Position numbers and translations under genes: made by a program. The notes beneath the pieces are model-generated. The model worked only from the letters and a program-made list of their open reading frames with translations, did not search any database and was not told where the DNA came from. Of a DNA stretch of 64,000 nt, positions 1 to 64,000 are shown one piece after another (position 1 is the first letter of the stretch; the number at the start of each line of letters is the position of its first letter). The stretch lies in assembly GCF_003385955.1 (NCBI RefSeq), contig NZ_QRDW01000001.1:665893-729892 (forward strand), given 5' to 3'. The DNA comes from Aestuariispira insulae. Lineage in GTDB: Bacteria > Pseudomonadota > Alphaproteobacteria > UBA8366 > Aestuariispiraceae.

Positions 1-100
1 CGGATGGGGTTACAACTTCCTGATAGGTCGGCGAGCAGGCCCCAAGGCCGATCATCCCAGCCAAAGCCAGTCCTCTTGTCACCCTTTGTGCGCTTAACAT
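1..100 (-). CDS. N-terminus of a lipoprotein, cut by the window edge
   Basis: Reading the minus strand from an ATG at 98-100 gives an open frame to the window edge. The first residues form a lipoprotein signal peptide: MLSAQRVTR, a hydrophobic run GLALAGMIGLGA, then a lipobox LGAC with cysteine near residue 21. GGGAG lies about 12 nt upstream of the ATG. The mature protein would be diacylglyceryl-anchored. Only some 33 residues are present, so the function cannot be named. It is divergent from the phosphoribosyltransferase gene at 296. Confidence 0.6.
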   Translation of the reverse strand, partial: MLSAQRVTRGLALAGMIGLGACSPTYQEVVTPS

Positions 101-295
101 GCCCAATTCACTCCCGGCCAGCCATTATCATCCCCAATTTCTGACGCAGATTCGCGGCCACTAAAAGACGAATATGAAGAAAATTCTCACCCCTTGGCCC
201 GTTTCGGGGATAATGGATGAAATTGCGCCTCCCAATTCCGGGCGTTTGCTGTATATACAGCGCCAACATGAGCAATAAGAAGAAATGGTGCCTCC

Positions 296-856
296 ATGGT
301 AGAAAAGAACTTTATCACCGCCCAGGAACTGCTGGATGATTCCTTCCGCCTCGCACGGCAGATTTTCGAGGACGGTTTCCGTCCTAATTATATTGTTGGT
401 GTCTGGCGCGGCGGCACCCCGGTCGGCATCGCGGTCCAGGAGGCTCTGGAGCATCTAGGCGTCACCGCGGACCATATCGCCATCCGCACCTCTTCCTATG
501 ACGGCATCGACAATCAGCGCGATGAAGTGCGCGTTCACGGGCTGCATTACATCATCGACAATGTGAATGCGGAGGATTCCCTGCTGATCATTGATGATGT
601 GTTTGATTCCGGCCGCAGCGTGCAGGCGGTGATTGACAAAATCCACAAGGAATCGCGCCGCAACGCCCCGGAAACCATCAAGATCGCAACGGTCTATTAC
701 AAACCCTCCCGGCGCAAGGTTGACTGCACGCCTGACTATTTCATCCATGAGACCGAAGAATGGCTGGTCTTCCCCCATGAACTGGTCGGATTGAGCGAAG
801 AAGAGATCGCCAAGCATAAACCTGTCGCCGCCCGGTCAAAGGCGCGCCAGGAATGA
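296..856 (+). CDS. HPRT-like phosphoribosyltransferase
   Basis: A 186-residue cytoplasmic type I phosphoribosyltransferase. The PRPP-binding loop is clear at about residues 96-108 (LLIIDDVFDSGRS), and a second conserved block VGVWRGGTPVG lies near 34-44, the usual pyrophosphate-loop position. Such enzymes couple a base to PRPP; hypoxanthine/guanine is the family's usual substrate, but the exact base cannot be read from sequence. A purine-rich AGAAGAAATGG precedes the ATG. The gene stands alone and is closed by a strong hairpin terminator at 884-909. Confidence 0.85.
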   Translation: MVEKNFITAQELLDDSFRLARQIFEDGFRPNYIVGVWRGGTPVGIAVQEALEHLGVTADHIAIRTSSYDGIDNQRDEVRVHGLHYIIDNVNAEDSLLIIDDVFDSGRSVQAVIDKIHKESRRNAPETIKIATVYYKPSRRKVDCTPDYFIHETEEWLVFPHELVGLSEEEIAKHKPVAARSKARQE

Positions 857-883
857 CAATACAGTCATAAATCCGTTGAAATC

Positions 884-909
884 AAAGGCCCCGATCCGGG
901 GCCTTTTTC
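884..909 (+). terminator. Rho-independent terminator of the phosphoribosyltransferase gene
   Basis: AAAGGCCCC, a short GAT loop, then GGGGCCTTTTT make a GC-rich stem followed by a T run, 28 nt after the stop codon. Confidence 0.85.
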
Positions 910-1066
910 CATTGAAGCGCGTTTGGATTTCTGTTGGATACGGACAGCCACATCTTACACGCAATTTAACTAAAATTGTCGCTTGTGGTGATGGAATTTG
1001 CCGGATAGGCTGCATCCATAGGTAAAGAATTACCAATACAATCTCTAGAATTGGGGGAGCAATCAA

Positions 1067-1774
1067 ATGAATAAATTCAAGGGCATCCGCTGGATATCCG
1101 CATTGGCGGTCTGCTTTGGCCTTGCCGGCAACGCACAAGCCGCGATCATCACTTACCATTTTGAAGGTGTTATCGACCGGATCGATGATTATTCCTACGA
1201 TCCCAGCACCATCATGGACCGGAATTTCGCGCTTGGCGACACGGTGAGCGGTACCATTTCCTTCTCCACGGACAATGTCTTTGACCAATCACCCAGCAAC
1301 CCAGATTCAGGTTTGTATCTGGTCGATGGACAGATGGACATGTCCCATAATTCAGGAAATTACAACGCGGACGATATAGGACCCGGAATTATGTACCGCC
1401 ATCCGATTTCCACGATCACGCGACAATTCATTTCCATGAATTTCCAGTCAACCAGCCCGAATCAGCTGGAAGGCAAGGACGTCCATGTCAGTGGGTTCAT
1501 CGGCTTTATATCGGAGGCAGGCAATGTGCTGCCCAATGATTCATTCGACAATCTCCTCGATATCGCAATGGACGATTGGGAAAAAGCCTTCATCAACATG
1601 GATTTCAGCGACGGTTTTCCCTGGGGAGAGCGCCTTGGCGGCATCTATGCCTCCTTCACCTCCTGGACGAAAGAGGGCGATATCGGCGATGTAAACGCCC
1701 CGGCCACACTGGCATTGATGCTGTTCGGCCTGGCTGGTCTGGGTATCACACGCCGGAAAAAACAGGCTGCTTAA
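1067..1774 (+). CDS. PEP-CTERM-like secreted protein, copy 1
   Basis: A 235-residue exported protein. It has a Sec signal peptide (about residues 1-25, ending NAQA), a beta-rich central domain, and a C-terminal tail of the PEP-CTERM plan: a short motif VNAP, a hydrophobic segment of about 17 residues, then basic RRKK. PEP-CTERM tails are sorted by exosortase, usually in exopolysaccharide producers. The motif here is VNAP instead of VPEP, and no exosortase gene is in the window. It is clearly paralogous to the next gene: both share the signal peptide style, SGT-SF-T and PDSG-Y-V-G blocks. GGGGGAG sits 8 nt before the ATG. Confidence 0.75.
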   Translation: MNKFKGIRWISALAVCFGLAGNAQAAIITYHFEGVIDRIDDYSYDPSTIMDRNFALGDTVSGTISFSTDNVFDQSPSNPDSGLYLVDGQMDMSHNSGNYNADDIGPGIMYRHPISTITRQFISMNFQSTSPNQLEGKDVHVSGFIGFISEAGNVLPNDSFDNLLDIAMDDWEKAFINMDFSDGFPWGERLGGIYASFTSWTKEGDIGDVNAPATLALMLFGLAGLGITRRKKQAA

Positions 1775-1851
1775 CGGAAGCAAACATTGGACAGAAGAAA
1801 AAAGCGCCCCGCCTTTGATTCACGGCCAACATACCCTTATCCCGAAACAGA

Positions 1852-1880
1852 AAAATGCGGTCCATTCTGGGCCGCATTTT
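1852..1880 (+). terminator. Terminator between the PEP-CTERM paralogues
   Basis: AAAATGCGG pairs with CCGCATTTT around an 11-nt loop. The stem ends in T on either side, so it may act on both strands. Confidence 0.6.
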
Positions 1881-2037
1881 CTATCAGGCCGGCATTCCCT
1901 CGCTACGCTCAATAAAAATTTTAACAAAATTCCCCTAAAATTGAATATTGCTGAACAGGGCAGGCAGGAATAGAATCTCCCTGCAATCAATAGAAATCTC
2001 ATGACTAGCCATTCTTTGATTCGGGGGGATCCAGATT

Positions 2038-2778
2038 ATGAAGACCTTATTGAAAGGCATCCAATGGATGTCTGCGCTGGCCATGTGCCTGGGGATAACC
2101 CAGTTCGCACAAGCGGCAAGCGTAACCTATACCTACAAAGGGAATATCGATAGCCAAGGCATCATCGGCTATCATTCTTCAGCCAGCCTTATCCGGGTTG
2201 GCGATCCGTTTTCGGGCACCCTTTCGTTTGAGACGGAAGATGTATCAGACCTAAATGATATGACACCTGATTCCGGCGTCTACAGGGTCAATGGAACCCA
2301 TCAATTTCATCAGGAATATATTGGTACCAGCTCAAGCGAGTTTTCTATCGAAATCTACGCTAAACATCCGCTGACGCAGGATTTTTCAAATATCTTCCAA
2401 GGTATCTACTTCAACTTGCAGCCCAGCATCCCTGCCTCCCCAAACGATAGGGGCATAAAACATGGGGGGCTGCTGGCATTTTATGCTGATTCATATGGCT
2501 CTCCCGCACTGCCTTTAAGCGATGATTCCCTCGAACAGGCTCTGGATATCGTGCTGGAAGACTGGGTGGCCGCCAGCTTGGAACTGTTTTTTGATCATCA
2601 AATTTCGCCTGATGGAGGCATGTTTTCCGGCGGGCTGTTCGGTTACATCACCGAATTCACAAAAACCAGCCATGATGTTCCTAGCCCAAATGCCCTGGGA
2701 CTTATCGCTATTGGCCTGACGGCTGCTGGCTTTGCTTGGCGGCGGCGGAAGGCCGGTCAGGATTGGTACTCCGGTTAG
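2038..2778 (+). CDS. PEP-CTERM-like secreted protein, copy 2
   Basis: A 246-residue paralogue of the preceding protein, with a signal peptide ending near residue 26 (AQAA), a beta-rich domain, then VPSP, a hydrophobic segment and RRRK near the C-terminus. An extra GQDWYSG tail follows the basic cluster, so the sorting signal is not at the very end as is usual. GGGGGGA lies 10 nt upstream of the ATG. Each copy has its own leader, and a terminator lies between them, so they are probably separate transcripts. Function unknown; the shared domain suggests a cell-surface or matrix role. Confidence 0.72.
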   Translation: MKTLLKGIQWMSALAMCLGITQFAQAASVTYTYKGNIDSQGIIGYHSSASLIRVGDPFSGTLSFETEDVSDLNDMTPDSGVYRVNGTHQFHQEYIGTSSSEFSIEIYAKHPLTQDFSNIFQGIYFNLQPSIPASPNDRGIKHGGLLAFYADSYGSPALPLSDDSLEQALDIVLEDWVAASLELFFDHQISPDGGMFSGGLFGYITEFTKTSHDVPSPNALGLIAIGLTAAGFAWRRRKAGQDWYSG

Positions 2779-3268
2779 TCGGCAGCAGAAATTCCTCCCC
2801 ATCTGGACGCTTAGGCCCCTGGCCGATCGGTTTCATTCCGCCCCGACTAAGCTCTCCTCAGACAAATGCCAGTTGGTCGCATTCACGACAACCAGCGGCG
2901 TTTTTTCTTGAATTTTTAAATCAGATATGGCTTATAAGCCCACTAGGTGTCCGGGTCGCAAGGCCCATGCTATGGGGGGTTCAAGGGAAGAGGCGGCGCA
3001 ATGCCGTTTACCTGATCCTGTGATACATGAACCGGTTGCGGTATTTTGCCGCGGCATGATGGCATTGGATGGTTCGCGCCATTTAAACCAGTCATAGCAG
3101 ACACTATATATTTTTTAGGTGCCAGTTAGTGCCCGTCATATTCTGCAATGTCAGCTATGCAATTTTTGCAAGCCCGATTTGCGAAATAGGCTCGTTTCTT
3201 TTGAATCTAGTTAGGCTATTTCAGCAGCAGAAACGTTACGGGTTTATGACAATAAGAAAGGGATTATC
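2779..3268. other. Intergenic region with no confident gene
   Basis: I see no supported coding region here. A weak hairpin (GTTGGTCG..CGACAACC, near 2872-2893) followed by GCGTTTTTT may end the PEP-CTERM copy 2 transcript. The right half is AT-rich; GAAATAG (3183-3189) and CTATTTC (3216-3222) form an inverted repeat in the leader of the small zinc-ribbon gene. Confidence 0.4.
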
Positions 3269-3439
3269 GTGAGCGATTCCGAAAAGAATAAAAAGCCGCA
3301 ATCCGATCGCAATTACGAAAGTAAGCCGCGTAAATGCCTGATGTGCCGGAATGAATTCAAAAGCTCCTGGCCGGGCGAACGCGTATGCTCCAACTGTAAA
3401 CAGACCAGCGCCTGGAATGATTCCTCGCTCGCTGCCTGA
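3269..3439 (+). CDS. Small zinc-ribbon protein, 56 aa
   Basis: A GTG start with AAAGGGA 5 nt upstream opens a 56-codon frame. The product begins with a charged, disordered stretch (about 20 residues), then has two CxxC knuckles: KCLMC at about residues 22-26 and VCSNC at 39-43, spaced 13 residues apart. This is the arrangement of a small treble-clef or zinc-ribbon fold that binds one zinc. It is followed closely by a terminator. The function is unknown; nucleic-acid or protein binding is the usual inference for such proteins. Confidence 0.7.
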   Translation: MSDSEKNKKPQSDRNYESKPRKCLMCRNEFKSSWPGERVCSNCKQTSAWNDSSLAA

Positions 3440-3470
3440 TCGGGTTGCACGCTAATACCGACCTTCAAAT

Positions 3471-3508
3471 GCCCGCCGCAACGCTATTCAATGCTTCGGC
3501 GGGCTTTT
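3471..3508. terminator. Terminator shared by convergent genes
   Basis: GCCCGCCG pairs with CGGCGGGC around an 18-nt loop and is followed by TTTT on the plus strand. It overlaps the last codons of the Sel1-repeat gene on the minus strand and sits 31 nt after the zinc-ribbon stop. Confidence 0.6.
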
Positions 3509-4485
3509 GATTCCTGCAATCCCAGCTCCACCAACTCCCGCAACTCCCGGCTGGCAGAGGCATAGCCCTGCATCGCCGCCTTATAACGGTCAGCATATTC
3601 CGACGCCTCCCGAAACTCTTCTGTCGCCTCCTGATAACTGGGCAGTTTTTCCCGGGCAAGGTTATTGCGGGCCATCGTAAACCAGCGATTGGCATTGGCG
3701 GCATTGCGGTCGATGCCAACCCCTTCAAGATAACAGAGCCCCAGATTATATTGCGCCGCCGGATAGCCCTGGCGGGCTGCCTCCAGAAACCAACGAAAGG
3801 CTTCGCGTGAAAGCGTTTCATCCTCTGGATTGACCTGGGCCAGCCGCTTGAGATGATAGCCGACAAGATTTTGCGCCTCGCCCACCCCATTGCGCGCCAG
3901 GCGGGTCAGCACAGGCACCACATCATAGCGCCGCTGGTTATAGGCCCGGCGTAAATCCGCATAATCCCATCCAATTTCCGCCCCTACCTTGGCGATTTCT
4001 TCCTCTTCCGCCTTTTTACGGTCAAGATCGCTGGTATCCACATTGCCAAGAAGAGCTCTCGCTTCCGACAATTGCGCGGGTGTAAGGTCGGGTAAAACCA
4101 GTTTACGCTGGTCTTTGGCATCCACATGCCCCTGCCGGGCAGCCCTCTCAAACCAAAGGAAGGCATTCAGCTTATCTGTCTCCACGCCATATCCGTTGGC
4201 ATAGAGCCAGCCCAGATAAAACTGTCCCTCGGCATTGCCGGCCTTTGCCGCCCGCTCGATCCACATAAAAGCCGATTTGTCATCTTGTTGAACTTGTTCG
4301 CCAGCTTCGTAGACGAGGCCCAGCTCCACCTGGGCCGCGGCATCCCCCCCTTCAGCCCGTTCAATCAAACCAGCCAGATCATCAGCCAGCGCACCAGCAG
4401 CCATCATCACAAGGCCCGCCAATCCGCCTAAGACATTTTCTGTCAGGCGAAATCGCTTTTGTTCTTTTGCCAAGGTTTTTGACAA
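3484..4485 (-). CDS. Sel1-like repeat protein
   Basis: The frame carries several Sel1-like (TPR-type) repeats. Clear units are ELGLVYEAGEQVQQD-..-WIERAAKAGN, YLGWLYANGYGVETD-..-WFERAARQGH and YNLGLCYLEGVGIDRN-..-WFTMARNN. These fold as alpha-alpha hairpins and mediate protein contacts. A hydrophobic segment ending AAGALA before the first repeat looks like a signal peptide, so the protein is probably exported. The start is uncertain: the open frame runs back to 4917, but that part is antisense to fliN. I chose a TTG at 4483-4485, which gives about 333 residues; ATGs at 4587-4599 are alternatives without a clear ribosome site. Confidence 0.7.
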   Translation of the reverse strand: MSKTLAKEQKRFRLTENVLGGLAGLVMMAAGALADDLAGLIERAEGGDAAAQVELGLVYEAGEQVQQDDKSAFMWIERAAKAGNAEGQFYLGWLYANGYGVETDKLNAFLWFERAARQGHVDAKDQRKLVLPDLTPAQLSEARALLGNVDTSDLDRKKAEEEEIAKVGAEIGWDYADLRRAYNQRRYDVVPVLTRLARNGVGEAQNLVGYHLKRLAQVNPEDETLSREAFRWFLEAARQGYPAAQYNLGLCYLEGVGIDRNAANANRWFTMARNNLAREKLPSYQEATEEFREASEYADRYKAAMQGYASASRELRELVELGLQESKARRSIE

Positions 4486-4698
4486 TTCCCGTGCCCCTGT
4501 TTCAATTCTGTAATCCAAGAGTAGCGGGCAGGCTCCACCACGGCAATCCAGAGACGCCCAAATCACAAAAATGCCCAATTGGCCCATAATCTGCATCATC
4601 GGACTCGTACGCCCAGACAGGGCAAACCATTGGACAGTTGCCGGAATCACGGTCACAATGGGTTGATTCAATAACAGTATTTTCAGTTGGACCTTGCC

Positions 4699-5235
4699 AT
4701 GATTGACGATGACGACTTTGATGAAAATGACATGATGGCAGCCATCGAAGCCGAACAGGCGGAGAAAGCGGCCGCCGGCGGTGACGATGAAGAGTTCGAC
4801 GAGAATGATATGATGGCCGCCATTGAAGCCGAACAGGCCGAACGGGGCGCTGACGGCGGGGATGACGGCGACGAATTCGACGAAAATGATATGATGGCCG
4901 CCATTGCTGCCGAGCAAGCTGAACGCGCTGGCGGTGGCGATGCAGGCGGTGGTGGCGGCGGTGGCGACGATGTCCGGCTTTCTCTCGCGGTGAGTGCCGT
5001 TGAAAATATCGGTGTCGATATTACTGCCGTCTTGGGTGTTGCCGATATGAAGGTTTCAAACCTGTTGAAAATCGGCCGTGGTGCGGTCATCGAATTGAAC
5101 CGGCGCGTGGGTGATGCGGTTGAACTGCGTGTGGCAGGGCGGCCGATTGCCAAAGGTGATGTGGTCGTCGTTGAGGACCATCTGGCGGTATCGGTAACAG
5201 AGGTCTTCAAGCGCAGCACAGTGCCACAGGATTGA
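4699..5235 (+). CDS. fliN: Flagellar motor switch protein FliN with tripled N-terminal motif
   Basis: The C-terminal 80 or so residues are a FliN/SpoA (surface presentation of antigens) domain: VRLSLAVSAVENIGVDITAVLG, IGRGAVIELNRRVGD, VELRVAGRPIAKGDVVVVEDHLAVSVTEV. FliN forms the lower C-ring with FliM and FliG and docks the FliH export complex. The N-terminal 90 residues contain three copies of FDENDMMAAIEAEQAE, spaced 26 and 27 codons, with acidic linkers, then a polyglycine run. E. coli FliN is about 137 residues; this one is 178. ATG 4699 is used; an in-frame TTG at 4687 is possible. No other flagellar gene is nearby. Confidence 0.85.
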   Translation: MIDDDDFDENDMMAAIEAEQAEKAAAGGDDEEFDENDMMAAIEAEQAERGADGGDDGDEFDENDMMAAIAAEQAERAGGGDAGGGGGGGDDVRLSLAVSAVENIGVDITAVLGVADMKVSNLLKIGRGAVIELNRRVGDAVELRVAGRPIAKGDVVVVEDHLAVSVTEVFKRSTVPQD

Positions 5236-5251
5236 GGCCAGTTGCCTATTT

Positions 5252-5298
5252 GGAAAAAGAAAAAGCCCTGCAAATCCTGCAGGGCTTTTTCTTTTTCC
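5252..5298. terminator. Strong bidirectional terminator after fliN
   Basis: A perfect 21-bp inverted repeat (arms 5252-5272 and 5278-5298) with an AATCC loop. Its ends are A- and T-rich, so it can stop transcription of fliN on the plus strand and the small gene at 5321-5458 on the minus strand. Confidence 0.9.
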
Positions 5299-5320
5299 GG
5301 CGGATGCCGTCCTATCTCAC

Positions 5321-5458
5321 TCAAACCCGGTCGGTCGGAATGTCGAAGGCCGCACGCTTCAAGAGATCTTCAATCTCACGGCTGGTACGGGTTTCACGAT
5401 AGTCGCGAAGGGTCAGTGCCTTTTTGCGCCCCAGCGCATTGATCAGCCGCTTAACCAT
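5321..5458 (-). CDS. Small basic protein, 45 aa
   Basis: An ATG at 5456-5458 is preceded by AAGGA at about 9 nt, a good ribosome site. The 45-residue product starts MVKRLINALGRKKALTL and is rich in Arg, Lys and Glu with predicted helix throughout (RDYRETRTSREIEDLLKRA). No family recognised; the basic helical character recalls the DUF1127 class, but its hallmark residues are not evident. The gene is convergent with fliN and shares its terminator, which supports it being transcribed. Confidence 0.5.
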   Translation of the reverse strand: MVKRLINALGRKKALTLRDYRETRTSREIEDLLKRAAFDIPTDRV

Positions 5459-5773
5459 CTTTCCAATTCCTTCTTACAGGCGCATCCCGCGCATCATGTC
5501 GTCACCCGGCTTGCCGAGAGTTTCTGTCGCTCATATACGGTTGTCACGATCGGAGCACAATGACGGAAAACGACCAGGGCATGCTGGAAATCGACCAAAC
5601 CGAGCCAGCCATGCAGGGACTGCATCATTATCGCCAGAACCCATGCAAAAACCACAGGTCCTGGCGGAAAAATAAGAACTATCTCATGATTTGATTCTAA
5701 CCAGCTCCCAGCATTAGGCTATCAAAAAAAGGAAAAATCCGCCTGTTGTTTCAAGTCAAACGAGGATCACATC

Positions 5774-6466
5774 ATGACCGGCCCTATCATCGCCAGCTGT
5801 GAGGACATGCTGGCCAGCACAGTCGAGCTTGCCGGTTTGCGGGTCATTGATGTTGGCTGCGGCGACGGGCGTTTCACCCGGTTCATGGCGTCTGAAGGGG
5901 CCGATGTGACGGGCATAGAATGCAATGCAGAACAATTGGCCGCGGCAGGCCGCCATCCCCCGGTCGCCGAAGAGCGCTATGTAGGTGGTACCGGCGAAAA
6001 CCTGCCGGCTGCGCCCGCTTCGGTCGATCTCATTACATTTTTTTCATCCCTGCATCACGTGCCGGTCGGCTCCCAGATGAAGGCGCTGATGGATGCTGCT
6101 ATTGCCCTGCGTCCTGGCGGACTGCTGTATATTTCGGAACCCCTTGCCAGTGGCCCCAGCTTCGAAATGTTCCAGCCGATCGATGATGAAACGGAAATAC
6201 GGGCCGCCGCCTATGACGTGATTCGGGACGCGGCCACCACCGGGTTGCGTGCCCGCCAGGAAATCATCCATCAAACCGAAGATAAATATCCGGACCTTGA
6301 AAGCCTGGAAGCGGAAGTGATCCGGATCGATCCCGCCAGGGCCGCTATTTTCGAGCAAAAACGCCCGTTTCTGAAGGCCCGTTTTCATCAGTTTGCCCGT
6401 GAGACGCATAATGGCGATTACGCCTTTGCCCAGCCCATGCGGGTTAACCTGTTGATGAAGCCCTAG
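5774..6466 (+). CDS. Class I SAM-dependent methyltransferase
   Basis: A 230-residue Rossmann-fold methyltransferase. Motif I VIDVGCGDGRF lies at about residues 24-34, the acidic residue that binds the SAM ribose is E49 in VTGIEC, and a motif IV-like VDLITFFSSLHHV follows near 85-95. The layout resembles the Methyltransf_11 group that modifies small molecules. The substrate cannot be inferred. GAGGA precedes the ATG. It is convergent with the PAS_5 gene. Confidence 0.8.
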   Translation: MTGPIIASCEDMLASTVELAGLRVIDVGCGDGRFTRFMASEGADVTGIECNAEQLAAAGRHPPVAEERYVGGTGENLPAAPASVDLITFFSSLHHVPVGSQMKALMDAAIALRPGGLLYISEPLASGPSFEMFQPIDDETEIRAAAYDVIRDAATTGLRARQEIIHQTEDKYPDLESLEAEVIRIDPARAAIFEQKRPFLKARFHQFARETHNGDYAFAQPMRVNLLMKP

Positions 6467-6495
6467 GCAAAAAGCCATTCCCCGCAGGCCCGACA

Positions 6496-7035
6496 TTATA
6501 AAACATGCTGGTCCATGACCAAATGGCGCTTGGGCGGCACAACAGGAATGGGCACCAAAACACCGATAATGTGGCTGACAGTTCCATCCCTGGCAAAAAG
6601 GGGGCAATCAACGGATTCAAACCGTTTGACCAAATCATAACGATTCACAAGCTGCCCCAGGCAGATATGACAGCGCCCCGTTTCAACGATGGTCTGATAA
6701 TAGTGCGCCAGACGCACATATTCCCGGCCGTCCGAGTCATTTTGCGGTCCCATGGTGCTGATCACGCGCCCCATGTTATTTGTTCCGATCACTTCCGAAA
6801 CCGCTTCACCGCAAAGCCGGATCTCAAATCGTGTCGGGCTGCAAACCTGAACCAAAAAAATATTGTCGGCCAGCGACAAATGATCGGCGATGTCAAAATC
6901 ACGATAGCCCGGTTTACCGCCCTTGAATCCCGTCCACCATTCCAGCAAATGCCGGCTGAGCGCCGAGAGAAGCTCCGCCGTCTCGCCGTCCCGGACATGG
7001 TCAATAACCTGTAGATCATAATCCTGGATATGCAT
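6496..7035 (-). CDS. PAS_5 domain protein
   Basis: A 179-residue soluble protein that matches the alphaproteobacterial PAS_5 type: an N-terminal helical region (HLLEWWTGFKGG), RDFDIADHL, a strand-rich core with LVQVCSPTRFEIRLCGEAVSEVIG, and a C-terminal CPLFARDGTVSHIIGVLVPI. PAS domains bind small ligands or haem and signal to partners; this family is usually stand-alone with no output domain. GGGGGGTGAG is directly upstream of the ATG. Two other PAS_5 genes occur at 11936 and 31552. Confidence 0.7.
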   Translation of the reverse strand: MHIQDYDLQVIDHVRDGETAELLSALSRHLLEWWTGFKGGKPGYRDFDIADHLSLADNIFLVQVCSPTRFEIRLCGEAVSEVIGTNNMGRVISTMGPQNDSDGREYVRLAHYYQTIVETGRCHICLGQLVNRYDLVKRFESVDCPLFARDGTVSHIIGVLVPIPVVPPKRHLVMDQHVL

Positions 7036-7302
7036 CTCACCCCCCGGAATACAAAATTAATCCAGCCCCATTTCCGAGATTAAAACATATCAACTGACAG
7101 TTTAAATATGGTTAATTATTCGCGTAAAAATTATGAAGCTAGCGTTTTTATTCAGGCGCCTCCTTCCAAGGCCGTCCCCCGTAACAGCTTTCTCACGCTC
7201 TGTTGATTTATATAAAGCGCAGAAAATCCTTTATCTTGGCTGGGTTATGCAGCAGACAATCAAACGGCAACCAAACCACATCCACCAAAGGCGCATATTA
7301 CA

Positions 7303-8667
7303 ATGATGCAAAAGGATCTGGCTGAATATCTCTTCGGCAGGAAAGCTCCGTCCCACCTGCCCAGCCGGGTTTATCAATCCATTGCGGACCAGCAGGCACA
7401 AAGTGAACGCCTGATCAGCTGGTTTCAGCTGCTCTTGGTCAGTTTTTTCGGCCTTCTTTATGCGATCGCTCCTAAACCGCCTGCCCAGATGGAGCTTCAT
7501 CCGGTTCCCTGGATTCTGAGCATCTATCTTGCATTCACCATGGTCAGGCTGATCATCGCCAGCCGCGGTCGCCTGCCTGAATGGCTGTTGCGGATCTCAC
7601 TTGCCATGGACATGAGCTTGTTGATGGTGTTGATCTGGAGTTTCCATATCCAATATGACCAGCCCCCGGCCTTTTATCTTAAAGCGCCGACCATGGTTTA
7701 TGTCTTCATCTTCATTGCCCTCCGCACACTGAGGTTTGACCCCCGCCATATCCTATTGGCCGGCTTCGCCGCGGCGATCGGCTGGGCCACCCTGGTCGGC
7801 TATGTGATCTATATGGATAACGGGATGATGGTGATCACCCGGGACTACATCAAATACATGACCTCAAATGCCATCCTGATCGGCGCCGAAATAGACAAGA
7901 TCATCTCGATCCTGATGGTGACCATCATTCTTGCAGTCGCCGTTGCGCGGGCAAAGCGTGTATTTGAAAGAAACGTATTTGACAGCATGGCGGCACAGGA
8001 TCTGTCACGATTTGTCTCGCCGGAAATCGCAGACCGCATCACCCATGCGGATGAAGAGATAAAGCGCGGCGATGCAGAGGAAAAATTCTGCACAGTGATG
8101 TTCACCGATATCGAGGGCTTTTCAACCGTGGCGGAAAAGGTTTCCGCCATTGAGCTTTCCAATATGCTTAACGACTATTTCGATGCCATGTCGGAAATTA
8201 TCTCTCGCCACGGCGGAGTGATCACCCAATATCAGGGCGATTTGATGTTGATCACCTTCAATGCGGTCACCGCCAATGAGAAACATGCCCAAAATGCAGT
8301 TCAAACCGCCCTGGAAATTCAGGAAGCCACCAAAAACAGGCTTTTTGGCCCAGGATATGCGTTGCGCACCCGTTGCGGCATCAACAGCGGCGATATAGCG
8401 ATCGGGGCAATCGGGGCTCAGGACAGGCTGGTCTTTACCGTGCATGGGGATGATGTGAATGTAGCCGCCCGCCTGGAAGGGATGAACAAGGAATTCGGCA
8501 GTTACATCCTCGTCGGAGAAAACACGGTCCAATCCTGTGCGACGCAATTTAATTTCAGCGAAATCGGTCATATCCAGGTACGTGGCCGCACCGGTAAAAC
8601 CGGTATTTATTCACCCGACATCGCCACAGGTTTCTCCAATGATCATGATCGTGGTGAGGAACAATAA
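7303..8667 (+). CDS. Membrane-anchored class III adenylate/guanylate cyclase
   Basis: A 454-residue protein. Residues 38-220 contain about six hydrophobic segments, forming a membrane anchor or sensor. The class III cyclase domain covers about 260-440. Metal-binding aspartates are D269 (FTDIEGFS) and D313 (YQGDLMLI); the transition-state Asn and Arg are in DDVNVAARLEG. Catalysis should therefore be intact, making cAMP or cGMP from ATP or GTP. The second metal motif reads GDL instead of the common GDG. A short helix with SRFVSPEIADRI links membrane and catalytic parts. It is one of two cyclases in the window; the other is at 28102. Confidence 0.85.
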   Translation: MMQKDLAEYLFGRKAPSHLPSRVYQSIADQQAQSERLISWFQLLLVSFFGLLYAIAPKPPAQMELHPVPWILSIYLAFTMVRLIIASRGRLPEWLLRISLAMDMSLLMVLIWSFHIQYDQPPAFYLKAPTMVYVFIFIALRTLRFDPRHILLAGFAAAIGWATLVGYVIYMDNGMMVITRDYIKYMTSNAILIGAEIDKIISILMVTIILAVAVARAKRVFERNVFDSMAAQDLSRFVSPEIADRITHADEEIKRGDAEEKFCTVMFTDIEGFSTVAEKVSAIELSNMLNDYFDAMSEIISRHGGVITQYQGDLMLITFNAVTANEKHAQNAVQTALEIQEATKNRLFGPGYALRTRCGINSGDIAIGAIGAQDRLVFTVHGDDVNVAARLEGMNKEFGSYILVGENTVQSCATQFNFSEIGHIQVRGRTGKTGIYSPDIATGFSNDHDRGEEQ

Positions 8668-8669
8668 GC

Positions 8670-8906
8670 CTATGCGCCGCCCGCCGCTTTGCGGATGCGG
8701 AAAACCAGCTTCCCCCCTTCCTTGCGGCATTCTTCCAACAGATGGCCCTGCGCCCGGCAAAAGGCCGGGAAGTCCTTCTCCGCGCCGGGATCAGTCGCAT
8801 AAACTTCCAACAGATCTCCGTCCGCCATTGTTTTCAGCTTCTTCCGGGCCTTCAAAACCGGCAATGGGCATAGCAGCCCCGATGCATCCAAAAAATCGTC
8901 GGCCAT
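8670..8906 (-). CDS. tusA: TusA-like sulfurtransferase
   Basis: A 78-residue protein with the TusA (SirA/YeeD) fold. The CPxP motif is at residues 13-16 (LDASGLLCPLPVLKARKKL), with C13 the persulfide-carrying cysteine. TusA proteins relay sulfur from cysteine desulfurases or rhodaneses to tRNA thiolation, molybdopterin or sulfur oxidation. An ATG at 8904-8906 with GGTGGAG upstream gives the normal family length; the frame could extend to 8972. It is convergent with the cyclase and lies next to a sulfite/sulfur exporter gene. Confidence 0.85.
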   Translation of the reverse strand: MADDFLDASGLLCPLPVLKARKKLKTMADGDLLEVYATDPGAEKDFPAFCRAQGHLLEECRKEGGKLVFRIRKAAGGA

Positions 8907-9101
8907 ACGATATTCTCCACCAACCAAAGCACATTGTGCCCCCGTTTTCTGGAAAGACAGCGAAAAAGACAAGCTGCTTTATTGACGTGGGGTTTGAAAA
9001 AGCCAATCATTGCGATGTAATGGCTTGGAATCCAATCATGTTTACCAGCCAAACCGCAATTTTGTTTCCCGGATGCGCCTCAACATGAAAACCGGATCAT
9101 T

Positions 9102-10025
9102 ATGAGCATCTATCTTCCGATTGCCGAAATCTCGGTCAATATCTTCGTTATCCTGGGACTGGGCGTCGGGGTAGGTATGCTATCGGGGATTTTCGGTGTC
9201 GGTGGCGGCTTTTTGATGACCCCCCTGCTCTTCTTCCTTGGCATCCCGGCACCGGTGGCCGTCGGCACCGAGGCCAATCAGATTGTGGCCTCCTCGGTTT
9301 CGGGCGTGCTGGCCCATTGGCGGCGCGGCAATGTTGACGTGAAAATGGGGATTTTCCTGTTGATCGGCGGCCTGATCGGTTCGACTGCCGGTGTTTATCT
9401 CTTTGCCTGGCTGCGCACCCTTGGCCAGATTGACCTGGTCATCAAGCTCTCTTATGTCGTCTTCTTGGGCATCATCGGCACCCTGATGATGATCGAGAGC
9501 ATCAAAGCCATGTTCCAAAGCCGCAGCGGCGCCGTTCTGACCGCATCAAAACGCAATCAGCATAACTGGCTGCATGGATTGCCCTTCAAAGTGCGGTTCC
9601 GACGGTCCAAGCTTTATATCAGCGCCCTGCTGCCGATCGGGGTCGGTATCGTGGTCGGTGTGTTGAGTGCGATCATGGGGGTTGGCGGCGGTTTTGTCAT
9701 GGTGCCCGCCATGATCTATCTGCTGGGCATGCCGACATCTGTTGTGGTGGGAACATCCCTGTTCCAGATCATTTTTGTCACAGCCAATGCCACATTCTTC
9801 CAAGCCTATCTGAACCAAACCGTTGACATTGCCCTGGCCATACTTTTGTTAGTCGGCGGCGTGGTCGGCGCGCAGATTGGCACCCGGATGGGATCCAAAT
9901 TACGGGGTGAACAGCTGCGCGGTCTGCTGGCCGCCATGGTGCTGCTGGTATGCGGCAAACTATTGTTCGACCTTTTGATTGAGCCGGAGGACATCTATTC
10001 CATCGGCCTGATCGGAGGGCATTAA
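9102..10025 (+). CDS. TSUP (TauE/SafE) family anion exporter
   Basis: A 307-residue membrane protein with about eight transmembrane segments in two homologous halves. Each half carries the TSUP signature: GIFGVGGGFLMTPLL at about residues 28-42 and AIMGVGGGFVMVPAM at about 190-204. TSUP proteins move sulfite, sulfoacetate, thiosulfate or related organosulfur anions. The 2-nt gap to the following TIGR02186 gene indicates co-transcription. With TusA and a rhodanese nearby, a sulfur-anion substrate is likely, but that is inference. Confidence 0.85.
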   Translation: MSIYLPIAEISVNIFVILGLGVGVGMLSGIFGVGGGFLMTPLLFFLGIPAPVAVGTEANQIVASSVSGVLAHWRRGNVDVKMGIFLLIGGLIGSTAGVYLFAWLRTLGQIDLVIKLSYVVFLGIIGTLMMIESIKAMFQSRSGAVLTASKRNQHNWLHGLPFKVRFRRSKLYISALLPIGVGIVVGVLSAIMGVGGGFVMVPAMIYLLGMPTSVVVGTSLFQIIFVTANATFFQAYLNQTVDIALAILLLVGGVVGAQIGTRMGSKLRGEQLRGLLAAMVLLVCGKLLFDLLIEPEDIYSIGLIGGH

Positions 10026-10027
10026 GG

Positions 10028-10774
10028 ATGTTGATGTACCGGTTCCTGCTCGCACTCACTCTGATGCTGTTTTTGCCGCTGAGCGCCCGTGCAGAAAGCC
10101 TGGTTGCCGATTTGTCCGAGCATATGGTTGCCATCACGACCGGCTTTACCGGGACCGAGCTGTTGCTGTTCGGCGCTGTTGACGGGGATGGTGATATTGT
10201 CGTGGTCACACACGGCCCCACCGAAGAGGTTGTCGTCCGTAAGAAGGACAGGGTCGCCGGCATCTGGATGAATACCCAGGCTGTGACCTTTGAACATGTA
10301 CCCTCCTTCTACCAGATCGCGGAGACGGAGGGTGCGGTGAACGCCATGGCGCTTTCCATGAAACGGCGCCATAAGGTCGGTGTCCGCCATCTGAGAATGG
10401 ATTATCAGGAAACGCCCTTGGAAGACTATCAGATTCGCCCGTTCCGCGAGGCCTTGATCCGTAACAAGCAACGGATGGAGCTCTATAGTGAAGAGCCGGG
10501 CCTGATAGAACGGCGCGGAAAAAACCTTTTCAGGACCGAAGTGTTTTTCCCCACCAACATTCCAACCGGCACCTACATCATCGAAACCCTTCTGGTGAAA
10601 GATGGTGAAGTGGTCAGCGCCCAGACCACCCCGCTTTTCATCAATAAACTTGGCCTTGGCGCGCGAATTTTTCGCTTTGCCAATGTTTACCCCGCCTCAT
10701 ACGGGATCGCCGCCATTCTGATCGCGGTACTTGCGGGCCTGTTTGCCAACTGGATCTTCCGGAAACTGAGCTAA
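10028..10774 (+). CDS. TIGR02186 family membrane-anchored protein
   Basis: A 248-residue protein with an N-terminal signal sequence (LLALTLMLFLPLSARAES), a periplasmic beta-rich domain, and one C-terminal transmembrane helix (about residues 220-244, YGIAAILIAVLAGLFANWIF). It matches the plan of TIGR02186, an alphaproteobacterial family usually found just after a TSUP transporter. Its ribosome site GGAGGG lies at the end of the TSUP gene. It probably forms a unit with that exporter; no activity is known. Confidence 0.75.
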   Translation: MLMYRFLLALTLMLFLPLSARAESLVADLSEHMVAITTGFTGTELLLFGAVDGDGDIVVVTHGPTEEVVVRKKDRVAGIWMNTQAVTFEHVPSFYQIAETEGAVNAMALSMKRRHKVGVRHLRMDYQETPLEDYQIRPFREALIRNKQRMELYSEEPGLIERRGKNLFRTEVFFPTNIPTGTYIIETLLVKDGEVVSAQTTPLFINKLGLGARIFRFANVYPASYGIAAILIAVLAGLFANWIFRKLS

Positions 10775-10801
10775 GCCCTTTTCTGAGCCCACTCCGACCT
10801 C

Positions 10802-10846
10802 TTGACCTTTGTGCCAACTCCATTATATTAGAATAATCTTATATTT
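10802..10846 (+). promoter_or_regulatory. Promoter with BigR-like operator before the rhodanese gene
   Basis: TTGACC (10802-10807), a 16-nt spacer and TATATT (10824-10829) form a good sigma-70 promoter. Overlapping the -10 is an inverted repeat ATATTAGA-ATAA-TCTTATAT (10825-10844, 7 of 8 positions symmetric). This resembles the AT-rich operators of BigR/SqrR-type ArsR repressors, which respond to sulfide or persulfide and control rhodanese and TSUP genes. The regulator itself is not in the window. Confidence 0.55.
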
Positions 10847-10861
10847 AGTCGAGGAACTGAA

Positions 10862-11377
10862 ATGTCCCAACTGTCTCCGGAAATGGCGGCCCCGCTGCTT
10901 TCTTCACAGGAGTGCATTTTCCTGGATGTGCGCGAGCCGGATGAATTTGCCCGCAGTCATATTCCCGGCAGTCTCAAGGCACCGTTATCCCAGCTGACGG
11001 CACAGAGCTTGCCGGATATCCAGGGTCGCAAAGTTATCCTGCTTTGCCAGTCGGGCATGCGCAGCGAGCAGGCACGCCAGTTCTTTCTCCAACATGGTGT
11101 GGAAGCGAACTGCATCGAGGGTGGCTTAACTGCCTGGCAAAAAGCCGGCCTGCCGGTTAATGAAAACAAGGCAGCCCCCATCAGCATCATGCGCCAGGTG
11201 CAAATCATTGCGGGCAGCCTGACTTTGGCGGGGGTTTTGCTCGGCAGCTTCGTCACCCCTTCTTTTTATTGGCTTTCGGCTGCGGTCGGGGCTGGGCTGG
11301 CATTTGCCGGGCTGTCCGGCACATGCATGATGGCGTCCTTGCTCTCCAAACTGCCCTACAACAAAGTCAAAGCTTGA
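10862..11377 (+). CDS. Rhodanese with DUF2892 membrane domain (YgaP-like)
   Basis: A 171-residue protein. The N-terminal rhodanese domain (residues 1-105) has the active-site loop CQSGMRS with C62 as the persulfide cysteine and the conserved LDVREPDEFARSHIPG block. Residues 108-160 form a two-helix DUF2892 membrane hairpin (IIAGSLTLAGVLLGSF and LSAAVGAGLAFAGLSG). This is the architecture of E. coli YgaP, an inner-membrane sulfurtransferase. A sigma-70 promoter with an inverted repeat sits directly upstream. Confidence 0.88.
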   Translation: MSQLSPEMAAPLLSSQECIFLDVREPDEFARSHIPGSLKAPLSQLTAQSLPDIQGRKVILLCQSGMRSEQARQFFLQHGVEANCIEGGLTAWQKAGLPVNENKAAPISIMRQVQIIAGSLTLAGVLLGSFVTPSFYWLSAAVGAGLAFAGLSGTCMMASLLSKLPYNKVKA

Positions 11378-11454
11378 TAGAGACCTTTTACAGGGGCAGG
11401 ATGCGGGCGGCCAATTCATGGACCGCCCTCTTCCAATTCCAGGATCTGAATTTT

Positions 11455-11871
11455 ATGAGTTTTTCGCTTCATCCCCGCCTGGACGCCGATACCTTTCTGC
11501 TCGGCGACCTGCCGCTTTGCCGCGCGCTCCTCATGAATGACAGCCGCTTTCCCTGGCTGGTATTAGTGCCCCGGCGAGCGGATATCCGAGAGATCCACCA
11601 ATTGCCAGAAACAGATCAGTTCCAACTGTTGCGGGAGATCACCCAGGTTTCCGCCGCAATGGAAACTGCCTTTTCCGCGGAAAAGATGAATGTGGCCGCC
11701 CTCGGCAATATGGTGCCCCAACTCCATATCCATATAATCGCGCGCTTTGAGGCTGATGAAGCCTGGCCCGGCCCAATCTGGGGTGTCGGGCAGACAATTC
11801 CCTATGCTGATGAGACAGATCCCGCCGTCATGCGGTTTAAAACCCTAATGTCCAACGTCGGCGGACAATAG
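11455..11871 (+). CDS. HIT domain protein
   Basis: A 138-residue histidine-triad family protein. The motif is QLHIHII at residues 89-95, so the first His of the usual H-x-H-x-H is Gln, as in several proteobacterial HIT-like hydrolases. The conserved N-terminal FPWLVLVPRR strand is present. HIT proteins hydrolyse or transfer nucleotidyl groups, using the central His. I used the ATG at 11455 with AGGA about 10 nt upstream; the longer frame from 11269 overlaps the rhodanese gene and is not credible. Confidence 0.8.
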   Translation: MSFSLHPRLDADTFLLGDLPLCRALLMNDSRFPWLVLVPRRADIREIHQLPETDQFQLLREITQVSAAMETAFSAEKMNVAALGNMVPQLHIHIIARFEADEAWPGPIWGVGQTIPYADETDPAVMRFKTLMSNVGGQ

Positions 11872-11935
11872 GGCCTGACGCGACCTTCCTTCTTTTTAAT
11901 TGACCACAGCAAGCATCTGGCGTGAAGATTAAAAC

Positions 11936-12451
11936 ATGCTCGATCTGCCTTTTGACGATCCGATCCTTTTAGGACTGCATACATACTGGTCTTCTAAGAG
12001 GGATGGCCAGAGCCTTCCCACACGCGCGGACATTGATCCTGCCGATATCCCAAGATTGCTGCCGCATATCATGCTGCTCGAAATGCGCGGCCAGGATCAG
12101 CGTTTCTTTGTGAGGCTTGTCGGCACCAAAGTAGCCTTTGGCCAGGACCCGACCGGCACCTTCATGGAAGAGAGTGCCCCGGTCGGCAGTTACGGATCTC
12201 ACATAATTGCGCTCTTCCGAAAGGCTGCCGAAACTCCTCACGCGCTTTATGCGGAGCATGAATACGGCCATCCCGACCAGGGGGCTTCCCGAGTGGCCAA
12301 AAGACTCTTCATGCCCTTGGTTAACGAAGCTGGCACAATCTCAATGCTTCTAATCGGCCAGCGCATCATAGCGCCCGAGTTTGTACAGCGCTCCCTCTGG
12401 CAACTGAACCCGGATCAAATACAGGAAGTCCGGATGTGCGAAATACCGTGA
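11936..12451 (+). CDS. PAS_5 domain protein
   Basis: A 171-residue PAS_5-type protein. The family pattern is plain: LHTYWSSKRDGQSLPTRADI, then DPADIPRLLPHIMLLEM, a strand-rich core with RFFVRLVGTKVAFGQDPTG, and the C-terminal KRLFMPLVNEAGTISMLLIG. It is a single-domain cytoplasmic sensor with no output domain. It is monocistronic, between the HIT gene and a candidate small RNA. Confidence 0.75.
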   Translation: MLDLPFDDPILLGLHTYWSSKRDGQSLPTRADIDPADIPRLLPHIMLLEMRGQDQRFFVRLVGTKVAFGQDPTGTFMEESAPVGSYGSHIIALFRKAAETPHALYAEHEYGHPDQGASRVAKRLFMPLVNEAGTISMLLIGQRIIAPEFVQRSLWQLNPDQIQEVRMCEIP

Positions 12452-12540
12452 GACATGCATGGCTCCCCCCGCCGGTCATGCATAAATAAAGAAACTGTCA
12501 TCGAATAGTTACATCCCACGGCTAATTCTAGTTTTGCTAT

Positions 12541-12639
12541 GGCGTGGTTTGGTGCCCTCCGCAACAACACCCAACCACGCGCCGATTGAACTGCACCTGA
12601 CCGCGTGTCTCCCCAGAGCAACCACGCGGTCATTTTTTT
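12541..12639 (+). ncRNA. Candidate small RNA or attenuator with two hairpins
   Basis: Hairpin 1 pairs GCGTGGTT (12542-12549) with AACCACGC (12573-12580); its loop contains CCCTCC. Hairpin 2 pairs TGACCGCGTG (12598-12607) with CACGCGGTCA (12623-12632), has TCTCCCC in the loop, and ends in seven Ts, an excellent terminator. Both loops could bind ribosome-binding sites, as in CCUCC-loop small RNAs of alphaproteobacteria. AACCACGC recurs at 12620-12627, so hairpin 1's 5' arm could instead pair there and break the terminator. No coding frame fits. The flanking stretch 12452-12838 holds no other feature I can support. Confidence 0.5.
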
Positions 12640-12838
12640 GCGTCAGCCGGTGGTAAAATGAACGGACTGACCGCTCCGCTCCATTATATTTCTATCGAAT
12701 ATTAAAAGCTCACTTGCTCCACAAACAGAGCGGAGCAAGTAAATAGATTTCAATCCTAAGACTATGCAAAATAAACAAAATACTTTATTATAAATTAAAC
12801 GCCGTGTTCTGGATAAAGATGTTGGAAGGAATACTGTA

Positions 12839-13468
12839 GTGCGATTACAAACAACTGCTTTCATCAATAACCAGAGCTTGCCTGAGAGATTTGCCTTTTG
12901 CCGTATCTCGCCGGAAAACCATGTAACCCTGAGCGAGAATATCAATCCAGATTTTCAATGGGCCAACCTACCGGTTGAAACACGGTCGCTCGCCCTTGTC
13001 TGCCATGACCCGGATGTTCCTTCCCGACCAGATGATGTGAATAAGGAAGGACGCACCGTCTCAAAAGATCTGGCACGGGTGGATTTTTACCATTGGGTTT
13101 TAGTCGATATCCCCCCTGATCTGGGCGGCATTACCGAAGGATCAGCATCCAGCGGTGTTGTACCGCGGGGGAAACCGTTGGGCCGAACTCTGCATGGCCG
13201 CGCAGGCCTGAACAACTATACTGACTGGTTTGCCGGAGATGCCAACATGGCTGGTGATTACGGCGGCTATGACGGCCCCTGCCCGCCCTGGAATGATGAG
13301 ATCATGCATCATTATCACTTCACGCTTTATGCCTTGTCGGTGGACCGCCTGGAGCTTCCAGATAGATTTGGCGGCCCCGAAGCCCTAGCCGCCATGAACG
13401 GGGTCATCCTGGACCAGACCAGCCTAATGGCTACCTTCTCATTAAACCCGGATCTTCAGGGAGAATGA
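12839..13468 (+). CDS. PEBP family (YbhB/YbcL-like) protein
   Basis: A 209-residue phosphatidylethanolamine-binding-protein fold. The ligand-pocket motifs are CHDPDVPSRPDD near residues 56-67, HWVLVDIP near 85-92, and HHYHFTLYAL near 158-167. A GTG start with GGAAGGA 7 nt upstream is used. The bacterial family binds anionic lipids or small ligands; the physiological role is uncertain. It overlaps the next gene by 4 nt (ATGA), so the two are translationally coupled. Confidence 0.85.
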   Translation: MRLQTTAFINNQSLPERFAFCRISPENHVTLSENINPDFQWANLPVETRSLALVCHDPDVPSRPDDVNKEGRTVSKDLARVDFYHWVLVDIPPDLGGITEGSASSGVVPRGKPLGRTLHGRAGLNNYTDWFAGDANMAGDYGGYDGPCPPWNDEIMHHYHFTLYALSVDRLELPDRFGGPEALAAMNGVILDQTSLMATFSLNPDLQGE

Positions 13469-14358
13469 CCGAACGGCAGGGAATAAATCTCCGGGCGCAT
13501 TCGCGCCTCCCCTCTCTGCAAGCATGGATTTTGGCCTTTCTCCTGTTGATGATTTTCATCACAATCAGTCAAGCCTCATTCAGGATTGGCGGCACCGGTG
13601 CGGACCTAGGCACCATGCGACAGCTCGCAAAAGCCTACAGCACAGCCACCAATGACACTGTCATAAAAATTGTACCGAAACCCAGCCTGGAATCATGCGT
13701 GAAAGCCCTGCTGGCCGATGACATCCAGATCGCCATCAGCGACCGCCCGCCCACGGATGAAGAAAGCAAAGCGGGCATTCTCTCCCTGCCATACGCCAGG
13801 ACCGCCCTGGTTTTTGCCACAGGCTCAGACCAGGCCGGTCACGAGCTTACTCCTACATTGCTCAAGCGGATCTATAGTGGCCAGCTCAACAAATGGCCCG
13901 GTGGCGGCCCCATCAGCTTGATCATGCACGACCAATCCTCTCCCGTGACGGATCTGCTGCTATCCCAATATCCCGAATTGTGGCTGTCCATGAAAGATGC
14001 CTACAATCGGCCCGGCACCATCATCGCAACGTCCAACCAGGATATGGCCAGCCGGCTGGAACGCCTGCCCGGTTCCATCGGCACCATAAGCCTTTCGGCC
14101 ATCTTAGGCGAACAACGTGGATTACATCCTCTCCCTCTTAATGGCATCGCAGCAACCCCCGCCAGCATCGCCAATAACAGCTATCCCGTTATTCTCACCC
14201 TCTATTTCCTGCTCGGGCCGGAGAAGCCGAATAATACCGCTCGGCCAGAGGCACTGAATTTCATCCGCTTCGTACATAGCCCGCGAGGCCGAATCATCCT
14301 TGGCAATACAGGCCATCAATCCCTTTCATCCAAGCCCTCTGCATCGCAACAAAATTAA
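13465..14358 (+). CDS. PstS-like periplasmic phosphate-binding protein
   Basis: A 297-residue protein with an N-terminal signal anchor (about residues 19-37, WILAFLLLMIFITISQASF) and a PBP-like domain: IGGTGADLGTMRQLAKAY, then AISDRPPTDEE, RIYSGQLNKWPGG, and the C-terminal ALNFIRFVHSPRGR. This is the PBP_like_2/PstS plan seen in phosphate-binding proteins without an adjacent transporter. It could sense or bind phosphate or another oxyanion. Translational coupling to a PEBP gene is unusual. Confidence 0.7.
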   Translation: MTERQGINLRAHSRLPSLQAWILAFLLLMIFITISQASFRIGGTGADLGTMRQLAKAYSTATNDTVIKIVPKPSLESCVKALLADDIQIAISDRPPTDEESKAGILSLPYARTALVFATGSDQAGHELTPTLLKRIYSGQLNKWPGGGPISLIMHDQSSPVTDLLLSQYPELWLSMKDAYNRPGTIIATSNQDMASRLERLPGSIGTISLSAILGEQRGLHPLPLNGIAATPASIANNSYPVILTLYFLLGPEKPNNTARPEALNFIRFVHSPRGRIILGNTGHQSLSSKPSASQQN

Positions 14359-14387
14359 TATATTATTCAATACCTTACGAAAACCTC

Positions 14388-14468
14388 CATACGCATGCGT
14401 ATGTTTTTATCTTGAAACAGACCGAAGGCTCGGCTATTAAAATTCAAAACACCATACGCCAACGTATG
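14388..14468 (+). promoter_or_regulatory. Twin palindromic operators upstream of prpE
   Basis: CATACGCATGCGTATG (14388-14403) is a perfect 16-bp palindrome. CATACGCCAACGTATG (14453-14468) is the same apart from the centre. Both are followed by TTT, both are preceded by AAAAC, and their centres lie 65 bp apart. They are the only such sites I see, and they sit 140-220 nt before prpE. A dimeric regulator binding both is likely; which one is unknown. Confidence 0.6.
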
Positions 14469-14607
14469 TTTCTTGCATTAGGAACCTGTTTTCCGGCAAG
14501 ATTATAAGAAAAAGTTAGGAACGAAGGGACAATGGATCGGTAAGGCACATAATCCTTCCGGCCAGGGCCAAATCCCAAAACCGAGACAACCGAACCGGGA
14601 GACAGGC

Positions 14608-16506
14608 ATGAACCAGTTGGACAGAATTTATCAGCACAGCTTAAGCGATCGCGAAGGCTTCTGGGCGGAAGCGGCGGACGAAATCGACTGGCAGGCCCCA
14701 TGGAACAAGGTCCTGGATACTTCCGGCGCGCCACATTTTTACCGTTGGTTCGAGGGAGCGCGCTGCAACACCTGCTACAATGCTGTCGACCGGCATGTGG
14801 AACAGGGCCGCGGGGACCAGGCCGCCCTGATCTATGACAGCCCGATCACCAACCAACAAAAAACCCTCAGCTATTCGGAATTGAAGGATAAGGTCGCCCA
14901 TTGCGCCGGCATGATGCGCGCCCTGGGTATCGAAAAAGGCGACCGGGTCCTGATCTATATGCCGATGATCCCACAGGCCGCCGTCGCCATGCTGGCCTGC
15001 GCGCGCCTTGGTGCCATTCATTCTGTTGTGTTCGGCGGGTTTGCCGCGCATGAACTGGCCACAAGGATCAAGGATGCGACCCCACGGCTGATCCTGACCG
15101 CATCTTGCGGCATTGAACCCGGCCGCGTCATTCCCTACCAGCCTCTCATTGAAGATGCACTAAAAGAGGCCCCCGGTATTGTTGAGAATATTGTCGTGAC
15201 CCAGCGGGAACAGGCCGCCTGGGATCTTACGGCCGGGCGTGACCATGACTGGAAAGCCGGCATGGAACAGGCTGAACCGGCCGAATGCGTATCCGTTACC
15301 GCCACCGACCCACTCTATATCCTCTACACCTCCGGCACCACGGGCCAGCCTAAAGGAGTCATGCGCGATAATGGCGGCCATATGGTGGCCCTCAAATGGT
15401 CGATGAAGCATGTCTACGACATGGAGCCAGGAGAGGTCTATTGGGCGGCAAGCGACGTCGGATGGGTCGTCGGTCACTCCTATATCGTTTATGCACCACT
15501 GTTGCATGGCTGCACGACGGTGCTGTTTGAAGGCAAGCCGGTGGGTACGCCTGATGCGGGCACATTCTGGCGGGTGATCGCCGAGCATAAGGTCAAAGCC
15601 CTGTTCACCGCCCCCACCGCCTTCCGCGCCATAAAGAAGGAAGACCCCGACGGCAAGCTCATCGGGCAATATGATCTATCGCATTTTAAAACCCTGTTCC
15701 TGGCCGGAGAGCGATGCGATCCGGATACCCTGAACTGGGCGCAGGAAAAGCTGGGCGTGCCGGTCATCGACCATTGGTGGCAGACCGAAACCGGCTGGGC
15801 GATGGCTGCCAACTGCATGGGCATCGAGCCACTTCCCATCATTCCGGGCTCTCCCACCCGTGCGGTTCCCGGTTATGAGATCCAGGTGCTCGACCATGAT
15901 GGCCACGAAGTAAAACGCGGCGAGATGGGCGCGATTTGCGTCAAGCTGCCGCTGCCGCCCGGCTGCCTGCCGACCCTTTGGAAGGCGGACCAACGGTTCA
16001 TTGACGCCTATCTTTCGGAATATCCGGGCTACTACCAAACCGGGGATGCCGGTTACATGGATGAAAACGGCTATGTTTTTGTCATGGCCCGCACTGATGA
16101 CATCATCAATGTTGCCGGCCATCGCCTGTCCACAGGCGCCATGGAAGAGGTCCTGGCCTCCCATCCGGATGTGGCTGAATGCGCGGTGATTGGCGCCGCA
16201 GACAGCCTCAAGGGCCAGCTGCCGCTGGGATTCTTGGTCTTGAAATCCGGTGTAGCCCGAGATGACGCGGACATCATCTCAGAGGTGGTGGCCCTGGTCC
16301 GCAAGCAGATCGGTCCGGTTGCCGCCTTCAAGAAAGCCACCGTCGTTCAACGCCTGCCGAAAACCCGTTCGGGCAAGATTTTGCGCGGCACCATGCGTGC
16401 CATTGCCGATGGCACAGATTGGAAAATGCCCGCCACTATAGATGACCCGGCAATTTTGGACGAAATCAAGGAACGCCTGCAATCAATCGGATATGCGCAA
16501 AACTGA
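14608..16506 (+). CDS. prpE: Propionyl-CoA synthetase
   Basis: A 632-residue AMP-forming acyl-CoA synthetase. PrpE-type blocks are present: CYNAVDRHVEQGRGDQ near residues 55-70, IYDSPIT, and TASCGIEPGRV near 168-178. The adenylation P-loop YTSGTTGQPKG is at about 240-250; the acyl-adenylate motif YQTGDAGYMDENGY follows; the catalytic lysine lies in RSGKILRG near the C-terminus. It activates propionate, and often acetate, in the cytoplasm. It is monocistronic, with two palindromic operators upstream and a terminator 52 nt after the stop. Confidence 0.9.
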   Translation: MNQLDRIYQHSLSDREGFWAEAADEIDWQAPWNKVLDTSGAPHFYRWFEGARCNTCYNAVDRHVEQGRGDQAALIYDSPITNQQKTLSYSELKDKVAHCAGMMRALGIEKGDRVLIYMPMIPQAAVAMLACARLGAIHSVVFGGFAAHELATRIKDATPRLILTASCGIEPGRVIPYQPLIEDALKEAPGIVENIVVTQREQAAWDLTAGRDHDWKAGMEQAEPAECVSVTATDPLYILYTSGTTGQPKGVMRDNGGHMVALKWSMKHVYDMEPGEVYWAASDVGWVVGHSYIVYAPLLHGCTTVLFEGKPVGTPDAGTFWRVIAEHKVKALFTAPTAFRAIKKEDPDGKLIGQYDLSHFKTLFLAGERCDPDTLNWAQEKLGVPVIDHWWQTETGWAMAANCMGIEPLPIIPGSPTRAVPGYEIQVLDHDGHEVKRGEMGAICVKLPLPPGCLPTLWKADQRFIDAYLSEYPGYYQTGDAGYMDENGYVFVMARTDDIINVAGHRLSTGAMEEVLASHPDVAECAVIGAADSLKGQLPLGFLVLKSGVARDDADIISEVVALVRKQIGPVAAFKKATVVQRLPKTRSGKILRGTMRAIADGTDWKMPATIDDPAILDEIKERLQSIGYAQN

Positions 16507-16558
16507 ACCGCGATTCCGCTTGAAAAACCTACTCCAGCAAAATCCCCCTTGAGACCTC

Positions 16559-16586
16559 AGCGCCCGACAAAACGGGCGCTTTTTCT
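16559..16586 (+). terminator. prpE terminator
   Basis: AGCGCCCG, a six-nt loop, CGGGCGCT, then TTTTCTT: a classic Rho-independent terminator. Confidence 0.9.
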
Positions 16587-16678
16587 TGCGATAGCGCGAT
16601 TCACCTATCCGTGATATTAATTAGTACTATAACAAAAATTCGTTTTTGTGATATGATAGGCACAACTCAGGGTGAAGG

Positions 16679-17020
16679 ATGGAAATCATGCCGCATACCT
16701 ATCGTGAGATTGGTGCCTTGATACATGAGTCGCCATTTTTTGATCATTTACAGCATCTCCATGGGATGCTGTTGAATGATGTGAAAATTGCCGCGATGGT
16801 CCTGCATAACAGGGACCATGAAGAACGTAGCACCGACCCGGTTGAGGTTATCCAGCGCTTCGATCTGGATAATATCGAATATGAAGAGGCTGTTCTGAGA
16901 CTGGAGATGTCCGGCTACATCAACCAGACCGGTGACGGATCTGTCATCCCAGGCCCCCGCCTGAGCGACCAGAAGGATCCCCTGGCGGAATTTCTGAAAA
17001 ATTTTGACATCACCAACTGA
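16679..17020 (+). CDS. Hypothetical protein, 113 aa
   Basis: An acidic cytoplasmic protein rich in His, Asp and Glu, with predicted helix in most of its length (GALIHESPFFDHLQHLHGMLL, EEAVLRLEMSGYI). No family recognised. The start may be ATG 16679 or ATG 16688; GAAGGA fits the second better. Upstream, a perfect hairpin ACAAAAA-TTCG-TTTTTGT (16632-16649) lies just before a -10-like TATGAT (16652-16657), so the promoter may be regulated. Confidence 0.55.
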   Translation: MEIMPHTYREIGALIHESPFFDHLQHLHGMLLNDVKIAAMVLHNRDHEERSTDPVEVIQRFDLDNIEYEEAVLRLEMSGYINQTGDGSVIPGPRLSDQKDPLAEFLKNFDITN

Positions 17021-17040
17021 AACTGTCCGACGGGGCCCGA

Positions 17041-17481
17041 TCATTCCTGATCGTCCGGCAGGGAATGCGTTGCCGGCATATCCCGGTAGGTGAGCTTGAG
17101 CGATAACAATTCCTCCATCGCCCCTTTCAGGCTGTCATACCAAATCGGCTTTTCCAGAAATCGGTCCACCTGTTGAAATTCCTGTAGTTCCTGGTGTGAA
17201 AACCGCCCCGGCGTCACCAGGCCGATAATTATCGGCAGGTCGTTTTCCGGCGGCCTATCGGCCAATTCCCGTAAGAGAAGCGCCCCACCCAGCTCCGGAC
17301 GGTCCAAATCCACGATCAACATCGAGAGCACATGGGACTGCAAGAAATGCAACGCCGTTTTGGCATCCGTCTCAAAGGTCACCCGGCCACAGCCGAGGGT
17401 CATGAGACGCAGCCAATGATATTTACGCTCCCGCCAGCGTATTCCCGTCACCAATACATGAAAAGACGATGAAGGCATCAT
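17041..17481 (-). CDS. Degenerate response-regulator receiver protein
   Basis: A 146-residue protein with a receiver-like fold: VLVTGIRWRERK (strand 1), MLIVDLDRPELGGALLLREL with a candidate phosphoacceptor Asp in VDLD, IIIGLV, and the conserved lysine in RFLEKPI. The paired acidic residues that bind magnesium at the end of strand 1 are missing, so phosphorylation may be lost or altered. There is no output domain. ATG 17479-17481 with AGGATGTGG upstream is used. It is convergent with the 16679 gene and lies downstream of the diesterase gene on the same strand. Confidence 0.6.
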   Translation of the reverse strand: MMPSSSFHVLVTGIRWRERKYHWLRLMTLGCGRVTFETDAKTALHFLQSHVLSMLIVDLDRPELGGALLLRELADRPPENDLPIIIGLVTPGRFSHQELQEFQQVDRFLEKPIWYDSLKGAMEELLSLKLTYRDMPATHSLPDDQE

Positions 17482-17563
17482 TCCACATCCTGAGAAAGAG
17501 AAGCCCATTCATGCTATCATCCTCCCGGAACAGCGCATAGAGGCAGCCTTGTCAAATCCGCCT

Positions 17564-18580
17564 TCAGGGAAAAGCCTGCGGCAGCGTGCGGGACTGCGCC
17601 GCCAGCACAGCCCTCAGCCGGTCCGGATAATCCGTTATGATACCGTCCACACCACGCAAGACCAGATCACGCATGTCATCTGGATCATTCACAGTCCAAA
17701 CCACCACAAGAAGCCCTAATTGATGCGCTTCTTTCAAGGCCTCATCGGTCAAGTCCCCATGGAAGGGAGACCAAACCATACCGCCACGTTCATGAATTGC
17801 CCGCGGCACCGATGAGCGGGACCAGTCGGGCACCCGCTCGCCAAGCCAGGCATTTGTCCCGTCCGGCCCGCGCCCCAGATTATCCAGCCATTTTCGCTCT
17901 GCCGTGAGATAAACCCGTGACAGGTCCGGGGCTTTTTCGGCGACCAGGTCCAGCACGCCCCAATCAAAGGACTGAATGGCGGCGCGTTCTTCAAGCGCAT
18001 TAGATCGGATCACCTGTATCAGAGCACGAACCACCTTCGTGGGGTTCACCGTCTCTGTGGGAGAAAGAGGCGAATGTTTGATCTCTATATTATACCGGAT
18101 ACGGCCCTGGCTTCTCTTTTCTGCCATGCTGATCACTTGCTGCAAGCTGGGGATGGAGACCGCCTCAAGACCCTGTTGATTTGGGAAACGATCCCGAACC
18201 CGGCTACCGGGCCTGAGATAACCGATTTCATAGGCAGCCAATTGATTCAGGGTCAGATCCCGGATCAACATCCCCTCACCGGCCAGCCATTCGCCCGCTA
18301 AACGAGTCCGGTCCGGGTCCAGCCGACGGTCATGATGCACCACCAGCACATCATCGGCTGTCATGACCAAATCCATTTCCAATGTATCCACCCCGATGGC
18401 GAGCGCTTTTTCAAACCCGGGCAGGCTGTTTTCCGGCACAAGCCCACGGGCCCCGCGATGTCCCTGCAGATCAAAGACATGAGTGCCATCCGCCCCCCCT
18501 ACATGCGGGGTGGCGACTCCCATCACCAAAAAAATGGCACCAAACAGCCAACCACCCACCCAAAACCGTCCCAGTCGCAT
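17564..18580 (-). CDS. Exported glycerophosphodiester phosphodiesterase
   Basis: A 338-residue GDPD-family enzyme with an N-terminal signal peptide or anchor (WVGGWLFGAIFLVMGVA). The catalytic HRGARGLVPENS block gives the first His-Arg pair and the Glu-Asn; EMDLVMTADDVLVVHHD supplies the metal ligands and second His. It releases sn-glycerol-3-phosphate and an alcohol from deacylated phospholipids in the periplasm. ATG at 18578-18580 with GGAGGG 8 nt upstream is used. It is divergent from the G3P uptake operon and shares an operator-rich promoter region with it. Confidence 0.88.
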   Translation of the reverse strand: MRLGRFWVGGWLFGAIFLVMGVATPHVGGADGTHVFDLQGHRGARGLVPENSLPGFEKALAIGVDTLEMDLVMTADDVLVVHHDRRLDPDRTRLAGEWLAGEGMLIRDLTLNQLAAYEIGYLRPGSRVRDRFPNQQGLEAVSIPSLQQVISMAEKRSQGRIRYNIEIKHSPLSPTETVNPTKVVRALIQVIRSNALEERAAIQSFDWGVLDLVAEKAPDLSRVYLTAERKWLDNLGRGPDGTNAWLGERVPDWSRSSVPRAIHERGGMVWSPFHGDLTDEALKEAHQLGLLVVVWTVNDPDDMRDLVLRGVDGIITDYPDRLRAVLAAQSRTLPQAFP

Positions 18581-18602
18581 CAAGTCCACCCTCCCGCGTT
18601 AG

Positions 18603-18812
18603 TTTCACTTGAAAGGTATAACTGCTTCATTTTCGATAATATACGGAAATTGACCTTTTCATATGAAACTTCACCATCATGAAACAATTTCGTCATAAAT
18701 CGCTGCAATACTGCGACTCATACTTCAGTTGAATAGCAACATCGTCGCAAAAAAAGACATAAAACCGAAACTATTGAGTTTCAAATTTGAAACCTATAAA
18801 GTTCATTTGAAA
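18603..18812. promoter_or_regulatory. Operator array TTTCA-N2-TGAAA between the two GDPD genes
   Basis: Five inverted repeats of one type lie in the divergent promoter: TTTCACTTGAAA (18603-18614), TTTCATATGAAA (18657-18668), TTCAGTTGAA (18724-18733), GTTTCAAATTTGAAAC (18778-18793, longer spacer), and TTCATTTGAAA (18802-18812). The fourth sits between a TTGAGT (18774) and TATAAA (18795-18800) promoter pair for the plus-strand operon, a classic repressor position. The DeoR-family protein encoded two genes in is the likely binder. Confidence 0.65.
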
Positions 18813-18850
18813 CTTATCGTTTTGCCGATCATGGGAAGGGAATTTTGATC

Positions 18851-19603
18851 ATGGCCGCCATTGAGGAAGGCATCATTGCGCATCGGGGCGGCGCGGCAAC
18901 CGCGCCGGAAAATACCATGGCAAGCTTCCGTCAGGCCGCTTCCAACGGCATCAAATGGATCGAAACCGATATTTCCCTTCTGGCCGATAAACAACTGATC
19001 ATCTGCCATGATCCCAGCGTCGACCGATGCAGCAACGGCAGCGGCCAATTAGCGGATATGACGCTTAATGACATAGCCAAACTGGATAATGGCGGCTGGT
19101 TTGGCCCGGAATTTACCGGTGAGACCTTTCCCCTTCTGGCCCCTGCGTTACGGGAAGTTGATGCCCTGGGTCTTTCTGTGAATCTCGAATTCAAGATCCA
19201 CGCAAATGAAGCCGCGGACCTTGTTCCCCGTATGATGGAGTGTCTTCGGAACAACTGGAGCAACCCGGAACGGCTGTTGATTTCAAGCTTTCATTGGGAT
19301 GGCTTGCGCATGGTCCGCGATATGGATCCTGATGTGCGTATCGGCCTTTTGATGCATGCCCTGGAACCTGGCTGGCAGGAACTCTCTCAGGAGATCAATG
19401 CCTACAGCATCCATGCCGACCATAAATGCCTGAATGCTGCCGATGTGGCCGCGGTTAAGGATGCCGGCCTCGCCCTTTATATCTTTACCCCTAATGACCC
19501 GGAGGCCGTTTCCAAATTCTGGGACTTGGGCATTGATGCCGTGATCACCGATGATCCTTTGGCATTCCGCCAGGCACATGCCAGTGCACCTGCCCTGGCC
19601 TGA
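18851..19603 (+). CDS. ugpQ: Cytoplasmic glycerophosphodiester phosphodiesterase
   Basis: A 250-residue GDPD enzyme without a signal peptide. HRGGAATAPENTMAS at about residues 11-25 holds the catalytic His-Arg and Glu-Asn; ETDISLLADKQLIICHD gives the metal ligands and second His; EFKIH and ITDDPLA complete the barrel. Its length is close to E. coli UgpQ (247). It hydrolyses imported glycerophosphodiesters to sn-glycerol-3-phosphate. It is the first gene of a plus-strand operon that continues through ugpC. ATG 18851 with AAGGGAA upstream is preferred to TTG 18845. Confidence 0.88.
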   Translation: MAAIEEGIIAHRGGAATAPENTMASFRQAASNGIKWIETDISLLADKQLIICHDPSVDRCSNGSGQLADMTLNDIAKLDNGGWFGPEFTGETFPLLAPALREVDALGLSVNLEFKIHANEAADLVPRMMECLRNNWSNPERLLISSFHWDGLRMVRDMDPDVRIGLLMHALEPGWQELSQEINAYSIHADHKCLNAADVAAVKDAGLALYIFTPNDPEAVSKFWDLGIDAVITDDPLAFRQAHASAPALA

Positions 19604-19621
19604 GCAAACAGAGTCTTTCCC

Positions 19622-20398
19622 ATGCAATTGAACGACAGACAAAACGACATACTGAATTGGGTCCGGGACCAGGGTTTCCTGGCAATCGACAATCTTGCCG
19701 ACCATTACCGTGTTTCCACACAAACCATCCGCAAGGATATCAACGGTTTGTGCGAGCATGGCCTGGCCCGGCGGGTTCATGGCGGTATAAGCCGGTCTTC
19801 CAGTTCACAAAACCTGTCTTTTTTCGCCCGCCAAACATTGAATGCCAATGCCAAACAGGTAATTGCCAAACGGGCTGTCGCGGATATTCCCGATGGCGCC
19901 TCTCTTTTTATGGGCATCGGCACCACCGTGGAATTTGTCGCCAAGGAACTACTGGGAAAACCCGGCTTAAAGGTCAAGACCAACAATTTGAATGTTGCAG
20001 CCATTCTTTGTGCGGACAGTGACATTGATGTCCAGGTTTCCGGCGGACGCTTGCGCCATAACGACCGGGATCTGGTCGGACAGGAAACCACAGAATTTTT
20101 CGAGCGTTTCCGGGTCGATATCGGCCTGATCGGCGCCGGTGGCCTGGAAACGGATTACGGCATGCTGGATTTCCAGGAAGAGGAAGCCAATGTCACCCGA
20201 TCCATCCTGGCAAATGCCCGCCACCGGATCTTGCTATGTGACAGCACCAAATGGGGACGGCCCGCCATGGTGAAGGTTGGTGGCTTTGAACAGATCGATG
20301 CTTTCTACACCGATAATTTGCCGCGGGAACAGGACCTGTCTCTCTTGCGCAGGCCCGGTCTCGCCATCGTAGAAACCGGCGCGGAGGACATATCGTGA
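19622..20398 (+). CDS. DeoR-family transcriptional regulator (GlpR-like)
   Basis: A 258-residue regulator. The N-terminal winged helix (residues 1-55) has the DeoR recognition motif VSTQTIRKDINGLCEHG. The C-terminal DeoR effector domain (75-235) carries IPDGASLFMGIGTT, VSGGRLR, the DIGLIGAGGLE block and LCDSTKWGRPA, which bind phosphorylated sugars or polyols; G3P is the obvious candidate here. It is co-transcribed with the uptake genes and probably represses its own promoter through the TTTCA-N2-TGAAA sites. The stop overlaps the next start by 4 nt. Confidence 0.85.
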   Translation: MQLNDRQNDILNWVRDQGFLAIDNLADHYRVSTQTIRKDINGLCEHGLARRVHGGISRSSSSQNLSFFARQTLNANAKQVIAKRAVADIPDGASLFMGIGTTVEFVAKELLGKPGLKVKTNNLNVAAILCADSDIDVQVSGGRLRHNDRDLVGQETTEFFERFRVDIGLIGAGGLETDYGMLDFQEEEANVTRSILANARHRILLCDSTKWGRPAMVKVGGFEQIDAFYTDNLPREQDLSLLRRPGLAIVETGAEDIS

Positions 20399-21258
20399 CC
20401 ACGCTTGCTCTGCCGTCGGAGGCAGCCCGAAAAATCCGCTATCTGCTAACCGATGTCGATGACACGATCACGACCGGCGGCAAGTTGCTGCCGGAAACCT
20501 TTCAGGCCCTTCACAGGCTCCATGGCGCTGGCATTCAGATTGTCCCCGTAACCGGCGGCTGTGCCGGTTGGTGCGATCAGATTGCGCGGACCTGGCCGGT
20601 GGCTGCGGTGATTGGGGAGAATGGTGCTTTTCACATCACCAAAGATGCCGGAAACCGTCTGATTTACCACCGCTGGCAGGAAGAAGAGACGCAAAGCGCC
20701 AACCAGGGCAAGATCCTGGAAACCGCTTTCGAAATCCTCGCACAATGCCCATCCCTGCAGTTGGCCAAAGACCAGTCCTTCCGACTGGCGGATGTCGCGA
20801 TCGATTATAACCAGGATGTCAGCCGCGCCCCCCAGGAAGAAGTGGATTTTGCTTTGGGTGCCTTCCGGCGCGCCGGCATCAATGCCAAGGCCAGCTCCAT
20901 TCACATCAATGCCTGGATCGGCGATTTCAACAAGGCAAAAGCCGCCAGAAAATTACTGGGTGATAAGTTTGGCCTGCAAGAACAGGCCATGCACGAGATG
21001 GTTCTCTATGCGGGTGATGCCCCCAATGACGAACCGATGTTCGCGTTTTTTCCAAACAGTGTCGGCATGGCCAACATCAGGCCTCATTGGAACAGCCTGT
21101 CCCATCATCCGGCCTTTGTGACCGAGGCCGAAAGCGGGTTGGGTTTTGTCGAAATGGCAGACGCGCTATTGACCGCGCAAACAGAACAAGAGGGAGGGGA
21201 ATCAATAAAAAATTCAATCGGTAAACCCGCCAAAAGAGCAGGTAATTCAGTAAGTTAA
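20395..21258 (+). CDS. HAD-superfamily phosphatase (Cof/type IIB)
   Basis: A 287-residue HAD hydrolase. Motif I is DVDDT at about residues 20-24 with the nucleophile D20 and acid/base D22, motif II is PVTGG, and motif IV is YAGDAPNDEPMF. The large C2B cap between motifs II and III determines substrate. A GTG start overlaps the deoR stop (4 nt). Its place inside a G3P uptake operon suggests it acts on G3P or a related phosphate ester, but this is inference. Confidence 0.8.
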   Translation: MTTLALPSEAARKIRYLLTDVDDTITTGGKLLPETFQALHRLHGAGIQIVPVTGGCAGWCDQIARTWPVAAVIGENGAFHITKDAGNRLIYHRWQEEETQSANQGKILETAFEILAQCPSLQLAKDQSFRLADVAIDYNQDVSRAPQEEVDFALGAFRRAGINAKASSIHINAWIGDFNKAKAARKLLGDKFGLQEQAMHEMVLYAGDAPNDEPMFAFFPNSVGMANIRPHWNSLSHHPAFVTEAESGLGFVEMADALLTAQTEQEGGESIKNSIGKPAKRAGNSVS

Positions 21259-21286
21259 ACCAAGACTATCGATAACGGAGAGAGAA

Positions 21287-22594
21287 ATGAAAACGAAATT
21301 GATCGCAGGGGCTCTTGGCCTTTCAGTCACCATGACCTCCACCGCGGCCCTGGCCGCAACCGAAATTCAGTGGTGGCATGCCATGGGTGGCGCCAATGGT
21401 GAGCGGGTGAATAAGATCGCCGCCGATTTCAACGCCAGCCAGGATGAGTTTGAAGTCGTTCCTGCCTACAAAGGCAATTATTCCGAGACGATGACCGCCG
21501 CTGTCGCTGCCTTCCGTGCCAAGAAGCAGCCGCATATCGTCCAGGTTTTTGAAGTCGGCACCGCCACCATGATGGCCGCTGAAGGCGCTGTCTACCCGAT
21601 CGAACAGCTGATGAATGATGTGGGCGAGCCGTTTGATTCAAACAGCTATCTGCCGGCCGTAATCAGCTATTACACCGCCTCAAATGGCAAATTGCTGTCC
21701 ATGCCGTTCAACAGCTCTACCCCGGTGCTTTGGTATAACAAAGACATGCTGGACAAGGCTGGCGTCACCAAGATTCCGACCACCTGGACCGAAATGGAAG
21801 ATGCATCCAAGAAGGTTCTGGCCAGCGGCGAGAAATGCGGCTTTTCTTTTGGCTGGCAGTCCTGGGTGATGATTGAAAACTTCACCGCCTGGCACAATAT
21901 GCCGACCGGCACCAAATCCAATGGTTTCGACGGGTTCGACACCGAGCTGACCTTCAACAACGACACCGTCAAGCGTCATATCGCAAACCTGGGCGCATGG
22001 CAGAAAGAAGGCCTGTTCCAATATGCCGGTCGACGCGGTGACTCCCTGCCGAAATTCACCAATGGTGAATGCGCCATGTGGATGAACAGCTCTGCCTATT
22101 ACGGCTCCATCAAGGAACAGGCGAAGTTTAACTTCGGCCAATCCATGCTGCCTTATTACGAAGATGTCGTTGATGGTCCGCAAAACTCCATCATCGGCGG
22201 CGCCACCTTGTGGACTCTCAAAGGCCATGACCAGGAAGATTATAAAGGTGTGGCCAAATTCATGACCTACCTGTCTTCCCCGGAAGTCCAGGCCTGGTGG
22301 CATCAGGAAACCGGTTATGTGCCGATCACCAAAGCCGCGCATGAACTGTCCCAGAAACAGGGTTTCTACGAGAGCAACCCGGGCACCGACACCGCCATCA
22401 AACAGCTGAGCCTGAACGCACCGACCAAAAACTCCTCCGGTCTGCGCTACGGCAACTTCGTCCAGATCCGCGACATCATTAATGAAGAGCTGGAAGCCGT
22501 CTGGAACGGTTCCAAATCTGCCGATGCCGCCATGGATGAAGCGGTTGAGCGTGGTAACAAGCTGCTGCGGAAATTTGAAAAAGCGAACATGTAA
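21287..22594 (+). CDS. ugpB: sn-glycerol-3-phosphate ABC transporter binding protein
   Basis: A 435-residue family 1 extracellular solute-binding protein; E. coli UgpB is 438. The signal peptide ends near residue 23 (AALAA). The mature start TEIQWWHAMGGANGERVNKIA and IIGGATLWTLKGHDQEDY match UgpB. It delivers G3P or glycerophosphocholine to UgpAE. GGAGAGAGAA precedes the ATG. A hairpin in the 100-nt gap after the gene may keep its message level above that of the permeases. Confidence 0.92.
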   Translation: MKTKLIAGALGLSVTMTSTAALAATEIQWWHAMGGANGERVNKIAADFNASQDEFEVVPAYKGNYSETMTAAVAAFRAKKQPHIVQVFEVGTATMMAAEGAVYPIEQLMNDVGEPFDSNSYLPAVISYYTASNGKLLSMPFNSSTPVLWYNKDMLDKAGVTKIPTTWTEMEDASKKVLASGEKCGFSFGWQSWVMIENFTAWHNMPTGTKSNGFDGFDTELTFNNDTVKRHIANLGAWQKEGLFQYAGRRGDSLPKFTNGECAMWMNSSAYYGSIKEQAKFNFGQSMLPYYEDVVDGPQNSIIGGATLWTLKGHDQEDYKGVAKFMTYLSSPEVQAWWHQETGYVPITKAAHELSQKQGFYESNPGTDTAIKQLSLNAPTKNSSGLRYGNFVQIRDIINEELEAVWNGSKSADAAMDEAVERGNKLLRKFEKANM

Positions 22595-22617
22595 GTCTCG
22601 CTAATTCCCAGTAACTG

Positions 22618-22651
22618 GGCCGGTCGCCTCGATCCATCCGGGCGGCCGGCC
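22618..22651 (+). terminator. Intercistronic hairpin between ugpB and ugpA
   Basis: GGCCGGTCGCC pairs with GGCGGCCGGCC (one G-T wobble) around a 12-nt loop. The downstream stretch CTCTTCGTTTTCC is only moderately T-rich. It is more likely an mRNA-stabilising stem or partial terminator, common after binding-protein genes, than a full stop. Confidence 0.55.
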
Positions 22652-22694
22652 TCTCTTCGTTTTCCCATTCTTTAGTTTCTATTGCAGGATTGCC

Positions 22695-23576
22695 ATGCTG
22701 AAACGGGTACATTACCGGGGCTCTCTTTTGCCCTTCCTGCTGGTGGCGCCACAGATTGCCGTGACGCTGATTTTCTTCATCTGGCCGGCCGGTCAGGCGG
22801 TCTATCAGTCCTTTCTGGTTGAAGACGCCTTCGGCATGAGCACGGAATTCGTCTGGTTCGAGAATTTTGCCGAATTGTCGGAAGACCCCTACTATTTAGA
22901 CTCTTTTTTGAAGACCATTGTCTTCTCCGTGCTGGTTGCAGGCCTTTCCATGGGACTTTCCCTGGTCATGGCCGCCATGGCAGATCGCGTGATCAAAGGC
23001 AAAACCGCCTATCAAACCCTTTTGATCTGGCCCTATGCAGTGGCACCGGCCATCGCGGGGGCACTCTGGGTCTTCATCTTTGACCCAACCCTCGGCATCA
23101 TGACCTATGCGCTGGGTTTCCTGGGGTATGACTGGAACCATAAGCTCAATGGCGGTGAAGCCATGACCCTGGTGGTGGTTGCCGCCGCCTGGAAGCAGAT
23201 CAGCTATAATTTCCTGTTCTTCCTGGCCGCCATGCAGTCCATCCCGAAATCCCTGATCGAGGCCGCCGCCATTGATGGTGCAGGTCCCGCCAAACGGTTT
23301 TGGACCATCATCCTGCCGCTGATCTCTCCCACGACATTCTTCCTGTTGGTGATCAATGTGGTTTATGCGTTTTTTGAAACCTTCGGCATCATCCATTCCG
23401 TCACCCAAGGTGGCCCGGCCAAGGCGACGGAAATCCTGGTTTACAAAGTGTTTAATGACGGTTTTGTCGGTCTGGACCTTGGCGGGTCGGCGGCACAATC
23501 TGTCATTTTGATGGGGATTGTGATCGGCCTGACGGTTATTCAGTTCCGCTATGTGGAAAAGAAGGTGGAGTATTGA
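22695..23576 (+). CDS. ugpA: sn-glycerol-3-phosphate ABC transporter permease UgpA
   Basis: A 293-residue inner-membrane permease with six predicted helices; E. coli UgpA is 295. The EAA loop that docks the ATPase is [15 protein letters not shown] near residues 192-206. It pairs with UgpE to form the G3P channel. The ugpE start lies 3 nt beyond the stop. Confidence 0.92.
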
Positions 23577-23579
23577 TCC

Positions 23580-24428
23580 ATGATTGAAAACCGGCCTGTC
23601 TCGCTGTTCTTTTCCCATCTGGTTCTGGTTCTCGGGGTTGCTGTTGTGGCGTTCCCGCTTTGGATCACTTTTGTGGCATCCAGCCATGAAGCGGTGCGCA
23701 TGACCCAGGTGCCCCTGCCTCTGCTGCCTGGCGACCAGTTCTTCACGAACCTGAAACTGGTTCTGTTTCAGGGGCTGGAGGGATCAGGCAGCCCACCCGT
23801 GGGCATGATGTTGTTCAATTCCCTGATCATGGCGATCATGATCGCATTCGGAAAGATCGCCATCTCGCTGCTTTCGGCCTTTGCGATCGTCTATTTCAAA
23901 TTCCGCTTCCGGATGTTCTTTTTCTGGATGATCTTCATCACCCTGATGTTGCCGGTCGAGGTCCGTATCATCCCAACCTTTGAAGTGGTCGCCAATCTGG
24001 GGCTGTTGGACAGCTATTGGGGCCTCTCGGTCCCTCTGATTGCCTCCGCAACCGCAACTTTCATGTTCCGCCAGACCTTCCTGACCATCCCGGATGAAAT
24101 GCTGGAAGCGGCCAGGATTGATGGCGCATCGCCCATGCGGTTCTTCTTTGACATCCTCCTGCCCATGTCGCGCACCAATATCGCGGCGCTCTTTGTGATC
24201 CTCTTCATTTATGGCTGGAACCAATATCTCTGGCCGCTGCTGATCACAACCGACCGGGACATGTACACGGTGGTCATGGGTATCACCCAAATGCTGGAGG
24301 CCGCTGAACAGGCGCCGGACTGGCATCTCATTATGATGACGGCCCTGATGGCCATGCTGCCGCCGGCGCTGGTTGTTCTGGGCATGCAAAAACTGTTCGT
24401 CAAAGGCCTGACGGAAACGGAGAAATAA
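23580..24428 (+). CDS. ugpE: sn-glycerol-3-phosphate ABC transporter permease UgpE
   Basis: A 282-residue inner-membrane permease; E. coli UgpE is 281. Six transmembrane helices are evident and the EAA loop [16 protein letters not shown] lies near residues 176-191. It partners UgpA. The ugpC start follows 1 nt after the stop, so the two are tightly coupled. Confidence 0.92.
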
Positions 24429-24429
24429 G

Positions 24430-25494
24430 ATGGCTGAAGTTCAGATTTCCAATGTCACCAAAGCCTATGGCGAGACCCAGGTCATCCATGGCATTGATAT
24501 GAATATCGAGCATGGTGAATTTATCGTTATTGTCGGCCCCAGCGGCTGTGGCAAATCCACGCTTTTGCGCATGGTGGCCGGGTTAGAGGAAATCACCGGC
24601 GGCGAAATGTTGATCAAGGGCAAACTGGTCAATCGCCTGGAACCCAAAGACCGTGATATCGCCATGGTATTCCAGAATTATGCGCTCTATCCGCATATGT
24701 CGGTGTTTGAAAACATGGCCTATGGGCTCAAGATCAAGAAGATCGCACGCGGCGAGATAGAGAAGCGAGTGCGTGAAGCCGCCAAATTGTTGCAGTTGGA
24801 GGAATATCTGGAACGCAAACCGCGCCAGCTTTCCGGCGGCCAGCGCCAGCGCGTTGCCATGGGCCGCGCCATCGTGCGCGAGCCGGCGGTCTTCCTGTTC
24901 GACGAGCCACTTTCAAACCTGGATGCCAAGCTGCGTGTGCAAATGCGCCTGGAGATCCGCAAGCTTCAAAAACGCCTGAATGTCACCAGTCTTTATGTCA
25001 CCCATGACCAGGTTGAGGCCATGACCATGGCCGACCGCCTGATCGTTCTGAATGGCGGTGTCGCGGAACAGATCGGCACACCGATGGAAATCTATAATGA
25101 TCCGGCCAGCCAGTTTGTGGCCGGTTTCATTGGCTCGCCTTCCATGAATTTCATCCCTGCTGACCTCTCCGGCGACAAGATCAGCCTTGGCCAGGCGTTA
25201 AGTCTCCCGCGCCCTGGGCATCTCACCCATAATGGCAAGGCCGCCCTTGGCATCCGGCCAGAACATTTTGACCTTGCCGCCGAGAATGAACAAGGATTGG
25301 CCTTTGAGGTTGATGTCGTTGAGCCGCTGGGCTCCGAAACATTGGTTCATGGCCGTCTACACGGAGTCGACGAAGATGTGGTGGTGCGCCTGCCCGACAG
25401 TCCCCCGCTAGAAAACGGCCAGCAAATCTCGCTGACCGTCCGGCCGGACAGGCTTTATCTGTTTGATGCGGATCACGGCAAGCGTCTGCGCTGA
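24430..25494 (+). CDS. ugpC: sn-glycerol-3-phosphate ABC transporter ATPase UgpC
   Basis: A 354-residue ABC ATPase of the MalK/UgpC type; E. coli UgpC is 356. Walker [12 protein letters not shown] is at about 37-47, the signature LSGGQRQR near 134-141, Walker [14 protein letters not shown] near 155-167, and the switch His in YVTHDQVEA. The C-terminal TOBE/OB region (about 240-354) is present and in E. coli receives regulatory input. It ends the operon; no clear terminator follows. Confidence 0.92.
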
Positions 25495-25583
25495 TACAAA
25501 AAGGGGATGATGCGCTCAAACTGGAATGCACGCATTTCTTTAATCTTTATCCGATATAATCCTATGAAAATTTAGGTGAGTAT

Positions 25584-26342
25584 ATGATTAGGCGCATCAT
25601 CCTCTTCTGTCTTTGTTTTCTCTGTTCGGCTTTTCCTGCCCAAGCGGAAGGAACGGTTGTGCGCATCACGGCCGCGGAATTTGCCCCTTACATTGGTGCC
25701 GAATTGCCGGAAAAAGGCTGGGCATGGGAGGTTGCATCACTTGTCCTGAATGAACAGGGCTATCGGCCCGAGCTTCACATCATGCCCTGGGCCCGGGCCG
25801 TGGAATTGACACGGATCGGCAAAATGGACGGCCTTTACATGGCCAACCGCAACCCGGAACGGGAAGAATGGGCGGTTTTCACCAATCCGGTCGGCCAGGA
25901 GGTTTCCGTCCTGTTCAAGCTGCGCGACCGCCCGATAGATTATGTCCATCTTTCCGACCTTGGCCCATACAGCATCGGCACCCATCGCGGCGCCAGCATC
26001 ATCGGTTTGTTGGAAGATGAAGGTCTGACAGTTCGCCCATTGCGCGGCTTCTCACAGGGCATCAAGGAACTGGAGCGCCAGCAACTGGATTTATTCGTCG
26101 GTGACCGTATGGTCACGACCCATATCCTGAAAACCCAGTTCCCCCCAGACTATGCCACTATGATCGATTTTCTGCCCAAGGCGATCTTGAAGGCCGACCT
26201 GCATTTGGCTCTTTCCCGAAAAACCCGGGATCATGAAAAGATCCGGTCCGAATTTAACCGGGGACTGAAACAGATCCGTGATGATGGCCGTTATGAAGCG
26301 ATTTTGGAACGCCACGGTTTTTCCACCACGCTGACAAATTGA
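25584..26342 (+). CDS. Orphan periplasmic family 3 binding protein
   Basis: A 252-residue SBP_bac_3-like protein with a signal peptide (IIRR-led, ending AQA near residue 21) and a two-lobed binding domain. It shares EFAPYIG, IMPWARAVELTRIGKMDGLYM and YEAILERHG blocks with the next gene. There are no permease or ATPase genes beside it. Proteins of this kind may feed a remote transporter or a sensor. AGGTGAG precedes the ATG, and a TATAAT lies about 40 nt upstream. Confidence 0.78.
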   Translation: MIRRIILFCLCFLCSAFPAQAEGTVVRITAAEFAPYIGAELPEKGWAWEVASLVLNEQGYRPELHIMPWARAVELTRIGKMDGLYMANRNPEREEWAVFTNPVGQEVSVLFKLRDRPIDYVHLSDLGPYSIGTHRGASIIGLLEDEGLTVRPLRGFSQGIKELERQQLDLFVGDRMVTTHILKTQFPPDYATMIDFLPKAILKADLHLALSRKTRDHEKIRSEFNRGLKQIRDDGRYEAILERHGFSTTLTN

Positions 26343-26459
26343 ACCGGGAGGCTGAAGCAAATACCCTCGGATAACCAAGCATTAACCAGTAATATGCTAA
26401 TTTCCTGATGAATGCAGTTGACTGCCGTTCCGGCAGACCGATTAGGAAGGCTGTTCCCT

Positions 26460-27230
26460 ATGAAGCGATTGCTGGCATTATATCTGTTGTTGTTGCTGTT
26501 GGTGCCCATGACACCAACCTGGGGCAAGGAGCTGGTCGTCGGTGTCAGCGAAACTGATTACAGCCCCTTCTATTTTGAAGAAGAAGGCATGTTCAAGGGT
26601 GCTGCTGCCGAGATTGCGCAAAATCTGGCCACTGCGCTGGGACACACCCTGACGTTTCAGCGATTTCCCTGGAAACGGGTCCAGCATAATTTGGCCACAG
26701 GCCGGATCGACATGGTAATTCTTTATTTCAAAACAGACGAACGCGCGGAACATGCACTCTATGTGGAAATACCCCATCTTTATGAGTCCAGTTCCCTGGT
26801 GGTCACCACGGACAGCACTCTTCAGTTTGATGGCAAGCTGAATAACCTCAAGGACGCTCAATTTGGTAATGTGACTGGCTATTGGCACGGAGAGGCTTAC
26901 AGCGCAAATGATCAATTAAACAAGACGCAGCTGAATTCCACCCGAACCCTGCTGGCAACCCTCATCCGTGGTAAGATTGATATAGCCGTTGGCAATAAAC
27001 CCGTCATGCTGTCGCTGGCGCGCAAAATGAAAATCGCGGGCAACCTCAGGTTCCTTGAACCAAAAATCGATTATGCGCCCGATTATATCGCATTTTCCAA
27101 GGCTAAGGATCACAGCGCCGACCTGGCGCGGCAATTCACAATCGCACTCAAAGAATTCATGCGCGGCGCGCAATACCGGGATATCCTCACCCATTATGGA
27201 TTTGAAATCCCGGCCGTGCCCGCCGGCTGA
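26460..27230 (+). CDS. Orphan periplasmic family 3 binding protein, second copy
   Basis: A 256-residue paralogue of the preceding protein. The signal peptide is LLALYLLLLLLVPMTPTWG. The mature start ELVVGVSETDYSPFYFEEEG and RFPWKRVQHNLATGRIDMV match the SBP_bac_3 fold, and RGKIDIAVGNKP and YRDILTHYG close the second lobe. ATG 26460 with AGGAAGG upstream is better than the longer frame at 26412. It has its own leader 117 nt after its neighbour. No transporter genes are adjacent. Confidence 0.78.
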   Translation: MKRLLALYLLLLLLVPMTPTWGKELVVGVSETDYSPFYFEEEGMFKGAAAEIAQNLATALGHTLTFQRFPWKRVQHNLATGRIDMVILYFKTDERAEHALYVEIPHLYESSSLVVTTDSTLQFDGKLNNLKDAQFGNVTGYWHGEAYSANDQLNKTQLNSTRTLLATLIRGKIDIAVGNKPVMLSLARKMKIAGNLRFLEPKIDYAPDYIAFSKAKDHSADLARQFTIALKEFMRGAQYRDILTHYGFEIPAVPAG

Positions 27231-27242
27231 CCGCACCCTGTT

Positions 27243-28022
27243 TTACAACGTGCTGTTAAAACCACCACCGTCTAACAGAATATTTTGTCCCGTCATATAA
27301 CCGCTCTGACGAGAACATAGGAAAGCGCAAGCGGCACCAAATTCCTCAGGATTGCCAAACCGCCTACACGGGTTGTTTTGCATGCGGGTGGCTTTTTCGG
27401 TTTCAAAATCAACACCCTTTTTATCCGCTGCGGCCTGAATGTTGGATGCAAGGCGGTCCGTCTCAAAAGGTCCTGGCAGCAGGTTATTGATCGTCACATT
27501 ATGGGCCGCTGTCTCCCGCGAGAGCCCGGCCACAAAGCCGGTCAAACCGGCCCGGGCACCGTTGGACAGTCCCAGGATCGGAATCGGGGATTTCACCGCC
27601 GCCGAGGTGATATTGACGATCCGGCCAAAGCCGCGATCAATCATCCCGTCCACCACCGCCTTAATCAGGAAAATCGGTGCCAGCATGTTGGCATCCACCG
27701 CCTTGTGCCAATCTTCCTGGTCCCAGTCCCGGAAATTGCCCGGCGGCGGACCGCCCGCGTTATTCACCAGAATGTCCGGTGCAGAACAGGCGGCCAACAG
27801 TTCAGCACGCCCTTCCTCCGTGGTGACGTCACAGGCAACGGCCTTGACCTCCACACCTGTTGCCTCCACTATTTCCTTTGCGGTTTGCGCCAGGGGCTCA
27901 CGCGTCCGGCCATTGATCACAAGATTGACCCCCTCCTCCGCCAGCGCGCGCGCACAAGCCTTGCCCAGCCCTTTTGACGAGGCACAAACAATCGCCCATT
28001 TTCCGGCAATACCCATATCCAT
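27243..28022 (-). CDS. SDR family oxidoreductase
   Basis: A 259-residue short-chain dehydrogenase/reductase. The NAD(P) motif is CASSKGLGKACA near residues 13-24, NNAG is in LVNNAGGPPPGNF, and the catalytic Ser is in NITSAAVKSP. At the usual Tyr-x-x-x-Lys position the sequence reads LSNGARAGLTGF, so both Tyr and Lys appear absent. That pattern is known from a subset of 3-oxoacyl reductase-like SDRs. Substrate unknown; activity by the canonical mechanism is doubtful. Confidence 0.82.
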   Translation of the reverse strand: MDMGIAGKWAIVCASSKGLGKACARALAEEGVNLVINGRTREPLAQTAKEIVEATGVEVKAVACDVTTEEGRAELLAACSAPDILVNNAGGPPPGNFRDWDQEDWHKAVDANMLAPIFLIKAVVDGMIDRGFGRIVNITSAAVKSPIPILGLSNGARAGLTGFVAGLSRETAAHNVTINNLLPGPFETDRLASNIQAAADKKGVDFETEKATRMQNNPCRRFGNPEEFGAACAFLCSRQSGYMTGQNILLDGGGFNSTL

Positions 28023-28101
28023 TTTCTGACAGTCTCCCAGATCAACAATATTATTTGTTTAGATAGGTATTCATCGGGCTGATTTGAACCCGCGCGCCCA
28101 A

Positions 28102-29796
28102 CTATAGCTCCGGTAATTCCCCGGCAGAACGTATGGGATGCACCTGCAATGGTTCCTTGCGCCCGCGCACGGCCATTTCAACCGCCGGGAAAATGCCAAG
28201 GTCAATGCCGACATCCCTTCCGACGCGGTCGGATACCATCAACTGAACATCATGTTCCTTAGCCAGGGATTCCAACCGTGCCGCCGTATTGACCGTATCC
28301 CCGATCGCCGTCACCTGCGTTGCCTGGCCATGCCCCATAGTGCCGACAATGGCCGGTCCCGAATGCACGCCCATCACCAACTTCAAAGGCTGACCCAGTT
28401 CATTTTTCAGCCGCTCATTCAAAATTTCCAGCTGGGCCGCCATTTGCCGCGCCGCAATCAAGGCTGACCGCTTACCAGCCATCGGGTCGCCATCTATGCC
28501 GAACAGCGCCATGATTCCGTCACCAATGAATTTGTCGACCCGCCCGCCCGCATCCTCAATGGCGGTTCCCATGAACCTGAAATATTGGTTCAACAGAAAC
28601 ACCACATCAAAGGGAAGCTTGCTTTCCGATAATTTGGTAAATCCACGCAAGTCTGCAAACATCACCGCGATATCCAGCTCTTGGCCAAGCCTGTAGCGCC
28701 CGCCGGAAAGGGCGTCCCGCGCCGTCACGTCAGCCGGCAACAAGGGTTCACAGCGCAAATCCCCTGTTGGCCGCACCCGGCAGGCCAGTCGGACATTTTC
28801 CGGCATATTCAAATTCGCCAACACCTTTTCCTCAAGCGGATCAGGCGGGGCAAGGGCTTGATCCGCCCCAGCCAGGATCAGGACACGACAGGTGGAACAG
28901 CGTCCCCGCCCCCCACAGACCGAAGCATGGGGAATCCCCCCGGCCCGGCTGGTTTCCAGCAGGGTTGCACCCGGCGGCACCAGCACCCGGCGGCCGCTGG
29001 GATAGGTCACCCGTACCCCCTTGCGTCTGGTATAAAGGGCGATACGCATATAGCGTCCTGCAAAGACCAACAGGATCAGCAAAGCATATCCCCACAGCCA
29101 ATAGTCCCGCATACGGGCAACGAAGAGATCCGCCTCCCCGCCCGGATAGGCAATTTCCTGGAGCATATCAAAGGACCAGATCGGATCCTGGACCAGGGCA
29201 CGCACTTCGAAACCGGCTGAGATGACACCGGCAATCGCCGCGGTCGGAATGATGAGGCATAGGGCATAAAGATGGGCCTGAATACGGGGATACCAGTCCC
29301 GGATTTTAAGCCAATGATGAAGCCCGATACATCCATGCCCCCAGGCCACCACAAGCAAACTCAGCTGCCCAATCAGTTTTTCAGGGGCAAAATGAAAGAA
29401 AATCGCCAGGACATATCGATAATCCGGATCCATGCCATATTGGAGCCGCACCCCGGCGGTTGCCATGGCATGTTCAATCAAGAGTGCCGGTATCAAGAGG
29501 CCCAGCAACAGCTGGCTCCATTGCCAAAGCGGCATGCGCAGGCTGCGGCGAATGAAGGTGACCCACAATGCCGACCCCAAATGGAACAGCACCGCCGCAC
29601 TCAGCAGGAGAATGCCACCAATCGTTGTCCAGAGTTCGATCAGATATTCTTCCGCCAGATTGGCGCTATCCACCGAAACAACGCCCGCGGCATGATTGAT
29701 TAAATGACAGGTGACATAGAAAAACATCACCAACCCGGCGGAAAGATGCCAGAAACGGCGGTTAGTGAGCTGCTTGAAATCCCAATCCGTCACCAT
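28102..29796 (-). CDS. Redox-type adenylate cyclase: cytochrome b anchor, 2Fe-2S domain, class III catalytic domain
   Basis: A 564-residue three-part protein. Residues 15-250 hold about six transmembrane helices with many His (H17, H31, H35, H72, H109, H135, H154, H160, H161), like a haem-binding SdhC/cytochrome b anchor. Residues 262-352 are a 2Fe-2S ferredoxin domain with C294, C300, C303 and C339. Residues 372-555 are the cyclase: D382 (FADLRGFT), D426 (FIGDGIMA), and N503/R507 in TVNTAARLE. This matches the CyaC type described in Sinorhizobium, where quinone redox state controls cAMP. It is the third gene of an operon with a cytochrome c peroxidase. Confidence 0.85.
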   Translation of the reverse strand: MVTDWDFKQLTNRRFWHLSAGLVMFFYVTCHLINHAAGVVSVDSANLAEEYLIELWTTIGGILLLSAAVLFHLGSALWVTFIRRSLRMPLWQWSQLLLGLLIPALLIEHAMATAGVRLQYGMDPDYRYVLAIFFHFAPEKLIGQLSLLVVAWGHGCIGLHHWLKIRDWYPRIQAHLYALCLIIPTAAIAGVISAGFEVRALVQDPIWSFDMLQEIAYPGGEADLFVARMRDYWLWGYALLILLVFAGRYMRIALYTRRKGVRVTYPSGRRVLVPPGATLLETSRAGGIPHASVCGGRGRCSTCRVLILAGADQALAPPDPLEEKVLANLNMPENVRLACRVRPTGDLRCEPLLPADVTARDALSGGRYRLGQELDIAVMFADLRGFTKLSESKLPFDVVFLLNQYFRFMGTAIEDAGGRVDKFIGDGIMALFGIDGDPMAGKRSALIAARQMAAQLEILNERLKNELGQPLKLVMGVHSGPAIVGTMGHGQATQVTAIGDTVNTAARLESLAKEHDVQLMVSDRVGRDVGIDLGIFPAVEMAVRGRKEPLQVHPIRSAGELPEL

Positions 29797-29843
29797 CCGT
29801 CACTCCGCCTGCCTGACCCGGGATCTGGTGCCTGACCAGCCAA

Positions 29844-30305
29844 TCAATCCGCATATTTTCCGGAAAGGCCGCTTTCAATCCGCTCTTTCAATTGCAGAAA
29901 TTCCGGACATTTCACCGCACATGCTTTGCCCAACAGATCCAAATTGGCCCGTGCCTTTTCCGGCTGACCGGTTTCCATATAGAGATGCCCCTGATAGTTC
30001 AGCGCACCGAGATGGGCGGGGTTCACTTTGAGGGCGCGTTCATAATAGCTGGCTGCTTTTTCAACATCACCATCCTTGCGCGCCATGAACCCTAGAAGAT
30101 TCCAGGCGCTGGCATGGGTCGGATAGCGCCTAAGCGTTTCGAGCAACAGGGGCATTGCCTTTTCGAACGCGCCCGCTTTGACAAAAACTTCGGCCTGGTC
30201 ATATTCCGGCACCGGGATCATCTTGCCATCCGGCGTCATGGCAGCCGTCGCCGGGCCGGCCAAAGCCAGAGACAGAAACGCGGCAAGGATTACAGTCTTG
30301 GTCAT
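29844..30305 (-). CDS. Exported TPR protein
   Basis: A 153-residue protein with a signal peptide (LAAFLSLALAGPATA) and about two and a half TPR units: AFEKAMPLLLETLRRYPTHASAWNLL, DVEKAASYYERALKVNPAHLGALNYQ and QPEKARANLDLL. A Cys pair (KACAVKCPEF) near the C-terminus could form a disulfide. It is periplasmic by inference. Its start overlaps the peroxidase stop by 4 nt (ATGA), and the cyclase begins 47 nt after its stop, so it may link the two. Confidence 0.78.
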   Translation of the reverse strand: MTKTVILAAFLSLALAGPATAAMTPDGKMIPVPEYDQAEVFVKAGAFEKAMPLLLETLRRYPTHASAWNLLGFMARKDGDVEKAASYYERALKVNPAHLGALNYQGHLYMETGQPEKARANLDLLGKACAVKCPEFLQLKERIESGLSGKYAD

Positions 30306-31312
30306 GGAATGGGCTGTCCTTCTATCGGAATTGGGTCGCCAACCGGTTGGTCGTCGCTCAGTGTCTTCAAAAACGCGAGTAATTTCAACTTGTCATTCCG
30401 ATCCAGCGCTACCTGCCAGGATTGTTTTTCCGCCATGCCGCATTGGCAATCATAATGGTCCAGCACCTGTTCAAGACTGGTAAATGCACCGTCGTGCATG
30501 AAGGAACTCCGCTCGGCCACATTACGCAGGCCGGGCGTTCTGAAAGCGCCTACCATTAGCGGGTCATTGCGATCATACCGCCCCCGCCCGGGATTCCCCT
30601 TGGCGGTGCCGATATTATGAAACCCGCCATCGCTGAACCGCCACCCGGAATGACAATGTGAACAAGCGGCGCGTCCGGTGAAAAGATAAAATCCCTGTTC
30701 GGCCTCTTTCGATATGGCGTCAGCATCCCCTGCAATCCACCGGTCAAACGCGCTTGGCCCGGTACGAAGGGTGCGCAGGAAAGCCGCTATCGAAAGGCTG
30801 ATACCGCCGAGGCTTACTCCTTCGTCGGGGAAGGCGCGTTCAAACAGCCTTTGATAGCCAGGCACTTCCATAAGTTCATCAACCAGCAAATCCAGATCCT
30901 GCGCCATCTCCTTGGGATGAGCGACGGGCTGTAAGACAAACCCCTCAAGGGTGTCCACCCGGCCATCCCAGGTCAGCGACCGCTGCCAGCCCACATCCAG
31001 CAAGCTCGGCGTTCGCCTGGGTCTCGGCCTGCCATCTGATCCGGATGACACTCCCTTCGGGTCTGCCCAAAAATACTCCGGCTGATGGCAGGAAGCGCAT
31101 GCCATATCATTTCTCGCCGACAAGCGCGGATCGAAGAACAGGTGCCTGCCTAACAGGATTTTATCCGCGCTGGCGGGATTGAAGGCCGAAACCGGATCAA
31201 ACTGGGGCCGCGCAAACACCGTTGACAGCTCCTGTGCCATCAAGACCGCCGGAATGGCGAATAAGCCGATAAATACTGCAGCTGCTGCCAGAACGAACCG
31301 CCTAATAACCAT
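30302..31312 (-). CDS. Di-haem cytochrome c peroxidase (MauG/CcpA family)
   Basis: A 336-residue periplasmic protein: signal peptide (residues 1-26, LAAAAVFIGLFAIPAVLMA) and two CxxCH haem-c sites, C72-A-S-C75-H76 and C217-S-H-C220-H221. The spacing, and LLGRHLFFDPRLS just before the first haem, fit the bacterial CCP/MauG family, which reduces hydrogen peroxide or oxidises partners. The start is uncertain: ATG 31312 gives a normal signal peptide with CGGGAAACCGGAA upstream, while ATG 31336 adds eight residues. It leads the operon with the TPR protein and the redox cyclase. Confidence 0.88.
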   Translation of the reverse strand: MVIRRFVLAAAAVFIGLFAIPAVLMAQELSTVFARPQFDPVSAFNPASADKILLGRHLFFDPRLSARNDMACASCHQPEYFWADPKGVSSGSDGRPRPRRTPSLLDVGWQRSLTWDGRVDTLEGFVLQPVAHPKEMAQDLDLLVDELMEVPGYQRLFERAFPDEGVSLGGISLSIAAFLRTLRTGPSAFDRWIAGDADAISKEAEQGFYLFTGRAACSHCHSGWRFSDGGFHNIGTAKGNPGRGRYDRNDPLMVGAFRTPGLRNVAERSSFMHDGAFTSLEQVLDHYDCQCGMAEKQSWQVALDRNDKLKLLAFLKTLSDDQPVGDPIPIEGQPIP

Positions 31313-31551
31313 ATTTTCCGGTTTCCCGCCCTGCATGATGACAATTGAAGCCGATGTCGATGAATTTTACAAATTGTCCTGGAACCAAATCCGCTCTTTT
31401 CCCTAACAGTATGATCGCACTCTTTATTCCGCATATGGCATATCAATTGCTGGTTCGCCATATATCTTTGAGGATGCAGCCCCCGCTGTCTTATGATCGT
31501 TTAATGCCTGTTTGCGGAAGCTTATGAGGCCGTCTTAGAGAGTATGTTACC

Positions 31552-32073
31552 TTGATCATTAGATCTGCACATGAAATTCCGGGCAAAGATCGTTTTGCCC
31601 GCATTTCAGCTACGGCCAGTTGGTTCAGCAATTTTGTGTCCAAAGCCGGCAAGCTTCCTTCCCGCCGAGATCTGGATCCGACTGAGTTTCCAGATATTCT
31701 GGGCCATCAGATGATTTCCGAGCTGCATCGGGACCGGGAAGATGGACGAATCAGGATGCTGGGTACTGTGGCTGAACAGTTTACCGGCCTTGGCGGCAAC
31801 GCCTCCGGGCGCTGGTTCAGCGAAATCCTTGATTCCGAAAGCACCCGCGCAGCCGTCGGGGTTCACATCCAGGCATTGGACAGCAAAAAGGCCGTTTTCG
31901 GCATCTCCAACTATCTTCGCCAAGATGGTCAAAGGGTCAGCTATGCAAGGCTTCTATGCCCGCTAGCCACGCTGGAGGGCGAACCGGAAACCGTTTTCAG
32001 CGTCTTTGAACTGGCCAAGGGAGATCCCGCGATGAAGGCGGTTATGCATAAGGCCGGGCGCCGCTCACCGTGA
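31552..32073 (+). CDS. PAS_5 domain protein
   Basis: A 173-residue PAS_5-type protein. The pattern FSNFVSKAGKLPSRRDLDP, EFPDILGHQMISEL, RIRMLGTVAEQFTGLGG and the terminal ARLLCPLATLEGEPETVF fits the other two copies in the window. The start is TTG 31552 (ACC-TTG-ATC), with no strong ribosome site and no in-frame ATG close by, so the N-terminus is uncertain. It is convergent with trcR. Confidence 0.65.
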   Translation: MIIRSAHEIPGKDRFARISATASWFSNFVSKAGKLPSRRDLDPTEFPDILGHQMISELHRDREDGRIRMLGTVAEQFTGLGGNASGRWFSEILDSESTRAAVGVHIQALDSKKAVFGISNYLRQDGQRVSYARLLCPLATLEGEPETVFSVFELAKGDPAMKAVMHKAGRRSP

Positions 32074-32082
32074 TACAAACAA

Positions 32083-32108
32083 AAAACCCGCCGGTTTCGG
32101 CGGGTTTT
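32083..32108. terminator. Bidirectional terminator between PAS_5 gene and trcR
   Basis: A perfect 11-bp stem AAAACCCGCCG/CGGCGGGTTTT with a GTTT loop, T-rich on either strand, between two convergent genes. Confidence 0.88.
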
Positions 32109-32140
32109 CTTAGAATATACCATCAGGCAACAATGCCAGA

Positions 32141-32743
32141 TCAGGAAAGACCTTCCCAGGTCGGTTCCTGCATGGTTTCTTTGACTTCCTCTTCCACCAC
32201 AGGTTCTTCAAGCGGCTGACGGCCGGCCTTGATCGCTTTTTGAATTTCAGTGGAAAGATCCTGCTGGGAACACAGGCCCAGCTCAACAGGCGAGCGCGGA
32301 CGCAGGTTTTCAGTGTTCCAATGCGTTTTATCCCGGATCGCGACAATAGTCGGCTTGGTCGTGCCGATCAGCCGGCTGATCTGGGAATCATTCAGCTCCG
32401 GATGATGTTTGATCAGCCAGGCAATGCCATCGGGCTTGTCCGCACGTTTGGAAACCGGCGTATAACGCGGTCCCTTGTGACGGACAACTGGCTGCGGGAT
32501 GTCACTTTTTGCCATCTTGAGCATTGCGGTCGCATCGGCTTCACAGCGTTTGATTTCCTCGGTCGTCAGCTGGCCATTCTGGACCGGATCCATGCCTTGC
32601 ATGCCCGGTGCGACTTCCGCATCCGCCAGCGCCTGGATCTCGAGGCTATGCAGGCCGACAAAAGCACCAATCTGCTTGAAGGTCAGGGTGGTATTGTCAA
32701 TCAGCCATACTGCGGTGGCTTTGGGCATTAGAAGTTTGGTCAT
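32141..32743 (-). CDS. trcR: Cell-cycle transcriptional regulator TrcR (DUF1013)
   Basis: A 200-residue cytoplasmic protein of the DUF1013 family. Family hallmarks are PKATAVWLIDNTTLTFKQIG and FVGLHSLEIQALADAEVAPG at the N-terminus, GMDPVQNGQLTTEEIKRCE, and the second helix-turn-helix-like part DKPDGIAWLIKHHPELNDSQI-SRLIGTTKPTIVAIRDKTHW. It is nearly universal in alphaproteobacteria, and in Caulobacter it binds promoters and RNA polymerase to control cell-cycle genes. The acidic tail EEPVVEEEVKE is typical. It is monocistronic. Confidence 0.9.
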   Translation of the reverse strand: MTKLLMPKATAVWLIDNTTLTFKQIGAFVGLHSLEIQALADAEVAPGMQGMDPVQNGQLTTEEIKRCEADATAMLKMAKSDIPQPVVRHKGPRYTPVSKRADKPDGIAWLIKHHPELNDSQISRLIGTTKPTIVAIRDKTHWNTENLRPRSPVELGLCSQQDLSTEIQKAIKAGRQPLEEPVVEEEVKETMQEPTWEGLS

Positions 32744-32935
32744 CCCAAATTCCTTCGATCAATAAAACATGTCATTCCCATAGCTGTAGACCGCGCCGTC
32801 CGCGGCACGGGAATACGACTAATTTGTCGGGATTGAACGGTTTATAACATGGGCCAGCAGGGGCGGCAAAGGAAAATACCGAAACTCCCAATCCTTCAAA
32901 GCCTCAGGAATCGCTGGTATTCGCCAAAAATAATA

Positions 32936-32959
32936 CGGGGCCCCCAAAAGGGAGCCCCG
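32936..32959 (-). terminator. Terminator downstream of the phasin gene
   Basis: On the minus strand CGGGGCTCCC-TTTTG-GGGGCCCCG forms a stem with one wobble, followed by TATTATTTTT. It lies 29 nt after the phasin stop codon. Confidence 0.65.
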
Positions 32960-32987
32960 CGCAGCCATCGATGAAGGCGGCAATCAA

Positions 32988-33491
32988 TCAGGCAGCAGCC
33001 GGCTTGAGCGCTTTCTCGATATTCGCATTGAAACGGTCCTGCAGCGGCTGAATGGTTTCATTCGCCAGTTTGAAGGACATTTCAGAAAGTTTGGTACCTT
33101 CTGCAACAACCGCATCCACATTATTGCGAACCATGTCAACCTGCAGGTCGACAACTTCGGTAACGGTTTTAGCAGCCATCAGCGACTTGCTGGCTTCAAC
33201 GGAAGATTCAACGGCGGTCTGAGCAAAAGCAAAATAAGCTTTGCCCAACTCTTCAAAACCTTTGGAGAAAACATTCGCGGATTCAACGATTGCATTCATG
33301 TTTTCTTTGTTCAGAGCCGCAAAGTCATCATAACCTTTCAAGGTGGCGTCAGATGCTTTTTCAACCTGTTCTTTGGTCACGGCAACAGCTTTGGCAACGG
33401 TCTCTTTACCGTTGGCAACAACTTCTTCAACTTGCTTAACGCCGGCTTTAACAGCGTTGTCACTTTTCGCTTTAGCGGTGGTCATTTCCAT
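32988..33491 (-). CDS. Phasin family protein
   Basis: A 167-residue amphipathic helical protein of the Phasin_2 type. The typical blocks are GYDDFAALNKENMNAIVESANVFSKGFEELGKAYFAFAQTAVE and SLMAAKTVTEVVDLQVDMVRNNVDAVVAEGTKLSEMSFKLANETIQPLQDRFN. Ala/Lys-rich at the N-terminus. Phasins coat polyhydroxyalkanoate granules, so the organism probably stores PHB. The start is M33491 or M33485. Three TGC-N3-GCA repeats lie in the upstream region, the pattern bound by the PHA-responsive repressor PhaR. Confidence 0.88.
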   Translation of the reverse strand: MEMTTAKAKSDNAVKAGVKQVEEVVANGKETVAKAVAVTKEQVEKASDATLKGYDDFAALNKENMNAIVESANVFSKGFEELGKAYFAFAQTAVESSVEASKSLMAAKTVTEVVDLQVDMVRNNVDAVVAEGTKLSEMSFKLANETIQPLQDRFNANIEKALKPAAA

Positions 33492-33562
33492 AACTCCGGT
33501 ATGAAAGACAATTTCTAATCGGCCGGGGCCTCAACTGGGCTCAACGTCGGCCGCACGTGCAT

Positions 33563-33666
33563 TTGTGCACTGCAACTAAACTCTATATCCGTAATATGTG
33601 GAATCTAGATTACAATTGCAAGAAAAATATTGTGCATCGCAACAAATTATCTTTTGCAACGCACAA
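33563..33666 (-). promoter_or_regulatory. PhaR-like operator repeats upstream of the phasin gene
   Basis: TTGTGCACTGCAAC (33563-33576), TTGTGCATCGCAAC (33630-33643), and TTGCAACGCACAA (33654-33666, the same motif inverted) share the core TGC-N3-GCA. They lie 72-175 nt before the phasin start. PhaR sites in Cupriavidus and Paracoccus have a TGC-N-GCA form, and phasin genes are the classic target. A phaR gene is not in the window. Confidence 0.55.
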
Positions 33667-33686
33667 TACTCCGCTAATTCAATTTG

Positions 33687-34403
33687 TTAGAACTTGTCCC
33701 GGTTGCGGTAACTCGCCCCCATGGAAACCCCATCCGACTGCACGATGAAATCATAATGATTGAAACCGGACCGTTCAAAATTCACATCACGCAAATTCAG
33801 CTCAGTTATTCTTTCATCCCCACGTGGGAAAACGATCTTGACCGGATCATCATCCCGGGCAAACAGCATGTTGGGGAAGTTAAGCCCCTTAAAACTGTCA
33901 TCGGGATATTCCCAGGCATTGAAATGGAACTGGCCATTCACACATCCGGAAACCAACCAAAAATAGCTCCCCGAAAACAGACGGCGGCCAACCGGCGCCG
34001 GCGCAGCCAGGCCATCAGTTGCAAAAAGCTTCTCGATCTGAGCGACATCTGCCACCGGCAAAGGCGTGCTATTGTCAGAGGGATCCAACAAAGTGTTTTT
34101 TTCCAACGGCCAGATGGTGGAATTCTGGCTGATCGCATGCTCCAATACACGGGTGCGCAACACCCCGCCCCCCGCATTGGTGGCAACATCATAAATACGG
34201 ACCTGATCTGCCCGATTGGCATTATAGACCGCACGGTAACGGTTGGCCGCACCTGGAACACAGGCCGCTTTGATGTCACCCCCACTGACAAAATCCGTCC
34301 AGGTGGTCTTTCTTTGGAAAATATTGCCGACCTCACCATCGCTGGCACAGCCGGACAACAGTGCCCCGGCAACAGAAATGGCAGCCAATATACGCAAGTG
34401 CAT
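33687..34403 (-). CDS. Lipoprotein of unknown function
   Basis: A 238-residue protein with a lipoprotein signal: LRILAAISVAGALLSGC, lipobox LSGC. The mature part (KTTWTDFVSGGDIKAACVPG, SGSYFWLVSGCVNGQFHFNAWEY) is rich in beta strand and contains two further Cys. No family recognised. ATG 34401-34403 with AAAGGGGTG about 7 nt upstream is chosen over the longer frame to 34457. It is upstream of, and in the same direction as, the phasin gene but probably has its own transcript. Confidence 0.65.
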   Translation of the reverse strand: MHLRILAAISVAGALLSGCASDGEVGNIFQRKTTWTDFVSGGDIKAACVPGAANRYRAVYNANRADQVRIYDVATNAGGGVLRTRVLEHAISQNSTIWPLEKNTLLDPSDNSTPLPVADVAQIEKLFATDGLAAPAPVGRRLFSGSYFWLVSGCVNGQFHFNAWEYPDDSFKGLNFPNMLFARDDDPVKIVFPRGDERITELNLRDVNFERSGFNHYDFIVQSDGVSMGASYRNRDKF

Positions 34404-34681
34404 TTTTTTCACCCCTTTTGGAATTTGCAGCCTCATCACTTCATAACGATGGATCAAGTCTTCATATGGAAGGGACAGACAAAGAAATGGGACTTATTGC
34501 CTATCCGGTCAATATGGCATTTTTTGGTCCTGAACTTGCATAGAAGAATCCGCACATGAAATGAGCCTGAATCATCGGATTTTCGTTAGACCTTCCAGAT
34601 GAAATCCTTTAGAATCGGCTTCGATTCCATGTTTTGGTCGGTTAAGGCTTTATTTAAGGTATTCAGGGTTATTATTTAGGC

Positions 34682-35983
34682 ATGCGAAAGATTCAACTTC
34701 GAATTATTACCGCATTATTGATTCTGCTTATTTCCTTGCCTGGTGTTGCCTTGGCAAAATATGCGTCATTTGTGATCGACGCCGACAGCGGTGAGATCTA
34801 TCATGCGGTAAATGAAGACACCCGCAATTATCCTGCCTCCCTCACCAAAATCATGACCCTTTACATGGTATTCGAGGCCCTGGAAAACAAGCGGCTTCGC
34901 CTCCATCAGAAGCTTCCCGTTTCCCGTGCCGCCACCCGCGCGCGCCCGTCGAAACTCAACCTTCGCAAAGGCGACCGGATCAAAGTGGAAGATGCCATTC
35001 TTGCCCTCGTCACCAAATCGGCAAATGACGTTGCCATTGTCGTGGCGGAGGGACTGGCGGGCAGTGAAAAGGAATTTGCCCGGCGCATGACCGCCCGTGC
35101 CAGGGCCCTGGGCATGACCAACACTACCTTCAAAAATGCGTCAGGCCTGCCCAACCGGGGACAGATGTCAACCGCCCGCGACATGGCGATCCTGGGCATG
35201 AAGATCCGAGAGGACTTCCCGCAATATTACCGGTATTTCAATACCTGGAAATTCTCTTATCAGGGCCGGAAATACTATAATCATAATAAACTCCTGAAAT
35301 CCTATGACGGCACCGATGGCATCAAGACCGGATTCATCAATGCCAGTGGCTTCAACCTTGTTGCTTCTGTGGAACGTAATGGCCGTCGGGTTGTCGGTGT
35401 GGTCTTTGGTGGTCGTACCGGCAAAAGCCGCAATGCCCATATGAAAAAGCTGATGAATAAGGCTTTCCGGAAAATTTTGATCGCCAGCATCCGCCCCGCG
35501 ATCCGGCCGACCTTGGTAAATGGTGAATTGCCCATTGCCCTGAATGGCGAACCGGCCAAAGAAAATCCCTTTGAACAGATCGCAACAAGCGCCTCTTCCG
35601 AAACCGCAGCTATCATCGGCGAGAATTCTGTTGCCGCCGTGACATCTCCCCGGCTTCCAACCACAGAAGATCCTTCACCGGAAAAAGGGGCAAACAACCT
35701 TGTTTCCTGGGGCATTCAAGTCGGTGCATTCACTCAGAAATTCCGCGCCCAACAGGCAGCGAGAAAAGCCGCGGTCCAGGTGCGTGACATTGCCAGCAAT
35801 ATCCAAATCGTTATCGCCAAGGAGCGGGCCGAGAAACAGAAGCAGGGACTCTATAAAGCACGTCTCGTGGGCTTTACCGAACCCCAGGCCCGCCATGCCT
35901 GCAATGTGGTGATCCAGGCCAAGCTGGCTTGCCTGCCGTTGGTGCTTGAACATCCAGACCGGCTCGCCATGCGTTTTGAATGA
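34682..35983 (+). CDS. D-alanyl-D-alanine carboxypeptidase with SPOR domain
   Basis: A 433-residue penicillin-binding protein of the DacA/DacF type. The signal peptide ends near residue 25 (ALA). The active site is SLTK with S53 and K56, then SAN near 114, and KTG in GIKTGF near 217. Residues 345-430 form a SPOR domain (WGIQVGAFTQKFRAQQAARKAA...), which binds denuded septal peptidoglycan. The enzyme trims D-Ala from pentapeptide stems at the division site. It is monocistronic. Confidence 0.88.
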   Translation: MRKIQLRIITALLILLISLPGVALAKYASFVIDADSGEIYHAVNEDTRNYPASLTKIMTLYMVFEALENKRLRLHQKLPVSRAATRARPSKLNLRKGDRIKVEDAILALVTKSANDVAIVVAEGLAGSEKEFARRMTARARALGMTNTTFKNASGLPNRGQMSTARDMAILGMKIREDFPQYYRYFNTWKFSYQGRKYYNHNKLLKSYDGTDGIKTGFINASGFNLVASVERNGRRVVGVVFGGRTGKSRNAHMKKLMNKAFRKILIASIRPAIRPTLVNGELPIALNGEPAKENPFEQIATSASSETAAIIGENSVAAVTSPRLPTTEDPSPEKGANNLVSWGIQVGAFTQKFRAQQAARKAAVQVRDIASNIQIVIAKERAEKQKQGLYKARLVGFTEPQARHACNVVIQAKLACLPLVLEHPDRLAMRFE

Positions 35984-36114
35984 ACGCGAGGATCTGCCCC
36001 CTAACCGTCTTCGGCCTGCCTGCCCCCGATGTTTCTCTCGGGTGATATTGGCTGGTACCACAATTTCACAAAGACTGAAATCAACACCCATTCCATCAAG
36101 AATGGCATGGTCCC

Positions 36115-38361
36115 TTAGCCCAGCTCAGCTGGCTCCTGGATATCGTTGGCGATGATCGTGTCGTCACTTTGATCAAAGCCTGGAAGATCGATGAAGAACT
36201 CGGTGCCAGCACCAATTTCACTGACAAAATCGATGGTGCCGCCCATCATTTCCACCAATCGGCGGGTGATATTCAAGCCAATGCCGGTGCCCTCACCATT
36301 GCCCCTTGTCTCATCGAGCCTGTAAAAGGCCTTAAAGACATTCTCACGATCTCTCTCGGAGATCCCGGGTCCTTCATCGCGGACGCTGATCCGGATCCAG
36401 CCACCGGCTGTTTCCAGACAACTCACGACAACAGACTTATTTTTCCCGCCATATAAAATCGCATTGGACAGGATATGCTGAACCGATTGCACCAATGCGG
36501 GACGGTCAACATAAACCGTGCGCTCAGTGGTACCGACCAGATCCAGCTCCAGTGTAACCTCATTCGCCTTTGCCATCGGACGGACAAATTCGAGGCTTTG
36601 ATCGATGATATCCTTGATACTCGCATATTCCGTGTTCAAGGAATAATGACCCGCCTCAATCTTCGCCAGATCCAGGACCTGGTTAATCAGGTGGATCATA
36701 TGCGTTCCAGCCTTCAAGATCGTTCCCACCTGCTCGGACTGCCGTTCGGATAATTTTTCCGTCTCACTGGAATAAAGCAGCTGGCCAAAACCCAGAATAG
36801 CATTCATCGGGGTACGCAGTTCATGAGATAGCGCGGAAAGGAACTCGGATTTGGCACGACTTGCCCGATCTGCTCGAACCATGGCCTTTTGCAACCGTTT
36901 TTCCGCACGGCGACGTTCAACGACACGACCGAGCTGCACACCAACATCCCGCATGATTTCAAACAAATCGCTCTCGGGTTTTCGGCTGGATGTGGTGTAA
37001 AACTCTAGAACAGCGACCACCTCACGGCCCACCATTACCGGGAAGGCAAAACCCGCCGCCAACCCACATTCGTCCGCTGCCTTTTCACGCGGGGTCTGGA
37101 CACGGTTGCCACCGGTGATCCAAACCGGGCTGCCGCTCCGCAAGACCCGCCCCGGCAAGCCTTCACCCAGCACAACCCGGTCCTTTTCGGTGGCCTTTTT
37201 AAACTGGTTGAATTGGATCTCATCCTCGAGATGCCATATATCGGCACACTCCAATTCGCCCGATCCATCTTCACGCACCCGGTAGACATGCCCGATCGGC
37301 CAGCCAAAATGATTACAGACAGCATCCAAGCATACCTGCAATGCATCATCCACCGTTGCAGACTCGTTTGCCGCAACGGTAATACGCTGCAACAGCCGCA
37401 CGATCGAGCTTTGACGACGGAAAGCCCTCCCCGTCAACTTATGCCCCTCGACTTCGCGTTCCAGCTGATCAATAGCCTCCCGCAGCTGTTTGGTGCGTTC
37501 CTCCACCCGGTTTTCCAGCGTTTCATTGGCCTCGCGCAAACGGGCATTGGCCAGGTCACGTTCCTGTTTCTGTCGCGCCAGCTCAATGGCCATGCTGTTG
37601 AGCGCCCCTTCCAGCCCCCCCAGTTCATCCGAGCTCACCTGACGCAAACGCGCCCCGAAATCGCCGTCCCGGACACGCCTGGCAAATCTGGCCGTGCGGC
37701 GAATGCGGCGCAGGATCAGTTTGTTGAAACTGATGAAGATGATAATGGTTGTCAGGATCACACAGATTAGAGAGCCATAGAGAACCCGATCCCGAACTTC
37801 ATTCTTCTGAAGAACGCTTTTTTGCGTATTCACACGGACATAGGCAAACAGAAAGGGCTTATTGCTGTCAAACGTGAAAAGCGGTGTAATACCGATCAAA
37901 TGGCTGCCCAACTCATCCTCTGTCGCGATGATCTGCTGCTCTACCTGATCGGATGCAAACCAGCGGCTGTCGAGATCCTCAATCTGGGAAACCGCCCGCC
38001 CCAGGTTGGCCGGGTCCAGTGCATGAAAGACATTCCCGGTCGCGCCAATCACCATGCCGTCTTCCAACTCTTCGCCGACCAGTTCGGTCATCACCTGGCG
38101 GTCCGCGACCGAGGAATATTTCAGATGCGCTTCTTGTAACAATGCGCCCACCGCATGCAGCCTGCTGGCCGCCGCGTTGTCGATTTCTTTATTCAGATGA
38201 CTGACGTAATAGGTGCCAAGGGCAGACAGCACGATGATTTCGGCCAAGACTATCGCCAGCCCGACCTTCACCGCCAAACCGTTGAGCATGTTTTTCAATG
38301 AGCCGTCAATGCTATCCAACCTGTCGCCCGTACTGTCACTACTCCTGGTCTCGACAGACAT
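36115..38361 (-). CDS. Sensor histidine kinase with HAMP and GAF domains
   Basis: A 748-residue inner-membrane kinase. A transmembrane helix near residue 35, a periplasmic sensor (about 58-185), and a second helix near 190-212 are followed by HAMP (FNKLILRRIRRTARFARRV, 210-265), a coiled coil (VEERTKQLREAIDQLEREV), and a GAF domain (about 330-480). HisKA has the phospho-His in SHELRTPMN. The HATPase_c domain (about 610-735) has N-, G1- and G2-boxes (LSNAILYGG, RDEGPGIS, GEGTGIGLN). No response regulator is adjacent. It starts 20 nt after a family 5 binding-protein gene. Confidence 0.88.
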   Translation of the reverse strand: MSVETRSSDSTGDRLDSIDGSLKNMLNGLAVKVGLAIVLAEIIVLSALGTYYVSHLNKEIDNAAASRLHAVGALLQEAHLKYSSVADRQVMTELVGEELEDGMVIGATGNVFHALDPANLGRAVSQIEDLDSRWFASDQVEQQIIATEDELGSHLIGITPLFTFDSNKPFLFAYVRVNTQKSVLQKNEVRDRVLYGSLICVILTTIIIFISFNKLILRRIRRTARFARRVRDGDFGARLRQVSSDELGGLEGALNSMAIELARQKQERDLANARLREANETLENRVEERTKQLREAIDQLEREVEGHKLTGRAFRRQSSIVRLLQRITVAANESATVDDALQVCLDAVCNHFGWPIGHVYRVREDGSGELECADIWHLEDEIQFNQFKKATEKDRVVLGEGLPGRVLRSGSPVWITGGNRVQTPREKAADECGLAAGFAFPVMVGREVVAVLEFYTTSSRKPESDLFEIMRDVGVQLGRVVERRRAEKRLQKAMVRADRASRAKSEFLSALSHELRTPMNAILGFGQLLYSSETEKLSERQSEQVGTILKAGTHMIHLINQVLDLAKIEAGHYSLNTEYASIKDIIDQSLEFVRPMAKANEVTLELDLVGTTERTVYVDRPALVQSVQHILSNAILYGGKNKSVVVSCLETAGGWIRISVRDEGPGISERDRENVFKAFYRLDETRGNGEGTGIGLNITRRLVEMMGGTIDFVSEIGAGTEFFIDLPGFDQSDDTIIANDIQEPAELG

Positions 38362-38380
38362 CCACCCTCCTGCCCCGGAC

Positions 38381-40354
38381 CTAACGGAAGAAATATTGCG
38401 CCGGGTTTGTGGGCGCCGGAGTTGGATAACTCCAGGCCGCCGGCATCACAGCCGGTACATTACCCACATTTTGCTGATAAATGCCATAGCGTACCGGTGG
38501 TAGGCTAATACCGAAAACCAAAAATTCCTCGGCTGCAATATCCAAAATCTCACTCATAAGCTGAGATCTTACATCAGGCTCGCCCTGGGCAACAAGCTGC
38601 CTGTACAGTGTCATCTGCCGCAATACCTTGGCAGGGGGTTTTTCGCCACGGCTGTCGTTGGGATCCTGGAACCAGCGCGCCCATTTCACCGCAAATAGTG
38701 ATTCATAGGTGAAGGGGAAATAATAAATTGGCGACTGCATCACAGCGATACCACCATCACCGCCCCAGATTGAGGCGTCATGCTCATTCACTTCCCGGTT
38801 ATCGTAAAACGCATTCCGGTCGAGATGGCGGGGCGTAACATCAATGCCCACCGCCTGCCAATATCGGGCGATTTCCTCTACAATGGCCGCCCTGGCATCG
38901 CCAACTGCGTCGATGAAGAAGGATAGCGGCTTTCCGTCCGGCCGCCTGCGAATGCCATCCGCCCCTTTTTCAAGGCCCAGTCGGTCCAGCAGGGCACGAG
39001 CATTATCCACATCATATTCCGTAAATTGCTTGGCCAGTTTTTCATTATACAGTGCCGATTCCGGACGCGGTCCCGCCTGGTACGGCTCTCCCCGGTTATC
39101 CAGCACCCGCCGGATGATGGCGGACCTGTTGATGGCCACGGACAGTGCCACCCGGAAAGCCTTATCCTGGAACAATCCACGCAACACGGGATCTTTATGG
39201 TTGAGATTGAGGGAGATAACCGCAGAATTCATATCTGTGTCGATCGCTTCAAAGGTCCGGATCTGCGGCCATTTCGAACCATCCTGCACCACCTCAGCTG
39301 CGAAATTACCTATATGGCGAACCTGCATGTCGATACGACCTTCCCGGGCAACCTGCCGGGCATCCTTCTTCGATTCAACCACCTCATAAGTGATCTGATC
39401 GATATAAGGCAGTTGCTGGCCCGCCGTATCCACCTTCCAATAATAGGGATTGCGCACCGCCACCAAAGGCTCGTCTTTGGTATATTCTCCGTCCAACGTC
39501 CAGGCATAAAGCACCGGCAGTTCTGAATTCAGCCAGCGGCTGCGGTCATCGATGGTGCCGGGCTTGCCGAATTTGGCAAAAAACTGTTCACGCCAGTCTG
39601 CAAAGCCGGCGGCTTTGGCCTCGCTATCCGCATCAGGGTTATATTTGATATGATATTTCTTCAGATAATGCGCAGGATAACTGGTCGGTTCCGCACCTTC
39701 TGGCGCAGCCATGTTGTCCAGGAAAAGACCGTGGGGCTCTTGGAAAACAAAACGCACTGTAAAATCATCCACCTTCTGAACAGCAAAATATTTGCCGCCG
39801 AAAATGCGCCAGGCATTCATGTCAGTTGACAGGGTCTCATTCTGCAGCACGTCCTCGTACCAGAACATGATATCGTCAGCGGTAAAAGGTTCCCCGTCTG
39901 ACCAGCGCAGACCGCGGCGCAGCGAAAAGGTATATTCAGTGGCCTTGTCATTCACATTGAAGGATTGTGCAAGATTGGGAATGACCTGGGTCCATTCCGG
40001 GTTCCAGCGCACCAGATTCTCATAACCAATAGTCCGGATAAGCAAAGCATGGTCGCGCCCCCGGCGCATTGCCATACGCCAATTGCCGCCATATCTCCCG
40101 ATCTCTTCAACCGGCTGTACCAACATCGGGTTGGATGGCAGCCGGGCATCGACATCTGGCAGACTGCCCTCGGCCACCTTGGCTTCCAGCATGGGCGCCT
40201 GGCGGTAGATCCCGGCCCAGGCCACAGAAGATGAGCAGATGATCATCGCTGATAGTGCCAGCGCCATAAACGCCGCATTCATCCAGGTGAAAGACAAATG
40301 CCCCAGGCAATTTGTCTGCGTTCTTGGCTGCCGATTGGAGCTCCGGATATACAT
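38381..40354 (-). CDS. Family 5 (peptide/opine-type) ABC substrate-binding protein
   Basis: A 657-residue extracellular solute-binding protein of family 5. The signal peptide ends near residue 47 (SSVAWA) after a long basic N-region. NPEWTQVIPNLAQSF, TFSLRRGLRWSDGEPFTADD and DKAFRVALSVAINRSAIIRRVL are family 5 signatures. There are no DppBCDF permease or ATPase genes beside it; a histidine kinase follows directly. AGGGAGA 8 nt before the ATG supports the start. Its ligand is unknown. Confidence 0.8.
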   Translation of the reverse strand: MYIRSSNRQPRTQTNCLGHLSFTWMNAAFMALALSAMIICSSSVAWAGIYRQAPMLEAKVAEGSLPDVDARLPSNPMLVQPVEEIGRYGGNWRMAMRRGRDHALLIRTIGYENLVRWNPEWTQVIPNLAQSFNVNDKATEYTFSLRRGLRWSDGEPFTADDIMFWYEDVLQNETLSTDMNAWRIFGGKYFAVQKVDDFTVRFVFQEPHGLFLDNMAAPEGAEPTSYPAHYLKKYHIKYNPDADSEAKAAGFADWREQFFAKFGKPGTIDDRSRWLNSELPVLYAWTLDGEYTKDEPLVAVRNPYYWKVDTAGQQLPYIDQITYEVVESKKDARQVAREGRIDMQVRHIGNFAAEVVQDGSKWPQIRTFEAIDTDMNSAVISLNLNHKDPVLRGLFQDKAFRVALSVAINRSAIIRRVLDNRGEPYQAGPRPESALYNEKLAKQFTEYDVDNARALLDRLGLEKGADGIRRRPDGKPLSFFIDAVGDARAAIVEEIARYWQAVGIDVTPRHLDRNAFYDNREVNEHDASIWGGDGGIAVMQSPIYYFPFTYESLFAVKWARWFQDPNDSRGEKPPAKVLRQMTLYRQLVAQGEPDVRSQLMSEILDIAAEEFLVFGISLPPVRYGIYQQNVGNVPAVMPAAWSYPTPAPTNPAQYFFR

Positions 40355-40776
40355 TTCTATCTTCTCCCTGAAGCTTCGCCGTCCCCCAGACTAGCCCCGG
40401 CAGAGACACGGGTTTGACCCGTATCTTTCTGATACCGTCTAAAGGTGCTTACACCGATTACATATTGAATGCCAATCTCTCTATCCCAGGTAGCTTGATT
40501 TTCACAGCAAAACACAGCTAAAGGATGAATTCATTATGCAGTTTTGCTAGTTAACAAATCGTTCACGGCAAATCCTATTGGTGTTCTGGCATCGGATTCT
40601 TCAACTCCTAAGGATATGGAGATTGCGATCAAAGTTTTGAAAAATTTGATAAAACCAGGCTTCTCCCGAGAGCCCGTCATCCAAATGAACATGGCAAAAA
40701 GAAAAAGGCTTCCGGAATGTTCCGGAAGCCTTTTCTTGAATACACGGCCCATATAAGGCGGCCGCCCCCTCCCGAC
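40355..40776. other. Intergenic region, no confident gene
   Basis: This stretch lies between the binding-protein start and the rpsD stop. It contains the rpsD terminator (40703-40734) and presumably the promoter of the binding-protein gene, which I cannot place. A 70-codon plus-strand frame here runs through the terminator and is not convincing. Confidence 0.4.
40703..40734 (-). terminator. rpsD terminator
   Basis: A perfect 14-bp stem AAAAGGCTTCCGGA/TCCGGAAGCCTTTT with a four-nt loop, T-rich on the minus-strand exit side. Confidence 0.9.
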
Positions 40777-41391
40777 TTAACGGGAGTAGAATTCGATCAC
40801 CAGATTCGGTTCCATCTGTACCGGATACGGAATGTCTTCCAGTTTCGGTACGCGAACGAAGGTGGCGGACAGTTTGTTATGGTCGGCGTCGATGTAATCG
40901 GGAATCTCACGCTCGGCACTTGCAACAGCTTCGAGAACCATCGGGATCTCTTTGCTCTTGGTGCGAACGGTGACAACGTCGCCTTCTTTAACGATATAGG
41001 ACGGAATGTTCACGCGCTTGCCGTTCACTTCCACATGGCCGTGGTTCACGAACTGGCGCGCAGCAAACACGGTCGGAACAAACTTGGCGCGGTAAACAAC
41101 CGCATCCAGACGCTGTTCCAGCAGGCCAACCAGGTTCTCACCGGTATCGCCTTTGCGGCGGGTGGCTTCTGCGAAATATTTGCGGAACTGTTTCTCACCG
41201 ATGTTGCCGTAGTAGCCTTTCAGCTTCTGTTTGGCCATCAGCTGGATGCCGAAGTCAGACGGCTTTTTGCGACGCTGGCCGTGCTGGCCCGGACCGTATT
41301 CACGGTTGTTGATCGGGCTTTTCGGGCGACCCCAAAGGTTCACGCCCAAACGGCGGTCAATCTTGTACTTAGAGCTAAGACGCTTACTCAT
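40777..41391 (-). CDS. rpsD: 30S ribosomal protein S4
   Basis: A 204-residue protein, the normal S4 length. It has [22 protein letters not shown], the central helical region, and the S4 RNA-binding domain ([39 protein letters not shown]). S4 nucleates assembly of the 30S body and binds 16S rRNA. The ATG at 41389-41391 fits the family; the frame could extend to 41538 but that part is leader. A sigma-70 promoter lies about 140 nt upstream. It stands alone, not in the alpha operon. Confidence 0.97.
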
Positions 41392-41533
41392 AATAATATA
41401 TCCCGTATAAAAGTCGGTGTCATTTTTGGCCCGGTAGTCCGGCAATTCCATCAACTGTTTCAAAGAAACATGTGTTGACTTCATGACGGCGGGACGGCAC
41501 GACAGGCCATCCGCATTCCCGGGAAGCGGGCGC

Positions 41534-41561
41534 ATCATATGTATTTTTAGATGGTTGTCAA
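41534..41561 (-). promoter_or_regulatory. Near-consensus sigma-70 promoter of rpsD
   Basis: On the minus strand, TTGACA (41556-41561), a 16-nt spacer, and TATGAT (41534-41539). This leaves a leader of about 135 nt before the rpsD ATG, long enough for autogenous S4 control, though I see no defined structure. Confidence 0.65.
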
Positions 41562-41614
41562 ACCCCGATATCGCCTTTTTTCAAGGATATCTGCGGTTTT
41601 TCTGGAGGGTCTTT

Positions 41615-42514
41615 ATGTCATTTAGTTCCGATCATGCCAAAGGTTTCCTGATCACCTTCCTCGGCATCCTGATCCTGACCCCAGACAGTTTGTTGATTCG
41701 ATTGGTGAATCTGGATCCATGGAGCACTTCCTTTTGGCGCGGAATCCTAATGGGGCTGTCCCTTCTGGCCTGGAGCGGCCTGCAATATCGATCCGGCGTT
41801 TTTGCCAAATATCGCGCTATTGGCCGGTCCGGCCTGATCATCAGCCTTCTTTATGCCACCAGCTCGCTTTGCTTCGTGTGGTCGATCACCAACACGACCG
41901 TTGCCAACACATTGATCATCATTGCCACCGCGCCTATGTTTGCCGCATTGCTCAGCTGGCTGGTGCTGAAAGAGACGGTCTCCAGGGCCACCTTGATCGC
42001 CATTGCCAGCGCTTTCGTCGGCATCCTCATCGTCATCGGGGAGGATCTGGGCGGCGGTCATATGGTGGGGGATCTCTTTGCCCTGGGCACAGCGATCGCC
42101 ATGGCAGCCGTCTTCACCATGATCCGCCGGTCAAAAAACGTGGACATGGTTCCCGCCACCTCCCTTTCCGGTTTCCTGGTCGCCGCGATCATGTTCCCAT
42201 TGATGATCGGCCAGGCCGGCAGCTTTGACTACCCCCCCCAGCAATGGGGCTATATTCTGGTCATGGGTATTCTCGTCCAGGCCATCCCCTTTGGCATGCT
42301 GACCATCGGCCCGCGCTATATACCCGCGCCGGAGGTGAGCCTGCTCCTGCTGCTTGAAACCGTGCTTGGCCCCTTCTGGGTCTGGCTGGTCCTCACCGAA
42401 GAACCCGGCGGTAATGCCCTTGTCGGTGGCGGCATTGTGATTGCAACCCTGCTGATTCATTCCCTGCGCAGGCTGCGCAAAGCCAAAAGCAACCAGCCTC
42501 TGGGGCCTGGCTGA
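41615..42514 (+). CDS. EamA-family (DMT) transporter
   Basis: A 299-residue inner-membrane protein with ten predicted helices in two EamA repeats. FWRGILMGLSLLAWSG, TLIIIATAPMFAALLSWLVLKE and the second-half SLLLLLETVLGPFWVWLVLTEEP are typical. DMT members export metabolites or amino acids; the substrate is not predictable. ATG 41615 with GGAGGG 7 nt upstream is used. It is divergent from rpsD. Confidence 0.85.
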   Translation: MSFSSDHAKGFLITFLGILILTPDSLLIRLVNLDPWSTSFWRGILMGLSLLAWSGLQYRSGVFAKYRAIGRSGLIISLLYATSSLCFVWSITNTTVANTLIIIATAPMFAALLSWLVLKETVSRATLIAIASAFVGILIVIGEDLGGGHMVGDLFALGTAIAMAAVFTMIRRSKNVDMVPATSLSGFLVAAIMFPLMIGQAGSFDYPPQQWGYILVMGILVQAIPFGMLTIGPRYIPAPEVSLLLLLETVLGPFWVWLVLTEEPGGNALVGGGIVIATLLIHSLRRLRKAKSNQPLGPG

Positions 42515-42548
42515 TTAAAAGAAATGACGGGTTGGCGAGAGTTTGGCT

Positions 42549-43283
42549 CTACCCTTGCGGCCCGGCATTCCTGAGGGCTTTTATGATCCCGTGCAGCGTC
42601 CTGACATCCTGTTCGGTCAGTTCAGCCCGTTGGAACAGGTTTCGGATGTTGCGCAGGGTGACCGGGCGCATCTCAGGCGATTTAAAAAAACGCCCCTCGT
42701 CCAGGCCGGCACCAAGGCGGCTCATAAAATTATCCAGTTCCGCCATGCTGGCCGGGGGATTTTCGTTGGCCTCCAGCTGGGTGGGCGGCGTATCATCCAC
42801 CGAAATCAGCCATTCATAGGCAACCAGCAGCACGGCCTGAGCCAGGTTCAGGGACTTGAAATCGGGATTGAGCGGCACCGAAATCACGGCGTCCGCCAGC
42901 GCGACATCGTCATTGACCAAACCGGAACGCTCACCGCCAAACAGGATGCCGCAATTCACGTCACGGCCAATTTCCTCACGCAGCTCACCCGCCGCATGCC
43001 GGGGCGTCACCACGCGGGTCACCATGCCGCGCGGCCGACCGGTGGTGGCATAGACCCGCTGCAGGTCCGCAACGGCATCTTGCGTGGTGTCATACAGTTT
43101 CACGCCATCAATCACGATATCCGCACCGGCCGCATTATCCCTGGCCGGCTGGGACGGCCAGCCGTCTCTAGGACGTACCACACGCAATTCCGTCAGGCCG
43201 CAATTCAGCATCGCGCGGGCGACCATGCCAATATTTTCTCCCATCTGGGGATCGACCAGGATGATGACGGGCTGTTTTGACAT
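42549..43283 (-). CDS. trmJ: tRNA (cytidine/uridine-2'-O-)-methyltransferase TrmJ
   Basis: A 244-residue SPOUT-class RNA methyltransferase; E. coli TrmJ is 246. VDPQMGENIGMVARAMLNCGL is the SPOUT motif 1, NCGILFGGERSGLVNDDVALADAVISVPLNP is motif 2, and SLNLAQAVLLVAYEW is motif 3, forming the trefoil-knot SAM site. It 2'-O-methylates position 32 of tRNAs. ATG 43281-43283 gives the family length; the frame extends to 43334. It is divergent from mtnP. Confidence 0.9.
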   Translation of the reverse strand: MSKQPVIILVDPQMGENIGMVARAMLNCGLTELRVVRPRDGWPSQPARDNAAGADIVIDGVKLYDTTQDAVADLQRVYATTGRPRGMVTRVVTPRHAAGELREEIGRDVNCGILFGGERSGLVNDDVALADAVISVPLNPDFKSLNLAQAVLLVAYEWLISVDDTPPTQLEANENPPASMAELDNFMSRLGAGLDEGRFFKSPEMRPVTLRNIRNLFQRAELTEQDVRTLHGIIKALRNAGPQG

Positions 43284-43405
43284 TTTGCTCTGTTTCCTCA
43301 AGATTTCCTGCGGGCTTCTACCATAATTCACCATTCACTTGTCAAATGAAACGGCGCGCACTATCAACGGCAGACCAGCCAACAATCAGCTAGGAAAGTC
43401 GGATC

Positions 43406-44281
43406 ATGAGCAAACATGTGTTGGGGATCATCGGCGGCAGCGGCCTCTATGACATCGAGGGCCTGACCGGTGCCGAATGGGTGACGGTGGAAAGCCCCTG
43501 GGGCGAACCGTCCGACGACCTTCTGGTCGGCGAGATCAGCGGCACCAAAGTTGTCTTCCTGCCGCGCCATGGCCGCGGACATGCGGTCTCGCCGTCAGAC
43601 ATCAACTATCACGCCAATATTGATGCCCTGAAGCGCTTGGGCGTTACCGACATTTTCTCGCTTTCCGCCTGCGGCTCGCTCAAGGAAGAGCTGCCACCCG
43701 GCACCTTTGTCATCGTGGACCAGTTCATCGATCGCACCTTTGCCCGCAAAAAAAGCTTCTTCGGCAAGGGCCTGGTCGCCCATGTTCCCCTGTCGCACCC
43801 GGTTTCCTCCTGGCTGGGTGACATCGCCGAAGACGGTTTGAAAGCACAGAAAGTTCCTTATGCCCGCGGCGGCAGCTATCTGGTGATGGAAGGGCCGCAA
43901 TTCTCGACACTGGCTGAATCGGAGCTTTACCGCAGTTGGGGCTGCTCGGTGATCGGCATGACGAATATGCCCGAAGCCAAGCTCGCCCGAGAGGCCGAAA
44001 TCCGTTATGCCACAGTCGCCATGGTCACCGATTTCGACTGCTGGCATCCCGACCATGACAGCGTCGATGTGCAGATGGTCATCAAGACCCTGCTGGATAA
44101 TGCGGACAAAGCCAAAGCACTGGTCAAATTCCTTGCGGACAATATCAACAACCGGGACAGCGAACCCAACTGTGGCACCGACACGATCCTGGATATGGCG
44201 ATCATGACCGCCCCGGAAAAACGCGACCCCGCGTTGGTCGCCAAAATGGATGCCATTGCCGGACGCGTGCTTAAAGGCTGA
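43406..44281 (+). CDS. mtnP: S-methyl-5'-thioadenosine phosphorylase
   Basis: A 291-residue PNP/MTAP family enzyme. GIIGGSGLYDIEG, FLPRHGRGHAVSPSDINY, SACGSLKEELPPG and YLVMEGPQFSTLAES are conserved phosphate- and nucleoside-binding blocks; VIGMTNMPEAKLAREAEI follows. It cleaves methylthioadenosine from SAM-using pathways to adenine and methylthioribose-1-phosphate. The next step, MtnA, is encoded at 48969-50069 on the other strand. Confidence 0.93.
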   Translation: MSKHVLGIIGGSGLYDIEGLTGAEWVTVESPWGEPSDDLLVGEISGTKVVFLPRHGRGHAVSPSDINYHANIDALKRLGVTDIFSLSACGSLKEELPPGTFVIVDQFIDRTFARKKSFFGKGLVAHVPLSHPVSSWLGDIAEDGLKAQKVPYARGGSYLVMEGPQFSTLAESELYRSWGCSVIGMTNMPEAKLAREAEIRYATVAMVTDFDCWHPDHDSVDVQMVIKTLLDNADKAKALVKFLADNINNRDSEPNCGTDTILDMAIMTAPEKRDPALVAKMDAIAGRVLKG

Positions 44282-44284
44282 AAT

Positions 44285-45610
44285 TCAGGCTTCCGGCGGA
44301 GATGACCGTTTCTGTCGGTTATCCTCCTTCTCCTCATACATGCGCTGATCGGCGATCCGGATGAACTGATCCGGGTCGCCGTCCGCTTCTGAAATGGCGG
44401 AGATTCCGAAACTGGCCCCGGCATCCGGGAAGCCCGCTCCCGGCAAAATCTTTGCTGCGGTTGCCACCCGGTTGGCCAGCTGCGCCGCATTCATGCCAGG
44501 CGTGCCCGGCCAGAGCACTGCGAACTCATCACCGCCGATCCGATAAACCCGGTCGTCGCCGCGCATCTCCTCGATCAGGGACTGGGCAAAGAGACAGAGC
44601 AGTTCATCCCCCGCAATATGGCCACGGCTGTCATTCACATTTTTCAACCCATCAATATCAATATAAGCCATCAGGCAATCCGGCATGCGGCCATCGCGCA
44701 CTTGGTCCGCGATCCGGCGCACATCATGGTCAAAGGCCGATCGGTTCAGCGCATTGGTCAGCCCATCCTGGCGAGCCACCCGTTTTTGATGCGACAGATC
44801 GCGCTTCAAACGCCGATATTCCAGTGCCCAGGAAACCTGACGCGAGACATGATAGGCAACCTCCTGGGCCGTTAAGCGGTCAAAATCCGGATGATCGTTA
44901 ATGGCAAAGACATGCCCCAAGGGCTCACCATCCGCACCGAAATACATCTGACCCACATAGGCTTCACCGCCCATATCCACCAATGGTTTGTCTTTTGCGT
45001 AAAACTCCGCAAGCCGGGTGGAAATGAAGGTAAATTCCCGGTTTTGCACCACCAGTTCGCAGGGTGTGTGTCTCACCGCATAGACTTGGCCGATCATCTG
45101 GTCGCCATCATGGGCCCCGATCACCTGGCAATGATTGCCCTGTGGCAGGAACCGGGTCACCCAGGCCCAGCGGTACCCCAAGCCATCCGCCAGCGCCTTG
45201 GCGGCGAGATCGTAAAAATCCGGATCCGAGATATCCGCCCGGCATAAGTTCGCCAGAGCCCGGTCACGCAGCATATTCTGGGACGCATCCTGGAACACAA
45301 ATACCGAACCCTGGCCCGCCGATGACGGGGTGTTGCGGACCTCAACCCAGCGACCGGAACAAAACCGCAAAAGGATGCTGCCGGGTGTCTCCTTGAACAA
45401 TCGCTGTACCGGGCAGCACCCTTCATCATCCAGGAACCAGGCCCGGTCATCCAGCCCCGCCAGCGTTGATTTGAGATTAACCCCCGGCCGGATGGGGATT
45501 TCCAATTCTGAAAAAAAGCTTTCCCCGGACTGATTGATCGCATCAACCGTCCCCTCGGCATTGGTCCGCACTGCGGCAATGGGAAATTGAAGAACCGCGC
45601 CTTCCTGCAT
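44285..45610 (-). CDS. GGDEF-domain diguanylate cyclase with N-terminal sensor domains
   Basis: A 441-residue soluble protein. The N-terminal 110 residues resemble a PAS domain (AAVRTNAEGTVDAINQSGESFF); residues 120-260 look like a GAF-type domain (RADISDPDFYDLAAKALADGLGYRWAWVTRF). The GGDEF domain follows, with the intact active site RIGGDEFAVLW and the characteristic DGLTNALNRSAFDHD start. It should make c-di-GMP. No RxxD inhibitory site is obvious. AAGGA precedes the ATG. It is convergent with mtnP with only 3 nt between stops. Confidence 0.85.
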   Translation of the reverse strand: MQEGAVLQFPIAAVRTNAEGTVDAINQSGESFFSELEIPIRPGVNLKSTLAGLDDRAWFLDDEGCCPVQRLFKETPGSILLRFCSGRWVEVRNTPSSAGQGSVFVFQDASQNMLRDRALANLCRADISDPDFYDLAAKALADGLGYRWAWVTRFLPQGNHCQVIGAHDGDQMIGQVYAVRHTPCELVVQNREFTFISTRLAEFYAKDKPLVDMGGEAYVGQMYFGADGEPLGHVFAINDHPDFDRLTAQEVAYHVSRQVSWALEYRRLKRDLSHQKRVARQDGLTNALNRSAFDHDVRRIADQVRDGRMPDCLMAYIDIDGLKNVNDSRGHIAGDELLCLFAQSLIEEMRGDDRVYRIGGDEFAVLWPGTPGMNAAQLANRVATAAKILPGAGFPDAGASFGISAISEADGDPDQFIRIADQRMYEEKEDNRQKRSSPPEA

Positions 45611-45830
45611 GGCCTGTCATTCCTTCCAAACAGGTATCCCCGCCCGCACCTGGGTTTCCGGCATCATCAAAAACCCGTCAACGCTCGCCCCGAGGCCATC
45701 CTTATTCCTGCCCCTCGGAACCCGGGTCCAGCTTGTTTGGGTCCTGACGGAAGCGGCCCCGGCAAGAGGCCATTCATCCGGCAGACAGATCATAGCAGAT
45801 AAATAGGTGCCTCGCTATAAGGCTGAGGGC

Positions 45831-46469
45831 TTAATGGCCCAGAAACTGGCCGATCATGACATAGAGCACAATCGCGACGGTCATGAGCGCCAATGTGCCG
45901 TTCACCATGATCCTGGTACGCTCCTGCTGAATCGCACCGATGATCCGGTCTCCTGCCCAGGTCCAGACCATATTCACCGGAATACCGATGGACACGAATA
46001 TGGCGCCAAGAATCATGGATTGCACCATCAGGGGGGACAATTCCGGGTCGGTGAACTGAGTCATGGCTGTGGTCACTGTCGCCCAGGTTTTCGGATTGAA
46101 CACATGGGTCAACACGCCCTTGAAAAAGCCGGCCTGCCCCTGGTCCAGCTGTGCCGAATTATCCGTCTGCGGCGGTTTGGACCGGGCAATTTTCCAGGCA
46201 AGATACAAAAGATACACCCCACTCAACAGGATGAAGACCATACGCATGCCGGGCATAACCGCGAACAAGGCCCCGATCCCCAACCCCACCAGGGACAATA
46301 CCACCAGGAAGCCGCAATTGACCCCGATAATGAACTGCATTGACCGGCGCACCCCGAAATGCGCCCCCATGGTCAACAGGATCATATTGGTCGGCCCCGG
46401 CGTTGAAATCATCATCAGGGCAAACAGGCTGGCCGGGATCAGCGCTTCAATGGGGAAAAGAACAGGCAT
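45831..46469 (-). CDS. LysE-family translocator
   Basis: A 212-residue membrane protein with about six helices. The LysE/RhtB signature is MMISTPGPTNMILLTMGAHFGVRRSMQF, followed by LIGVYLLYLAWKIAR-like and FFKGVLTHVFNPKTW. Such proteins export basic or other amino acids and analogues. It is divergently transcribed from a MocR regulator gene, with shared inverted repeats between them, which suggests control by that regulator. Confidence 0.85.
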   Translation of the reverse strand: MPVLFPIEALIPASLFALMMISTPGPTNMILLTMGAHFGVRRSMQFIIGVNCGFLVVLSLVGLGIGALFAVMPGMRMVFILLSGVYLLYLAWKIARSKPPQTDNSAQLDQGQAGFFKGVLTHVFNPKTWATVTTAMTQFTDPELSPLMVQSMILGAIFVSIGIPVNMVWTWAGDRIIGAIQQERTRIMVNGTLALMTVAIVLYVMIGQFLGH

Positions 46470-46519
46470 TGTACATCTCCAACGGATCGGATTTGGTCTG
46501 CCATATTATTTGCGCCTTG

Positions 46520-46549
46520 ATTGTTCATTGAACAATATTTAAATTGTTC
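46520..46549. promoter_or_regulatory. Operator repeats between lysE-type gene and mocR
   Basis: ATTGTTCA-T-TGAACAAT (46520-46536) is a perfect 17-bp palindrome. ATTGTTC recurs at 46543-46549 in direct orientation, ending 3 nt before the regulator's ATG. Two direct repeats plus one inverted repeat is the arrangement described for MocR/PdxR binding sites. Confidence 0.6.
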
Positions 46550-46551
46550 TA

Positions 46552-47976
46552 ATGACAATAATGGAAATGATCCGGGACAATGCGCCCGAAACCGGCCCGA
46601 AATATCCCCATCTGGAACAATTGTTCCGCCGGGCGATCGAGGATGGTACGCTGACACCCGGTGACAAACTGCCGCCGTTGCGCCAGGCCTCCTGGGAGGC
46701 CGGTTGCTCGCTTGGTACCATGGCGCGCGTCTACTCCGCGCTGGAACGCCAGGGGCTGGTCACCTCGGAAGTGGGCCGCGGCACCTTCGTCAAGGAACCG
46801 GACAGTCTTACCGCCAATGTGATCCTGCCGCCCGGCAGCGGCGGGTCGGCGGACCTCTCCATGATCAATCTGGTGCAAAATGAGATTCATCATTCGCAAG
46901 CCGAGAACCTGGTGCGTCAGGCCATGGCACGTGCAGCGGAAAAACTGCCCAGCGTGATGATCACAGGCTATGGCGACGGCAGCGGCCATCATGAGATGAA
47001 ACCTCGCCTCATGCCCCTGCTTGATCCGTCATTGCAGGATCTGAATCCCGGCGACTTGATCCTAACCCATGGGGTCCAGCATGCGCTCTACACTATTCTC
47101 AGCCGAATGGCCGGCAAAGGCGACGGGGTTGCGGTCGAACCGCTTTCCTATCCCGGCATCCGCGCTATCATCGCCCAGCATGGCCTGACCTGCCATTCGG
47201 TGGAAACGGACGAAGACGGTATCCTGCCGGATTCGCTGGACATGGTTTGCCGCGATGGGCGTGTGCGGTTGCTCCTCACCTCACCGACCGGCCAGAATCC
47301 CACCGGCATCACCACAAGCCTGGAACGGCGGCAGGCGATCTGCGAGGTCGCGCGTCGGCGGGATCTTCTGATCGTGGAGGATGATATCTATGGCCATCTC
47401 TACCCCGAAAGCCCGCCGCCCTATGCCGCCCTGCTGCCCGAGCAATCCATTTACCTGACCGGTCTGTCCAAGCGGGTCGCACCGGCACTCAGGGTCGGGC
47501 TTGCCCTGGTGCCGACCCGTCAAAACCTGCTGATGGCCCAGACCATCACCACCCAATGCTGGATGGTGTCCCCTTTGCTGGCCGCTGCCGCCGCCGACAT
47601 CGCGGAACGCGATGACCAGCTGTCAAAGATGGCGGATGACTGCATCGCGCGGTCCAAAGCCCGCGCCGCCACCCTCAGCAAACGCCTGGGCGGTCTGGTT
47701 CAGGGGATTGAGGCCTGCCGCCCCCATGCCTGGATCACCCTGCCCGAAGGTGTCACGGATGAAATGCTGGAACCCATAGCCAAAAGCCATGGGGTTTTGA
47801 TCACTGAAGGTTACCGCTTTTCAAACCGCATCATCGCCGATCATGGCCATATCCGTGTCGCCCTGCTCTCCTGCCCGACAGACCGGCAGTTTGAATTGGG
47901 TATTGAACGGCTGGCCCTGGCGCTCGAACAAATCCGGCAGCAGGCCGAGCCCGCGCCGGACATGTCCTTCGTCTGA
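46552..47976 (+). CDS. MocR-family regulator (GntR HTH + aminotransferase fold)
   Basis: A 474-residue fusion. Residues 15-80 form a GntR winged helix (PPLRQASWEAGCSLGTMARVYSALERQGLVTSEVGRGTFV). Residues 110-470 are a class I/II aminotransferase-like domain with the PLP lysine in YLTGLSKRVAPALR and the PLP-Asp in IVEDDIYG. MocR proteins use PLP as an effector or coenzyme. The start codon may be 46552, 46561 or 46567. It is divergent from an amino-acid exporter gene. Confidence 0.88.
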   Translation: MTIMEMIRDNAPETGPKYPHLEQLFRRAIEDGTLTPGDKLPPLRQASWEAGCSLGTMARVYSALERQGLVTSEVGRGTFVKEPDSLTANVILPPGSGGSADLSMINLVQNEIHHSQAENLVRQAMARAAEKLPSVMITGYGDGSGHHEMKPRLMPLLDPSLQDLNPGDLILTHGVQHALYTILSRMAGKGDGVAVEPLSYPGIRAIIAQHGLTCHSVETDEDGILPDSLDMVCRDGRVRLLLTSPTGQNPTGITTSLERRQAICEVARRRDLLIVEDDIYGHLYPESPPPYAALLPEQSIYLTGLSKRVAPALRVGLALVPTRQNLLMAQTITTQCWMVSPLLAAAAADIAERDDQLSKMADDCIARSKARAATLSKRLGGLVQGIEACRPHAWITLPEGVTDEMLEPIAKSHGVLITEGYRFSNRIIADHGHIRVALLSCPTDRQFELGIERLALALEQIRQQAEPAPDMSFV

Positions 47977-47985
47977 TTGTTTCGG

Positions 47986-48462
47986 TTAGGCGCGGTCGAT
48001 CCGCGCGCTGTAGCAGTTATTCAGGGTGGAGCGCACATGGATATAGGCGATATCCGGATTACCGCTGAACAATTCCTTTGCATAGGCTTCAATCCCGTCC
48101 GGCTCCACATTCCGGCCCGTGCCATAGACAATCCGGTCATTGGCGTAATAGCCCTTCATTAGATAGCTGGGGCGCTTCTTGAAGCTTTCCGGGGTCTGGT
48201 CGGTTTCCCCATGGCGCTGGCAGGATTTCGCATGCAGGAAGATCGGGCCGGTTTCCGCATAGGGCTGGTCTTCGGCAAAGGGCTTGTAAGCCAGGATCAG
48301 GAAAGGCTCGTCCTTGCCCACATCCTCCAGACAGTGGCGGCACGGAACCCCCTCTCCATCCGAGATCTGGGTTTCCGGCTTCATGCCATAAGCATCTTCG
48401 CCCCCGGCCCAAAACTTCATCGCATCTTCAGTCGGCATCGCGGAAAATTTAATGTCGGTCAT
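47986..48462 (-). CDS. DUF1203 family protein
   Basis: A 158-residue cytoplasmic protein with DUF1203 hallmarks: PCRHCLEDVGKDEPFLILAYKPF near residues 40-62, YAETGPIFLHAKSC near 69-82, and the C-terminal YIHVRSTLNNCYSARIDR. The conserved Cys and His (PCRHC, HAKSC) suggest metal binding, but no activity is established. AGGAG precedes the ATG. It is convergent with the MocR gene. Confidence 0.75.
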   Translation of the reverse strand: MTDIKFSAMPTEDAMKFWAGGEDAYGMKPETQISDGEGVPCRHCLEDVGKDEPFLILAYKPFAEDQPYAETGPIFLHAKSCQRHGETDQTPESFKKRPSYLMKGYYANDRIVYGTGRNVEPDGIEAYAKELFSGNPDIAYIHVRSTLNNCYSARIDRA

Positions 48463-48605
48463 CGCTCTAGGCTCCTGTCAGTTTGTGTGTCTGACAGGAG
48501 AATGCCAAGCCTGGATTTTCAAACCCACCCGATACTTGCGATTCGATTTTTTTTGAGCCTATTTCCGAATTTGTCTATCAATCCAGACTATGAAGACTCC
48601 TCTCG

Positions 48606-48947
48606 GTGACAAGACAATGGTTGGTAATGAAGCTTAAAAAAATGAATGCGGAATCGATAAATCCTATTCGCGTAATTCTGATTGCAGCCATGATATTAAA
48701 CCTCATCATCACTGCATATCTTGTACAAACGAACTATCGGTCGGTGATCTGCGAAACCGGCATATTGTCAACTTCGGTTCCCTTCCAAATGATTGCATGG
48801 CTCCTGCTAGCGATTTCACTGCCTTTTGTCCGCCACAGAGCATTCCCACGAAAACTTGGAGTATTCACAGTCTGCGTAAACCTTTGGACGATCGGTGTTA
48901 CCGTGTATTTGGGCTACTGTTTCAGTTGCTCATCCGAATGTATCTGA
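48606..48947 (+). CDS. Hypothetical three-helix membrane protein
   Basis: A 113-residue protein with three hydrophobic segments (ILIAAMILNLIITAYLV, FQMIAWLLLAISLPFV, FTVCVNLWTIGVTVYLGYCF). It is lower in GC than its neighbours. The start is uncertain (GTG 48606, ATG 48627 or ATG 48642) and no ribosome site is strong. No family recognised; it may have been acquired horizontally, or may not be a gene. Confidence 0.4.
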   Translation: MTRQWLVMKLKKMNAESINPIRVILIAAMILNLIITAYLVQTNYRSVICETGILSTSVPFQMIAWLLLAISLPFVRHRAFPRKLGVFTVCVNLWTIGVTVYLGYCFSCSSECI

Positions 48948-48968
48948 CCTTACGGAAAGAGTCAGAAA

Positions 48969-50069
48969 CTAAGCCGCAGCTAAATCCGGAAACGCCTCGG
49001 CCAGGGCCGCCTCATCGGCCTTGACCACGCCGCGCTCGGTGATCAGAGCAGTGACATATTTCGCCGGGGTCACATCAAAGGCAGGGTTTCCGGCCTGGGT
49101 GGTTTCCGGCGTGATCAGGATGGTCTCGACCCGGCCGTCGGCGGTTTTGCCGGTCAGATGGGTCACCTCTTCCCCGCCGCGCTCTTCAATCGGGATTTCC
49201 TTCACCCCGTCCATCACCGTCCAGTCGATGGTGGTGGAAGGCAGCGCCACATAAAATGGCACATCATTATCATGCGCTGCCAGGGCTTTCAGATAGGTGC
49301 CGATCTTGTTGCAGACATCGCCCTTCGCGGTCGTGCGGTCGGTGCCGACAATGCACATATCCACCTGCCCATGCTGCATCAGATGACCACCGGCATTGTC
49401 GACGATTAGGGTATGCGGCACTCCATGATGGCCCAGTTCATAGGCGGTCAGGCTGGCGCCCTGATTGCGCGGCCGGGTCTCATCGACCCAGACATGGACA
49501 TTGATGCCCTCTTCATGGGCCATATATACCGGCGCGGTTGCCGTGCCCCAATCAACGGTGGCCAGCCAGCCCGCATTGCAATGAGTCAGGATATTGACCG
49601 GCTCACCATCCTTCTTGGTCTTTGCGATCTCGCGGATGATTTCCAGGCCGCTACGGCCGATCCCTTCCGAGATCATCACATCCTCATCACAGATCAGCGC
49701 CGCCTCGCGATAAGCAAAATCCTCGCGCTCTTTCGGTGCCAGATAGCGCAGCTTGCCGCGCATCCGGTCCAGCGCCCAGCGCAGATTGACCGCCGTCGGG
49801 CGGGTTGCCAGCAGATGGTCATAGGCCTTGCCCAGGTTCATGTCGCTGGGGTCCTCCCGCATGGCCAGTGCCATGCCGTAAGCCGCCGTCGCACCGATCA
49901 GGGGCGCGCCGCGCACCAGCATATCCTTAATCGCAACACCGGCTTCTTCCATGGACCACAGGGTCACAGTCTCAAACGCGTAGGGCAGCTTGGTCTGGTC
50001 GATGATCTCCACGCCCCAGCCGTCTTCCGCCAGCCAGATGGTACGATAATGGGTGCCATTGATTTTCAT
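48969..50069 (-). CDS. mtnA: Methylthioribose-1-phosphate isomerase
   Basis: A 366-residue enzyme of the eIF2B-alpha-like family. The catalytic Cys lies in [46 protein letters not shown], together with the conserved Asp of the GTDR loop; [16 protein letters not shown] and [16 protein letters not shown] are phosphate-binding blocks. It converts methylthioribose-1-P to methylthioribulose-1-P. It follows the aldolase gene by 5 nt, its ribosome site (AAGGGAT) lying at the aldolase 3' end. It is the last gene of the cysS-cimA operon. Confidence 0.93.
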
Positions 50070-50074
50070 GCCGC

Positions 50075-50728
50075 TTATCCCTTATTCGGCTGCTTGCCGT
50101 AAGTTTTGAATTTTTCCAGGACCTCAGCCATCTGATCGTCGCTCAGAATGACTGGCTCGCCCATCTGGAGGGCGGTGTAATATTGCTTGGCCAGCCCCTC
50201 GACTTCAACCGCCAGCGCCAGCGCCTTGCAAAGATCCGCGCCAAAACCAATATAGCCATGATTGGCCAGCAGGCAGGCTTTGCGTCCTTCCATGGCTTTC
50301 AACATCGTTTCGGAAAGCTCGGCAGATCCAAAGGTGGCATAATCGGAGCAACGGATATCCGTGCCGCCTGCCACCGCGATCATATAATGAAAGCAAGGGA
50401 TGCCGCGGCGCAATGTAGCCAGCGCGGTCGCGTGGGCCGAATGGGTATGGACCACCGCACCAGCCTCTGCCCTGGAAGCATAAATGTCCCGGTGCATGCG
50501 CCACTCACTCGAGGGCAGCAGATCGCCCTTGTGACCGCCGTTCAAATCCATCTCGACAATTTTCTCCGGCGTCAAATCCTCATAGGGCACCCCCGATGGT
50601 GTCACCAGGAAACCCTCGCCAAAACGCGCGGAGACATTGCCTGATGTGCCATGGTTGATGCCGCTGGCATTCATTGACAAGCATGTGTCGATGATTTGCT
50701 GGGAGAGACTATACTTATTCTCAGTCAC
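50075..50728 (-). CDS. Class II aldolase, FucA/Ald2 type
   Basis: A 217-residue zinc aldolase. [31 protein letters not shown] with the catalytic Glu, [10 protein letters not shown] with two zinc His, LLANHG with the third, and LEKFKTYG at the end closely follow E. coli L-fuculose-1-phosphate aldolase. Next to mtnA the likely substrate is methylthioribulose-1-P, cleaved to DHAP and an aldehyde (the Ald2 reaction). MtnB dehydratase is the alternative, but no mtnC or mtnD is nearby. A GTG start with AAAGGAG upstream overlaps the previous gene by 8 nt. Confidence 0.82.
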
Positions 50729-51308
50729 CCTTTGGCTGCTCCTTTGATCGAGAAGAACTGTCCGGATCCCGTGCCGCAAAGGTCAATGCCATCGGATCGC
50801 CTGAGAGAAGAGCAGCGTTTCGAATTTCATCTTCATGTCCCGGCATTTCGGCATGGTTCATTTGTGCCGAAGTCCAGGTCAGCGCCAACAGCAGATCCAT
50901 CATTATGAACAGGCCCAGCGCGCTCGCCCAATTAGTTGCAAGCAACAGCGGAAGCAGGGAGAGGCCTGTGCCAACAAACCAGACGCGTCGCAAGACGATC
51001 ATCTTGCGGTCCGGCGCTTTTAACAAAAGCGGGTGAAAAATAATCATGCCCCAAACGAATGTGGAAACGACCCGGAAAAAGAGCGAAGCCAACAGCCAAG
51101 CGACCCAAAGAAGACACACCAGATAAATCTGAGTCTTGCCAAATCCAAATCCGAAAAAAATGATGCCTGAGATCACCAGCAAAAACCCGAGTAAACTGAC
51201 CAGCTTTTGCGTTAAGCTCGGTTTATTTCGCATCGAGAGGATCCAATTGCCATAAAGGCCTGACGCCTGCTTCTTTGCATCGGGTTCCATTTTGTCCTCA
51301 GTAACCAT
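50721..51308 (-). CDS. Membrane protein of unknown function
   Basis: A 195-residue protein with about five hydrophobic segments (LVSLLGFLLVISGIIFFGFGF, IYLVCLLWVAWLLASLFF, VSTFVWGMIIFHPLLL, LSLLPLLLATNWASALGLFIMMDLLLALTW) and a charged C-terminal tail. No family recognised. ATG 51306-51308 follows GGGGGGATTG. It lies 35 nt after cimA and overlaps the aldolase start by 8 nt, so it is inside the operon. A role in transport or membrane anchoring for the salvage pathway is possible but unsupported. Confidence 0.65.
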   Translation of the reverse strand: MVTEDKMEPDAKKQASGLYGNWILSMRNKPSLTQKLVSLLGFLLVISGIIFFGFGFGKTQIYLVCLLWVAWLLASLFFRVVSTFVWGMIIFHPLLLKAPDRKMIVLRRVWFVGTGLSLLPLLLATNWASALGLFIMMDLLLALTWTSAQMNHAEMPGHEDEIRNAALLSGDPMALTFAARDPDSSSRSKEQPKGD

Positions 51309-51342
51309 CAATCCCCCCAAGATCGCTTACCGGCTGTGCGAA

Positions 51343-52935
51343 TCAGCGAACACCCTCGCGATATAGCATATAAGTATAGGCATCGCGCAAAGCCACATAG
51401 GATGCATCGATGATGTTGGCGGAAACCCCGACGGTTGACCAGCGGTGGCCTTCCGCATCGGCGCTTTCAATGACCACACGGGTCACCGCGTCGGTGCCGG
51501 TGCCGTCGGCCCGGGGCGGCATGATGCGCACCTTATAATCCACCAGATGCATATGCTGCAGGGTCGGATAGCATTCGACCAAGGCCTGGCGCAGGGCGAC
51601 ATCCAGCGCGTTGACCGGGCCATTGCCCATGGCAACGCGCATGACTTCCTCTTCCTTGACCTTTACCGTGACGGTGGCCTCGGATTCGGTGACCAGCTCG
51701 CCCCTGGCGGACCAGCGACGATCATCCATCACCCGGAAACGGGACAGGCGGAAATAGACCGGCACCTCGCCCATGGCCTTTCTCGCCAGAAGCTCAAAGC
51801 TGGCTTCCGCACCGTCATAGGCATAACCCTTGAATTCCTGCTGTTTCAGGCTGTCCAGCAACAGACGAATTTTATCCTCGCCCGGCATCTCGATCCCCAG
51901 ATCATCCAAACGGGCCAGCAGGTTCGACCGGCCCGCCTGGTCGGACACCACGATATGGCGGCGGTTGCCGACGCATTCCGGTTCCACATGCTCATAGGTT
52001 TTTGGATCTTTCGCCACGGCGGAAACATGCAGCCCGCCCTTATGGGCAAAGGCGCTCTCGCCCACATAGGCCTGATGGCGGTTGGGCGCGCGATTGAGCC
52101 GCTCGTCCAGCATACGCGACAGATGGGTAAGTTTTTTCAGGTTGACCGGACTGATACCGGTGTCAAAACCCATCTTAATCATCAGGCTGGGAATCAGCGA
52201 CATCATATTGGCATTGCCGCAACGTTCGCCCAGTCCGTTGATGGTGCCTTGAACCTGGCGCGCACCGCCCCGCACGGCGGCCAGAGAATTCGCAACCGCC
52301 TGCTCAGTGTCGTTATGGGCGTGGATGCCCAGATGGTCGCCCGGCACATGTTTGCTCACTTCGCGCACGATCCGCTCTACCTCGTCGGGCATGGTGCCGC
52401 CATTGGTGTCACATAAAACAATCCAGCGCGCGCCCGCTTCATAAGCGGCGGTTATGCATTTCAACGCGAACTGCGGGTTGGCCTTATACCCGTCGAAAAA
52501 ATGTTCCGCGTCATACATGGCTTCACCCTTGCGGGCATGGCCAAAGGCAATGGAATCGCGGATCATGGCGACATTCTCGTCATGCTCGATTTCCAACGCC
52601 ACATCCACGTGGAAATCCCACGCCTTGCCGACCAGACAGAGCGCATTGGCCTTGGAATTGACCAGCGGGGCCAGTCCCGGATCATTTTCCGCGCTGCGGC
52701 CGGGCCGACGCGTCATGCCAAAAGCCACCAGCTTGGCGCCTTTCAGCTTAGGCGGCTCAGTGAAAAACGTGTCGTCGGTCGGGTTTGCGCCCGGCCAGCC
52801 GCCTTCCACATAATCGATGCCGATCTCGTCCAATGCTTCTGCGATGGCGATCTTGTCCGCCACAGAGAAATCAACGCCGGTGGTCTGCGCACCATCCCGC
52901 AGGGTGGTATCGAACAAATAAATGCGATCGGCCAT
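51343..52935 (-). CDS. cimA: Citramalate synthase
   Basis: A 530-residue enzyme of the LeuA-like DRE-TIM family, citramalate synthase type. LFDTTLRDGAQTTGVDFSV at the N-terminus holds the metal-binding RDG; LCDTNGGTMPDEVERI, GIHAHNDTEQAVANSLAAV and GTINGLGERCGNANM follow. The C-terminal LeuA allosteric domain (about 400-525) is present. It condenses acetyl-CoA and pyruvate to (R)-citramalate, a threonine-independent route to 2-oxobutyrate and isoleucine. It lies 14 nt after cysS. Confidence 0.92.
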   Translation of the reverse strand: MADRIYLFDTTLRDGAQTTGVDFSVADKIAIAEALDEIGIDYVEGGWPGANPTDDTFFTEPPKLKGAKLVAFGMTRRPGRSAENDPGLAPLVNSKANALCLVGKAWDFHVDVALEIEHDENVAMIRDSIAFGHARKGEAMYDAEHFFDGYKANPQFALKCITAAYEAGARWIVLCDTNGGTMPDEVERIVREVSKHVPGDHLGIHAHNDTEQAVANSLAAVRGGARQVQGTINGLGERCGNANMMSLIPSLMIKMGFDTGISPVNLKKLTHLSRMLDERLNRAPNRHQAYVGESAFAHKGGLHVSAVAKDPKTYEHVEPECVGNRRHIVVSDQAGRSNLLARLDDLGIEMPGEDKIRLLLDSLKQQEFKGYAYDGAEASFELLARKAMGEVPVYFRLSRFRVMDDRRWSARGELVTESEATVTVKVKEEEVMRVAMGNGPVNALDVALRQALVECYPTLQHMHLVDYKVRIMPPRADGTGTDAVTRVVIESADAEGHRWSTVGVSANIIDASYVALRDAYTYMLYREGVR

Positions 52936-52949
52936 GGATCAGCCCTCCC

Positions 52950-54323
52950 TTAACTACGGCGCCATTCGGTTTTGCCGCCGGGCTTGTCTTCCAGCACGAT
53001 ACCACGGGCGGTCAATTCATCGCGCACCGCATCGGCGGTGGCAAAATCTTTTGCCGCCTTCGCGTCAGCCCGTTTTTGAATCAAAGCCTCGATCTCGCCC
53101 GCATCATCATCCCCGGCATCGCCCTTGAACCAGGCTTCCGGATCCTGTTGCAGGATCCCCAGCAAACGTCCGGCCAGTTCGACCCGACCTTTTGCCGCCG
53201 CTTTATCGGCATCTGTTGCTGCTTTATTCAGATCACCGACAGCCTCATGCAAGGCCGCCATGGCTTTGGCGGTATTCACATCATCCGTCAGGGCATCCAG
53301 CACCGGATCACTGTCGGTTATGACCGCTTCCACATCCGCCACCTCACGAAGCGCGCCATACATGCGGTCCAGCATGGCTTTGGCCTCGCGCAGTTTGTCC
53401 TTGGAGAAATCCAGCGGCTGGCGGTAATGGGTCTGCAGGATAACCAACCGCAATGCTTCGCCAGGGAAATCTTCCAGCAATTCATGGACGGTGTAGAAAT
53501 TGCCAAGCGACTTGGACATTTTCTCGCCTTCCGACATCAGATAGCCGTTATGCATCCAGTATTTGGCAAAACCGCGATCGGCCTCATTCCCACAGCAGGA
53601 TTGCGCCACCTCATTCTGGTGATGCGGGAAAATCAGATCGAGCCCGCCGCCATGAATGTCGAAACTCTCACCCAGATGCTTGGCAGACATGGCCGAGCAT
53701 TCGATATGCCAACCCGGACGGCCACGGCCCCAGGGGCTATCCCAGCCGGGGGTATCGTCATCTGAGGGTTTCCACAGCACAAAGTCGGCAGCGTTCTTTT
53801 TGTAAGGGGCAACCTCGACACGCGCGCCCGCTTCCAATTCTTCCAGATCCTTATTGGCAAATTTGCCGTAATCATCCCAGGATTTGGTGTCGAACAGGAC
53901 ATGGCCTTCCGCCGCATAGGCGTGGCCGCGCGCGATCAGGCGAGCAATGATATCCTGCATTTCTTGGATATGCTCTGTCGCCCTGGGCTGGACATCCGGC
54001 TCAAGGCAACCAATCGCCTTGGCATCGCTTTGGAACTGATCATTGGTGCGTTCGGTCAGATCGCGGATGCTTTCGCCATTCTCTCTGGCGCGCGCGTTGA
54101 TCTTGTCATCCACATCCGTGATGTTGCGGACATATTTGACCGACGGATAGCTGGCCTTCAGCAGGCGATAGAGGACATCGAACACCACCAGCGGGCGTGC
54201 ATTGCCGATATGGATATAGTCATAGACCGTCGGTCCGCAGACATACAGACGCACATCGTTAGCATCGATGGGTTCAAACGCCACCTTTTCACGGCGCGCG
54301 GTATCATAAATTTTCAAAGACAT
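52950..54323 (-). CDS. cysS: Cysteinyl-tRNA synthetase
   Basis: A 457-residue class I synthetase. The HIGH motif is in VYDYIHIGNARP near residues 32-43, the zinc ligands are in VCGPTVYD, IECSAMSAKHLG and FPHHQNEVAQS, and the KMSKS loop is GEKMSKSLGNF near 265-275. It charges tRNA-Cys in the cytoplasm. It is the first gene of the five-gene operon ending with mtnA. Confidence 0.95.
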   Translation of the reverse strand: MSLKIYDTARREKVAFEPIDANDVRLYVCGPTVYDYIHIGNARPLVVFDVLYRLLKASYPSVKYVRNITDVDDKINARARENGESIRDLTERTNDQFQSDAKAIGCLEPDVQPRATEHIQEMQDIIARLIARGHAYAAEGHVLFDTKSWDDYGKFANKDLEELEAGARVEVAPYKKNAADFVLWKPSDDDTPGWDSPWGRGRPGWHIECSAMSAKHLGESFDIHGGGLDLIFPHHQNEVAQSCCGNEADRGFAKYWMHNGYLMSEGEKMSKSLGNFYTVHELLEDFPGEALRLVILQTHYRQPLDFSKDKLREAKAMLDRMYGALREVADVEAVITDSDPVLDALTDDVNTAKAMAALHEAVGDLNKAATDADKAAAKGRVELAGRLLGILQQDPEAWFKGDAGDDDAGEIEALIQKRADAKAAKDFATADAVRDELTARGIVLEDKPGGKTEWRRS

Positions 54324-54465
54324 GGTCTCTCAGGTCCGGTGTCAGCACAGCTTACTCAAATCTCAGGCGTGTTTAGCCCAAAGAGAGCTGCTTATTCAAG
54401 CAAATGACGGATTTTACGGGACCTGGACGGCGTCAATGGCCGGATACGACTGTTGACGGGTCCCG

Positions 54466-54612
54466 TTATCTGGACCGGCGACAACAGTCGCGTCTAATTT
54501 TCACGGGTTTTGCCTGCATATTTGCAGACATGGTCTGGATAGCCAATGCAGCCAACACAATCGCAGCACCAAGGAAGGGTGCAACTTCGATCAGTTGAGA
54601 AAATACCTGCAT
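54466..54612 (-). CDS. Small membrane protein, 48 aa
   Basis: ATG at 54610-54612 with GGGGAC about 7 nt upstream opens a 48-codon frame. One transmembrane helix (LIEVAPFLGAAIVLAALAIQ, residues 6-25) is followed by a basic tail ending CCRRSR. This is the usual make-up of a membrane microprotein. No family recognised. It lies in the gap upstream of cysS, whose promoter must also be in this region. Confidence 0.4.
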   Translation of the reverse strand: MQVFSQLIEVAPFLGAAIVLAALAIQTMSANMQAKPVKIRRDCCRRSR

Positions 54613-54753
54613 TATAGTCCCCGTTACTTTGTTGCTGTTGCGAGGACTATAGCCGTGCCCAACTGGGCTTACAACAGTCCTTTGCAGAAATATGTCAGAA
54701 TCTTCTTAACCTTTTGAGAAATGGGTCATTTTCTTACCCACCGCACACCATTT

Positions 54754-55083
54754 TCAGCCCTTCGGACAGGATTGGAGCGCATCCTCCATCGCACGCGCCA
54801 GATGGCGTGACCGCCCCCCGAACCCGTCAATGCCCTGTTTCAGAGAAACCAGTTTTTCCTGATAAACCGTGACACCAGCCCCCAGTCCCGCCATCGCTTT
54901 TTTCAAGTCCTTCAGCGTCGCCCGATAGTCGGCAAGATTCTTTTGCAACTGCCGCTGGGCCTGTTCCAGGTTTGTAGTGACCCGTTGCAAACGGGTACCA
55001 TCGGGATCATCGTTATCATTGGCCGTTGATGCATTGATTGGGGACAGGGCGTTTTTCAAACGGGCGAATGGTCTCTGTTCCAT
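54754..55083 (-). CDS. Coiled-coil protein, 109 aa
   Basis: A 109-residue soluble protein. Residues 30-85 form a long amphipathic helix or coiled coil (LQRVTTNLEQAQRQLQKNLADYRATLKDLKKAM), and the C-terminal part SRHLARAMEDALQSCPKG is also helical. No family recognised. GGAGCCATCC precedes the ATG. It is monocistronic and divergent from the binding-protein gene at 55294. Confidence 0.6.
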   Translation of the reverse strand: MEQRPFARLKNALSPINASTANDNDDPDGTRLQRVTTNLEQAQRQLQKNLADYRATLKDLKKAMAGLGAGVTVYQEKLVSLKQGIDGFGGRSRHLARAMEDALQSCPKG

Positions 55084-55293
55084 GGATGGCTCCTATGTGC
55101 TGCAAGGTTAATAGTCGTTTCCCGTTCCATCGCAAAATCTGGTTGCGCTTCCCATCACCCTTCTCTTTTACGCCCTCTGCCCTTCACCGGATCACCCCAT
55201 CATCCGGCATATGTCCAAAACAAAAGACACAGTATTTTATCGCTTATTAACCTGGGTATCGTATAATCAAATCAAACCGCTATTGCTGATGGG

Positions 55294-56040
55294 ATGATCA
55301 TGTTCAGTCAGTTGCTCAAATTAACCGGTTGCTGTTTCCTGTTCCTCCTCGCAGGAATATCTGCCAAGGCAGATACCCTGATCGTTGCGGTAAATCACGC
55401 GCCTCCCTATCGCATTATCAGCGGATACACATCAAAACCGGCCTATTCCGGTATTTACATCGATATCTTCCGTGAAGTGGCCAAACGGGCCAAGATCACC
55501 ATTACCTATAAGGAAGTCCCGTTCAAACGGGCGCTCAGCATGATGGAAGCGGGCACGGCCGATATCATGCTGGGACCGAACCGCACCCCCGAACGCGAAG
55601 CCTATATGATCTATCTGGATGCAGAACTGCCGAGGGAAACCAAGGCTTTTTACCTGCATCCCGATGCGCCGGATATCAAATCCTATGATGGATTGTCCGG
55701 CTTCTCCGTTTATGTCCTGCGGGGCGCGCGCTATTTCGACCCGTTTGATCAAGACCAGGCGATGAAAAAAATCGCCGTCAATGATTATGCGGTCGCCCTG
55801 CGCAGTCTGCGCCGCCATAAAGATCGGACCAGCATCATTCCCGAACAGCAGGGCGATTACCTGATGCGGGAGCTGGGTTTTCCGTTAAAAAAAGCCAGCT
55901 ATCACGCCCCTGGTAAAATCTCCTATATCGCCCTGTCGCGGCAATCCGCCTTCCTTGATGAAAAGGTTCGGTTCGAACGGTTGCTGACAGAGATGGAGAA
56001 AAGCGGCGCTATCGATCAGATCGTTGCCCAATATCGCTGA
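55294..56040 (+). CDS. Orphan periplasmic family 3 binding protein, third copy
   Basis: A 248-residue SBP_bac_3 protein. A signal peptide ends near residue 26 (ISAKA); the binding domain has TLIVAVNHAPPYRIISG, VPFKRALSMMEAGTADIMLG and LLTEMEKSGAIDQIVAQYR. It is similar in plan to the genes at 25584 and 26460. No transporter genes are beside it. The start may be ATG 55294 or 55300. A TATAAT (55262-55267) lies about 25 nt upstream. Confidence 0.78.
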   Translation: MIMFSQLLKLTGCCFLFLLAGISAKADTLIVAVNHAPPYRIISGYTSKPAYSGIYIDIFREVAKRAKITITYKEVPFKRALSMMEAGTADIMLGPNRTPEREAYMIYLDAELPRETKAFYLHPDAPDIKSYDGLSGFSVYVLRGARYFDPFDQDQAMKKIAVNDYAVALRSLRRHKDRTSIIPEQQGDYLMRELGFPLKKASYHAPGKISYIALSRQSAFLDEKVRFERLLTEMEKSGAIDQIVAQYR

Positions 56041-56052
56041 CGATTGGGAGAG

Positions 56053-56078
56053 AGGGGCGGTTTTACCCGCCCCTTTTT
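56053..56078. terminator. Terminator between convergent genes
   Basis: AGGGGCGG, a TTTTAC loop, then CCGCCCCT and TTTT. It ends the binding-protein gene and probably the SDR gene on the other strand. Confidence 0.85.
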
Positions 56079-56079
56079 A

Positions 56080-56814
56080 TCAGGCAGGCATCGCTTCGGA
56101 CATCTGTTTTTCCATAGCTTTGGGATCCGCCCTGAAACCGGCATACATTTCCTGCGAGGCCTGATCCGGGAAAGTATCCTCTTCTCCGGCCAGGAAACCT
56201 TCCAAAACACGACGGGCCACCACCGCCGGCGCTGTTTTTTCCATATCCACCGCTGCGGTCATGTCCGTCTCTATCGGTCCAGGATAAACGCCCACCACGT
56301 GGGTTCCCTGTTTCTCCAACTCCGACCGCGCTCCTTGGGTCAGGAAATGTGTCGCCGCTTTCGAAGCGCTATAACTGCCCAGGGCCGGAAAATTGAAATA
56401 GGAGGCAATGGAAGCAATATTGATGATGCCCCCTCCGCCATTTTCCCGAAGCGCCGACGCAAATGCACGGATCATCATCAGCGGGGCAAAATAGTTAACC
56501 TCCATTTCATCACGCGCAACCTTGATATCCTCCGGCTTCAGGAAGCCGGAGAAACCCGCAATGCCCGCGTTATTGATCAGCAAGGAGACATCCTTCAAAT
56601 CAGCCGCAAGCGCATTAATTGCCACATGGTCCGTGACATCCAGGCGCACCGGCACGACCCGATCATCCTGGAAATCCGCCTGGAGTGTCTCAATCGACCG
56701 GGCTGCCGCGTAAACCTTTTTAACGCCCATTTCCAGCAGGGTTTCAACAAATGCCTTGCCAAGCCCGCGGTTGGCACCCGTCACCAAGGCCACTTGATTT
56801 TCAATCTTCGCCAT
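56080..56814 (-). CDS. SDR family oxidoreductase
   Basis: A 244-residue classical short-chain dehydrogenase/reductase. The nucleotide site is VTGANRGLGKAFV near residues 10-22, NNAG is in LLINNAGIAGF, and the active site has Ser in INIASIASYF and YSASK (Tyr, Lys). It should use NADPH given the Arg after TGAN. It is divergent from a TetR gene with two matched operators between them, so it is probably under that repressor; the inducer and substrate are unknown. Confidence 0.88.
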   Translation of the reverse strand: MAKIENQVALVTGANRGLGKAFVETLLEMGVKKVYAAARSIETLQADFQDDRVVPVRLDVTDHVAINALAADLKDVSLLINNAGIAGFSGFLKPEDIKVARDEMEVNYFAPLMMIRAFASALRENGGGGIINIASIASYFNFPALGSYSASKAATHFLTQGARSELEKQGTHVVGVYPGPIETDMTAAVDMEKTAPAVVARRVLEGFLAGEEDTFPDQASQEMYAGFRADPKAMEKQMSEAMPA

Positions 56815-56851
56815 CTTTCTTCCTTTCCTGGAAAGCAGTTCAATATTTAAA

Positions 56852-56915
56852 TACCGATTGGTATTAAATTATCTGCTTGCGGAAAGAATGCAAGAGAATA
56901 AAATACTGATCGGTA
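56852..56915. promoter_or_regulatory. Two TetR-type operators between SDR and TetR genes
   Basis: TACCGATTGGTA (56852-56863, within AATACC-GATT-GGTATT) and TACTGATCGGTA (56904-56915) are matching 12-bp palindromes with centres 52 bp apart in the divergent promoter. The form fits a TetR/AcrR repressor dimer site. Confidence 0.65.
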
Positions 56916-56937
56916 ATTTAATTTGGAAAGAACCCCC

Positions 56938-57537
56938 ATGCCCCGTGGCAGACCAAGAAAAACGGATCCCGAAGAAGCCCTGGAAGCCGCGATGACCCTT
57001 TTCTGGGAAAAGGGGTTTGACGGCACATCCATGAGTGACCTGACCGAGGCGACAGGTATGGCCAAGCCGGGTCTGTATGCCAATTTCGGTGACAAGGAAG
57101 CGCTCTATGCAAAAGCGCTGGATCATTATTTCAATGCGCTCGGAAAACCCTTATTGGATGATTTTTGCAATCATCCGGGAGATTACAGAGCCGCGATCCG
57201 GTCAATCCTCGAAACCGTCGCCGATGCAGTCACCGGCGGAGATTATCCCTGTGGGTGTTTTGTCGCCAATTCCCTGGTGGAGAATAGTCATTTACCTGAA
57301 AGCCTGGGCAATCTCGGCAAGGATCTGGATGGCCGACGCAGGGATGCGTTTCACCAGCGACTGTCACTGGCAAAGACCAAGGGGGAGCTATCCCAAGATG
57401 CGGAGATTGACAGCCTGGCCGACTATTTTTCCGGACAGGTTCTTGCACTTGCGGTCATGGGTCGGGCGGGGACCGACCGGGCGGTATTGCAGAATTTCGT
57501 CAACACCGCCCTATCCGTTCTGCCTGAAAGAGGCTGA
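56938..57537 (+). CDS. TetR family transcriptional repressor
   Basis: A 199-residue regulator. The N-terminal HTH (EALEAAMTLFWEKGFDGTSMSDLTEATGMAKPGLYANFGDKEALY, residues 12-56) has the TetR recognition helix GLYANFGDKE. The helical C-terminal domain (60-195) binds the inducer. ATG 56938 is used; TTG 56923 is possible. It probably represses itself and the divergent SDR gene through the two palindromes. Confidence 0.85.
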   Translation: MPRGRPRKTDPEEALEAAMTLFWEKGFDGTSMSDLTEATGMAKPGLYANFGDKEALYAKALDHYFNALGKPLLDDFCNHPGDYRAAIRSILETVADAVTGGDYPCGCFVANSLVENSHLPESLGNLGKDLDGRRRDAFHQRLSLAKTKGELSQDAEIDSLADYFSGQVLALAVMGRAGTDRAVLQNFVNTALSVLPERG

Positions 57538-57539
57538 GT

Positions 57540-58877
57540 TTAACCCTTCAAACGCTCAGTTGCCCTCTCACGCCCCATCAAGGGCAGCAGGTCTTTCAAT
57601 TCCGGCCCGTTATCCCGCCCGGTGAGCGCCTTGCGGATCGGCAGGAATAGTTGCTTGCCTTTGCGGCCTGACGCCTCTTTCACTTTTGAGATCCAGTCCT
57701 TGTAGACATCCTGCGGCCAATCCCCTTCCGGCAGCAGATCCGCTGCATCGTTCAAGAAAGGCCGGTCTTCACCATCAGCCACCGGCGCAATATCGCCAAA
57801 ACAGACATCATGCCAATAGAGGGCATCACTAATCACTTCGATATTGCCACGGATCGCGAGCCAAAATTCTTCACTGACCGTGCCCAGCCCCAGTCGGCCA
57901 AGGCGGCTCTGCACCTCGTCCAGCGGCAGATGATGCAAGACCTTGGCATTCAGAGCAGCCAGTTCGGTCGGCTCATAGCGCGGGCTGGACCGGCCAAAAG
58001 CGCCGATATCAAAATCGCGCGCCAGATCAGCCGACGTTTCCGAGCCATCGGGGGCATGCGGTGTGCCCAGCTTCGCCAGATAGGCCATGACCGCGCGCGG
58101 TTCCGTGCCCGCCTCACGCATTTCACGCAAAGACAAACTGCCCAGCCGTTTTGACAGTCCCTTGCCATCCGCCCCCATCATCAGCGGGGTGTGGGCAAAG
58201 GCCGGCACGGCAAAACCCAGCGCCTCGAACAACTGCACTTGGACGGCTGTATTGGCCACATGGTCTTCCCCCCGGATAACATGAGTGATGCCAAGTTCAC
58301 CATCATCAATCACAGAGGAAAGCGTATAGAGCGGACGACCATCCTCGCGAATCAGCACCGGATCAGAGAGGTGGCCAGGTTCAAAATGCACCGATCCCCG
58401 GCCCAGATCATCCCATTCCACGGCGACATCATTCAGCTTGAAACGCCAGTGAGGTTTGCGACCCTCCGCTTCCAGCTTGGCCCGTTCCTCGTCACCCAGC
58501 GTAAAACCGGCCCGGTCGTATACCGGTGCCTGCCCTTTACCCAACTGGATCTTGCGTTTCAGCTCCAGTTCCTCCGGGGTTTCATAACAGGCATACAGCC
58601 GGCCATCGGCCTTCAATTTTTCAACGCCGGCGTCATAGCGGCCATAGCGGTCGGATTGGCGGGCGAATTCATCATGATCCATGCCAAGCCATTCCAGATC
58701 AGCCATGATCCCTTCTTCATAGGCCTTGGTGCTGCGGGCTTCATCCGTATCATCCATACGCAGCAGGAACTGCCCGCCGGAATGCCGGGCAAACAGCCAG
58801 TTCATGATGGCGACGCGGGCATTGCCAACATGCATCTCACCGGTGGGGCTGGGGGCGAAACGAACTTTCACAGACAT
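57540..58877 (-). CDS. gltX: Glutamyl-tRNA synthetase, short alphaproteobacterial form
   Basis: A 445-residue class I synthetase. The HIGH-like motif is in PSPTGEMHVGNARVAIMNW near residues 8-26, RMDDTDEARS follows, and the KMSKS-like loop is DGKGLSKRLGSLSL near 232-245. Its length and MHVGNAR form are typical of the second, short GluRS of alphaproteobacteria, which often have two gltX genes and make Gln-tRNA by transamidation. It lies 28 nt after nadE, in the same direction. Confidence 0.9.
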   Translation of the reverse strand: MSVKVRFAPSPTGEMHVGNARVAIMNWLFARHSGGQFLLRMDDTDEARSTKAYEEGIMADLEWLGMDHDEFARQSDRYGRYDAGVEKLKADGRLYACYETPEELELKRKIQLGKGQAPVYDRAGFTLGDEERAKLEAEGRKPHWRFKLNDVAVEWDDLGRGSVHFEPGHLSDPVLIREDGRPLYTLSSVIDDGELGITHVIRGEDHVANTAVQVQLFEALGFAVPAFAHTPLMMGADGKGLSKRLGSLSLREMREAGTEPRAVMAYLAKLGTPHAPDGSETSADLARDFDIGAFGRSSPRYEPTELAALNAKVLHHLPLDEVQSRLGRLGLGTVSEEFWLAIRGNIEVISDALYWHDVCFGDIAPVADGEDRPFLNDAADLLPEGDWPQDVYKDWISKVKEASGRKGKQLFLPIRKALTGRDNGPELKDLLPLMGRERATERLKG

Positions 58878-58905
58878 GGAAAAAACCTGTTTTCTAATAT
58901 GTTAA

Positions 58906-60579
58906 TCAAATGATTTTTCGAAAGGCATTGGTGATCGGATAACGCCGGTCCTTGCCAAAGGCCCGGCTGGTCACCTTAACACCCGGCGGGGCCTGGCGGC
59001 GTTTATATTCCGCTAGGTCCAGCAGTTTCCAGACCCGTTGAACGGTTTCCGGCGCATGCCCCCGGGCGGTAATCTCGCCAACACCCATCTCATGCTCGAT
59101 CAGGCATTCCAGGATATCGTCCAGCACCTCATAGGGCGGCAGGCTATCCTCATCCTTCTGGTCGGGCCTCAATTCCGCCGATGGCGGCTTGGTGATGATC
59201 CGTTCCGGCATGACCGGCCCGTCGGGCCCTTTGAGAATTTCCGCCCAGGCCTGCGGCTTGCCCTCATTGCGCCAGCGGCACAGACGGAAGACATCCATCT
59301 TGTAGATATCCTTCAAAACCGAATAACCGCCGCACATGTCACCATAGAGTGTGGCATAGCCGACTGACATCTCAGACTTGTTGCCGGTGGTCAGCACCAT
59401 CTTGCCAAATTTGTTGGAGATAGCCATCAAGGTCAGGCCACGCGCACGAGACTGGATATTTTCTTCCGTGATATCCGCGTTCCGGTCGCCGAACAGCGGC
59501 TTCAGCATTTCATCAAAGGCTGTCATCGCCGGACCGATATTGATCTCATCCAGACGGCAACCCAGCAGTTTCACCGCTTCCGCCGCATCTTCCAGGCTCT
59601 CATGGCTGGTATAGGGCGACGGCATCATTACACAATGCACCTTGTCCGCACCCAACGCATCCACCGCAACCGCTGCCGACAGGGCGGAATCAATGCCACC
59701 GCTCATGCCCAGAACCACACCTGGGAAACCATTCTTGGTCACATAATCACGCAGGCCCACCACCATCGCCCGATATATAGTCTCCATGTCCTCCGGCGGT
59801 TTGATCATCTCGCCTGCAGCGGCCTGCCAACCTTCGGCCCCGCGCTGCCAATCGCTGATGGCAAAGCCCGCTTCGAAGGACGGCAACTGCAGCACCAGCC
59901 CCCTATCTGCGTTCAAGACAAAAGACGCGCCGTCAAAGACCAACTCATCCTGACCGCCGACCTGATTAACATACACCATCGGCAGGCCGGATTCCGTTAC
60001 CCTTGCGACTGCCGATTGCATCCGGCTTTCCACATTGCGTCGGTCAAAGGGCGAGCCGTTGGACACCAGCAGGATGTCCGCGCCGCATTCCTGCTGGCAT
60101 TCGGTCACGTCCGGATACCACATATCTTCACAAATCATCAGGCCCAGCGCCACACCACGGAACACCACCGGGCCGGTCAAATCACCCGCATCAAACAGGC
60201 GTTTTTCATCAAACACCCCATAATTAGGCAGCTCATGCTTGGCCCGCACCGCCGCTATCTCACCGCCATCGAGCAACAGCGCCGCGTTAAAGAGCTTGCC
60301 CTCAACCCGCCAGGGCGCACCGACAATCATCGCTGTGTCATTTTTGTAGGTCAATTCCGCCAGGCGATGCACAACAGCTTCAACCTTATCCAGGAAAAAT
60401 GGTTTCTTGACCAGATCTTCCGGAGGGTAGCCGGCCACAACCATTTCGCTGAACAAAACCAGGTCGGCCCCCGCCTTCGCCGCGCGCGCATGCACATCCC
60501 GGATCAGGGCGAAATTGCCTTCAAGATCACCTACGGTCGGGTTTGTCTGGGCAAGGGCGATGGTCAACCTGTCGGTCAT
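58906..60579 (-). CDS. nadE: Glutamine-dependent NAD+ synthetase
   Basis: A 557-residue two-domain enzyme. The N-terminal nitrilase-type glutaminase has the Glu-Lys-Cys triad in FSEMVVAGYPPEDL, KHELPNYGVFDE and ICEDMWYP. The C-terminal synthetase domain has the ATP P-loop GMSGGIDSALSAAV near residues 295-308. It amidates deamido-NAD with ammonia channelled from Gln, the last step of NAD synthesis. A nicotinate phosphoribosyltransferase gene lies 1 kb away. Probably co-transcribed with gltX. Confidence 0.94.
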   Translation of the reverse strand: MTDRLTIALAQTNPTVGDLEGNFALIRDVHARAAKAGADLVLFSEMVVAGYPPEDLVKKPFFLDKVEAVVHRLAELTYKNDTAMIVGAPWRVEGKLFNAALLLDGGEIAAVRAKHELPNYGVFDEKRLFDAGDLTGPVVFRGVALGLMICEDMWYPDVTECQQECGADILLVSNGSPFDRRNVESRMQSAVARVTESGLPMVYVNQVGGQDELVFDGASFVLNADRGLVLQLPSFEAGFAISDWQRGAEGWQAAAGEMIKPPEDMETIYRAMVVGLRDYVTKNGFPGVVLGMSGGIDSALSAAVAVDALGADKVHCVMMPSPYTSHESLEDAAEAVKLLGCRLDEINIGPAMTAFDEMLKPLFGDRNADITEENIQSRARGLTLMAISNKFGKMVLTTGNKSEMSVGYATLYGDMCGGYSVLKDIYKMDVFRLCRWRNEGKPQAWAEILKGPDGPVMPERIITKPPSAELRPDQKDEDSLPPYEVLDDILECLIEHEMGVGEITARGHAPETVQRVWKLLDLAEYKRRQAPPGVKVTSRAFGKDRRYPITNAFRKII

Positions 60580-60723
60580 TTAAAGGCATCCATGTTGTGA
60601 AACCTGATTTTCATCATACCAATGTTCAGCTTGGCATTTCAGCAATTGCCGGACTATCCTTAATCAGGCGACAAATCAAGTCCTGCGCCCGGTTGTTTAC
60701 CATGCAAGAAGGGAAGCCAACAC

Positions 60724-61557
60724 TTGTCAGATACCGAAGACACCGCCCCACCCAACGATAACGCCCTGCCCTATGGCCCATCCAAACTGGCCCAACTGAC
60801 CGCGCGGATCCTGGATCTGGTGGAAGACCGTGTGGCCTCGAGAGCCGCCCGAGACAGCGGAGAGTTGACCCAGCAGGACTTTGGCGAAGTGATCACGGAC
60901 CTGCAATCACTCAACGATCCTGAATTGCTTCAACTGATCAATGATGGTTGGGAAGAGATGGTCCGGGCGGCAGAAGAAGCCCAATGGCGGGACGAACGGC
61001 GCTATCCGCTGGAACGACTGATCATTCATCATTTTGAGCCCTATCTGGCACCGCGCGGATCGAACGCGGTCTCCGGCCAGAACCTGTCACGACGGGTGAT
61101 CCCGGCTTTTCTAGCGGCCCTTTCCCAGATGATCGGCAAGGAATTGCTGCAAGATTACGAAAGCCGTTGCCGGGAGATTGTGGATCAAATCCAAAACAAG
61201 GCCGGTAACAATTTTGATTGGGAACTGGTTTACAATGATCCCAACGCCAATATCTTGGCCCAGGATATCATCGTCTATATCGCGCAATATTTCCGCGATG
61301 TGCCGAAAAGGCGTGTCTGGATGATTGATATCTTTCTGCGCAACATGCCACCCGCCACCACCGCCGGCGAGATGGAATGGAGCTTTGGGAATGAGGAATT
61401 TCATATCCTGGTCAATGCGCTCTATGCAGACCTCTTTCACATGCTCAAAGACAAGGATGCGCTGGCAGGCCTGCGTATGCGCTATGGAGACCAACGCCTG
61501 ACCGCGCTTGAGGATGTCGAAAAGGCCCTGCTGGATGATATGGGGGCGGTTCTTTGA
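60724..61557 (+). CDS. Conserved hypothetical protein, 277 aa
   Basis: A 277-residue soluble acidic protein, mostly helical. It starts at TTG 60724 with AAGGGAAG 7 nt upstream. Notable blocks are LVEDRVASRAARDSGELTQQD, YPLERLIIHHFEPYLAPRG, and YIAQYFRDVPKRRVWMIDIFLRNMPPATTAGEMEWSFG. No family recognised. A GGGGCGGT/ACCGCCCC stem (61543-61564) spans its stop codon but lacks a T run, so it is a doubtful terminator. It is convergent with pncB. Confidence 0.7.
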   Translation: MSDTEDTAPPNDNALPYGPSKLAQLTARILDLVEDRVASRAARDSGELTQQDFGEVITDLQSLNDPELLQLINDGWEEMVRAAEEAQWRDERRYPLERLIIHHFEPYLAPRGSNAVSGQNLSRRVIPAFLAALSQMIGKELLQDYESRCREIVDQIQNKAGNNFDWELVYNDPNANILAQDIIVYIAQYFRDVPKRRVWMIDIFLRNMPPATTAGEMEWSFGNEEFHILVNALYADLFHMLKDKDALAGLRMRYGDQRLTALEDVEKALLDDMGAVL

Positions 61558-61578
61558 CCGCCCCTCAATAATCTTAGC

Positions 61579-62697
61579 TCAGCTTTTTCGCAGCAGGAAC
61601 TCACGCCCCACTTTCACGGATTGCTTGCCACCATATTCGATGATATCGGCCGTCGCATAGGTTTCCGACCATTTTTCCGGCAGATAGCTGCCCGTACCGA
61701 CCACATTAACCGGGGTCTTGGCCAAGGCCATGGTGCGGCACTTATTCGGGCTGAAGCCACTGCTGGCGACGATGCGAACCTTTTTGAAACCGGCCCGGTC
61801 CAAATTTTCCCGCATATGCCAGATCGCGGCGGAAGAAACGCCAGGCCCGATCAGGTAGTTTAGCTCACTCTCGGTGCGATAGCCGCGGATCGCATCCGGG
61901 CAATGCCGTTCCAGCACCGCATAGCTTGCCGCAGGGTCCAGCCCCTCGCAGAAACGCCCGCCCAAAGTATCAAGCCGCATAGCCAGCTTGCCATCTTCGG
62001 CCAGTTCCGGGAAACGGTCACAAACGGCCAAGGCATCGGTGATTTCCTGACCAAAATAGTCGACCAGGACCGTTACCGGTTCGTCCGGGAAGGTTTCGTG
62101 ATACATCTCGGCGGCGCGCACGGTGGAACCGGCATAGCCGATCAGGGCATGTGGCATGGTGCCTAGACCGCGTGGCTGGCCAAAATATTGTGCTGTTGCA
62201 TCTGTCGCATTACCGATAAAGCCAACAGCGCCCCCTTTGCGCTGGGCCCGTTCCGAGCCGACGGAAGCCGCATAGGCCATAATTTCTGCCATTTCCAGCC
62301 CGGCACAATGTCTGGCATCCATGGCCAGGAAAGCAGTCTCACGCAATTCCATACACATGGAAAAGGCGTTATAGGCCGCAACACAGGCAGGCCCGATCCG
62401 CTGCAGGAACAGGGTTTCCAATTCCACCAAGTTAAAGAAAGACCCGGTCAGATACATCAGCGGCTCACCGGCCCCGACCCAACGGCCTTCGTCAAAACGC
62501 AGATCAACCTCATAGTCGAACCCACGTTCCTTTGCCACCCGATCCAGCCATTCCAGGGCCAGGCGCGGCGCGGAAATCACCGGCCTGCGCATGAAGATGG
62601 CATAGGTTACTGGCTTGTCGCCAAAACGACCGATAATTTCACGGGTGCGCCTGAAATAGGCATCCGTCCAGTTTGGAATATCCGGCGTCGCAGCCAT
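61579..62697 (-). CDS. pncB: Nicotinate phosphoribosyltransferase
   Basis: A 372-residue enzyme of the NAPRTase/pre-PncB2 type. PVTYAIFMRRPVI, ETLFLQRIGPACVAAYNAFSM, GTMPHALIGYAGSTVRAAE with the catalytic His, and LDTLGGRFCEGLDPAASY are phosphoribosyltransferase TIM-barrel blocks. It makes nicotinate mononucleotide from nicotinate and PRPP, feeding NadE. GAGGGGAAA is directly before the ATG. Confidence 0.85.
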   Translation of the reverse strand: MAATPDIPNWTDAYFRRTREIIGRFGDKPVTYAIFMRRPVISAPRLALEWLDRVAKERGFDYEVDLRFDEGRWVGAGEPLMYLTGSFFNLVELETLFLQRIGPACVAAYNAFSMCMELRETAFLAMDARHCAGLEMAEIMAYAASVGSERAQRKGGAVGFIGNATDATAQYFGQPRGLGTMPHALIGYAGSTVRAAEMYHETFPDEPVTVLVDYFGQEITDALAVCDRFPELAEDGKLAMRLDTLGGRFCEGLDPAASYAVLERHCPDAIRGYRTESELNYLIGPGVSSAAIWHMRENLDRAGFKKVRIVASSGFSPNKCRTMALAKTPVNVVGTGSYLPEKWSETYATADIIEYGGKQSVKVGREFLLRKS

Positions 62698-62771
62698 TTT
62701 CCCCTCATGAACCGCTAGATCGTTATTGTCTTATCGGGCCGGAACCCGGTGGATTGGAGACGGCTTCCCGA

Positions 62772-64000
62772 TCAGGAAGCCGCCGCCAGTTCAGAGACTC
62801 CGCCTTCACGCGCCGCTTTCAGCTCTTCTGCCAGCAGGAAGGCCAGTTCGAGCGCCTGGGCACCGTTGAGACGCGGATCACAATGGGTGTGGTAACGCAT
62901 GGACAAATCATTTTCCGTGATTTCCTGGGCTCCGCCCAGGCATTCGGTCACGTCCTTGCCGGTCATCTCAAAATGAACACCACCCGCGTGGCTGCCTTCC
63001 GCACGGTGCACATCAAAGAAGCCACGCACCTCGGTCAGGATCCGCTCAACCGGGCGGGTCTTGAAACCATTGTCCGCCTTGATGGTATTGCCATGCATCG
63101 GATCACAGGACCAGACGACCTTGCGGCCTTCGCTCTGTACCTTGCGCACCAGGGCAGGCAGATGTTTTTCCACCTTATCATGGCCCATGCGCGCTATCAG
63201 GGTCAGTCGACCGGCTTCGTTGGTCGGGTTGAGCATATCGATCAGGCGGATCAGTTCGTCCGGGTCCATGGTCGGCCCGCATTTCATGCCGATCGGGTTA
63301 TCAACACCGCGCAGGAATTCAACATGGGCACTGTCCGGCTGACGGGTCCGGTCGCCGATCCACAGCATATGTGACGAGCAATCATAGAACTTCCCGGTCA
63401 GGCTGTCGCGGCGGGTCAGCGCCTCTTCATACCAAAGCAACAGTGCCTCATGGGAGGTATAGAAGTTTGTTTCCTGGAATTGCGGGACATTTTCGTCGCT
63501 GACGCCACAGGCTTCCATGAAGCTCAAGGCTTCATCCACGCGCTTGGCCAGTTCCTGGAACCGCTCGCCCTGCGGGCTATTGATCACGAAATCCAGGTTC
63601 CACTGGTTCACTTTGTGCAGGTTGGCAAAGCCGCCCTGGGCAAAGGCACGCAACAAATTCAGGGAAGAGGCCGCCTGGTTATAGGCGCGCATCATCCGTT
63701 CCGGATCGGGAATGCGGGCGTCAGCAGTGAAGTCGATACCGTTGATAATATCACCGCGGTAGCTGGGCAGTTCCACACCGTCGATCACTTCGTTGGGGGC
63801 AGAGCGCGGCTTGGCGAATTGACCGGCCATTCGGCCGACCTTGACCACCGGGCAGGATGCGCCAAAGGTCAGAACCAGGGCCATCTGCAGCATCACCTTA
63901 AAGGTATCGCGAATGCTGTCGGCGGAGAATTCGGCAAAGCTTTCCGCGCAATCGCCGCCCTGCAGCAGGAAGGCATTGCCCTCCGCCACGGCACCCAATT
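62772..64000 (-). CDS. Class II DAHP synthase, 5' end outside the window
   Basis: At least 409 C-terminal residues of a plant-type 3-deoxy-D-arabino-heptulosonate-7-phosphate synthase; the family is usually about 450-460. [32 protein letters not shown], and the metal-binding [42 protein letters not shown] are diagnostic, and [13 protein letters not shown] follows. It joins erythrose-4-P and PEP to start the shikimate pathway. A GGCTTCC/GGGAAGCC stem overlaps the stop codon but has no T run. Confidence 0.93.

Follow-up and report, generated by a model that had tools for sequence, protein, structure and literature searches.

Organization of the Gene Cluster

In the window, i.e., the complete stretch of 64,000 nucleotides that was analyzed, three neighboring open reading frames on the minus strand encode a MauG-like diheme c-type enzyme (P0003; positions 30302–31336; 344 amino acids counted from the first ATG), a putatively exported TPR protein (P0002; 29844–30305; 153 amino acids), and a CyaC-type class III cyclase (P0001; 28102–29796; 564 amino acids). 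The diheme gene and the TPR gene overlap by 4 nt (30302–30305) and a gap of 47 nt separates the TPR gene from the cyclase gene, as given in a preliminary description of this DNA. That description also placed the boundary of the cyclase gene correctly at 28102, but let the diheme gene end at 31312, which is the next in-frame ATG, the first one being located at 31336. The alternative start at 31312 immediately precedes a leader-like stretch. CRP-type sites were not enriched in the window (18 matches compared to 21.8 expected), and promoter-like and terminator-like matches were left out of the evidence.

Domain Structure of the Cyclase

The cyclase was assigned by Pfam, alignments, and a fold search. 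Residues 15–257 (29026–29754, minus strand) form a predicted six-helix membrane anchor, as judged by hydrophobicity, alignment, and a structural model: there are six hydrophobic regions, and the model contains six long helices within the first 255 residues. Three loops of the anchor, at about residues 38–50, 119–138, and 204–232, are predicted to face the periplasm. Among 43 aligned cyclases, H72, H109, and H154 of this anchor are invariant and H31 and H35 are conserved in ≥90%, and six helices with four histidines that could bind two b-hemes characterize the CyaC type. The membrane domain gave no PDB sequence match even at an E-value of 10, and in the fold searches with the window cyclase the match lists were filled by cyclase domains. 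Sdh_cyt matched weakly (0.027) in one of the 43 relatives, and the match of the window cyclase to the sdhC_b558 family (0.0014) was far below the family cut-off.

The anchor is followed by a predicted 2Fe-2S ferredoxin-type domain (residues 266–344; 28765–29001, minus strand; Fer2, 5.5e-9). Its cysteines C294, C300, C303, and C339 are invariant in sets of 15 and 43 aligned cyclases, and Fer2 was found in all 43, P0001 included. A 2Fe-2S domain between anchor and cyclase is a feature of CyaC, and P0001 has the corresponding predicted domain order; Wissig et al. are said to have described a 2Fe-2S center in Sinorhizobium meliloti CyaC in 2019. The catalytic domain (residues 375–560; 28117–28674, minus strand) matched Guanylate_cyc at residues 375–520 (7.3e-20) and, in the fold search, 1wc1_C (Z 25.6, rmsd 2.2, 187 aligned residues). 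D382, D426, and R507 are invariant in the 43 cyclases and N503 is present in ≥90%; we take D382/D426 to be the metal Asp pair and N503/R507 to be the Asn/Arg pair, and K422 and T496 presumably fit a class IIIb adenylate cyclase. The class III catalytic core is intact, again as in CyaC. The earlier view of P0001 as a His-rich six-helix anchor fused to a 2Fe-2S domain and an intact class III cyclase, resembling the CyaC type, was thus confirmed.

S. meliloti CyaC (SMc01818) combines a six-helix anchor carrying two b-hemes with a class III cyclase domain and is subject to redox/quinone control (PMC10463352), and the window cyclase resembles it in the predicted six-helix anchor, the two-b-heme signature, and the class III domain. 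The architecture is already known from Sinorhizobium CyaC, and the novelty lies in the gene neighborhood. In S. meliloti, the TetR-type gene cycR precedes cyaC (PMC10463352), whereas the TPR and MauG-like genes take this place in front of the window cyclase gene, and the portion of PMC10463352 consulted names neither a TPR nor a diheme partner of CyaC. A literature search, with most subscription journals outside its range, found no paper that brings a cyclase of this kind together with a TPR protein or a MauG-like enzyme.

MauG-Like Features of the Diheme Enzyme

P0003 matched the Pfam family CCP_MauG (4.7e-49) and contains two CXXCH motifs that were also located in the alignment, CASCH (C80–H84; 31085–31099) and CSHCH (C225–H229; 30650–30664, both minus strand). 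Its initial description as a two-heme CCP/MauG protein was confirmed, but the "cytochrome c peroxidase" of the same description has a MauG-type Tyr and no canonical Met. This residue, Y295 (30452–30454, minus strand), aligns with the axial ligand Tyr294 of MauG, a position occupied by Met in canonical bacterial CCPs, and Tyr was present in all 29 diheme relatives compared. Duplicates of the window locus and of L181 were excluded from this alignment set, and the row L111, which is again the window, was not counted. The best match among solved structures was 1iqc (5.9e-43), a canonical bacterial CCP like 4aao, and differs in that one of its Met residues, which we take to be a heme ligand, aligns with Tyr295. 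A Tyr in the same alignment column was found in PDB 6e1c ("Di-heme enzyme"; 139.6 bits), which is presumably MbnH.

P0003 remained below the cut-offs of both the MauG equivalog (TIGR03791; 250.9 bits, cut-off 443.85) and the MbnH family (TIGR04039; 191.1 bits, cut-off 362.85). With TIGR03791, other TPR-linked proteins scored 298.2, 321.4, and 343.5 bits and unlinked ones 313.8 and 334.2 bits. The window enzyme further differs from MauG in having a cyclase as neighbor. Like MauG (TIGR03791) and BthA (PMC6405878), it belongs to the CCP_MauG family and has a Tyr at the predicted six-coordinate heme and an inter-heme Trp, which motif spacing places at W123. Matched by the spacing from this Trp, the MauG positions Gln103, Pro107, and Glu113 correspond to Phe133 (30938–30940, minus strand), Pro137, and Glu143, so that the Gln is missing. 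This distal Gln is conserved in bacterial CCPs, MauG, and BthA (PMC6405878) and was found in 25 of 30 other diheme homologs, but in none of the seven that are TPR-linked.

In terms of the axial-ligand chemistry given in PMC6405878, the aligned Tyr points to the Tyr–His ligation of the six-coordinate heme that defines MauG, and not the Met–His ligation of the high-potential heme of canonical CCPs; the enzyme is, judged from its residues, MauG-like. Because a MauG-type Tyr replaces the canonical Met, oxidative modification of a partner would be at least as likely a function as removal of peroxide.

The Exported TPR Protein

The preliminary description of P0002 as a TPR protein was supported by matches above the cut-off to several TPR families of Pfam (best 6.1e-14) and by a predicted structure (mean pLDDT 86.0) with three TPR helix pairs, i.e., six helices in tandem, and a capping helix. 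Its leader was judged by eye, and a periplasmic location is probable on this basis. The loop before the capping helix harbors a cysteine pair, CAVKC (C129 and C133; 29907–29921, minus strand), that was recognized in the alignments and the predicted structure. In alignments of 15 and of 20 TPR proteins, both cysteines are conserved in every sequence. A set of 75 TPR matches yielded 61 that were distinct and long enough. All 27 cyclase-linked TPR proteins of the class contain a C-x(2-4)-C motif, the class count being based on a Cys-motif filter over a widened stretch that took in 13 further TPR-like matches.

Distribution of the Three Genes

The same trio was found in five genomes of another order and at one additional locus cut by a contig end, which argues against a chance arrangement. 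In two of the trio genomes (G478 and G669) the cyclase gene is inverted yet adjacent. Among the 317 genomes searched in that order, the six with a cyclase of 53–60% identity are the same six that have a TPR-linked diheme gene, and in the window and these six other genomes the TPR gene is immediately preceded by the MauG-like gene in the same direction. The preliminary description had proposed to test whether the three-gene order is conserved across Alphaproteobacteria. Within this clade, the further genomes show that the three genes are not rarely associated, but in the class the three-gene order is rare: the region read around the cyclase gene contained a diheme gene at one of 116 class loci (the window's own), at none of 38 order loci, and at one of 80 named loci. 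These locus sets overlap and were not summed. The trio was therefore rejected as a general class-wide rule. At the 26 other diheme loci of the class, neither a TPR nor a cyclase gene was present within the 1.5-kb flanks.

Even within the clade the diheme gene is not uniformly preserved. In G481 it is decayed, with two in-frame stops and with one heme Cys and the Tyr replaced in a single-frame alignment, and in G423 the first heme Cys and the inter-heme Trp are replaced. Unless these changes are assembly errors, the gene appears to be dispensable in part of the clade.

Linkage of TPR and Cyclase Genes in Alphaproteobacteria

Of the 385 class genomes sampled, 108 contain a relative of the cyclase at an E-value of 1e-80 or better. 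A profile search across the 385 genomes detected a TPR gene ≤4.5 kb from the cyclase gene at 27 of 116 loci, the window included (18 convergent, 4 divergent, 3 downstream co-directional, and 2 upstream co-directional). The wider association is thus that of TPR and cyclase genes, mostly not co-directional. No TPR gene was present in the region read at the other 89 loci, some of these regions ending at contig ends, and in the window's own order the pair was found at 2 of 38 loci. Over 117 loci, TPR was the commonest neighbor family of the cyclase, and no other among the 22 listed families occurred in all four arrangements. Linked pairs are present in, e.g., the cultivable species Kiloniella laminariae (L200) and Reyranella aquatilis (L258). 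In 26 of the 74 sampled class genomes with both genes, the window's own genome included, the two are ≤2 kb apart, compared to about 0.13 pairs expected by chance for 4-Mb genomes; in 46 of the 74, any TPR match is more than 6 kb away from the cyclase gene. The contig scan covered the best 80 of 570 matches.

On a quick tree of the cyclases, in which 42 of 111 inner branches are weak and from which five short cyclases were left out, TPR linkage required at least 14 changes, 8 of them forced by starred branches. The shuffled mean was 25.2, i.e., the linked rows are clustered. One locus (L180) was labeled as linked by hand, since its contig begins within the gene and a second contig from that genome breaks off in the trio. 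Since the trio stays together in relatives and a TPR gene adjoins the cyclase gene in many Alphaproteobacteria, the exported TPR protein may be an unrecognized outside partner of CyaC-type cyclases.

Discussion

We propose a sensing module built around the CyaC-type cyclase. By analogy with S. meliloti CyaC, the anchor would carry two b-hemes and respond to quinone, and together with the 2Fe-2S domain it would control how active the cytoplasmic cyclase is. The exported TPR protein would contact this cyclase as a periplasmic partner and give it access to signals from beyond the inner membrane; the TPR groove or the conserved cysteines are the most likely route of this input. Within the window's clade, the MauG-like enzyme from the same cluster would use peroxide or another oxidant to oxidize or otherwise modify the TPR protein, so that the signal would run from a periplasmic oxidant via the modified TPR protein to a changed cAMP level. 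We regard this reading, with the TPR protein as periplasmic partner and the MauG-like enzyme acting on it in one clade, as plausible, although its probability is somewhat below even. In its favor are the linkage of TPR and cyclase genes in several arrangements, the conserved cysteines, the recurrent trio with its co-occurrence in six genomes, and the Tyr and missing distal Gln of the TPR-linked diheme enzymes. Against it count the many class loci without a TPR gene, the scarcity of the pair and absence of the diheme gene in the window's own order, the decayed or altered diheme genes of G481 and G423, and the lack of CRP-site enrichment. The sequences show the gene structure, the residues, the linkage, and the co-occurrence; periplasmic location, heme content, physical contact, signal direction, and action of the enzyme on the TPR protein are inferred. 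A further-reaching version is doubtful: a MauG-type enzyme would here serve in signaling, with periplasmic peroxide leading to oxidation or other modification of a dedicated two-cysteine TPR protein, which would switch the diheme-b/2Fe-2S cyclase via its anchor and thereby alter cAMP, and many CyaC-type cyclases of Alphaproteobacteria would have the TPR protein as an external subunit. Any link to cAMP from peroxide, or from periplasmic electron flow as the preliminary description also suggested, is an inference.

TPR proteins commonly act as scaffolds and chaperones, and P0002 might accordingly be an assembly or stability factor of the cyclase, involved e.g., in folding, heme b insertion, or periplasmic quality control, while the diheme gene, with a role in oxidative stress, would have been added to the cluster in a single clade. 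The facultative linkage (27/116) and the narrow distribution of the diheme gene, decayed or altered in two genomes, would fit such a role, which we nevertheless consider rather unlikely, as it leaves unexplained why the MauG-like gene is found directly upstream of the TPR gene and co-directional with it in the window and six genomes, why it co-occurs with close cyclases, and why the Cys pair is conserved. Alternatively, the genes might have no direct functional link and reflect shared regulation or the slow decay of an ancestral cluster. Most class cyclase loci are unlinked and the linked rows cluster on the tree (14 changes compared to 25.2), but TPR genes occur in four arrangements and other families in one or two (one family, at most, on both strands downstream and upstream), and the inverted yet adjacent cyclase genes of G478 and G669 also speak against this view, which we consider quite improbable.

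The diheme-b type histidine signature of the anchor and the adjoining diheme enzyme gene would also suit an electron flow in which the anchor works like a quinol oxidase module, electrons pass from quinol via the b-hemes to the diheme enzyme for peroxide reduction, and the cyclase reports the flux. Against this, the exchange of Met for Tyr and the lost distal Gln point away from a canonical peroxidase fed by cytochrome c, the diheme and cyclase genes are separated by the TPR gene alone, without another CXXCH gene, and the studied CyaC is oxidized and reduced by quinone itself (PMC10463352). We consider this electron flow highly improbable.

For the single member of the cyclase family that has been studied, the quinone pool is the controlling factor (PMC10463352). 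If the proposed partnership of TPR protein and cyclase is true, a conserved exported partner would represent a second input for this family and a possible route from periplasmic conditions to cAMP. A candidate substrate for a MauG-like enzyme would be gained as well; to our knowledge, many such enzymes have no known partner.

A short-chain dehydrogenase gene (27243–28022) is located downstream of the window cyclase gene and was considered as a fourth member of the cluster. Genes for such dehydrogenases follow the cyclase gene at three order-level loci, and with only 24–28% identity between these and the window's gene this was treated as coincidence.

Gene organization and type of the cyclase

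Three adjacent genes of the window are read from the minus strand: a diheme gene assigned to the CCP_MauG family by its Pfam match (30302-31336), a gene for an exported TPR protein that overlaps it by 4 nt (29844-30305; leader judged by eye) and, after a gap of 47 nt, the gene for a 564-residue cyclase (28102-29796). These coordinates agree with the overlap and gap reported in the preliminary description. In the own genome, the diheme protein has one match and the TPR protein one match at E 1e-12 or better. The genome also encodes another full-length cyclase with this architecture, 40% identical to the window cyclase; the DNA read on the flanks of this copy contained neither a diheme nor a TPR gene. 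At 33684-34559 of the window, the two strands carry overlapping long open frames; a lipoprotein-like frame on the minus strand (33687-34457) looks by eye like the real gene.

The hydrophobicity of the cyclase sequence revealed six hydrophobic regions, and by the positive-inside rule both termini are predicted to be cytoplasmic. Among 43 aligned relatives, H72, H109, and H154 were invariant, with H31 and H35 conserved at 90% or more. The ferredoxin-type domain carries four cysteines that are invariant in the aligned relatives, and the class III core is intact, its model fitting CyaC of S. platensis (1wc1_C; Z 25.6, rmsd 2.2, 187 aligned). S. meliloti CyaC likewise has a six-helix anchor and a class III cyclase domain, and the original study reportedly described a 2Fe-2S centre in it. 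The anchor histidines, the ferredoxin-type cysteines and the class III core thus support the earlier proposal that the window cyclase resembles CyaC, and its sequence matches this known type. The anchor of S. meliloti CyaC binds two b-haems, and the activity of this cyclase responds to ubiquinone (PMC10463352). Relatives of the window cyclase at E 1e-80 or better were found in 108 of 385 class genomes. In three of 15 aligned cyclases (L010, L043, and the second copy of the own genome, L002 1480-3153), Gln replaces Lys of the purine-binding DKF motif, giving QFNGDG; this exchange may alter substrate or activity.

Pairing of the TPR protein with the cyclase

When the 385 class genomes were searched with both the window TPR and cyclase proteins, both matched in 74. 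The two genes were less than 2 kb apart in 26 of these genomes and less than 6 kb apart in 28, own genome counted, whereas chance predicts about 0.13 pairs for 4-Mb genomes compared to the 26 within 2 kb. Reading the DNA around all 116 class cyclase matches with a TPR profile revealed linked TPR genes at 27 loci, at 21 of them less than 400 nt away; 18 pairs were convergent, four divergent, and five co-directional (TPR downstream in three, upstream in two). In the overlapping named and order-level sets, linkage was found at 19/80 and 2/38 loci, respectively. When the neighbours within 4 kb of 117 cyclase loci were clustered, no family occurred as often as TPR (20 loci), and of the 22 families listed TPR alone was present in all four arrangements. 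On a quick cyclase tree of 114 rows with a weak backbone, TPR linkage requires at least 14 changes, of which starred branches force eight; for the arrangement of the pair, 16 are required. Since adjacency is constant while arrangement varies, these data argue that the pairing itself is under selection, and against an inherited gene order; the 89 of 116 class loci where the region read yielded no match to the TPR profile count against this reading. Overall, the genomic comparison indicates an association of the TPR protein with the cyclase.

In the predicted structure of the TPR protein (mean pLDDT 86.0), three pairs of TPR helices are followed by a capping helix at residues 134-145, and Cys129 and Cys133 lie in the loop that precedes this helix. 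Both cysteines were invariant in two alignments (15/15 and 20/20 proteins). Of 61 TPR proteins in a larger set, 45 showed exactly the C-x3-C spacing, and in the remaining 16 the paired cysteines are two, four or five residues apart; all 27 linked class TPR proteins contained a C-x(2-4)-C motif.

Genes for a molybdopterin oxidoreductase (PF00174; e.g., L284 1551-2315, L177 150-842) recur near the cyclase at five loci and near unlinked TPR genes at three, and possibly encode another redox partner. At two Rhizobium loci and one Phyllobacterium locus (L251, L257, L248), the gene directly after the cyclase encodes about 290 aa and looks alike by eye at all three.

Occurrence of the three-gene cluster

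In a scan of genome contigs covering the best 80 of 570 matches, a Rhodospirillales MAG (bin.259, L181) contained the diheme, TPR and cyclase genes arranged as in the window (48, 48, and 58% identity). In a second MAG (OFTM118, L180), one contig begins inside the cyclase and another ends with diheme gene, TPR gene and cyclase start. A search of 317 genomes of these relatives' order with a diheme protein of this group (E 1e-60) matched ten, and in six the TPR gene adjoined. Five of the six include cyclase sequence; G480 reaches a contig end inside the TPR gene. The trio is co-directional as in the window in G423, G424, and G481; G478 and G669 carry the cyclase gene in the opposite orientation, convergent with the TPR gene. 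A cyclase search of the same genomes (E 1e-130) also matched ten, and the six cyclases with 53-60% identity were exactly those of the six TPR-linked diheme genomes. In the other four cyclase genomes (42-44% identity), reading of 1.5-kb flanks revealed neither a TPR nor a diheme match, and the other four diheme genomes had no cyclase at E 1e-130. By eye, the genes flanking the trio differ between L181, OFTM118 and the window.

The three-gene order, whose conservation in relatives the preliminary description had raised, thus recurs and is conserved in one clade, but the diheme gene was absent from the region read at all 38 other cyclase loci of the window's own order, so that its distribution is patchy, by transfer or loss. 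The cyclase type and the diheme enzyme family are already known; neither the TPR-cyclase pairing nor the clade-specific trio was met in the literature searched.

The diheme gene of G481 (L385) contains two in-frame stops and lacks one haem Cys and the axial-position Tyr in a single-frame alignment; the cyclase frame is also broken, the adjoining TPR frame unbroken. G423 has Trp in place of the first haem Cys and Arg in place of the inter-haem Trp. These changes count against the enzyme being essential; as metagenome assemblies are among the sources, assembly error is possible. The first haem motif of the L181/L384 diheme gene reads WASCH (codon TGG) instead of CASCH, which points to c-haem attachment through one cysteine or to an error in the assembly.

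MauG-like features of the diheme enzyme

In the alignments, the haem-ligating Met of N. europaea peroxidase (1iqc) and a Tyr of MbnH (6e1c) stand at the position of Tyr295 of the window diheme protein. This column was Tyr in all 29 distinct diheme relatives compared. Canonical bacterial peroxidases have Met-His and MauG and BthA Tyr-His ligation at this haem, and distal Gln, Pro, and Glu are conserved in all of them (PMC6405878). The window enzyme therefore differs from the canonical peroxidase 1iqc by Tyr in place of Met, and resembles MauG and BthA in the Tyr aligned with the axial position; of the three distal residues, Pro137 and Glu143 are retained, whereas Gln is replaced by Phe133 (matched by spacing). 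It also scored under the NCBIfam cut-offs for both MauG and MbnH. Given these features, the enzyme may function like MauG, yet it is not classed as MauG. Of the former label, CCP/MauG protein, the family assignment stands, and Tyr295 does not fit a canonical cytochrome c peroxidase. The position of MauG Gln103 is occupied by Phe in six and by Val in one of the seven diheme proteins linked to TPR, and by Gln in 25 of the 30 others compared (21/26 and 4/4 in two comparisons), which sets the TPR-linked enzymes apart as a recognisable type. Just past Tyr295, the window protein has two extra cysteines, C297 and C299 (30440-30448), C297 within a two-residue insertion absent from the other 28 distinct aligned rows.

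Proposed mechanism

The cyclase would, by analogy with S. meliloti CyaC, sense the quinone pool via its membrane anchor; the TPR protein would probably expose it to the periplasm. The MauG-like enzyme of the window's clade, whose gene lies directly upstream of the TPR gene and overlaps it by 4 nt in the window, would be best placed to act on the TPR protein, via the Cys pair or an aromatic residue. The output would be cAMP; two proteins of the own genome score above the Crp HTH cut-off.
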